From positions 1 through 33,432 of the forward strand of contig CALGYB010000158.1 of assembly GCA_937935075.1 (NCBI GenBank): a stretch of DNA of 33,432 nucleotides, written 5' to 3'. Below the pieces are notes generated by a model. It was not told the origin of the DNA, ran no database searches, and saw only the letters and a list, made by a program, of their open reading frames with translations. This DNA is from an uncultured Roseiflexus sp. (GTDB lineage: Bacteria > Chloroflexota > Chloroflexia > Chloroflexales > Roseiflexaceae). Below are positions 1 to 33,432 of this stretch, piece after piece. How positions within the stretch are numbered: position 1 is the first letter of the stretch; each line of letters opens with the position of its first letter. Position numbers and translations under genes: made by a program.

Positions 1-339
1 GCGTATCAACCGCCACGTGGACCTTGCCGCCCCCCCTTTCCCCCCCCTGCGGGGGGGGCGATGGCATGGTGCGCGCGTCAACGATCGCCGCGCACGGCGG
101 TGCGCTGAGCCGGTCGAAGCGCGCAGGCGCGCGCCCCCCCCTTTCCCCCCCCTGCGGGGGGGGCAGGGGGGCGCGCACAGATCATGGACGAGCGCGGAGC
201 GCTGAGCCGGTCGAAGCGACGAAGGCCCACTCCTCGCTTCGACCGGCTCAGCGCTCCGCGTCGCTCACATCGCTTGGATAGGATTTACGTGTCATACTGA
301 AATCATACCACGTTTATCTCTGAAGTGCATAACAGGCTC
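1..339 (-). mobile_element. Degenerate IS5-type element, 5' half of transposase interrupted by a GC-homopolymer block
   Basis: Read on the minus strand, 178-192 encodes LVHDL and 1-27 encodes GKVHVAVDT. Both are typical of IS5-family DDE transposases (N-terminal helical part, then the KVHVAVDT strand of the catalytic core). Between them, at 28-177, the expected 50-60 residues are replaced by C-runs and G-runs around short GC palindromes. The outer end is at 339, where the minus strand reads GAGCCTGTTATGCACTTC; almost the same sequence begins the element at 32962, so it is probably the terminal inverted repeat. The element runs off the left edge of the window. No intact transposase is present here. 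The end falls inside the P-loop gene at 303-915, which it truncates. Confidence 0.72.
193..260. repeat. 27-bp perfect inverted repeat (REP-like palindrome)
   Basis: Arms at 193-219 and 234-260 are perfect reverse complements with a 14-nt spacer. The core is GCTGAGCCGGTCGAAGC, a family that recurs at about 106-121, 26295-26310, 26371-26387, 31229-31246, 33082-33098 and 33399-33415. It lies inside the decayed IS element. The family looks like a dispersed extragenic palindrome. Confidence 0.85.
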
Positions 340-915
340 TTGCCAGCGGCGGTGCCGGTGATCTTGGCGGCTGCAACACGCATGCCCGCCCGATGCAATG
401 CACGCGCCAGGGCGCCGACGGTCGTTGTCTTACCGGAGTTCATCGACGTTCCGACGACAAGAATGACCTTGACCGGCAGGCGGTTGAGCACGCGAAGGAC
501 GCGCAAAATCGCGCAGATTGAGTGAGCGACCATGCGCATCACAAAGCGCCCCCAACACCCGCAAACGTGTCGGCGATCCCATCGACGTATGGGCTGAACA
601 GACCTCGCCACACACGCCGCCAATCGAGAGCAGGTCGCACTGATCGCGCCAAGCGGCAGACGCATACCCTTCGTACTGATCGGTCGCATACCTGTTCCCA
701 AACGCACCAATAATCAGATCGCCCGGGAACATATTCATGGTCAGCCCGCTGATCGTCTCAACCGAGGCATGTTTGCCGGTGCTGGCAACCTCGGCAACCA
801 GAAGATCACCGATCTGCGGATGCCCGGAAGGGGCGACATACCCGACACATGCTTCGTCTGGCACGATATGCGTGGTGTACGTGCGTCTGACCTGACGAAG
901 ATCGATCCGGTTCAT
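303..915 (-). pseudogene. P-loop NTPase family gene, frameshifted and 3'-truncated
   Basis: The start at 915 is supported by a GAGGAG Shine-Dalgarno sequence. The first frame encodes about 135 residues (MNRIDLRQVRRTYTTHIVPD onward) with a hydrophobic, cysteine-bearing stretch around CDLLSIGGVCGEV. Around the four-A run at 505-508 the sense continues in another frame with a Walker A motif, GTSMNSGKTTT, followed by a helix and KITGTAAGK. Sense stops at 340, where the IS-like end begins; the last few codons (303-339) come from the element. So one indel plus an insertion or deletion have broken the gene. The P-loop resembles MobB-type and related GTP/ATP-binding folds, but I cannot name a function. 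A sequencing error could explain the frameshift but not the truncation. Confidence 0.7.
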
Positions 916-1309
916 GATAAGTCTCCTCTCGATGTTGAACATTGAACAACGATTGCATTCCCTGGTCACATCAACAGAGACGGGCGCGCGGGGAAAAATA
1001 CACGGCGCTGCGCGACCAGATGCGCACGATAAGGCAGCAACCCATCGCGCTGCTCACCATCGGGCCATTCGGCTGCGGGCGCGCAGATCAACTCACCGCA
1101 CGAAGGGCGCTGCCACACCCTCGGCTCGGTGCAACGCATCGATCTCTCTGCCAAAAGACATCTCAAACAGCCTGTTCTGCCCACGATCAACGCTTATCCG
1201 AAGCTTAACTCGTTTTTTGCCTCCCCTTAATAAGAGTATATTTGGCAGACAATCTATTTTTTTATAATTATCATGCGTATCTGCTTTGCAACAGGAGGTT
1301 ATGGAGCGT
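916..1309. other. Intergenic region upstream of phnD
   Basis: This roughly 390-base stretch has no convincing gene on either strand. Its right end (1200-1275) is much more AT-rich than the surroundings and probably carries the phn promoter: TTGGCA at 1242-1247 and TATAAT at 1263-1268. Their 15-bp spacing is short, so this assignment is weak. I saw no clear Pho-box direct repeats. Confidence 0.4.
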
Positions 1310-2362
1310 ATGGTTCGTACCGTTCGTCTGGTTTTTCTGAGCATTCTCGCAATGGCGCTGATCGTCGCCTGTGGCGCCCCCCCTCAGACGGGTCCGGCGC
1401 CGACTGCGGCGCCAGCAGCAAATCCTCAGACAGCGCCGACTGCGGCGCCAGCAGCAGCCGATTCTTGCCCGCGTCCCCCCGAAATGGATGCACGCTTTTG
1501 CGATGAGGACGGTGATCTCGTTGCCGATCCACCCAAAGACTCAGCCCAATGGGTTAACCCCGACACTCTGATCTTCGCCTACACGCCGGTTGAAGATCCA
1601 TCGGTCTACCGGGTAGCGTGGGCTGATTTTCTTACTCACCTCGAAAAAGTGACCGGAAAGAAAGTTGAGTTCTTCGCGGTTGACTCCAACGCAGCCCAGC
1701 TCGAAGCAATGCGCGCCGGACGTCTCCATGTCGCTGGTTTTAATAGCGGCAGCGTTCCATTCGCAGTCAACTTTGCCGGCTTTGTGCCATTCACGATGAT
1801 GGCAAAGGCGGATGGCTCGTTTGGGTACGAGATGGAAATCATCGTACCGGCGAATAGCGACATTCAGTCGATCGAAGATTTGAAAGGTCGCCGCATCGCA
1901 TTCACCGAGCCAACGTCGAACTCAGGGTTCAAAGCCCCCTCTGCACTGTTGGCATCGCAGTTCAATATGTCGAGTGAGCGCGGCGACTTTGAAGCCGTCT
2001 TCTCCGGCGGTCACGACAATTCAATTCTTGGCGTGGCAAACGGTGATTACGAGGCAGCCGCTATTGCGAACTCGGTGATGAAGCGAATGATCGAACGCGG
2101 GGTCATCAAGGCGGATCAAGTTCGGTCCATTTACCGCTCGCAGACGTTCCCAACCACCGGCTATGGGTACGTCTACAACCTCGACCCGGAATTGGCAGCA
2201 AAGGTTCGCGAAGCCTTCACCACCTTCAACTGGGAAGGAACCTCGTTGCAGCAAGAGTTTAGCAGGTCGGGCGAAGCGCAATTCATCCCCATTACCTACA
2301 AAGAGTACTGGGAAGTTATTCGCCAGATCGACAAAGCGATGGGTGTGAAATACGTCCAATAG
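1310..2362 (+). CDS. phnD: Phosphonate/phosphite-type ABC transporter substrate-binding lipoprotein
   Basis: This 350-residue extracytoplasmic lipoprotein should capture phosphonate, phosphite or a related phosphorus oxyanion for the transporter encoded downstream. Residues 1-20 form a lipoprotein signal ending in LIVAC (lipidated Cys21). A low-complexity Ala/Pro/Thr linker of about 30 residues follows, then a PhnD-like periplasmic-binding fold (PF12974 type) with motifs such as FNSGSVPFAVN, DLKGRRIAFTEPTSNSGF and GGHDNSILGVANGDYEAAAI. ATG 1310 puts the signal peptide at the N-terminus and lies 11 nt after AGGAGG; ATG 1301 in the same frame is too close to that site. It is first in an operon with phnC and two phnE genes. 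The exact ligand cannot be read from sequence. Confidence 0.9.
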   Translation: MVRTVRLVFLSILAMALIVACGAPPQTGPAPTAAPAANPQTAPTAAPAAADSCPRPPEMDARFCDEDGDLVADPPKDSAQWVNPDTLIFAYTPVEDPSVYRVAWADFLTHLEKVTGKKVEFFAVDSNAAQLEAMRAGRLHVAGFNSGSVPFAVNFAGFVPFTMMAKADGSFGYEMEIIVPANSDIQSIEDLKGRRIAFTEPTSNSGFKAPSALLASQFNMSSERGDFEAVFSGGHDNSILGVANGDYEAAAIANSVMKRMIERGVIKADQVRSIYRSQTFPTTGYGYVYNLDPELAAKVREAFTTFNWEGTSLQQEFSRSGEAQFIPITYKEYWEVIRQIDKAMGVKYVQ

Positions 2363-2382
2363 TCGGGCTTCGTGATAAGAAT

Positions 2383-2417
2383 GCACAAGACGGGATGTCA
2401 TTCTCCCCGTCTTGTGC
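2383..2417 (+). promoter_or_regulatory. 12-bp perfect hairpin between phnD and phnC
   Basis: GCACAAGACGGG (2383-2394) pairs perfectly with 2406-2417 around an 11-nt loop. No U-run follows, so it is not a standard intrinsic terminator. Its position just after the binding-protein gene fits an mRNA-stabilising or partial-attenuation hairpin that keeps phnD expression above the membrane components. That role is inferred from other ABC operons. Confidence 0.75.
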
Positions 2418-2438
2418 TTATCTTTGAGGACGACGGTC

Positions 2439-3236
2439 ATGCTTCGTATTGAACAACTTGTGAAACGCTATCCAACCGGCGATGCTGCACTGCGTGGCGT
2501 GAGTTTAACCGTGTCGGAAGGTCAGGTCATGGCCCTGATTGGGCCATCAGGCGCCGGCAAAAGTACGCTGATTCGTTGTGTCAATCGGCTTGTTGAACCG
2601 ACGTCCGGTAAGATCTGGCTGCGTGACACCGAAATTACCGCGCTCAATCAAAGGCAGCTCCGCCGGATTCGGCGTCGAATCGGCATGATTTTTCAAGAGT
2701 ATGCGCTGGTTGAGCGTCTATCAGTTATGGAAAATATCCTTTCGGGCCGGCTGGGCTACGTCAATTTTTGGCAAAGCTGGTTTCGGCGCTTTCCCCAATC
2801 CGATATCGATCAGGCATTTAACTTGTTAGAGCGTGTCGGGCTGAGCGATTTCGTCGATAAACGAGCCGATGAATTATCGGGCGGTCAACGACAGCGGGTA
2901 GGGATTGCACGCGCGTTAATTCAGTCACCCGACCTCTTGTTGGTCGATGAACCAACCGCCAGTCTCGACCCGAAAACCTCGCGCCAGATTATGCGCCTGA
3001 TCACCGAGCTTGCGCGTGAGCGCGGCCTCGCCGTCATCATCAACATTCACGACGTACCGCTGGCGCAGATGTTCGTGCAGCGAATTGTCGGGTTGCGCGC
3101 TGGCGAGATCGTGTACGACGGACCTCCGGATGGGTTGACCCCTGAGCGGTTGAGCGACATTTACGGAGCGGAAGATTGGGGCGCCAGCCAAACAGCCGTT
3201 CCCGAACAAGAACCATTGCTTACGGCACAAGAGTAG
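2439..3236 (+). CDS. phnC: Phosphonate-type ABC transporter ATP-binding protein
   Basis: This 265-residue cytoplasmic ATPase should energise the PhnE permeases. Walker A is GPSGAGKST (35-43), the Q-loop region reads [19 protein letters not shown], the signature is [15 protein letters not shown], Walker B with D-loop is [12 protein letters not shown] and the switch His lies in INIHD. The [16 protein letters not shown] stretch is characteristic of the PhnC subfamily. The start at 2439 follows GAGGACGACGG and makes [12 protein letters not shown] the N-terminus; an upstream in-frame GTG at 2412 falls in the hairpin and is unlikely. It lies 76 bp after phnD and 25 bp before the first permease. Confidence 0.93.
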
Positions 3237-3261
3237 AGATAGCGGCAAGGATACCATCTGT

Positions 3262-4074
3262 ATGGCAGAAGTCGCATCTTCCTCGCCTCACCGTCACTGG
3301 CGTAAACCGCCATGGATCCAGAATCGGTGGCTACGCTGGGGGATGGTGCTCGGCGCTCTGGTCTATCTCGCGCTGGCGATCGGTTCAGTTTCAGTCGATA
3401 GCGCCCGGATTGCGCGCGGTCTCGAACGCGGCGGTCGCATGATCGCTGCGTTCCTCCAACCCGATTTTGTCTCGCGTTGGGACGACATTCAAATCGGCGT
3501 ATTGGAAAGTTTGACGATGACCGTCGTCTCAACCATTGCTGGCGTACTGTTGTCGGTTCCAATCGGATTGGGCGCGGCCCGCAATATCGCGCCCACACCG
3601 ATCTACCTGATCTGTCGCGGTATCATCACGGTATCACGCACATTTCAAGAGGTAGTTATTGCCATCGTCTTCGTCGTTATGTTTGGCTTCGGGCCACTGG
3701 CCGGCGTCTGCACGTTAGCCTTCGCTACCATCGGCTTTCTTGCCAAACTTCTTGCCGAAGACATTGAAGAAATCGATCCGGCGCCACTTGAAGCCATCCG
3801 CGCTACCGGCGCCGGATGGCTCAAGACAATCACGTATGCGGTGATGCCCCAGGTGAGCGCGCGACTGGTTGGGCTGAGCGTTTACCGATTCGATATCAAT
3901 TTGCGCGAATCGGCCATCGTTGGGATCGTTGGCGCCGGTGGCATTGGTTCCACCTTGCAGGCCACGTTCAATCGCTATGATTACGATGTGGCCAGCGCAA
4001 TTTTGATCATTATCATCACCCTGGTCATGCTCACCGAACTTATTTCGGCTCAGATTCGCAAGAGGTTGCAATAA
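3262..4074 (+). CDS. phnE: Phosphonate-type ABC transporter permease, first copy
   Basis: This 270-residue inner-membrane permease of the BPD transport family has about six hydrophobic segments, the first near residues 25-45. The cytoplasmic EAA loop that contacts PhnC reads EEIDPAPLEAIRATGAGWLK. A PhnE-like stretch ENxREsaivGivGAGGIG is present as NLRESAIVGIVGAGGIG. The TAA stop overlaps the ATG of the second permease by one base (ATAATG), implying translational coupling. The second permease has the same length but a clearly different sequence, so the channel is probably a heterodimer. Confidence 0.92.
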   Translation: MAEVASSSPHRHWRKPPWIQNRWLRWGMVLGALVYLALAIGSVSVDSARIARGLERGGRMIAAFLQPDFVSRWDDIQIGVLESLTMTVVSTIAGVLLSVPIGLGAARNIAPTPIYLICRGIITVSRTFQEVVIAIVFVVMFGFGPLAGVCTLAFATIGFLAKLLAEDIEEIDPAPLEAIRATGAGWLKTITYAVMPQVSARLVGLSVYRFDINLRESAIVGIVGAGGIGSTLQATFNRYDYDVASAILIIIITLVMLTELISAQIRKRLQ

Positions 4075-4886
4075 TGCCGGTCCATACAGCAAACGATGTC
4101 AAAATCTGGCAACGATATGATACCGCCACCCGCCTGCGCCAATGGGGTGGTTGGATTGCAGGGACGGTCATTACGCTGATCTGCTGGCAGGTGATCTCGA
4201 ACGGAACCCGCTGGGAGTTTGCTGCCGATGCTCCGCAGCAATTGGGCATCTTTCTACAGCGGATGTTTCCGCCAGACTGGTCGTATGTCAATCAATTATG
4301 GAAGCCGCTGTGGGACACGATAACGATTGCAACCCTCGGCACATTGGTAGCCGTGATCATTGCGCTGCCGCTGAGTTTCCTTGCCGCGCGCAACACTACT
4401 CCTCATCCCATTGTTCGTTATCTCACCCTCCTCGTTATTGTGGTGTCACGCTCGGTCAATTCGCTCATTTGGGCGTTGATCATCGTTGCCATCACCGGAC
4501 CCGGGGTCCTGGCCGGGATTATCGCAATTGCACTGCGTTCGATCGGATTCATCGGCAAACTGGCCTTCGAGTCGATCGAAGAAACCAGTCGCGAACCGGT
4601 CGAAGCGATCACTGCGACCGGCGCGAGCCGGTTACAGGTCTTAAGTTACAGCATCTTACCGCAGGTTATGCCAAGCTTTGCCGGTATCAGCATCTTCCGC
4701 TGGGATATTAACATCCGCGAGGCAACCGTGCTAGGGTTGGTGGGAGCTGGCGGCATCGGGCTGAATCTTAACGCTGCCGTAAACCTCCTTCGCTGGGATC
4801 AGGCCGGAATGATTTTTATCGTTATCTTCGGCCTCGTATTGATCAGTGAAGCGGTTTCAGCCCAGGTGCGCAAAGCAATTATCTGA
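4074..4886 (+). CDS. phnE: Phosphonate-type ABC transporter permease, second copy
   Basis: This 270-residue inner-membrane protein is the partner permease of the preceding gene and ends the phn operon. The EAA loop is EETSREPVEAITATGASRLQ, and INIREATVLGLVGAGGIG matches the conserved PhnE segment. Hydrophobic segments start near residues 22, 82, 118 and 145, with two more near the C-terminus. The start codon shares its A with the stop of the upstream gene. No C-P lyase (phnG-M), phosphonatase or phosphite dehydrogenase gene follows. After the stop there is only a weak 6-bp stem (4911-4936), not a convincing terminator. Confidence 0.92.
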   Translation: MPVHTANDVKIWQRYDTATRLRQWGGWIAGTVITLICWQVISNGTRWEFAADAPQQLGIFLQRMFPPDWSYVNQLWKPLWDTITIATLGTLVAVIIALPLSFLAARNTTPHPIVRYLTLLVIVVSRSVNSLIWALIIVAITGPGVLAGIIAIALRSIGFIGKLAFESIEETSREPVEAITATGASRLQVLSYSILPQVMPSFAGISIFRWDINIREATVLGLVGAGGIGLNLNAAVNLLRWDQAGMIFIVIFGLVLISEAVSAQVRKAII

Positions 4887-4981
4887 CCGCATTCAAGCGC
4901 ATCGCTCTCACTGCCGACTCTGTTGCCACACGGCAGATGCGGCGCGGCAGTGCATGCGTGTGGCCTCGCACCGAAACATGG

Positions 4982-5010
4982 TTGACAATCGCCATGAACA
5001 GGGCTATAAT
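4982..5010 (+). promoter_or_regulatory. Consensus sigma-70 promoter of the tRNA cluster
   Basis: TTGACA at 4982-4987 and TATAAT at 5005-5010 are separated by exactly 17 bp, matching the consensus at all twelve positions. tRNA-Leu begins 12 bp downstream, so the 5' leader is very short. The strength fits stable-RNA expression. Confidence 0.9.
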
Positions 5011-5021
5011 GCCATGCGCAA

Positions 5022-5110
<89 letters not shown>

Positions 5111-5111
5111 C

Positions 5112-5187
5112 GGGCGATTAGCTCAGTTGGTAGAGCACCTCGCTTACACCGAGGATGTCGGCGGTTCGAGTCCGTCATCGCCCACCA
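5112..5187 (+). tRNA. tRNA-Val (UAC)
   Basis: The acceptor GGGCGAT pairs with ATCGCCC, with discriminator A and encoded CCA. The anticodon stem CCTCG/CGAGG holds loop CTTACAC, anticodon UAC. The D-arm (GCTCAGTTGGTAGAGC) and T-loop (TTCGAGT) are standard. It starts one base after the CCA of tRNA-Leu. Confidence 0.96.
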
Positions 5188-5230
5188 CGGCAGTGCACTG
5201 GCCGGTCAATCGTCAACCTTCCTCGCACCT

Positions 5231-5306
5231 GCCAGGGTAGCTCAGTTGGTAGAGCGCGTGTCTGAAAAACACGAGGTCACCGGATCGTTCCCGGTCCCTG
5301 GCACCA
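5231..5306 (+). tRNA. tRNA-Phe (GAA), with unusual T-loop
   Basis: The acceptor GCCAGGG pairs with CCCTGGC; A discriminator and CCA are encoded. The anticodon loop CTGAAAA in stem CGTGT/ACACG gives GAA. The T-stem ACCGG/CCGGT pairs perfectly but its loop is ATCGTTC where TTCGANY is expected: position 54 is A and position 58 is U, swapping the normal T54-A58 pair. All other arms are standard, so the gene is probably functional. Confidence 0.93.
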
Positions 5307-5323
5307 CCCCTGCAATTGAACCT

Positions 5324-5353
5324 GAAGCGGCGCGGAGTATTCCGTGCCGCTTC
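5324..5353 (+). terminator. Stem-loop after the tRNA cluster
   Basis: A 13-bp stem (5324-5336 with 5341-5353, one G-U pair) closes a GTAT tetraloop 18 nt after tRNA-Phe. There is no downstream T-run, so it may be a processing or weak termination structure rather than a strong intrinsic terminator. Confidence 0.5.
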
Positions 5354-5432
5354 GCTCACTTAAGCCTCGATGCCGATTCTCATGAAACATGGTTCCGCCG
5401 CTGTACGTACCTTCTTATGAGCAAAAAGGCTT

Positions 5433-5513
5433 AACCACAAAGGACACGAAGTGCACGAAGGTGAATAAAAATGAAGCTCATTTCCTTTGTGTCCCTTTGT
5501 GACCTTCGTGGTT
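5433..5513. repeat. Imperfect inverted repeat of the ACCACAAAGGACAC family
   Basis: AACCACAAAGGACACGAAG at 5433-5451 begins one arm and its imperfect reverse complement, ending CTTCGTGGTT, lies at 5484-5513. The AT-richer composition differs from neighbouring DNA. This kind of CACAAAG/CACGAAG palindrome is dispersed in genomes of several phyla; its function is unknown to me. It is the main content of the gene-free stretch 5354-5695 apart from a promoter near 5623. Confidence 0.6.
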
Positions 5514-5619
5514 CGCTTTTTGCAGCGAAGTCTTCTTATGGAAACAGACAAGAGCATCAAAATGATGTGATTTCTGTAACCAATCCGTAAGAATGAGGCG
5601 ATACGGTCTTGCCATCGCG

Positions 5620-5628
5620 TGCTATACT
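5620..5628 (+). promoter_or_regulatory. Extended -10 promoter for the HEAT-repeat gene
   Basis: TGCTATACT is a TGn-extended -10 element 68 bp before the ATG. No good -35 box is seen at the right spacing. Confidence 0.5.
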
Positions 5629-5695
5629 GGTAGAAAGTCCTATGCGCGCCTGTAGTACGCGCCGCTTCTTCCTCGCCGCATCCAGCAGGTGACTT

Positions 5696-6757
5696 ATGTT
5701 CGACCGGCATATATGGCGGCAGCAGATAGCCGACTACCTCAAGGTCTTTGCGCGCCATCCGCGCCAGGAAGTCCAACTGGCAGGCAGTCCTGGCGTCGTT
5801 CCCCACCTGGCGTTGCGCACCCTGACGCCATTCCTGAATGCGCTGTACGATTATCCGGTCGATGCTGTCGTGACGCTGGCGACGATCGCGCACGATACCG
5901 GCGCCAATCTTCTCGTCAGCCGGATCATACGCACCCGCTATCCGACGGCGCTCGATATTGAACGCAACTTGCGCACCAACACCGACCTCTGTATCGCGGT
6001 CGAGCGCCTGATGATCGAGTTGCAAACCATTCCGCTGGCCATCCAATGCCTCAATGCACAACGTAGCCTCTGGTTGCGCAGCACAATCGAACGCGAATTG
6101 GACGTCTACCCCTGGTCGTTCGTGTGGATACGCGATCTGCTGCGCGAACTGAACGGCCAGGATCGCATCGATGCCCTGCGCCGCCTGCGGTCGCGCAATG
6201 GTCGCTACACCAGCGCTGATCTGGCGTTGATCGAGGCGGCACTGTCGGACGCGGTAGCCCAAACGCGCGCCTATGCTGCGCGCCTGCTGGGGGTGATGGT
6301 CGATGCACCGTCGCCTGGGCTGACCTATCGTTTGCTCGAGGTTGCATTGCGCGACTCCGATGCTGAGACGCGCTTTGCAGCAGCGCGCGCGCTGGGTTTG
6401 CTGCGCGAACGCGCCATCACCAGTGATGCACTGACATACATCGAGAGTCATCTCGTCCATGATGACAGTTTCTATCGCTCCTCGGCAGCGCTTGTGCTGG
6501 GGCAGTTGGGCGAATACGCGGGAAAGCCGACTGTTGTCTATGGTCTGTGCCAGTTGCTGCGCGACCGCGACGCTTACGCGCGCGAAGCGGCGGCGCGCGC
6601 GCTGGGACGCATTGGATCTCCGGCTGCCCTGCCCGAGGTTATCAACGCGCTTGAACAAGCCACGCAAGACGACGATGTGCAGGTTCACGAAGCCGCAACC
6701 GACTCGCTGGCGCTGCTGCGCCAGTTCGCCGAATTGAGTGTGCAAGCGGCAGCGTAG
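5696..6757 (+). CDS. HEAT-repeat protein (PBS-lyase-like repeats)
   Basis: This is a 353-residue, soluble, all-helical protein without signal peptide or membrane segment. Residues from about 185 to 350 form successive HEAT-like repeats with the AAxALGxlG pattern: AYAARLLGVM, FAAARALGLLR, YRSSAALVLGQLG, REAAARALGRIG and HEAATDSLALL. The N-terminal 180 residues are helical but not recognisable to me. Such proteins act as protein-binding scaffolds or, in phycobilin lyases, as chromophore attachment factors; nothing here indicates phycobiliproteins, so I do not claim lyase activity. The start at ATG 5696 has only a weak AGGTG upstream. It appears monocistronic; a 7-bp stem at 6756-6782 lies at its end. 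Confidence 0.85.
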   Translation: MFDRHIWRQQIADYLKVFARHPRQEVQLAGSPGVVPHLALRTLTPFLNALYDYPVDAVVTLATIAHDTGANLLVSRIIRTRYPTALDIERNLRTNTDLCIAVERLMIELQTIPLAIQCLNAQRSLWLRSTIERELDVYPWSFVWIRDLLRELNGQDRIDALRRLRSRNGRYTSADLALIEAALSDAVAQTRAYAARLLGVMVDAPSPGLTYRLLEVALRDSDAETRFAAARALGLLRERAITSDALTYIESHLVHDDSFYRSSAALVLGQLGEYAGKPTVVYGLCQLLRDRDAYAREAAARALGRIGSPAALPEVINALEQATQDDDVQVHEAATDSLALLRQFAELSVQAAA

Positions 6758-6931
6758 AGCCTATCCGAACCCCTCAGGCTCTTAACCTCAGCCCCGCCAG
6801 CGCCAGACTTACAACACGCACGCCACACCATACCCATCGCCTGTTCGCCGCTGGTTTCGACATGCTCAGCCTGCGGCGGCGGTTCCGATGTTTCATCAAC
6901 CTCTCCACAGCCTCCCGATCCGGCAGGACTC

Positions 6932-6940
6932 TGGTATAAT
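6932..6940 (+). promoter_or_regulatory. Extended -10 promoter for the phosphodiesterase-globin operon
   Basis: TGGTATAAT combines a perfect -10 hexamer (6935-6940) with the TGn extension, 38 bp before the start at 6979. The -35 region is weak, as is usual for extended -10 promoters. Confidence 0.65.
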
Positions 6941-6978
6941 GCGTGTGAGCAGGGATTTGCGAAACTGCCAGGACATCT

Positions 6979-7767
6979 ATGGTTATCCTCATCATGATCG
7001 ATGGCGCGCGACCCGATGCGCTCGACATGGCGTCATGCCCGAACCTCGATGCGCTGCGTGCTGCGGGATCGGCGACGATGCAGGCGCAGAGCGTGATGCC
7101 TTCGGTCACGCTGCCCTGCCATATGTCGATTTTCCACAGCGTTCCTCCGGCACGCCACGGCATTACGACCAACGTCTTCACACCAATGGCGCGCCCGTTG
7201 CCTGGATTGATCGAACAGGCGCGCGCCGCTGGAAAACGCGCCGCCTCTATCCACAATTGGGAGCCGTTGCGCGACGTGAGTCGCCCGGAACAGGTGGCAT
7301 ACAGTTACTATCGCGAGCCGCCGCTCGATCACGCATATGATGATGCGGTCGGCGCAGAAGCGGTGCGACTGCTGCGCGAAGAAGGCGCGTCTTTCGATGT
7401 CGTCTTTCTCTACTTTGGTTCGGTTGACGCTGCAGGACACGCATTTGGCTGGATGTCGCCGGAGTATCTCGGCCAACTGCAGCGGGTCGATGGATTGCTC
7501 GGCAGAGTGCTCGAGGCAATGCCAGCGGATGCTACGATCGTCGTTCAGGCGGACCACGGCGGGCACGAGCGGACGCATGGTACGGATATGCCTGAAGATA
7601 TGACGATTCCCTGGATCGCTGCCGGTCCCGCGATCCGGCGCAATCACCGAATCACGGCGCCGGTCAGTCTGCTCGACACGGCGCCGACGCTGGCGCGCGC
7701 ACTTGGCATTGCGCCCCACGCTGCATGGGAAGGCCGGATCATCGAAGAAATCTTTATCGAGCAATGA
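6979..7767 (+). CDS. Nucleotide pyrophosphatase/phosphodiesterase-family hydrolase
   Basis: This 262-residue cytoplasmic-looking metalloenzyme of the alkaline phosphatase superfamily (PF01663 type) hydrolyses phosphodiester or pyrophosphate bonds using two metal ions. The expected residues are visible: Asp8 (MIDGARPD), nucleophile Thr44 (PSVTLPCH), Asp150 and His154 (SVDAAGH), Asp192-His193 (QADHGGH) and a last His around 200 (RTHGTDMPED). It is shorter than eukaryotic ENPPs and lacks their extra domains. There is no signal peptide. The substrate is unknown; nucleotide sugars, NAD or lipid head groups are possible. The start follows GCCAGGA. The stop overlaps the globin start (ATGA), so the two are probably translated together. 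Confidence 0.85.
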   Translation: MVILIMIDGARPDALDMASCPNLDALRAAGSATMQAQSVMPSVTLPCHMSIFHSVPPARHGITTNVFTPMARPLPGLIEQARAAGKRAASIHNWEPLRDVSRPEQVAYSYYREPPLDHAYDDAVGAEAVRLLREEGASFDVVFLYFGSVDAAGHAFGWMSPEYLGQLQRVDGLLGRVLEAMPADATIVVQADHGGHERTHGTDMPEDMTIPWIAAGPAIRRNHRITAPVSLLDTAPTLARALGIAPHAAWEGRIIEEIFIEQ

Positions 7768-8165
7768 ACGCTGAACGATCAATCTACGAACGCGCAGGCG
7801 GCGATGAGCCATTCCGCCGCCTGGTCGATGCATTCTATGCGCGCATTGAGCGCGATCCCCTCCTGCGCCCTATGTTCCCGGCGGATCTCGAACCGGGTAA
7901 ACTTCATCAGTTCCTGTTCATCACCCAGTACTTTGGCGGACCGCCACGCTACACGGCGATGCGAGGGCATCCGCGGCTGCGGGCGCGGCATTTGCCCTTC
8001 GTGATCGGGCAGGCGGAACGTGATGCGTGGGTCAATCATATGCGCGCTGCTATTGATGAGGCTGGCTTTCCAGAAGATGTGCGGCCCGCGCTGATCCAGT
8101 ATTTTGAGCGAACCGCAACGTTCATGGTCAACGCCGATGCTGAGCGCCTCGACCTGCGCGGTTGA
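7764..8165 (+). CDS. Group II truncated haemoglobin
   Basis: This 133-residue 2-on-2 globin binds haem and usually O2 or NO, with roles in oxygen or nitrosative-stress handling. Visible residues are B10 Tyr25, CD1 Phe38 (PMFPADL), proximal F8 His76 (LRARHLPF) and G8 Trp89 (RDAWVNHM), plus the group II stretch FGGPPRYTAMRGHP. The length matches the trHbO family. ATG 7764 overlaps the upstream stop in ATGA; an earlier in-frame start would have to lie inside the upstream gene and would add a non-globin tail. The coupling to a phosphodiesterase-type enzyme is unusual and its meaning unknown. Confidence 0.93.
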   Translation: MNAERSIYERAGGDEPFRRLVDAFYARIERDPLLRPMFPADLEPGKLHQFLFITQYFGGPPRYTAMRGHPRLRARHLPFVIGQAERDAWVNHMRAAIDEAGFPEDVRPALIQYFERTATFMVNADAERLDLRG

Positions 8166-8209
8166 GGTGCAATTGTCTCTGCTGCAGCGCGTCACTCCGC
8201 CCCGGTCTG

Positions 8210-8218
8210 TGGTACAAT
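8210..8218 (+). promoter_or_regulatory. Extended -10 promoter for the CBS gene
   Basis: TGGTACAAT is an extended -10 element 35 bp before the ATG at 8254. No strong -35 hexamer is seen. Confidence 0.55.
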
Positions 8219-8253
8219 CAGCACGCAATGGCGCAGCGAAAGGAGACGATGCT

Positions 8254-8895
8254 ATGTTTACCGTGCGTGGACGATTCGATGGCAGGACTATCGAACTGCT
8301 TGAAACGCCGCCTGTCGATGAAGAAACATTTGTCCTGGTCACCTTCCTCGAAGGACCGCTGGAGACCGCAGCCGCGCGCGCGAGTCGTCGTGAAGTCAGT
8401 GTGGCGATGTTTTCGCTCGATCGCTACGCCGCACCGCTCAAACAACGCCTGCGCGCCAGCCAGTCATCTGCTGAGACGCCACGTCCGTTTACCGTCGGCG
8501 AGGTGATGACGCGCAAAGTCATTAGCGTCGCATCTGATGCCGTAGCTGCTGAGGCGATCCATATCATGAACCGGCATGGCATCACCAGCGTGCTGGTCGA
8601 ACCCGATGCAAGCGGCGAATGGGGAATTATGACCATGCGCGATGTGCTGCAAAAGATCGTCGCAGCAGATCGCTCACCGGAGGAAGTCGTCGTCAATGCA
8701 CTGGCGTCACGCCCGTTGGTGTATGTCTCGCCCGATATGTCGCTGCGCGACTGTAGCAAATTGATGATCGACAAGAATATTCGTCGGGCTGCCGTGCGTG
8801 AACGCGACCAGATTGTCGGAATCATCAGCGACACCGACATTTTCCAGGTTGTCGAGGAGCGCGGTTGGGGACCAATGCCGGCCGCCGATGAATAA
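8254..8895 (+). CDS. Tandem CBS-domain protein
   Basis: This 213-residue soluble protein has an N-terminal part of about 80 residues (MFTVRGRFDGRTIELLETP onward) that I do not assign to a family, and two CBS motifs forming one Bateman module. The first starts near VGEVMTRKVISVASDAVAAE with HGITSVLVEP; the second at VVNALASRPLVYVSPDMSLR and ends GIISDTDIFQVV. Such modules usually sense adenine nucleotides and regulate a partner. No catalytic domain is fused. The start at 8254 is backed by AAGGAGA eight bases upstream and by the promoter at 8210; upstream in-frame codons lie before that promoter. The gene ends at a bidirectional terminator shared with icd. Confidence 0.9.
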   Translation: MFTVRGRFDGRTIELLETPPVDEETFVLVTFLEGPLETAAARASRREVSVAMFSLDRYAAPLKQRLRASQSSAETPRPFTVGEVMTRKVISVASDAVAAEAIHIMNRHGITSVLVEPDASGEWGIMTMRDVLQKIVAADRSPEEVVVNALASRPLVYVSPDMSLRDCSKLMIDKNIRRAAVRERDQIVGIISDTDIFQVVEERGWGPMPAADE

Positions 8896-8911
8896 CAGGC
8901 AGGAGAGGCGG

Positions 8912-8964
8912 AGACCTGATCATGTGGAGACGTTGCAATGCAACGTCTCCACATGATCAGGTCT
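8912..8964. terminator. 26-bp perfect palindrome, bidirectional terminator between CBS gene and icd
   Basis: Arms 8912-8937 and 8939-8964 are perfect reverse complements around one base. GGTTTTATT follows on the plus strand. It lies between two convergent genes, 16 bp after the CBS stop and 4 bp from the icd stop, as expected for a shared intrinsic terminator. The minus side lacks a long U-run, so it may be stronger for the CBS gene. Confidence 0.8.
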
Positions 8965-8968
8965 GGTT

Positions 8969-10333
8969 TTATTCACCGTCCATATTGGCGATCATTGCGT
9001 CGGCGAACTGTGAGGTCTTGACTTCCTTTGCGCCGCTCATCAGGCGGGCGAAGTCGTAGGTGACGATCTTTTGCGAGATGGTTTTCTCGAGAGCGCGAAT
9101 GATGAGATCGGCCGCTTCGGTCCAACCCATATAGCGCAGCATCATGTCGCCGCTCAGGATGACGCTGCCCGGATTGACCCGATCCAGATTGGCATACTTC
9201 GGCGCCGTACCGTGGGTCGCTTCGAAGATGGCGTGACCGGTGATGTAGTTGATATTCCCGCCAGGCGCAATCCCGATGCCGCCGACCTGCGCCGCCAGCG
9301 CGTCGCTCAGGTAGTCGCCGTTGAGGTTGAGAGTCGCAATCACATCGAACTCCTCCGGTCGTGTGAGCACCTGCTGGAGGGTGATGTCGGCAATCGCATC
9401 CTTAATAAGGATCGCTCCGGCAGCCAGCGCCTCGCGCTGCTCGGCATTCGCTGCCGCCTCGCCCTTTTCGGCTTTGGTGCGCTCCCACTGCGCCCATGTG
9501 TAGACGTGTTCGCCGAAGGCGCGCTCCGCCAGCGCGTATCCCCAATCGCGGAACGCCCCTTCGGTGAATTTCATAATGTTGCCTTTGTGCACAAAGGTCA
9601 CACTTCGGCGCCGATGCGTAATGGCGTACTGAATGGCGGCGGCCACCAGGCGCTCTGTTCCCAACCGGCTGACGGGTTTGATGCCGATACCGACTTCGAT
9701 TGCGCCTTCTTCCCCGCCATCCCCCAGCATGGCGAGAAACTCGCGCACTTTATCCGCCGTGCCAAAGCGAATCTTCTCGAAATCCTGCGGGAAGGTCGTG
9801 CGAATGAAGTCGAGCACGCGCTGCGCCTCAGGAGTGCCGGCGGCGTACTCGATGCCGGCGTAGATGTCTTCCGTATTCTCGCGGAAGATGACCATATCGA
9901 CCAGTTCGGGGCGTTTGACCGGTGACGGAACCCCCTGGAAGTAGCGCACTGGACGCAGACAGACGTACAGATCGAGTAACTGGCGCAGCGCAACGTTCAG
10001 GCTTCGAATACCTTTGCCAACCGGCGTCGTCAGCGGACCTTTGATGCCGACCAGGTATTGCTTGAACGCCTCAACCGTCTCATCCGGCAACCAGCTGCCC
10101 GTCAGGTTGAACGCTTTCTCGCCAGCCAGCACTTCGTGCCACATCAACTTCCGCCGACCGCCATACGCCCGTTCAACGGCGGCATCGAAGACGCGCACAC
10201 TCGCTCGCCAGATATCGGGACCGGTGCCATCGCCTTCGACATAGGGAATAATGGGCATATCTGGCACATGAAGGCGCCCGTTCTGGATCGAAATCGGATC
10301 TCCCTCGGGCGCACGGTTGCGCGTCATAATCAT
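8969..10333 (-). CDS. icd: NADP-type isocitrate dehydrogenase
   Basis: This 454-residue cytoplasmic TCA-cycle enzyme oxidatively decarboxylates isocitrate to 2-oxoglutarate. The active-site segment [17 protein letters not shown] contains Ser111, Asn113 and Arg117, equivalent to the substrate-binding and phosphorylatable serine loop of the E. coli enzyme, followed by [13 protein letters not shown]. Further family motifs are [27 protein letters not shown] and [10 protein letters not shown]. The dimeric E. coli-like type is indicated. ATG 10333 lies ten bases after GGAGG; MIM gives another possible start at 10327. An extended -10 promoter sits at 10374-10382. Confidence 0.96.
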
Positions 10334-10373
10334 AGCCTCTGGACCTCCAGGTGTATTACAGCGGTTTTGCCCC

Positions 10374-10382
10374 ATTATAGCA
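10374..10382 (-). promoter_or_regulatory. icd: Extended -10 promoter of icd
   Basis: On the minus strand TGCTATAAT gives a perfect -10 with TGn extension, about 40 bp before the start codon at 10333. The -35 region (10397-10402) is a poor match. Confidence 0.65.
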
Positions 10383-10429
10383 GGCTTCTTGGTGATCGAT
10401 GATCGCCCTTGTCATAACGGTATTTTGAC

Positions 10430-10458
10430 TTGAACTCCGCCATGCCCTTCCATATAAT
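10430..10458 (+). promoter_or_regulatory. Sigma-70 promoter upstream of the beta-helix gene
   Basis: TTGAAC (10430-10435) and TATAAT (10453-10458) are 17 bp apart. The leader to ATG 10573 would be about 110 nt; I saw no riboswitch fold in it. Confidence 0.6.
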
Positions 10459-10572
10459 AATATTTGTGCAGGAGAGACGTTTCACTCCCAATGATGACCG
10501 TTCCCGCGCATATGAAACGCAGAGCGCGGGTCCTGCGATTACCGGCGTCGCTCGTGTGCCAGAGGAGGAGGA

Positions 10573-12807
10573 ATGGCGCGCCGATCTCCAGCGCGTCGTG
10601 CAGCCAGCGTGTTCCTGACGCTTCTCACGATGATCACCGGCATCGTGATAGGAGTGTGGAGTGTTGCGCCCTTCGGCGGCAAGGCGCCGCGCATCGCCCG
10701 CGCGGCGATCACCACGATGACGAGCACAACCTCGCTCAAGACACCTGACGGTAAGCGGCGCCGATCTGCCCTTTCCAGTGCATCCGATACCAGGATCATT
10801 ACGATAACAACAACGCTTGATGAACTTAATGGAGATACGTCTTCTTTTGAGGATTTGATCGATGACCCAGGCGGTGCAGGCATCTCGCTGCGCGAGGCGT
10901 TGACTGCCGCCAATGCCGAGCCTGCCGGTCCGCTCCTCCGCATTCATTTCGCTATCCCCGACAGCGACTCCGGCTACGAGTCCCGCGCTATGATCTGGCG
11001 CATTCGTCCGAATTACCTGGCATTGCCCGCTCTGACGCGCGGCAACGTGGTGATTGATGGAAGAACGCAACCGGGCGCCGGTTTGCTGTCCTATCCGGTG
11101 ATCGTGCTCGACGGCACGGACGTGTACGATGGTCCGGACGGATTGAACGGACTGACCATCACCTCTGCCAGCAATGTCATTCGCGGGCTGGCACTGGTCT
11201 CGTTCTGGGATGCCGGTATTGCCATCAAGGGAGAGTCCGCCCATGATAATCTGATTGCCGGGTGTTTCATCGGCGTGCTGCCGGATGGCGTCGATCCGGA
11301 TGGAACTCCAAGTTATTACGGTATTGACATTCGTGACGGCGCGCACAACAATCTTATCGGCGGCAGCAGCGAGGAGGATCGCAATATCATCAGCGGGAAT
11401 GAGTATACAGGCATCCGCATCGATGGAAGCGCCACGATCAGCAATACGGTCGCCGGAAACTGGATCGGCATCGATGTGAGCGGAATGCAGGCGAAGCGCA
11501 ATGGGTACTACGGTGTCCTCGTCAGCGGCGGCGCGCATCACAATATCGTCGGCAAACCAGGCAACGGCAATGTGATTTCGGGAAATGACTATGGGGTCAT
11601 GATCTGGAACGCCAGCGAGAACCGTATCATCGGAAATGTCATCGGTCTTGCGCCCGACCGATCCACACCGATGGGCAATCGTGAGGGCGGCGTGTTCCTG
11701 GTCGATGGCGCTCGCAAGAACATTGTCGGCGGTGAGACCGCTGCTGAGCGGAATATTATTTCCGGCAATGGATACGGCATCTTCATCGGTCAGTACTACA
11801 AGACGACGCCCCCCAAGGCGCGTTTGAACCACATTCTGGGCAATTACATCGGCATCGACCCCAGCGGCATCCTGCCGCGCGGGAATACCCGCGAAGGCGT
11901 TCTGCTCGACGAAACCGTCGAGGCTACTCTGATCGGCGGCGATACTCCAGGCGCAGGCAACATCATCGCCTACAACGGCGGCAATGGCATCACGGTTGCC
12001 GGCGCTCATAACCGCATTGCCTATAACCTGATCGGCATCGGCGCGGACGCCACGACACCACTGGGGAATCAGCGGCACGGCGCGCTGATCGCCGGCGACG
12101 GCAATATCGTCGGACCATCCAATACCTTCGCATCCAATCAACTGTCCGGTCTGCTCATCGAAGGTGATAATACGGTTGTCCAGGAAAATGCCATCCGCCG
12201 CAATGCTCGCTCTGGTATGTGTGTGAAAGGGGATGGCGCGACGATTATCAGCAATACCATACGGTTCAATCAGGCATTGGAGGCGCCATGGGACGGTTTC
12301 GACGCCCGGCGCGACGACTGCGAGTTGCTCAGCGGCATCGTTCTCACAGGAACGTCACAGACCCTGATCCGCAGTAACACGATTAGCGAGAATGCAGCGC
12401 CTGGCGTGACTATCTCCGGCGGAGCGCGAAACCGTGTGTCGAGCAATAGCATCACTGCCAATACCGGCAGCGGCATTCTCCTGATCAATGGCGCCAACCG
12501 CAGTATTTCACCGCCGACAATCCAGATGGTCGATCAAACAAAGGTGGTTGGCACAGCCTGCCGGGATTGCCAGGTCGAGATTTTTGCCGATCCCGATGAT
12601 CAGGGGCGTGAGTTTCTTGGCGCTGTGCGGGCATCGGCGGAAGACGGAACATTCTCATTTGCGATTGCCGGCGGCGCCCTTGCTTCGCTTCAGATTACTG
12701 CAACCAACATCGATGCCGATGGCAACACTTCATCATTTGCCGCCGGCGTAAACATCCCGCCGCCGCCTGTTGTCTACCCTGTCCACCTGCCGCTGGTTAT
12801 CCGATAA
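10573..12807 (+). CDS. Secreted right-handed beta-helix protein with CSLREA-like motif
   Basis: This 744-residue exported protein has a signal peptide or anchor at residues 8-35 after RRSPARR. ISLREALTAAN at about 110 matches the CSLREA motif of extracellular beta-helix proteins. The main body, residues 165-640, is a long run of parallel beta-helix (PbH1/NosD-like) repeats, with recurring GNxIxGNxxGI and NxIxGNxIGId units such as NTVAGNWIGIDVSG and NRIIGNVIGLAPD. A beta-sandwich-like segment (GTACRDCQVEIFADPDD) follows and the protein ends PPPPVVYPVHLPLVIR. Polysaccharide binding or lyase activity is possible but no catalytic signature is clear. The start follows AGAGGAGGA directly. Confidence 0.87.
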   Translation: MARRSPARRAASVFLTLLTMITGIVIGVWSVAPFGGKAPRIARAAITTMTSTTSLKTPDGKRRRSALSSASDTRIITITTTLDELNGDTSSFEDLIDDPGGAGISLREALTAANAEPAGPLLRIHFAIPDSDSGYESRAMIWRIRPNYLALPALTRGNVVIDGRTQPGAGLLSYPVIVLDGTDVYDGPDGLNGLTITSASNVIRGLALVSFWDAGIAIKGESAHDNLIAGCFIGVLPDGVDPDGTPSYYGIDIRDGAHNNLIGGSSEEDRNIISGNEYTGIRIDGSATISNTVAGNWIGIDVSGMQAKRNGYYGVLVSGGAHHNIVGKPGNGNVISGNDYGVMIWNASENRIIGNVIGLAPDRSTPMGNREGGVFLVDGARKNIVGGETAAERNIISGNGYGIFIGQYYKTTPPKARLNHILGNYIGIDPSGILPRGNTREGVLLDETVEATLIGGDTPGAGNIIAYNGGNGITVAGAHNRIAYNLIGIGADATTPLGNQRHGALIAGDGNIVGPSNTFASNQLSGLLIEGDNTVVQENAIRRNARSGMCVKGDGATIISNTIRFNQALEAPWDGFDARRDDCELLSGIVLTGTSQTLIRSNTISENAAPGVTISGGARNRVSSNSITANTGSGILLINGANRSISPPTIQMVDQTKVVGTACRDCQVEIFADPDDQGREFLGAVRASAEDGTFSFAIAGGALASLQITATNIDADGNTSSFAAGVNIPPPPVVYPVHLPLVIR

Positions 12808-13764
12808 CTGCCCCCCATGACCCATCGTCAGGGCTTCCTGCGGGCTGCGCACGGTGATAATGTCGCTCAGTTGAACGTTCTGCTGCGTCAGGGTCAGCGC
12901 CACGTCCGGCGAAACACCGCTCAATGTCACGCTGCAGCCGATCAGACGGAGCGCCTGTGCTGCGTTGATCAGCGCCTGCGCAACGGCAGTATCCACCATC
13001 GAGACGCCGGAAATGTCGATAATCACGTGGTGTGCGCGTTGATGGTGCGCTGCATTGAGCAAGCGCGAGGTGAGGAGCGCCGAACGGCGGCTGTCGAGAT
13101 TGCCGACAATCGGCGCGAACAGGACGCCGTTGGCAAGGGTGATTGCCGGGATTTCGAGGGTGGCAACCAGATCGAGCAGGCGGCGCTGTTCGTCGAGTTG
13201 CGCTTGCTGGTTGGCATTGGCGGCTTCTAGCGCACGCGCCTGCTCTTCCGCCTGCGCCTGCGCCGCTTCTGCACGACGGCGCGCCTCGTCCGCCTGCCGC
13301 GCCGTCGTGTCAAGCACCGCGCGCGCCAACAGCAGAATGCCGACGAGCATCAGGTAAACAATGGGATCGGCGATGTTGAGCGATATGCCGGCGGCGATCA
13401 CCCGACCAGCATAGATGGCAGCGGTCAGGAGAGCGCTGGCTATCACCCATAGCGGGCCGGTCATTGCCAACGCCAGTGCTGCGGGGAACAACAGCGCCAT
13501 GGGAAAGCCAACCACGTCCCCTCTGGGCAAGAGACTGATGGCGGATGCCGCAGTGACGGAGGCAATAACAATCAACACATTGGGAGCGTGCCGCCACCCG
13601 CGACGGTATGCTTCCAACAGGGCAAGGTTGATCAGCGCTGAAATGCCCGGAGTTGCAGCAGTGAACCAGTCCCTACCGAGGGCAAACACGAGGAAAAAGA
13701 TGATATTGCCGATAATGAGTATTCCCAGTCCCCAGATAACAACCTGTCGCTGTGTGATCGTCAT
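12733..13764 (-). CDS. Membrane-anchored STAS-domain regulator
   Basis: This 343-residue protein has about five hydrophobic segments in residues 5-150 (for example VVIWGLGILIIGNIIFFLVF), then an Ala/Glu/Gln-rich coiled coil (about 155-205, ARRRAEAAQAQAEEQARALE), then a STAS domain (about 210-320) with the RsbR/RsbS-like opening LVATLEIPAITLANGVLFAP and the strand HHVIIDISGVSMVDTAVAQAL. The conserved phosphorylatable position in DISGVSMVDT suggests control by a kinase, as in stressosome and anti-anti-sigma proteins. No partner kinase, phosphatase or sigma factor lies nearby. ATG 13764 follows AGGAG by nine bases. The last 25 residues are encoded antisense to the end of the beta-helix gene and look non-domain. 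Confidence 0.88.
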   Translation of the reverse strand: MTITQRQVVIWGLGILIIGNIIFFLVFALGRDWFTAATPGISALINLALLEAYRRGWRHAPNVLIVIASVTAASAISLLPRGDVVGFPMALLFPAALALAMTGPLWVIASALLTAAIYAGRVIAAGISLNIADPIVYLMLVGILLLARAVLDTTARQADEARRRAEAAQAQAEEQARALEAANANQQAQLDEQRRLLDLVATLEIPAITLANGVLFAPIVGNLDSRRSALLTSRLLNAAHHQRAHHVIIDISGVSMVDTAVAQALINAAQALRLIGCSVTLSGVSPDVALTLTQQNVQLSDIITVRSPQEALTMGHGGQLSDNQRQVDRVDNRRRRDVYAGGK

Positions 13765-13936
13765 GGATCGTTGCTCCTGTTTCAGAAATTGCCGCAATGA
13801 GAGCACATCATATCCTTCACAATGGTACCATGCGCATGTGCGAATAACATTGCCATATTGACACGAAGTTGTTTCAAAATAGCAATCGAGCGACTTCGCT
13901 CATCTTTGGAACATCGACATCCTGCCAGGAGACTGT

Positions 13937-15355
13937 ATGCCCGCTTACGATGCAATCATCATTGGCGCCGGTCCCAACGGGCTGACGGCGGCATGTGTGC
14001 TGGCGCGCGCCGGATGGCGGGTGTTGCTCATCGAGGCGCGCGAGACCGTCGGCGGCGGCGTCTCGTCAGGTGAGATGACGCTGCCCGGCTTTATTCACGA
14101 TCTCGGTTCGGCAGTGCATCCGTTCGGCGTTGCATCGCCGGTGTTCCGCGCGCTGAAACTGGAACGTTTCGGTCTGTGCTGGATTCAGCCGCCTGCGCCA
14201 GTGGCGCATCCGCTCGATGGCAACCGCGTCGCGCTGCTGGAACGGTCGGTCCGCACTACCGCATCCTGGCTTGGTCGTGATGGGATTGCCTACGAGCGAT
14301 TGATGGCGCCGCTGGTGCGCCTGTGGGACCGCATTCAACCGCTGGTGCTGAATCCGCTGCGCTTGCCACAGCATCCGCTCGCCGGAGCATATTTCGGCGC
14401 GCTGGCGCTGCTGCCGGTCGCGCGACTGGCACGCGCATTCTTCCGCGACGATGCGGCGCCGGCATTGTTCGCCGGGCTTGGTGCGCACTCGCTGCTGCCG
14501 CTGGAGGCGCCGTTGACATCGGCGCCGGCGCTTGTGCTCGGCGCGCTTGGGCATGCCGTCGGCTGGCCCATTCCACAGGGCGGCGCACAGGCGATTGCGA
14601 ATGCGCTGGAAGCCTGCCTGCGCGCCGAAGGAGGCGAGATACGCACCGGATGGACGGTGCGACATATCGACGAGTTGCCGAACGCCAGAGCGTATCTGTT
14701 CGACACATCACCCCGCCAGTTGATCCAGATTGCCGGTGATCGCCTGCCTGCCGGATACCGCCGGCGACTGGCGCGCTTCCGCCCCGGACCGGGGGTGTTC
14801 AAACTCGATTATGCGCTCGAAGGACCGGTTCCATGGACGCACCCCGCGTGCGCGCGCGCAGCAACCATGCACCTCGGCGGCACACTGGAGGAAATCGCCG
14901 AATCGGAACGAGCGCCGCACCGCAATGAGCACGCCACGCGACCCTACGTCCTCCTGGCGCAACCGACATTGTTCGACCCGACCCGCGCACCGCCGGGGAA
15001 GCATATCGCCTGGGCATACTGCCACGTGCCGCACGGCTCGACGGTCGATATGACAGATGCCATCGAAGCGCAGATCGAGCGCTTCGCCCCGGGTTTTCGC
15101 AGTCGCGTCCTGGCGCGACGCGCCATGAACTGCGCCGACATGGAAGCCTGGAACCCCAATCTGATCGGCGGCGACATCAGCGGCGGCCTGCCCGACTGGC
15201 GGCAACTGATCACCAGACCAACCCTTAGTTTCACACCCTACCGCACCCCGACGCGCGGCATCTACCTCTGCTCCGCCTCGACGCCGCCAGGACCGGGGGT
15301 GCATGGCATGTGCGGCTATCACGCCGCCCGCGCTGCGCTCGCCGACAGAGACTGA
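13937..15355 (+). CDS. FAD-dependent oxidoreductase, phytoene-desaturase-like (COG1233)
   Basis: This 472-residue flavoprotein has an N-terminal dinucleotide-binding fold, IIIGAGPNGLTAACVLARAG (about 7-26), ending in an acidic strand LLIEARETVGGGVSS. The C-terminus has the FAD-contacting segment GIYLCSASTPPGPGVHGMCG and, before it, GGDISGG. These match the phytoene desaturase/retinol saturase-like superfamily. It lacks features that would assign it to crtI or crtN, so the substrate is open; carotenoid or other isoprenoid lipids are plausible in a phototroph. The start at 13937 follows CCAGGAGACT. The 3' end overlaps the convergent ABC ATPase by 37 bp. Confidence 0.88.
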   Translation: MPAYDAIIIGAGPNGLTAACVLARAGWRVLLIEARETVGGGVSSGEMTLPGFIHDLGSAVHPFGVASPVFRALKLERFGLCWIQPPAPVAHPLDGNRVALLERSVRTTASWLGRDGIAYERLMAPLVRLWDRIQPLVLNPLRLPQHPLAGAYFGALALLPVARLARAFFRDDAAPALFAGLGAHSLLPLEAPLTSAPALVLGALGHAVGWPIPQGGAQAIANALEACLRAEGGEIRTGWTVRHIDELPNARAYLFDTSPRQLIQIAGDRLPAGYRRRLARFRPGPGVFKLDYALEGPVPWTHPACARAATMHLGGTLEEIAESERAPHRNEHATRPYVLLAQPTLFDPTRAPPGKHIAWAYCHVPHGSTVDMTDAIEAQIERFAPGFRSRVLARRAMNCADMEAWNPNLIGGDISGGLPDWRQLITRPTLSFTPYRTPTRGIYLCSASTPPGPGVHGMCGYHAARAALADRD

Positions 15356-16431
15356 GCGGGTGATGCCTCTTCTCCGAGGACCAGGCAGGCTTCGGGGGCG
15401 AATTGCACAGTGATCGACGACCCTGGTTGCGGCGGGCGCAACTGCGGGTTGTTGAAGAGATCGAAGTGCAGTCGATGTGCGGCAAAACGGACCTGAACAC
15501 GCACAATCGAGCCGAGGAAGGTCACATCTTCGACTGTGCCGCTCAGACGATTGACCTCGCGATGCACCTGCCCATCGAGCGTAATCAGTTCCGGGCGAAT
15601 GGCAAGACTGACGGCATCGCCGGAACGATGCGATTGGAGCGAGGACGCAACGCGAACCGGCTGCCCTTCGACCGTCAGCAGTCCGATGGCGGCATCAACG
15701 ACTGTGGCCTGGATCAGGTTGAGCGTTCCGACGAACGACGCAACAAAGCGGGTCGCCGGGAAGTTGTAGACCTCAAAGGGTGTGCCGATCTGTTCGATCC
15801 GTCCGCGGCTCATGACCACAATCCGGTCGGAGAGCGCCATCGCCTCTTCCTGGTCGTGAGTGACGTAAATGGTCGTGATGCCGAGTTGCCGCTGGATCTC
15901 ACGGATCTCCTGGCGGAGCGACGCGCGAATCTTGGCATCGAGCGCCGAGAGCGGTTCGTCGAGCAACAACAGTTTCGGTTGAATGGCGAGCGCACGCGCC
16001 AGCGCGACGCGCTGCTGCTGGCCGCCGGACAACTGGTACGGATACCGCCGCCCAAACTCCGGCATATGAATGATCCGCAGCAGTTCCTCGACCCGCGCGC
16101 GGATCTCGTTTGCCGGACGGCGCGCGATCTTCAGCCCAAACCCAATATTGTCGGCAACGGTCATGTTCGGAAAGAGCGCATACGATTGGAACACCATGCC
16201 AATGTTCCGCCGGTTGGGGGGCATGTCGGTCACATCGACGCTATCAATCACAATCCGCCCTGCGGTTGGTTTCTCGAACCCGGCGACCATGCGCAGCGTC
16301 GTGGTTTTCCCGCACCCCGACGGACCCAGAAATGAGACGAATTCGCCGCGCTCGACCGTCAGATCGAAGTTCTCGACTGCCACAGTAGCGCCAAAACTCT
16401 TGCGCACACCGACAATTTCGAGAAACGCCAT
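15319..16431 (-). CDS. ABC transporter ATP-binding protein (PotA/FbpC type)
   Basis: This 370-residue cytoplasmic ATPase with a C-terminal TOBE-like regulatory region is the last gene of a four-gene importer operon. Walker A is GPSGCGKTT (36-44), Q-loop MVFQSYALFPNMTVADNI, signature [15 protein letters not shown], Walker B LLLLDEPLSALD and the switch region YVTHDQEEA. The C-terminal 130 residues contain AIRPELITLDG, as in PotA, FbpC and MalK relatives. ATG 16431 follows GGGAGGG by five bases, making the nearby TTG at 16443 unlikely. Twelve bases separate it from the upstream permease stop. Confidence 0.93.
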   Translation of the reverse strand: MAFLEIVGVRKSFGATVAVENFDLTVERGEFVSFLGPSGCGKTTTLRMVAGFEKPTAGRIVIDSVDVTDMPPNRRNIGMVFQSYALFPNMTVADNIGFGLKIARRPANEIRARVEELLRIIHMPEFGRRYPYQLSGGQQQRVALARALAIQPKLLLLDEPLSALDAKIRASLRQEIREIQRQLGITTIYVTHDQEEAMALSDRIVVMSRGRIEQIGTPFEVYNFPATRFVASFVGTLNLIQATVVDAAIGLLTVEGQPVRVASSLQSHRSGDAVSLAIRPELITLDGQVHREVNRLSGTVEDVTFLGSIVRVQVRFAAHRLHFDLFNNPQLRPPQPGSSITVQFAPEACLVLGEEASPAQSLSASAARAA

Positions 16432-16443
16432 ACGCCCTCCCAA

Positions 16444-17223
16444 TCAGCGCGGACCTGCGACACGCGCCTGCGAACCCTGACCGATCCATTGAATAGCAGC
16501 AATCGCCGCCCATGTCAACGCAAAACTGATGATTGCCAGCGCCGACGGTTCATAGACGCGGCTGCTGGCGAGCCGGTTCATGTAGGGACCGAACGCCGGT
16601 TGTGCGAGCAGTGCGGCAATCGTGAACTCGCCCATGACGATGGCAAAGGTAATAAACGCGCCGCTCAACAGCGCGACGTACACATTCGGAAAAATGACCC
16701 GCGCCAGAATCGTGAACCATCCCGCACCCAGGCTCTGCGCCGCTTCGGTCAGGTCGTGAATATTGATCGAGCGCAAGCCGGTATCCACTGCCCGATACAT
16801 GTACGGAAACGACAGGATGACATACGAGCCGATCAGCAACACCCACAGCCCTTCGCGGCTGTCGGTCAGCGGCGTGCGGCTGTAGGTGCGCGCCAGGCTG
16901 AAGACCAGCACAACCGCCGGCACAACGAACGGCAGCAGCGTGAAGAACTCGATGACCGGGCGCAGGCGTGGCAGGCGCAGTTGCACCCAGTACGCTGTCG
17001 GCACGATCACCAGCGCACTGATCGCAATGGTTGCCAGCGCCGTCTGGAGCGAGAACCAGAAACTCTCGACGAACCTGATGTCGTTGAGCACATTCGCATA
17101 CGCCGCGAAACTCAATTCGCCGCGTCGGGCGCGCAACGAGAAGTCGAACGTTGCATAGAGCGGCACGAGGAAGTATACCGCGCCGACCAGAAACCAGAAC
17201 CAGGGCCAGAACCGCTTCAGCAT
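16444..17223 (-). CDS. ABC transporter permease (PotC-like)
   Basis: This 259-residue inner-membrane permease has six hydrophobic segments; the first, FWFLVGAVYFLVPLYATF, starts near residue 7. The EAA loop is LTEAAQSLGAGWFTILARV, the docking site for the ATPase. The family is BPD_transp_1, in the group serving polyamines, iron(III), thiamine or 2-aminoethylphosphonate. It is separated by 4 bp from the other permease gene, so the pair is co-translated. Confidence 0.92.
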   Translation of the reverse strand: MLKRFWPWFWFLVGAVYFLVPLYATFDFSLRARRGELSFAAYANVLNDIRFVESFWFSLQTALATIAISALVIVPTAYWVQLRLPRLRPVIEFFTLLPFVVPAVVLVFSLARTYSRTPLTDSREGLWVLLIGSYVILSFPYMYRAVDTGLRSINIHDLTEAAQSLGAGWFTILARVIFPNVYVALLSGAFITFAIVMGEFTIAALLAQPAFGPYMNRLASSRVYEPSALAIISFALTWAAIAAIQWIGQGSQARVAGPR

Positions 17224-17227
17224 AGCA

Positions 17228-18124
17228 TTACGAGCGCAGCCAGCGCGCCGAGAGGCGCTGGAGCCAGGTGTACAGACCGATACAGAAGCCCATGATGACG
17301 ATCATGCCCAATGCGAGCGCATTGCCGAGACCGGGGTTGGCGAGCGCATCACTGCTGATCTGCGCGCCGATCAGAATAGTAACCACATTGCCCTGACTGC
17401 CGCCGCCGGTCAACTGAAACGCAGTCGCATGCGCACCAAACGCATTCCCGAAGAGCAGCACCATTGTGCCGAGGAGCGAGGGCAGCAGGATCGGCAGCCC
17501 GATGAAGCGCCAGTAGTGCCAGGAGGTTGCTCCCAGGCTCTCGGCGGCTTCACGCCATTCGCGCCGCATGCCCTCGAACGCCGGCGCCATGATCAGCACC
17601 ATCAGCGGAATCTGAAAGTAAATATAGACGACGCTCAACCCCCAAAAACTGTAGAGGCTGAAGGCAGGGTACAGATTGATCCCGACCGAACGCAACCACT
17701 GGGTGACAACCCCGAGTTGACCAAGCGTTGCGATGAAGGCGAATGCCAGCGGCACGCCGGCGAAGTTCGACGCCACGCCGGAGAAACTGAGCACCGCATT
17801 ACGCAGCGGTCGCGGCAATCCGCCGGTTGTGATCGCATACGCCAGCAACCCGCCGAGTAGCCCGCCGCCAATCGCAGTCACTGCGCTGAGTTGCAGGCTG
17901 TACACATACGACGAAACAATGAACGGGCGCCCCAACTCCAGAATGTTGCGCAGCGTCAGGCGGCGCTCCTGATCGAGGAAACTCTGCGCAATGATTGATA
18001 GCGTGGGCCAGATCAGAAACGCCGCCACAAACAGGAAGAATGGCGCCACCCCCAGCCACGTCCACGAGATGGCGCGGCGTCGAACAACCGGTTGACTCGC
18101 TTGCGTTTGGGTCAATGGCGCCAC
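17228..18124 (-). CDS. ABC transporter permease (PotB-like)
   Basis: This 298-residue inner-membrane permease has a 20-residue basic N-terminal tail and about six membrane segments, beginning WLGVAPFFLFVAAFLIWP near residue 23. The EAA loop reads EAAESLGATSWHYWRFIGLP. With the next gene it forms the heterodimeric channel. The start is 53 bp downstream of the binding-protein stop. I see no hairpin in that gap. Confidence 0.92.
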   Translation of the reverse strand: MAPLTQTQASQPVVRRRAISWTWLGVAPFFLFVAAFLIWPTLSIIAQSFLDQERRLTLRNILELGRPFIVSSYVYSLQLSAVTAIGGGLLGGLLAYAITTGGLPRPLRNAVLSFSGVASNFAGVPLAFAFIATLGQLGVVTQWLRSVGINLYPAFSLYSFWGLSVVYIYFQIPLMVLIMAPAFEGMRREWREAAESLGATSWHYWRFIGLPILLPSLLGTMVLLFGNAFGAHATAFQLTGGGSQGNVVTILIGAQISSDALANPGLGNALALGMIVIMGFCIGLYTWLQRLSARWLRS

Positions 18125-18177
18125 AGATCACCTCATGATGCTACCAGGGGTTCAAACATCCTGACGATGGATGCCTG

Positions 18178-19413
18178 CTATTGCACCGTCGCGCCGACGA
18201 CAGTGGGCCACTGGCTCTTGATCATGTCGAAGGCGGCATTGATCTGGCTTCCGGTCGGGAAGCCGACCGGGGCATCGGTCTTCGGCAGTTTATCGAGCAG
18301 ATCCTGTGGGATCAGCCCTGCTTTACGCATCGCCTCGAACCGCGCCGGCGTTGCGTATCCTTTCAGCCAGATCAACTGACCCTCATCGGAGTAGAGAAAC
18401 TCCATCCAGAGACGGGCGGCATGCGGGCGCGGCGAGTAGGCGCTGATTGCCTGAACGTAGACGCCGGCCAGCGAGCCGCTCTTTGGCACAACCACTGCGA
18501 TGTCAATGTTGCCTGCGTTCTGGTCGCGGTTTCCCAGAGCATTATAATCCCAGCGCAGCGCAATTGGCGTTTCGCCTTTGGCAATTGTCGCGGGTTTGGC
18601 GACCACCGGCAGCAGATTGCCCGCCTCGTTCAACTGCTTGAAGAACTCCAGCCCCGGCATCGGATTATCGAGCGAGCCGCCATTGCCAAGCGCCGCAGCC
18701 CACACGGCATTGATCGCCTGCCCGGAACCGGTCGGGTCGCCTGCCAGCGCAATCTGCCCCTTGTACTCCGGTTTCAGCAGGTCCGACCAGTCCTGTGGGA
18801 TATTTTTCACCACCTGGGTGTTCACCTCGAATGCCATCACGCCGTAGTAATCGGCGTACCAGAACCCTTCCGGATCTTTCAGCGTGGCAGGAATCTCATC
18901 CCACTTCTCGACTTTATACGGCTGGAGCAACCCCTCCTTCTTCGCCGTATCGCCCCATGTGAACCCAACGTCGATCACATCGGGCGCCTGCGGACCCTTA
19001 CTGCCGGCGTTGGCTTTGATCGCTTCGATCTCCTGTGCGGAACTGGCGTCGGGACTGAGGTCTTCGTGCTTGATGAAGGGATACTTCTCGAGGAATTTCT
19101 GCTTCATCTCACGATAATTCGCCCAATCGTCCGGCAGGGCGATGGTGGACAGATTCCCTTCTGCGCGCGCCAGTTCGATCAACTTCTCCATGCCGCCGGC
19201 GTCCGCAGCGGTCAGTGGACCGGCGGCGGGTGGCGACGGGAGTTGGGCAGGAGCAGTTGCTTCGGCGGCGGGTGCAGTGGTTGCCGCCGGCGCGGTTGGG
19301 GCTGATGGAGCTGCCTGACCGCAGGCGGCAAGAATGGCGCCAGCGCCAGCGCCAACCGCTGCACGCAGAAAAGCCCGGCGCGATCGGCGCCAGTCTCTGG
19401 TTTCCGTACTCAC
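18178..19413 (-). CDS. Extracellular solute-binding lipoprotein with Tat-like signal
   Basis: This 411-residue substrate receptor opens the operon. The N-terminus has a twin-arginine-like signal (RRSRRAFLRAA) and a lipobox LAAC, so it is probably exported by Tat and lipid-anchored. An Ala/Pro/Thr linker of about 40 residues precedes the binding fold, which starts near LIELARAEGNLSTIALPDDW. That opening, and FWYADYYGVMAFEVNTQVV plus PIALRWDYNALGNRD, suit the SBP_bac_6/8 groups (iron, 2-aminoethylphosphonate, polyamines). No ligand-defining tyrosine pair for iron is evident to me, so the substrate is unassigned. The GTG start is preceded by AAGGAG. Confidence 0.9.
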   Translation of the reverse strand: MSTETRDWRRSRRAFLRAAVGAGAGAILAACGQAAPSAPTAPAATTAPAAEATAPAQLPSPPAAGPLTAADAGGMEKLIELARAEGNLSTIALPDDWANYREMKQKFLEKYPFIKHEDLSPDASSAQEIEAIKANAGSKGPQAPDVIDVGFTWGDTAKKEGLLQPYKVEKWDEIPATLKDPEGFWYADYYGVMAFEVNTQVVKNIPQDWSDLLKPEYKGQIALAGDPTGSGQAINAVWAAALGNGGSLDNPMPGLEFFKQLNEAGNLLPVVAKPATIAKGETPIALRWDYNALGNRDQNAGNIDIAVVVPKSGSLAGVYVQAISAYSPRPHAARLWMEFLYSDEGQLIWLKGYATPARFEAMRKAGLIPQDLLDKLPKTDAPVGFPTGSQINAAFDMIKSQWPTVVGATVQ

Positions 19414-19740
19414 TCTCTTCTCTCCTTGTCATTCAGGGAACATCTGCAACGTGCGCTGCATGGCGGAGTGCTAGTGCATCGTCGGACATGGAACGCCTCT
19501 CGGACGCACCCCAGGAAACATGCTGACATACAACACGCTGGAAGAGCATAAGAGAAAATCATAAAGGAACAATGATATCTGTGTAAACATTGTATTAAGC
19601 GCACGCAAAATGTTCATCGCGGTGTTGACAGTCGCACCCATCCCCTCTATACTACTGCACGCCGATTGCGCCAGGACAACGCGCGCCACGTCCAGGGAGT
19701 CCGGGTATGACCGATCAGGCGGCAGCGCCCCATTGCGGCT
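19414..19740. other. Divergent intergenic region between the ABC operon and murE
   Basis: About 327 bases hold the murE promoter and, on the minus strand, a weak TACAAT-like -10 at 19589-19594 for the binding-protein gene. The middle is AT-richer than average. A short reading frame starting at 19707 is listed separately. Confidence 0.5.
19625..19653 (+). promoter_or_regulatory. murE: Sigma-70 promoter of murE
   Basis: TTGACA (19625-19630) and TATACT (19648-19653) are separated by 17 bp. Transcription would start near 19660, leaving a leader of about 80 nt. Confidence 0.8.
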
Positions 19741-19775
19741 ATGCAACTCCACAACCTTTTGAAAACCATCGGTGA
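19707..19775 (+). CDS. Possible 22-codon upstream reading frame overlapping murE start
   Basis: ATG at 19707 follows CAGGGAG with good spacing and opens a 22-codon frame (MTDQAAAPHC onward) that ends with TGA at 19773-19775, inside murE in another frame. murE itself has no clear Shine-Dalgarno site, so ribosomes loading here could affect its initiation. It may be chance. The peptide matches nothing I know. Confidence 0.25.
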   Translation: MTDQAAAPHCGYATPQPFENHR

Positions 19776-21282
19776 TCCGGCACATTTGCCGCTTCCCAAC
19801 CCGCATATTACCGCTGTCGTTTACGACTCGCGCGCGGTTACGCCTGGTGCGCTGTTCGTTGCCTACCGCGGCTTCCACACCGATGGTCACACCTACATTC
19901 CGCAGGCAATCGAACGCGGTGCGGCAGCCGTTGTTTACGAAGACCCGGCGTGGGACGACCGCATTCCGGTTCCGGCGTTGCGCACGCCAAATGCGCGCGT
20001 TGCCCTCGCACCGCTCGCAGCAGCGTTCTACGGTTCCCCGGGACGCCGGATGCGCGTTGTTGGCGTGACCGGCACCGACGGAAAGACGACGACCACGTTT
20101 CTGACCAGCGTGGCGCTCGAGGCAGGCGGCGCGCTCACCGGGCTGATGGGCACGGTAGATTTCAAAATCGCCGGGCGCATGTGGGCGAACGATTCGCGCC
20201 AGAGCACGCCAGAAGCGCCGGAGGTGCAGGCGCTGCTGCGCACCATGGTCGATGCCGGCTGCTCGTATGCGGTGATCGAGGCGACATCGCATGCGCTCTC
20301 GGCGCGCTGGAACCGACTCGCCGGCTGCGCCTTCGACATTGCCGTGCTGACGAATGTCACCCAGGAGCACCTGGATTTTCACGGCACAGTCGAGCAGTAC
20401 CGCCGCGACAAGGCGCGCCTGTTTGAGATGCTGGCGGAGTTCCGCGACGCCGATGCGCCCCATAAGCAGCGCAAGATCGCCGTGGCGAACGCCGACGATC
20501 CCTATCACCGCATGTTCCTCGACGCCGCCCCCGCGTATGCCGAACGCTTGACCTACGCGGTTCACGCCGACGCTGACGTGCGTGCGGAAGAGGTCTGTTC
20601 AACGCGCGACGGGCTGCGTTTTCGGGTGACGACGCCGTGGGGCGCTGCCGACGCGCGTCTGCGCCTCACCGGCGATTTCAACGTCTGGAATGCGCTGGCA
20701 GCGTTGACCGTTGCGTGCGCCGAAGGCGTGCCGCTCGATGCGTGCCTTGCAGCGCTCGAACGTGTACCCGGCGTGCGTGGACGCATGGAACGGATCGAGG
20801 CCGGGCAACCGTTCACCGTGCTGGTCGACTACGCCCACACTCCTGGCGCATTCGAAAAATTGATGCGTATTGTGCGTCCCCTGACCGCCGGGCAACTTAT
20901 TGCAGTCTTCGGCAGCGCCGGAGAACGCGACCGCGCCAAACGCCCGTTGCAGGGCGAAATTGCCGGGCGTTTCTGCGACCTCGTGGTGCTGACCGACGAG
21001 GACCCACGGCTGGAGGACCGTGAGGCGATCATCGCCGATATCGCGGCTGGCGCGGAAGCCGCCGGTAAACGCATCGGCGAGACCTGCCTCTGCATCCCGG
21101 ATCGCGCCCTTGCCATTCGCGCCGCCTTTGCGCGCGCTCGCCCCGGCGACATCGCGCTGCTCCTGGGCAAAGGGCACGAAGGGAGCATTATCTACGGCAC
21201 AACGCCGATGCCCTGGGATGAAGCGGCAGAGGCGCGGCGCGCACTGGCGGAACTCGGCTTTCGTGTCTCGTCTGCATTTTAA
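19741..21282 (+). CDS. murE: UDP-MurNAc-tripeptide synthetase (Mur ligase)
   Basis: This 513-residue cytoplasmic ligase adds the third, usually diamino, residue to UDP-MurNAc-L-Ala-D-Glu in peptidoglycan synthesis. Three domains are evident: UDP-binding N-terminus ([16 protein letters not shown]), central ATPase (P-loop GTDGKTTT at 111-118, [17 protein letters not shown], and YRRDKARLF with the presumably carbamylated Lys) and C-terminal domain ([25 protein letters not shown]). At the diamino-acid recognition site the sequence is DEDPR (419-423), where meso-diaminopimelate enzymes have DNPR. Chloroflexus peptidoglycan is reported to use L-ornithine, so ornithine is a reasonable guess. The gene is isolated from other mur genes. 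ATG 19741 lacks a good ribosome-binding site. Confidence 0.9.
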
Positions 21283-21293
21283 ACAATTTCTCC

Positions 21294-21322
21294 TTGACAA
21301 AGTGCGAAAATAAGGGTACGCT
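21294..21322 (+). promoter_or_regulatory. Promoter immediately upstream of the orphan ABC ATPase
   Basis: TTGACA (21294-21299) and a weaker TACGCT (21317-21322) are 17 bp apart. The predicted transcription start, near 21329, is only about four bases before ATG 21333. Confidence 0.55.
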
Positions 21323-21332
21323 ACCATTCGGT

Positions 21333-22421
21333 ATGAGTGCATTAGAACACGCCATCGAATTGCGCGCCGTCAGTAAGTGGTTTCAGCGCGACACGCCTGC
21401 CGTTGACCATGTATCGTTGCAGGCGCCGCGCGGCGCGCTGCTGGCGCTGCTCGGACCAAGCGGGTGCGGCAAGACCACCACCCTCCGCCTGATCGCTGGT
21501 CTCGAAACGCCAGACACCGGCGAGATCGTGCTGGCAGGCGAGCGAGTCGCAGGCGGCGGCGCGTGGATTCCGCCAGAGCGGCGGCGCGTAGGGATGGTCT
21601 TTCAGGATTATGCGCTGTTTCCCCACCTGACGGTGCGTGAGAATGTGGCATTTGGTCTCAATGGACGTTCCACGCGGGAGCGCGTGGCGCGTGTGAACGA
21701 ACTGCTGGGGCTGACAGGTCTTGCCGATCTGGCCGATCGGTATCCGCATCAACTATCGGGCGGGCAGCAGCAGCGCGTGGCGCTGGCGCGCGCGCTTGCG
21801 CCCGATCCGCAGGTCATTCTGCTCGACGAGCCGTTCTCGAACCTCGACGCCGTGCTGCGCAAGGCGACGCGCGAAGAAATGCGGCGCATTCTGCGGCAAT
21901 CGGGCGCCACTGCGGTCTTCGTGACGCACGATCAGGAAGAGGCGTTCAGCATCGCCGACATTGTTGCGGTCATGCGCGAGGGCGTCATTGAGCAGATTGG
22001 CGCACCGCACGAGATCTACCTGCGTCCAGCAACCCGCGCTGTCGCCACGTTTGTCGGCGATGCGAACTTCGTTCCGGCGCGCGCCTCCGGCCGCTGCGCC
22101 GAATGTGTGCTCGGCAGGGTGCCGCTTGTCACTCCGCGCGATGGAGCAGTGGAGGTGATGGTGCGCCCCGAAGCGCTCGATCTTTGCCCGGACGCCGCCG
22201 GTTGCGGGCTGATCGAAGAGATTGTCTTCTTCGGGCACGACCAGTTGATCGGCATTCGCATGTGCGATGGAACGCTCATTCAGGCGCGCACCGGTCCGCG
22301 AGTCGATATCGCACCTGGCGCGCGGGTCACTGTCCGGGTGCAGGGCGAGGCGGTGGCGTTTCCATGTGCCGAGAACCGAGAACTGAGAACCGAGAATCGA
22401 GAACTGAGAACCAGCGGTTAG
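21333..22421 (+). CDS. Orphan ABC transporter ATP-binding protein (PotA/FbpC type)
   Basis: This 362-residue ATPase has Walker [10 protein letters not shown] (41-49), Q-loop [18 protein letters not shown], signature [15 protein letters not shown], Walker [12 protein letters not shown], the switch region FVTHDQEEA and a C-terminal TOBE-like part ([10 protein letters not shown]). No permease or binding protein adjoins it, so it may serve transport genes elsewhere or share the permeases at 16444-18124. A TTG at 21294 is in frame but lies in the -35 box, so ATG 21333 is the likely start; no Shine-Dalgarno site precedes it. The last residues, [14 protein letters not shown], derive from a heptamer repeat (22371-22412). 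Confidence 0.9.
22371..22412 (+). repeat. Heptamer tandem repeat (GAGAACY)6 inside the 3' end of the ABC gene
   Basis: Six consecutive 7-bp units (GAGAACC, GAGAACT, GAGAACC, GAGAATC, GAGAACT, GAGAACC) are in frame with the upstream gene. Three inverted units of the same family lie at 29827-29847, just before argD. Confidence 0.9.
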
Positions 22422-22482
22422 GGATTATGGGTTAGATCGCCTGTCTTCACCATCCGCCTTCAACCTTTCCGCTCAGCACACC

Positions 22483-22580
22483 GGCGCGCGGGCGGGGCGC
22501 CCGTGGACGGGTCACAGACCCGCCCCGACGTTGGCGCGCGGGCGGGGCGCCGGCGGGCGGGCCACCGACCCGCCCCTACG
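22483..22580. repeat. Two tandem copies of a GC-rich dispersed repeat
   Basis: Each copy has a GGCGCGCGGGCGGGGCGCC part followed by a GGGTCacaGACCCGCCCC-type palindrome; copies start at about 22483 and 22533. Inverted copies of the same sequence occupy 29667-29745. This fills most of the gap between the ABC gene and the esterase gene. Confidence 0.85.
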
Positions 22581-22592
22581 ATATGCCTGCGT

Positions 22593-23570
22593 TCAACATG
22601 CGACCATCACCTCTCGCAAAAACCGGATCTTCTCCTGATTCTGGAACGTGCCGCCGCCTTCGTGCTGGTTGTAGCGGTAGACGCGGATCTCCTTCGGACC
22701 GGCGTAATGATTATAGGCGGCGTAGACCGTTGATGGCGGACAGACATCGTCCATCAGACCTGCTGAGAAGAGGGCTGTCGCCTGGGCGCGTGCGGCGAAA
22801 TTGACTCCATCGAAGTAGCTTAACGTCTGGAACACCGATTCGACCCGGTCGCGGTGCACTTTGCAGTAGCGCGCAATCTCGAAGTAGGGGTTGGCGTCGC
22901 TGATCTCGGTAGCGCGGCGGTAGTGACAGAGAAATGGCACGTCCGGCATGGCCGCGTGGACGTCGTGCACCAGACCGGCGACCGCGATTGCGATCCCGCC
23001 CCCCTGGCTGCCGCCGGTCACCGCAACGCGCGCAGCATCGACGGCAGGATGCGCGCGCGCTGCTTCGACTGCGCGCACGGCGTCGGTAAAGACCCGGCGA
23101 TAGTAGTAGGTGTGCGGGCTGGCAATCCCGCGAGTCATAAAGCCAGGGTGGTGCGGATTCGACCCTTCCGGCTCAGGATCGGGCGTGTCGCCCTTGAGCC
23201 ATGCGCTCCCCTGCCCGCGCGTATCCATCACCAGATGCGCATACCCGGCAGCGCTCCAGAGGAGCCAGTCCGTCGGAAAACCGCGCCCGCCGCCATAGCC
23301 GATGTACTCCACGACGCAGGGCAGCGGGCCGGAACGGTGGCGCGGCAGCAACAGCCATCCCTTGATTGGCTGGCCGCCGTAACCGCGAAAGGTGACATCG
23401 AAGGTTTCGACCGTCGCCAGCCCGGCGTCGTATGGCTCAAAACGCGCATCAAGCGGATAGGTGCGCGCTTCATCGAGCGTCGCCCGCCAGAATGCATCGA
23501 AATCGGGCGGCTCCTCGCGCGGCGGACGATACTGCTGCAACTCATCAAACGAGAGGTCGAAGAACGCCAT
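22593..23570 (-). CDS. Acetyl-xylan esterase/cephalosporin-C-deacetylase-family hydrolase
   Basis: This 325-residue alpha/beta hydrolase of the AXE1 family (PF05448) removes acetyl groups from oligosaccharides or related small esters. The catalytic triad is visible: Ser188 in GGSQGGG, Asp274 in [11 protein letters not shown] and His303 in [19 protein letters not shown] and [11 protein letters not shown] are further family hallmarks. There is no signal peptide, so it acts in the cytoplasm, as CAH-type enzymes do. ATG 23570 follows AAGGAG at good spacing. On the minus strand a TATAAT lies at 23610-23615. It is divergent from the protease operon. Confidence 0.93.
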
Positions 23571-23609
23571 ACCGGTCTCCTTTGTCTGTCTCTGCAACAA
23601 CGTCGCTGC

Positions 23610-23615
23610 ATTATA
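23610..23615 (-). promoter_or_regulatory. Candidate -10 box of the esterase gene
   Basis: TATAAT on the minus strand, about 40 bp before ATG 23570. No good -35 hexamer is present. Confidence 0.4.
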
Positions 23616-23816
23616 GGGCAGTCCGGCGCCTGCCCATTCTTCCAGGAGTCATCCCACGCATTCTGGTGATGCCAGGTTGCGTATCCGCCTGTATGATTCA
23701 CCCGGGCAACACCATGGCGGAACCACGATACGCTGGCAAACGCCGCCTGGCAGCGCAGGAGTCCCTGCGCTGGCTCCAGTTTGTTCTCAAGACACAATTC
23801 CAACAAGGAGAAACCC

Positions 23817-24728
23817 ATGACCTCATCTTCCGGCGCCGACCTGATCAGCGCCCTCTCGAACCAGATGGCAGACGCCGTTGAACGCATTCGCCGTTCACTG
23901 GTCACGGTCAACGGCAGACAACGCCAGTCGGCAAGCGGCATCATCGTTGCAACCGACGAAGTATTGACGGCAGACCACGTGCTCGAACGCGATGACGATC
24001 TGACGATCCAGACTGACGATGGTCGCACCCTGGCGGCGCGTCTGGTTGGACGGGACCGCACGAGCGACCTGGCGCTTCTGCGCATCGATGGACTTGGCGG
24101 CGACACCGCCGCCCGGGCTGATGCGCCTGCGCGCGTCGGACAGTTCGTGCTCGCGGTCGGTCGCCCCTCTCCAGGCGGACCAATGGCAAGCCTGGGGGTC
24201 GTCAGCGCCGTCGGCGGACCGTTGCGCACCCGCCGCGGCATGGTCGAGCAAGTCATTCAGACCGATGCCACTCCCTACCCTGGCTTCTCCGGCGGCGCTC
24301 TGATTGACGTCACAGGCGCAGTGTTGGGGCTATTCACCACCGGACTGATCGGCGGCGTCGCGCTGGCAGTTCCGGCGCCGCTTGCGTGGCGCATTGCACA
24401 CACCCTGGCGCACCAGGGGCACATCCGACGCGGCTTCCTCGGCATCAGCAGCCAGCCGGTCACGATTCCGCAGGGGCAACGCGCCGGACGCAACCAGGAA
24501 CGCGGCTTGCTGATCGTGCGCGTCGAGCCGGATAGCCCGGCGGCTCACGCTGGTCTCCTGATCGGTGATATTCTCGTCAGTCTCGATGGCGTGGCGCTGA
24601 ACGACACTGACGACCTCCAGGCGATGTTGAGCGGCGACCGCGTCGGCGCAACGGTTCCGGCGGAAGTCATTCGCGGCGATACGCTGGTCACCCTATCGGT
24701 GACGATTGGACAACGTAAGAGTGCATAG
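23817..24728 (+). CDS. HtrA-like serine protease with PDZ domain, first of a tandem pair
   Basis: This 303-residue trypsin-fold protease has catalytic His54 (TADHVLE), Asp84 (TSDLALLRID) and Ser158 (PGFSGGALID), followed by one PDZ domain from about residue 205 (RRGFLGISSQPV ... VEPDSPAAHAGLLIGDILVSLDG). The serine motif is GFSGGAL rather than the usual GNSGGPL. There is no signal peptide or membrane anchor, so it appears cytoplasmic, which is unusual for HtrA proteins. ATG 23817 follows AAGGAG by six bases. It is adjacent to the second protease (stop 24728, next start 24729), and with it and a LuxR-type regulator forms a coupled operon. Confidence 0.9.
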   Translation: MTSSSGADLISALSNQMADAVERIRRSLVTVNGRQRQSASGIIVATDEVLTADHVLERDDDLTIQTDDGRTLAARLVGRDRTSDLALLRIDGLGGDTAARADAPARVGQFVLAVGRPSPGGPMASLGVVSAVGGPLRTRRGMVEQVIQTDATPYPGFSGGALIDVTGAVLGLFTTGLIGGVALAVPAPLAWRIAHTLAHQGHIRRGFLGISSQPVTIPQGQRAGRNQERGLLIVRVEPDSPAAHAGLLIGDILVSLDGVALNDTDDLQAMLSGDRVGATVPAEVIRGDTLVTLSVTIGQRKSA

Positions 24729-25622
24729 ATGATGACCCAGGTGTTTTATCATTCACCTATCACTGCCGGGTTCGCCGATCTCGCCGAACGCACCCGGCGG
24801 AGCGTCGTGCATCTGCACGGCGCAAACAGCGGCAGCGGAACAGGCGTGGTCTGGCAGCCTGGCGGCGTTGTGCTCACTAACGATCACGTGATCGCCGGAG
24901 CGGGCGGCGTGTTGCGCGCGCAGACGCTCGACGGGCGCGACCTGCCGGTGACGGTGACGGCGCGCAATCAGGACCTCGATCTGGCAGTGTTGCGCATTCC
25001 CGCCGACGATCTGCCGCACGTCGGCGTCGGCGACTCGACAAAACTGCGTGTGGGCGAACTCGTCTTCGCAATCGGGCATCCATGGGGGCAGCCGTGGGTT
25101 GTGACCGCCGGCATTGTCAGTGGGCTGGGCGCAGCAGAGACGCGCAGCGGCCAACGGATCGACTTCATCCGGTCCGATGTGCGGCTGGCGCCGGGCAACT
25201 CAGGGGGACCGCTGCTCGACGCACGCGGCAAGGTCATCGGGATTAACGCCATGGTCTTTGGCGGCGATCTCTCGGTGGCGATTGCCAGTCACATCGTCGA
25301 ACAGTGGCTGAACCGCGCGCAGGGGCGGCGCGTCCGCCTTGGCGTCGGGGTGCAGCCGGCGCCTGTGCCGACGGGATTGTTGAACGGGCGCATTCACGGA
25401 CTGCTCGTGGTCAACATTGAGCCTGGCAGTCCGGCGGAACAGGCAGGAGTGATGGTTGGCGACCTGCTGCTCCATGCTGACGCGGTATCCCTGGAGCGAC
25501 CGGAAGACCTGCGTGTCGCACTCCAGCGCGCAGTGAGCGCGACAGTTCGCCTCCAATTACTGCGCGCCGGCGATATTCGCGTGATCGACGCGCCCCTGAA
25601 CGGGGCAGTGCAGGAACAATGA
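24729..25622 (+). CDS. HtrA-like serine protease with PDZ domain, second of a tandem pair
   Basis: This 297-residue paralogue of the preceding protein has His53 (LTNDHVIAG), Asp84 (QDLDLAVLRI) and Ser158 in the canonical APGNSGGPL, then a PDZ domain from about residue 200 (RRVRLGVGVQPAPV ... IEPGSPAEQAGVMVGDLLLHAD). No export signal is visible. It begins on the base after the previous stop, and its own stop overlaps the regulator start in ATGA, so all three genes should be made in fixed proportion. Retention of a canonical oxyanion/serine motif here, but an altered one in its partner, suggests different specificities. Confidence 0.91.
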   Translation: MMTQVFYHSPITAGFADLAERTRRSVVHLHGANSGSGTGVVWQPGGVVLTNDHVIAGAGGVLRAQTLDGRDLPVTVTARNQDLDLAVLRIPADDLPHVGVGDSTKLRVGELVFAIGHPWGQPWVVTAGIVSGLGAAETRSGQRIDFIRSDVRLAPGNSGGPLLDARGKVIGINAMVFGGDLSVAIASHIVEQWLNRAQGRRVRLGVGVQPAPVPTGLLNGRIHGLLVVNIEPGSPAEQAGVMVGDLLLHADAVSLERPEDLRVALQRAVSATVRLQLLRAGDIRVIDAPLNGAVQEQ

Positions 25623-26233
25623 TACACGTCCTGATTGTCGCTCCCACGCCAGCGCTGCGCGCCGGGTTGCGCGTACTGCTCGCCGAAGCGAATGTCGAGA
25701 TCGTCGGCGCTATCGGGTCGATCGCCGATTCGGCAGGCATTCCTGCTGCGACCGATGTCATCCTGGCGGCGGATGAGAGCGTGCTGACCGATGCCGATCA
25801 GGTATTGGGGGAAGAGCCGCGCTACGCAGCGCTGCTCCTGACCGACGACGCACGGCAGGCGGACGTCGTGCGTCGCCTGCCGTTGACTGCGTGGGGCATG
25901 CTGACACACGATGTCAGCGCCGCAGAACTGGCAGCAGCGCTCCACGCCGTCGAACAGGGGCTGATCGTCCTGGCGCCGGAACTGGCATCACGCCTGGTCC
26001 ACCATCGTCCAGAGCCGGTTGAGGAGCCTGCTGGCGAACCTCTCACAGCGCGTGAACGCGATGTGCTCGAACTGGTGAGCCAGGGGCTATCGAACAAACA
26101 GATCGCCCAGAAATTGCAGATCAGCGAACACACCGTCAAGTTCCACCTGTCGTCGCTCTTCACCAAACTCGGCGTTTCGAGCCGCACCGAAGCGGTCAAT
26201 CGCGGCGCGCGCCAGGGGATCATTACCTTATAA
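25619..26233 (+). CDS. LuxR/NarL-type regulator with degenerate receiver domain
   Basis: This 204-residue protein has a C-terminal LuxR-type helix-turn-helix (about 140-200): LTARERDVLELVSQGLSNKQ followed by IAQKLQISEHTVKFHLSSLF. The N-terminal 115 residues align by eye with a NarL receiver (IHVLIVAPTPALRAGLRVLL), but the acidic pair is Ala8-Pro9 and the phospho-accepting Asp position (DVILAAD) is Ala51. Phosphorylation by a histidine kinase is therefore unlikely. It overlaps the protease stop by 4 bp. Its output may depend on protein contacts, on a ligand or on processing by the neighbouring proteases; that is inference. No terminator follows directly. Confidence 0.9.
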   Translation: MIHVLIVAPTPALRAGLRVLLAEANVEIVGAIGSIADSAGIPAATDVILAADESVLTDADQVLGEEPRYAALLLTDDARQADVVRRLPLTAWGMLTHDVSAAELAAALHAVEQGLIVLAPELASRLVHHRPEPVEEPAGEPLTARERDVLELVSQGLSNKQIAQKLQISEHTVKFHLSSLFTKLGVSSRTEAVNRGARQGIITL

Positions 26234-26535
26234 TAGAGTGATCAGCCAGATGTTGCACAATAATGGTCCGTGTTGACCATCGTGCAGCGGACGCTGGCTT
26301 CGACCGGCTCAGCCAACCTCCGCCGCGCATCGCTGACGCACGTTCGACGGTGTGGAGCAACTTCGGAGGTTGGCTTCGACTGGCTCAGCCAACCTCCGCC
26401 GCTCCACGTAATCGTTCTACAAGAGCCTGCCCGGAAAAGATCGTTGGGCAGGCGAAGGCAATGCCTTCACTACCCGGCTCAGCGCGAATCCGTCTTGATC
26501 CGTCTGCATCCAGGTTCCACAGGTATAAAGCGTCG
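26234..26535. other. Intergenic region with several palindromes
   Basis: No gene is supported. Two REP-like copies with the core TTCGACnGGCTCAGCCAACC occur at about 26295 and 26371; the second is part of the larger palindrome at 26352-26407. A separate 8-bp stem, GCCTGCCC (26425-26432) with GGGCAGGC (26446-26453), encloses a 13-nt loop. Its context AAGAGCCTGCCCGGAAAA resembles ends of IS elements but no transposase piece is seen. Confidence 0.6.
26352..26407. repeat. Interrupted long palindrome (REP-like)
   Basis: GTGGAGC (26352-26358) pairs with 26401-26407 and CGGAGGTTGGCT (26364-26375) pairs with 26387-26398; the apex is the TTCGACTGGCTC core. It lies between convergent genes and could terminate transcription or be a mobile REP element. 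Confidence 0.75.
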
Positions 26536-27138
26536 TCAGGGACGGAGCCGACGCAGGATCGCCGTCAGGCGGTCGTAGTCATCGTTGAGGAGCGCAGCGA
26601 TCTCGCGCCCGGCTCGCACCAGAAATGCGCGCTCATCGGGAAACGTGCGGGCTGCCAGGCGCAGCGCCGCCGCCAGCGCCTCGTCACCGGGGATCTGCGG
26701 CATAAACAGCACCGTGCGGAAATAATCGGTCGCCTGATTGAAGCGCGCCACCTCATCAGCATCACACTCATAGACGCTGTAGTGCACCGGCGGCGGTTGC
26801 GGCGGCAGAAATTGACGGATCTCGCCGCGCTCCACGAAGCCGACAATCACGGCGGAAAACTCGGTCTGCAATACTTCCGCCAGATCGGGATGCTCGTGAT
26901 AGATCGCCGCATCATACACCTCGCGCCCGGCATACGTTCGCCCGCGCACCACCGCGCGCGCGCCGATGTCGTGGCTACCGGTGCGGATGTCGTACACCAG
27001 ACCGTAGATCGCCGTTGATTCATCGCGCGCCTGGGCGCGCACCAGGGCGCCAAACGGCGGCGCCTTCAGCAACTCGTAGGCGCCTGCCGTGAATTCCGTG
27101 CTACGTGCTTCGATCACTTCCGCAATGCGCATCGGCAT
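26536..27138 (-). CDS. HAS-barrel domain protein
   Basis: This 200-residue protein starts with a small beta-barrel segment, MRIAEVIEARSTEFTAGAYE, with APPFGALVRA and YGLVYDIRTGSHDIG, that resembles the HAS (HerA/ATP-synthase) barrel found at the N-terminus of HerA helicases. Here it is not followed by an ATPase. The C-terminal half is helical (from about residue 125: ARFNQATDYFRTVLFMP). No membrane segment or signal is present. Similar stand-alone proteins occur in photosynthetic bacteria as far as I recall; their function is not known to me. ATG 27138 is preceded by CGGAGCGG; ATG 27132 is an alternative. It has a near-consensus promoter on the minus strand. Confidence 0.72.
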   Translation of the reverse strand: MPMRIAEVIEARSTEFTAGAYELLKAPPFGALVRAQARDESTAIYGLVYDIRTGSHDIGARAVVRGRTYAGREVYDAAIYHEHPDLAEVLQTEFSAVIVGFVERGEIRQFLPPQPPPVHYSVYECDADEVARFNQATDYFRTVLFMPQIPGDEALAAALRLAARTFPDERAFLVRAGREIAALLNDDYDRLTAILRRLRP

Positions 27139-27179
27139 GTCCGCTCCGCTCGCTTCCAACAGGTTCGACGCCAGCGAGC

Positions 27180-27208
27180 AGTATATGCCCCCGGCAGAAC
27201 CATGTCAA
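27180..27208 (-). promoter_or_regulatory. Near-consensus promoter of the HAS-barrel gene
   Basis: On the minus strand TTGACA (27208-27203) and TATACT (27185-27180) are 17 bp apart, about 42 bp before ATG 27138. Its -35 box sits next to the divergent tRNA promoter's -35 region. Confidence 0.82.
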
Positions 27209-27209
27209 C

Positions 27210-27238
27210 TTGCATTGTTCGGTAGATGCTGGTATAAT
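27210..27238 (+). promoter_or_regulatory. Promoter of the tRNA-Glu/tRNA-Asp unit
   Basis: TTGCAT (27210-27215) and TATAAT (27233-27238) are 17 bp apart; tRNA-Glu starts 46 bp after the -10. The -35 is a moderate match. Confidence 0.65.
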
Positions 27239-27283
27239 AGCGAATGCCGGGGCCGCAGGGAGTTCGGGCCAGCGGAAAGATAA

Positions 27284-27360
27284 GGCCCCATCGTCTAGCG
27301 GCCTAGGACGCCACCCTCTCAAGGTGGAGATCGCGGGTTCGAATCCCGCTGGGGTCACCA
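27284..27360 (+). tRNA. tRNA-Glu (CUC)
   Basis: The acceptor GGCCCCA pairs with TGGGGTC (one G-U), with discriminator A and encoded CCA. The anticodon stem CCACC/GGTGG holds loop CTCTCAA, anticodon CUC. The D-arm region TCGTCTAGCGGCCTAGGAC is typical of glutamate tRNAs and the T-loop is TTCGAAT. Confidence 0.95.
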
Positions 27361-27368
27361 AAACATAC

Positions 27369-27444
27369 GGGCCCGTGGTGTAGCGGTTAACATGGAGCCC
27401 TGTCAAGGCTCAGAGCGCGGGTTCAAATCCCGTCGGGCCCGCCA
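27369..27444 (+). tRNA. tRNA-Asp (GUC)
   Basis: The acceptor GGGCCCG pairs with CGGGCCC, discriminator G, encoded CCA. The anticodon stem GAGCC/GGCTC holds CTGTCAA, anticodon GUC. The T-arm GCGGG-TTCAAAT-CCCGT is standard. It is 8 bp after tRNA-Glu and before a strong terminator. Confidence 0.95.
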
Positions 27445-27455
27445 ATTGCGGCGGC

Positions 27456-27483
27456 AAAAAGGCTCACTTCGGTGAGCCTTTTT
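27456..27483 (+). terminator. Intrinsic terminator with UUCG tetraloop
   Basis: AAAAAGGCTCAC and GTGAGCCTTTTT form a perfect 12-bp stem around TTCG, ending in a T-run, 11 bp after tRNA-Asp. It closes the tRNA transcription unit. Confidence 0.95.
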
Positions 27484-27846
27484 GATTCTGAAACTCTACC
27501 CGCCACGGCAGGCTGGTTCGAAAAAGTCGCCGCATGTGCAGCGTGATTCGTCACGCTCGAATCACCACCCCCACAAAAGAAGACAAACGCCGATCCGCCC
27601 AAGGCAAAAAGTCCGTTACGCGGCTCGTCTATGAGGCAACCGCATAACCCGCGCCGTTGACACAACCGGTGATCCGGCGCCGGCTTGCGTATGCATAGTG
27701 CCTTCAGCAAACCAGCAGCCGACATATATGCCATATCAGCAGTCCAGCGTGCAAAGAATGAGCACGAAATATGGTATAGTACTCGCGCCCCATTTTCTTG
27801 TCCGCTGCAAGCGGTTTAAGTCGAGGAGAGCCAGAGGAGAAAGGAC
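27484..27846. other. Intergenic region before the 5'-nucleotidase gene
   Basis: About 360 bases without a supported gene. An extended -10 element, TGGTATAGT at 27772-27780, lies 67 bp before the nucleotidase start and is the likely promoter. The rest shows no fold or repeat that I can identify. Confidence 0.5.
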
Positions 27847-29670
27847 ATGTCAATGCCCACGATCTCGCGACGCACGTTCGTGAAGACGATGGCGGTTGGA
27901 TCGGGAACGATCGCCTATCTGGCGACAGCGCTGACGGTGCACGGCGCCGGCCCGGAAGTCTACACCCTGCGCATTGTGCATACCAACGACCACCATGCGC
28001 GTATCGAGCCGGTGTTCAGCGGCAACAATCCCGTTCACGGCGGCGTCTCGCGGCGCAAGACGCTGATCGATGCGATTCGGAACGAAGGCGGCAACCAGTT
28101 GTTGCTCGACGCCGGCGATGTGTTTCAGGGCACGCTCTACTTCAATCAGTATCGCGGACTGGCAGACCTGGAATTCTACAACGCACTCAAGTACGACGCA
28201 GTAGCAATCGGCAATCACGAATTCGACATCGGGCAGGCGCCTCTGGCGGATTTTGCGCGTGGTGCGACCTTCCCGTTGCTCAGCGCCAACATTCAGACTG
28301 AACGCTCATCACCGTTGTTCGGGCTGATCAAGCCGTGGGTCGTCATCTGGGTCGGCGGTCAGCCGATCGGGATCATTGGCGTCACGACCGAAGACACGCC
28401 GGTGCTCAGCAACCCCGGTCCTGGCGTAAGGTTCACCAACTATATCGATGCCGTGCGTCTGGGGGTTGAGTCGCTGCGCCGCGACGGGGTTAACAAGATC
28501 ATCGCGCTCACCCACGTCGGCGTCCAGGCGGACCGTGAATTGGCGCGTCGCGTGGACGGCATCTCGGTCATCATCGGCGGGCACAGCCATACGCCCATGG
28601 GTCCGATGGTCAATCCCCAGACGCCTGATCGCCCCTATCCCGAAGTCATCGCCTCACCTTCCGGCAAACCGGTGATCCTGGCACACGACTGGGAATGGGG
28701 ACGCTGGCTCGGCGACCTGACGATTGGCTTCGATGCCAACGGCGACATCACGCGCGTCGTCGCGGGGCGTCCTACCGAAGTGCTGCCGTCTATCACTCCA
28801 GATGGCGGTTTCGAGAACCGCATCCAAACCTTCAAAGGTCCCCTGGATCAACTGCGCGCCACACCGGTCGGCGAGACGCGGGTTGAACTGAATGGTCAGC
28901 GTGCCGATGTGCGCTCGAAGGAAACGAATCTGGGCAACCTGATTGCCGACTCGATGCTGGCAAAAACGGCGCCAGCCGGCGCGCAACTGGCGATTATGAA
29001 TGGCGGCGGCATCCGCACCAGCATTCCCGCCGGTCGGATCACACTCGGTCAGGTACTCGAAGTCATGCCGTTCGGCAATACGCTGGTATTGTTGACCCTG
29101 ACCGGCGCACAGGTGAAGGAGGCGCTGGAGAACGGCGTCAGCCGCGTCGAGCGCACCGACGGACGCTTTCCGCAGGTTGGCGGCATGCGCTATAGCTGGA
29201 ACGCCTCGGCGCCAGCCGGAAGCCGCGTCACCGGCATCCAGATCGCCGACGGCAAAGGCGGCTTTGTGGCGCTCGACCCCAACGCCAGGTATCGCGTGGT
29301 CGTCAACAACTTCATTGCCGGCGGCGGCGACGGCTACAGCGTGCTGCAGCAGGGAACGAACAAGGTGGACACCGGGTTCCTCGACGCCGATGTGCTGGTG
29401 GAGTACCTGCAGGCGCGCTCGCCGGTCAGCCCGCAAGTCGAAGGACGCATCGTGCAGGACGGTACGTTGCCAGGTGCGGCGGCGGCGGCGCCTGCCCCTG
29501 CCCCGGCTGAAGTCCCGGCAGCACTGCCCCGCACCGGCGGCGAGTCATTGCCCGCGTGGTTGCTGGCGCTGGCGGCAGCCGGAGCGATTGGCGGCGGTCT
29601 GCGGCTGCGTGAACGCGCTGCACGCATGGCAGCCACTGGTGAAAGCAAGACCGTCGACGTCGAATCGTAG
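27847..29670 (+). CDS. Exported 5'-nucleotidase/cyclic phosphodiesterase with LPxTG-like C-terminus
   Basis: This 607-residue bimetal phosphoesterase should release phosphate from extracellular nucleotides. It has a Tat-type signal (SRRTFVKTMAVGSG), then the calcineurin-like domain with HTNDHHARIEP (Asp48, His50), LDAGDVFQG (Asp91), GNHEFD (Asn123-His124), LTHVGVQADRE and GGHSHTPMG. The C-terminal 5'-nucleotidase domain follows (about 330-520: ETNLGNLIADSML, MNGGGIRTSIPAG, NNFIAGGGDGY). An Ala/Pro linker leads to LPRTGG (about 560-565), a hydrophobic stretch and RLRERAAR, the layout of a sortase or similar cell-surface sorting signal. The ATG follows GGAGAAAGGAC. No sortase gene is in the window. 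Confidence 0.93.
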   Translation: MSMPTISRRTFVKTMAVGSGTIAYLATALTVHGAGPEVYTLRIVHTNDHHARIEPVFSGNNPVHGGVSRRKTLIDAIRNEGGNQLLLDAGDVFQGTLYFNQYRGLADLEFYNALKYDAVAIGNHEFDIGQAPLADFARGATFPLLSANIQTERSSPLFGLIKPWVVIWVGGQPIGIIGVTTEDTPVLSNPGPGVRFTNYIDAVRLGVESLRRDGVNKIIALTHVGVQADRELARRVDGISVIIGGHSHTPMGPMVNPQTPDRPYPEVIASPSGKPVILAHDWEWGRWLGDLTIGFDANGDITRVVAGRPTEVLPSITPDGGFENRIQTFKGPLDQLRATPVGETRVELNGQRADVRSKETNLGNLIADSMLAKTAPAGAQLAIMNGGGIRTSIPAGRITLGQVLEVMPFGNTLVLLTLTGAQVKEALENGVSRVERTDGRFPQVGGMRYSWNASAPAGSRVTGIQIADGKGGFVALDPNARYRVVVNNFIAGGGDGYSVLQQGTNKVDTGFLDADVLVEYLQARSPVSPQVEGRIVQDGTLPGAAAAAPAPAPAEVPAALPRTGGESLPAWLLALAAAGAIGGGLRLRERAARMAATGESKTVDVES

Positions 29671-29745
29671 GGGCGGGTCTGTGACCCGCCCACGGGCGCC
29701 CCGCCCGCGCGCCAACATCGGGGCGGGCGGGGCGCCCCGCCCGAC
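29667..29745. repeat. Inverted copies of the GC-rich dispersed repeat
   Basis: These are reverse-complement copies of the unit at 22483-22580 (GGGGCGGGTCTGTGACCCGC palindrome plus GGGCGCCCCGCCCGCGCGCC). They start at the stop codon of the nucleotidase gene. The 190-bp gap to argD also holds the inverted heptamer repeat at 29827-29847. Confidence 0.85.
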
Positions 29746-29826
29746 AGTCAGAACATTCCAGGTCATTTGATCACACAAAGCCACAAAAAGGAGTAAAGAC
29801 CAGCGATCTAACCCTTAACTGGACTC

Positions 29827-29847
29827 AGTTCTCAGTTCTCGGTTCTC
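29827..29847 (-). repeat. Three heptamer units related to 22371-22412
   Basis: AGTTCTC, AGTTCTC, GGTTCTC are the reverse complements of GAGAACT and GAGAACC. They lie directly before the argD ribosome-binding site. Confidence 0.8.
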
Positions 29848-29862
29848 GCACAAGGAGCCATC

Positions 29863-31068
29863 ATGACCGCCGCTGACATCATCGCCGCCGAACGACGTTA
29901 CCTGCTGCAAACCTACGCCCGACCAGGCTTCGTGATCGAACGGGGCGAAGGGTGTTATCTCTATGACAGCGAGGGGCGTCGCTACCTGGATTGTGTGGCC
30001 GGTATCGCCGTGAATGCGCTCGGCTACGGCGACCCCGACGTGGCGCGCGCCATCAGGGAACACGCCGACGGCATCATCCACCTGTCAAACCTGTACCACT
30101 CGCGCCCCGCCGTCGAACTCGCTCAGGCGCTGGTGGAGCATACGCCATGGGCCGATCGGGCGTTCTTCTGCAACAGCGGCGCAGAGGCAGTCGAAGGCGC
30201 GCTCAAGTTCAGTCGCCGCTACGCGCGCGATACCCACGGCGAGGGCAAAACGACTATCGTCGCGTGCACCGGTTCGTTCCACGGGCGCACAATGGGCGCC
30301 GTGGCGGTCACTGCGCGCGAGAAGTATCGCCAACCCTTCGAACCGGTCATGCCAGGGGTGCGCTTTGTTCCCTTCAACGACAGCGCCGCCGCCGCCGTCG
30401 CCATTACCGACGATGTGTGCGGCGTGATCGTTGAGCCGGTGCAGGGCGAAGGCGGTCTCAGCGTAGCAACGCCGGAATTCCTGCGCACACTGCGCGAACG
30501 GTGCGACGCAGTCGATGCGCTTCTCATTTTCGACGAAATCCAGTGCGGCATCGGGCGCACCGGCACGCTCTGGGCGCACGAACCATACAGCATCGCGCCT
30601 GATGTCATGACCATCGCCAAGCCGCTTGGCGGCGGGCTGCCGATTGGCGCCATCCTCATGCGCCAAAAAGTCGCGCAGACCATCCACGTCGGCGATCACG
30701 GCACGACATTCGGCGGCGGTCCATTCGTCACCGCAGTGGCATACACCGTGTTCCGCAAGATTGCCGATCCGTCATTCCTCGCCCATGTGCGCGAAGTCGG
30801 CGACTACCTCGGCGAGGCGCTGAATGACCTGCAGGCTGCTCATCCAAATGTGGCGCTGGAAGTACGCGGACGTGGCTTGATGCGTGGCGTCGTCATCAAC
30901 GGTCCTGCCAATGCAGTGCGTGAAGCGGCGCACAACGAAGGGTTGCTGGTCGCCACAGCCGGCGATGACGTCCTGCGTCTGGTGCCGCCATTGATCCTGA
31001 CCCGCACTCAGGTCGATGAGGCGGTCGACAAACTGACGCGCGCGCTCAAAGCAACCATCTCCCCGTAA
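29863..31068 (+). CDS. argD: Acetylornithine aminotransferase family protein
   Basis: This 401-residue PLP-dependent class III aminotransferase should convert N-acetylglutamate semialdehyde to N-acetylornithine in arginine synthesis. It shows YLDCVAGIAVNALGYGDPDV, the cofactor-phosphate segment FFCNSGAEAVEGALKFSRRY, CTGSFHGRTMGAVAVT, the acidic motif IFDEIQCGIGRTG and the Schiff-base lysine region TIAKPLGGGLPIGA. Length and motifs match ArgD; 4-aminobutyrate or other omega-aminotransferase activity cannot be excluded. The ATG follows AAGGAGCCATC. No other arg gene adjoins it and I see no promoter with a good match in the repeat-rich upstream gap. Confidence 0.9.
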   Translation: MTAADIIAAERRYLLQTYARPGFVIERGEGCYLYDSEGRRYLDCVAGIAVNALGYGDPDVARAIREHADGIIHLSNLYHSRPAVELAQALVEHTPWADRAFFCNSGAEAVEGALKFSRRYARDTHGEGKTTIVACTGSFHGRTMGAVAVTAREKYRQPFEPVMPGVRFVPFNDSAAAAVAITDDVCGVIVEPVQGEGGLSVATPEFLRTLRERCDAVDALLIFDEIQCGIGRTGTLWAHEPYSIAPDVMTIAKPLGGGLPIGAILMRQKVAQTIHVGDHGTTFGGGPFVTAVAYTVFRKIADPSFLAHVREVGDYLGEALNDLQAAHPNVALEVRGRGLMRGVVINGPANAVREAAHNEGLLVATAGDDVLRLVPPLILTRTQVDEAVDKLTRALKATISP

Positions 31069-31335
31069 CGTGCTTTTCTCCGAATGACCCTGGGCTGTCG
31101 TTGTGGCGACGCGCTGGTTGTTCGGCGTAGTGCGAGGCGTTATGCGGGCAAGTCCCTGATTTGACAGGAGATGCCGTATCGCTGCGGGCTGAAGCAAACA
31201 CGCTTGCGCCTGTGGAGTGGTTGGCATTGGCTTCGACAGGCTCAGCCAACGCCGATCACGAGATTATCTCATATTCATGTTGATCTTCAGGCTGCGGCTC
31301 GGCGGGGACGTCGCGCCTGCAGCGATGGTCGGGCG

Positions 31336-31594
31336 TCATTTCCTGGTATGACGGATAGCCCGTAGCGGCGCCGAAAAGAGCAAGAGGAACACTGTATTCA
31401 GAACGGCGTTCTGCCAGAAACCCGACAAGATTGAGTATGCCGTATCCGGAATGTACCATGCGGCAACTGATATGGCGATGACATACCAGCCTTCGCTCCA
31501 ACCCTTTGCAAGAAGAGACCTGACAACATAGAGCATTGCCACCCCGGTAAGCCAGTTGATCCAGAGCTTTTGTGGGGGCGGAATGTACGTTCAT
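31336..31594 (-). pseudogene. Small membrane protein gene with a probable frameshift
   Basis: From 31542 downward a frame encodes about 68 residues with two or three hydrophobic segments (YVIAISVAAWYIPDTAYSIL, then NTVFLLLFSAPLRAIRHTRK). Its upstream in-frame codons (PQKLWINWLTGV) still look coding but meet a stop before any ATG. A good start, ATG 31594 after GAGG, opens another frame, MNVHSAP, and the two would join if the five-G run at 31574-31578 (plus strand) had four bases. So either a one-base insertion broke the gene or the run is a sequencing error. The intact product would be about 85 residues. No function is recognised. Confidence 0.5.
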
Positions 31595-31699
31595 CGTTGA
31601 TCCTCGATTGCTTTGCGGAAACACATCTTGACCGTCCTGCGACTGTTCTGCCTTGACGCCCAACGCTCCGGTTCAGCCGCAGGCCGCAGCAACCGATTG

Positions 31700-32716
31700 T
31701 CAAACGCTTCCTTCATGAGTGTTGGAAAACCATGTCTTTTGCTGCATCGACAGCACAATGCGCAGAAACAGAATAAGAACGGGAAGTTCGATGCTGGGAC
31801 CGATTACCACGGTCAGCGCCACCAGTGGACTTGCGAACGCCGTTACGGCGATGGCGAGAGAGGCCTCCGAGTTACGCGCTGTGGTTGTGAATGCAAGGAG
31901 CGCAAACTCAGGATAGCTGAGCCGAAACAGTCGTGCAGCCACGATGGCCATCAACAAGGCGATGACGAAAAAGGCGACGCCTGGAAGAATCATCTTCAGA
32001 ACAACTGAAGGATTCTCGAACAGCACCGCTCCCTGCGATGCAAACATAGCCGCGATCACGATCATCAGCGTTATCGCCTTCAAATATGGCAGCGCGACCT
32101 TCTTTGCCGCAACCTCAACGGAAATGGCAAAGCGCCCGAGCAACCAGCGTGTTGCGGCTGCGAGAGCCAGCGGCAATACGAGGAATGTGATCACACTGCG
32201 CAACATGTCGGCGATCTCGATATGAACCACGGTTCCGACCAGTAGAGCCATATAGACCGGCAACAGCACGATTTGCAGGACGACGTTCCAGAACAGGATG
32301 CTGACACCCAGTTCGACATCACCTTTCGCCAACTCGGTGAACACGAGATACCAGCCGATACAGGGCGTCACAAGGTACAGGATCAGGCCGACCCAAATGT
32401 CGGGATCATTCTGCAAGAAGAGATAGCCAAGCGTCCAGGCAATCAAAGGCGTGATGAGAAAGTTGATGCCAATGGCCAGCGAAACCGGCTTCCAGCGAGC
32501 AAATGCGTGCATGACCCCCTGCGTGCTCACCCCCAGCATGATGAAATAGATCACGAGGAACACGCCCGCTGTCACCAACGGCGTGAGATTCGCAGCAAGC
32601 GTCGGCGCCACGTTGGACAGAACGAGTCCAACCACGATCGCGCTCAGGAGCAGGAAGGGCTGGATGCGGTCGAGGAACGCCAGTTCTTGCCTCTGTTCAT
32701 TGGTTATCGCGGGCAT
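31700..32716 (-). CDS. ACR3/bile-acid-sodium-symporter superfamily permease
   Basis: This 338-residue inner-membrane protein has about ten hydrophobic segments. The TM4 region LVTPCIGWYLVFTELAKGD carries Cys119, placed like the essential cysteine of ACR3 arsenite exporters, and the TM9 region has TTTARNSEASLAIAV with the conserved Glu. This points to the ACR3-like branch rather than classic bile-acid symporters. No arsR, arsC or arsM gene lies in the window, so arsenite efflux is a hypothesis; another anion or metabolite is possible. ATG 32716 follows TTGGAG by eight bases. It appears monocistronic. Confidence 0.85.
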   Translation of the reverse strand: MPAITNEQRQELAFLDRIQPFLLLSAIVVGLVLSNVAPTLAANLTPLVTAGVFLVIYFIMLGVSTQGVMHAFARWKPVSLAIGINFLITPLIAWTLGYLFLQNDPDIWVGLILYLVTPCIGWYLVFTELAKGDVELGVSILFWNVVLQIVLLPVYMALLVGTVVHIEIADMLRSVITFLVLPLALAAATRWLLGRFAISVEVAAKKVALPYLKAITLMIVIAAMFASQGAVLFENPSVVLKMILPGVAFFVIALLMAIVAARLFRLSYPEFALLAFTTTARNSEASLAIAVTAFASPLVALTVVIGPSIELPVLILFLRIVLSMQQKTWFSNTHEGSV

Positions 32717-32961
32717 CTGGTGTCTCCAAGTCTGCTTCCTGACCAGTGTATCCCTCTGTGATCCTGCTGTCAATGAGGTCATCTGCAATGCACTTCCTCA
32801 ACACCCTCTTCTCCCGCACAATACATTGCACAAAAATCTGAGAGCGGCTCCCTGATAAAAAAGGCCTGATTCACTGCCCTCCTCTCGACAGTACTGGTTT
32901 TTTGAGACAATAATCCGGTATCGCCCGGTCTAGCCCGCCAAGGCAGGCTTCGCTTGCCCTA
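32717..32961. other. Intergenic region between the permease gene and the right IS remnant
   Basis: No gene is supported. A short hairpin built on GGCAGGCTTCGCTTGCC occupies 32942-32958, immediately before the IS-like end. Confidence 0.4.
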
Positions 32962-33432
32962 GAGCCTGTTATGTACTTTCGAGCATAACGGTAATGAACC
33001 GCTTCAGCCACGTGGACCTTGCCGCCCCCCGCATGCGGGGGGGGGCAGGGGGGGCAGGGGGGGCGCCGCGCGCGGCGGTGCGCTGAGCCGGTCGACGCGC
33101 GCCGGCGCGCGCCCCCCCCTTTCCCCCCCTGCGGGGGGGCAGGGGGGGCGCGCGCAGATCATGGACGAGCGTTGCAACGACCCCGGCCTTCAGCCAGCGC
33201 TGGGTTTGCTGATAGACGGTGTACCACGGCGGCGGAGCGTTGGGCATCATGCGCCAGGGCGCTCCCGTGCGATGCGCTGAGCCTGCCGAAGCGCGGACGA
33301 TGCAATCGCCCCCCCTTCCCCCCCCTGCGGGGGGGGGCGCAGCGCGTGGTCGCGCTGCGGGGCGTCTTCGGTCATGAAGGTCAGGGAGGGAGCGCGGCGC
33401 CTGAGCCGGTCGAAGCGACGAAGGCCCGCTCC
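32962..33432 (-). mobile_element. Degenerate IS5-type element with GC-homopolymer block
   Basis: The left end, GAGCCTGTTATGTACTTTCG at 32962, matches the end at 321-339. On the minus strand ATG 33250 or 33247 opens an IS5-type transposase N-terminus, MPNAPPPWYTVYQQTQRWLK, continuing AGVVATLVHDLR. The frame then enters G/C runs (33025-33154) in place of the next 50 or so residues. GKVHVA is still encoded at 33006-33023 in another frame, and the sequence passes at once into the terminal repeat, so the catalytic 3' half is missing. Two further GC blocks and REP-like palindromes lie upstream (33300-33432). The element leaves the window on the right. It cannot make a functional transposase. Confidence 0.72.
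33037..33063 (+). other. G-quadruplex-capable G-tract cluster
   Basis: Three uninterrupted G-runs of 9, 7 and 7 bases are separated only by CA. The nine-base run can supply two G3 blocks, so at least four G3 runs are available on the plus strand. Similar but shorter clusters are at 50-58, 155-170 and 33132-33148. Confidence 0.6.

Follow-up and report, generated by a model that had tools for sequence, protein, structure and literature searches.

Degenerate IS5-type element copies carrying internal GC hairpins in an uncultured Roseiflexus genome

The window, i.e. the whole stretch of DNA that was analysed (the entire contig C158, 33,432 bp, of the 4.85-Mb, 220-contig draft genome of a hot-spring bacterium), begins and ends within copies of one IS5-family element. 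Elsewhere in the genome the element recurs many times with the same ends and the same target, its GC hairpins were found only inside it, its copies have derived junctions in common, and hairpin-free relatives occur in other genera of the order. We find it fairly probable that these copies make up a degenerate, mostly non-autonomous family, in which the hairpins would have spread by template switching and the copies would have been moved in trans. Among named organisms, Roseiflexus MAGs come nearest for one protein of the window, with 91-92% identity.

The two contig-end copies and their family

The features of the two copies in the window are as follows (unstranded where no strand is given by the feature).

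1-339, minus strand: left element copy, with the transposase-start (5') end at 339, truncated at 1 by the contig end and native after GKVHVA (from the end motif at 323-339 and alignment to other copies)
323-339, minus strand: 5' terminal motif GAGCCTGTTATGCACTT of the left copy, with outer flank TTG instead of the usual TA
30-58, unstranded: GC hairpin of the left copy, fusing the left flank of site D to the right flank of site E (GKVHVA side)
134-171, unstranded: GC hairpin at site C (past LVHDL), left copy
102-121, 199-218 and 235-254, unstranded: CTTCGAC-type repeats within the left copy
32962-33432, minus strand: right element copy, of the internally deleted type, with the 3' end at 32962 and cut by the contig end at 33432 (from the end motif, the flank CCCTA and alignment to other copies)
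32962-32978, plus strand: 3' terminal motif GAGCCTGTTATGTACTT of the right copy
33004-33010, unstranded: shared 3' deletion junction, GTCCACGTGGC^TGAAGCGG in transposase sense, right copy; present in 37 copies
33025-33064, unstranded: GC hairpin with GCATGC centre and the right flank of site E, right copy
33112-33148, unstranded: GC hairpin at site C (past LVHDL), right copy
33309-33338, unstranded: GC hairpin at site A, followed in transposase sense by the converted tract CGATTGCATCGT, right copy
33080-33099, 33274-33293 and 33398-33417, unstranded: CTTCGAC-type repeats within the right copy

The first-pass annotation described two IS5-type remnants holding a GC block between the same two junctions of the transposase. 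The transposase pieces are there, each with a 17-bp end (323-339 and 32962-32978), but both copies are cut by the contig ends and are not natural remnants. The native frame does run up to LVHDL and resume at GKVHVA in both copies; after GKVHVA, however, the left copy continues natively (VDT...) while the right one skips some 400 bp and goes straight on with the 3' end. Nor is the left block single: native transposase DNA and a CTTCGAC-type repeat separate two hairpins there, and in the right copy a third hairpin lies upstream. Taken alone, the transposase piece of the window copies shows weak IS5/DUF4096 similarity (20 bits, under the curated cut-off).

Over positions 1-141 the window is identical to the 141 bp at one end of contig C131, hence the left copy probably runs on into that contig. 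Probably the two contigs adjoin each other or else have a collapsed repeat in common, and the exact 141-bp overlap is taken to reflect an assembly k-mer.

The end motif GAGCCTGTTATGNACTT had 132 matches in the genome with at most two mismatches, against 2 for the reversed-pattern control. Copies were collected place by place from the end-motif matches listed (100 of the 132), and instead of the two places first noted they occupy at least 80 distinct insertion sites. Of the 80 recovered, 19 hold complete copies (254-1163 bp) and 61 hold copies with one end unreached or unrecognised, mostly where the contig stops; as many contigs, that of the window included, end inside a copy, the family explains part of the fragmentation of the draft genome. 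The interior of long contigs also holds several copies, three of them in the 91-kb contig C124. These and the many further copies speak against both objections foreseen in the first-pass annotation, namely a lack of other copies and an assembly artefact. Further, one copy (C56:811-1560) abuts a different IS5-type transposase gene. The viral contigs searched for the same element gave no match.

All 19 complete copies carry the 17-bp inverted ends GAGCCTGTTATG(C/T)ACTT on both sides. The left flank reads YTA (CTA or TTA) in 46 of 52 cases and the right flank TAR (TAG or TAA) in 45 of 47, i.e. a short target duplication at a YTAR-like site, as is typical of the IS5 family. Mixed flank pairs (TTA/TAG and CTA/TAA) rule out a 4-bp YTAR duplication and leave TA as the duplicated part. 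For two copies the matching place in the sister genome G005 lacks the element, one of them reading ...CCCCTAACCC.... The ungapped identity between copies has a median of 96% over the 5' 100 bp and 92% over the 3' 75 bp, and this divergence of several per cent among copy ends gives no indication of recent activity.

The native 3' half of the transposase matched PF01609 with 56.7 bits (cut-off 23), as expected for an IS5-type DDE transposase, and NF033580 with 87 bits; the cut-off of 110 for the latter applies to the whole protein, so that a fragment would be expected to stay under it. No intact transposase was found in the assembled genome by PF13340, PF01609 or protein search, and the gene is broken in all assembled copies. 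Short-repeat matches aside, the element is not present in five other genomes of the genus. Relatives were found within the same order: the 865-bp copy in G032 is identical at both 17-bp ends, contains stop codons and lacks a GC hairpin, and G026 has hairpin-free 859-bp copies with TA flanks, ends starting with GAGCCTGTTATG and open frames, one of 268 aa from the first ATG, whose product is an IS5-family transposase (NCBIfam 185.8 bits, cut-off 110). These relatives have the same inner ends, and the one in G026 is intact. Plasmid-borne relatives also carry an IS5-family annotation, one of them as ISY523a.

GC hairpins and shared junctions inside the element

The GC hairpins are near-perfect inverted repeats of the form C7-TTT-C7 / G7-AAA-G7; one example, GCCCCCCCTTTCCCCCCCCGCATGCGGGGGGGAAAGGGGGGGC, folds as single-stranded DNA with -24.9 kcal/mol (z -5.6). 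They are present in 47 of the 53 copies that have at least 250 bp of interior, and four native sites of the transposase gene are occupied: A within the SLR-E stretch, C past LVHDL, D past the DxRT motif and E immediately before GKVHVA. The GC-homopolymer blocks reported at one position are thus real hairpins, but there are several of them, at up to four transposase sites.

The C7T3C7 17-mer had 110 matches in the genome (100 listed) and none in 19 relatives, and C6T3C5 was absent from the five genomes of the genus in which it was sought. The core centred on GCATGC occurs at 28 sites. Every checked place with either sequence falls within copies of this IS5 family, hence we rejected a genome-wide spread of the GC block. 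The same confinement, along with the four native sites, speaks against the idea that the block targets one transposase position. Sister genomes do have related palindromes with a GCATGC centre outside the IS, G004 at 39 sites, and for this reason the first hairpin may derive from a class of GC palindromes found across the genus.

The hairpin centre depends on the site, being GCATGC in 20 of 26 E-E hairpins and another centre in 16 of 17 A-A hairpins. Run lengths differ among copies, and the exact lengths as assembled may be wrong. This variation, together with the many copies at contig ends (both window copies among them) and the contig overlap of exactly 141 bp, could be taken as a sign that the hairpins are an assembly artefact of high-GC, repetitive reads. 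We regard this as very improbable, as 19 complete copies have differing flanks on both sides, several lie within long contigs, both centre type and junctions follow the site, and comparable palindromes are found in other assemblies of the genus, even if exact run lengths may still err.

Two further arrangements were seen. One copy (C4:1062-1567) contains about three head-to-tail repeats of the unit that spans hairpins D to E. Another palindrome, GAGACGTTGC(A/G)ATG(C/A)AACGTCTC, lies inside the IS in two genera, namely at two loci on C104 of this genome and one on C46 of G032.

One 3' deletion, by which the catalytic core is lost, is found in 37 copies, while 13 have the native 3' half and 30 do not cover the region; of the two window copies, the right one has the deletion and the left is native there. 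At all 20 occupied A sites the tract CGATTGCATCGT stands to the right of the hairpin, and it is the exact reverse complement of the DNA to the left of hairpin D. Copies with an unoccupied A site, as well as the outgroup copy of G032, read the native GGATTGCGC(T/C)GGATCGT. The A-site tract is just what a single template switch into D would leave behind, the altered sequence being the complement of a nearby inverted arm.

Where hairpins are fused, their flanks are mostly joined in native order, as by deletion between hairpins, and a few joins are duplications or inversions; these counts are taken qualitatively, as the junction classifier uses simple flank signatures and some A/D assignments are ambiguous, e.g. 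the A_L / inverted A_L class. The shared junctions indicate common descent of the copies. The suggestion that the block was acquired once and multiplied with the element hence holds for the multiplication, as seen from the 3' deletion (n = 37), the A tract (20/20) and the site-specific centres, but not for a single block at a single position. A non-autonomous IS5-type family of many copies, also suggested at first, agrees with the number of sites and the derived junctions held in common.

Possible routes of hairpin spread

We suggest that the ancestor would have been a single IS5-type insertion sequence of about 860 bp with a DUF4096 + DDE transposase, the ends described above and a TA duplication within YTAR. 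A GC hairpin would have entered the transposase gene of a progenitor, and template switching by DNA polymerase between inverted sequences may then have carried hairpin sequence to sites A, C, D and E. Deletion, duplication or inversion between hairpins would have produced the copies of 254-1163 bp, with the 3' deletion taking out the catalytic core in addition. Derivatives with both ends retained would have reached many sites, and the most likely agent would be a transposase acting in trans from a full-length relative that is lost, or missing from the assembly. We infer the mechanism and the order of events, and likewise the movement in trans, the latter because the same deletion is found at many sites.

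Template switching between hairpins best explains how hairpins spread within the element. The conversion at site A is alone diagnostic for it, and sites C, D and E fit other routes too. In a rival explanation the hairpin would be an independent mobile palindrome, REP-like and moved for instance by a Y1/RAYT transposase, and GC-rich places in the IS would have received it several times. The palindromes outside the IS in sister genomes would fit this, as would two Y1-transposase genes in the genome itself and the further short repeats (CTTCGAC type, 24-bp units) that likewise lie inside the IS. We nevertheless consider it unlikely: the checked hairpins of the genome are all within the IS, the repeats next to the RAYT-like gene differ from the GC hairpins, and the A-site tract requires copying out of site D rather than a new insertion. 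With two genes found and no match between the hairpins and the repeats flanking the RAYT-like one, Y1/RAYT was set aside as the hairpin mover.

Alternatively, slippage and template switching might have produced the hairpins in situ out of native GC-rich quasi-palindromes of the gene, such as GCCGCAAGGGC at site E, with no incoming palindrome. C or G runs or small stem-loops do exist at native sites, site E reading the native CCGCAAGGGC in C124, but four sites would hardly come to the same C7TTTC7 pattern independently and related palindromes are present elsewhere in the genus, so that we hold this route to be quite improbable.

Building on template switching from an incoming hairpin, we speculate, and this only tentatively, that the hairpin might act as a second-order parasite of the IS. 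It would be copied within the element by inverted template switching and would remodel it into non-autonomous forms that keep their ends, and both would spread together. The at least 80 related copies, along with the hairpin-free outgroups, form a natural series that allows palindrome-driven rearrangement in a mobile element to be followed stepwise and that suggests a possible route from an insertion sequence to non-autonomous miniature forms.

Comparison with known systems and other repeats

Within the IS5 family we compared the 859-bp element of G026, an ISY523a-annotated element of Leptolyngbya NIES-3755 and a Paraburkholderia IS5. The family studied here resembles them in its DUF4096 + DDE transposase, its length of about 860 bp and its TA flanks, and it shares ends of the GAG(C/G)(C/G)TGTTATG type with the G026 and Leptolyngbya elements. 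It differs in that the transposase is broken in all copies assembled here and in that GC hairpins and short repeats lie within.

MITEs are miniature, non-autonomous IS derivatives (review PMC10969869). Like them, the present family has retained both ends, lost coding sequence, reached many copies and has a single shared deletion; the ends match those of G026 and G032 while the core is deleted in 37 copies. It is larger than MITEs, very variable in size and carries hairpins inside, and its movement in trans is assumed from the deletion. Judged by its sequence, the element appears to be a degenerate, non-autonomous (MITE-like) IS5 family, an unusual form of a well-known kind of element.

REP/RAYT repeats (PMC2817692, PMC3733652) are likewise short GC-rich palindromes of high copy number, but the hairpins described here are confined to one IS family and the RAYT-like gene has no matching repeats nearby; at the places checked in the genome we found no dispersed extragenic palindromes linked to a RAYT gene. 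Bacteria are known to undergo template switching at quasipalindromes (PMC7202029), and as at site A, such mutation turns the sequence beside an inverted repeat into the complement of the other arm (PMC7202029, PMC8794818). Unlike in those cases, some 200 bp or more of the same element here separate donor from recipient, and the product has spread along with the element.

CTTCGAC-type repeats (GCGCTGAGCCGGTCGAAGCG and its complement) lie within the transposase gene also in copies on C124, C131, C67 and C162 (L187, L240, L262 and L247) and in L192-like copies. Relative to the G032 copy the inserts measure 24, 48 or 72 bp in 12 of 16 cases and, as the unit is 24 bp, they keep the reading frame. 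A literature search by the repeat sequence found no paper.

A related palindrome such as CTTCGCCCCCCGCATGCGGGGGGTTGGGG is often found as a group of 2-4 in G002 and G004. Neighbours among these palindromes (about 29 bp) that lie within 75 bp of each other form 17 pairs, every one spaced 60-63 bp (13 at 61), and the stretches of about 32 bp that separate them differ in sequence; 23 further sites have one core, and single cores occur in G005 too. The groups (L201, L209, L303-L307, L317 and L320-L322, at many intergenic places) look like small dispersed CRISPR arrays, with a 29-bp repeat and a 32-bp spacer, in intergenic palindromes, and possibly stem from off-site spacer integration by a type I-E system. 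Five spacer cores from these arrays had no exact match in the viral contigs.

The RAYT-like Y1 transposase gene (C114:14701-15039) is preceded by tandem repeats of the GGAGGTGACCGTCACC type, unrelated to the GC hairpins. The window itself also contains a short tandem repeat CCGAGAA at 22369-22412 and two copies of a 50-bp GC-rich unit at 22483-22580.
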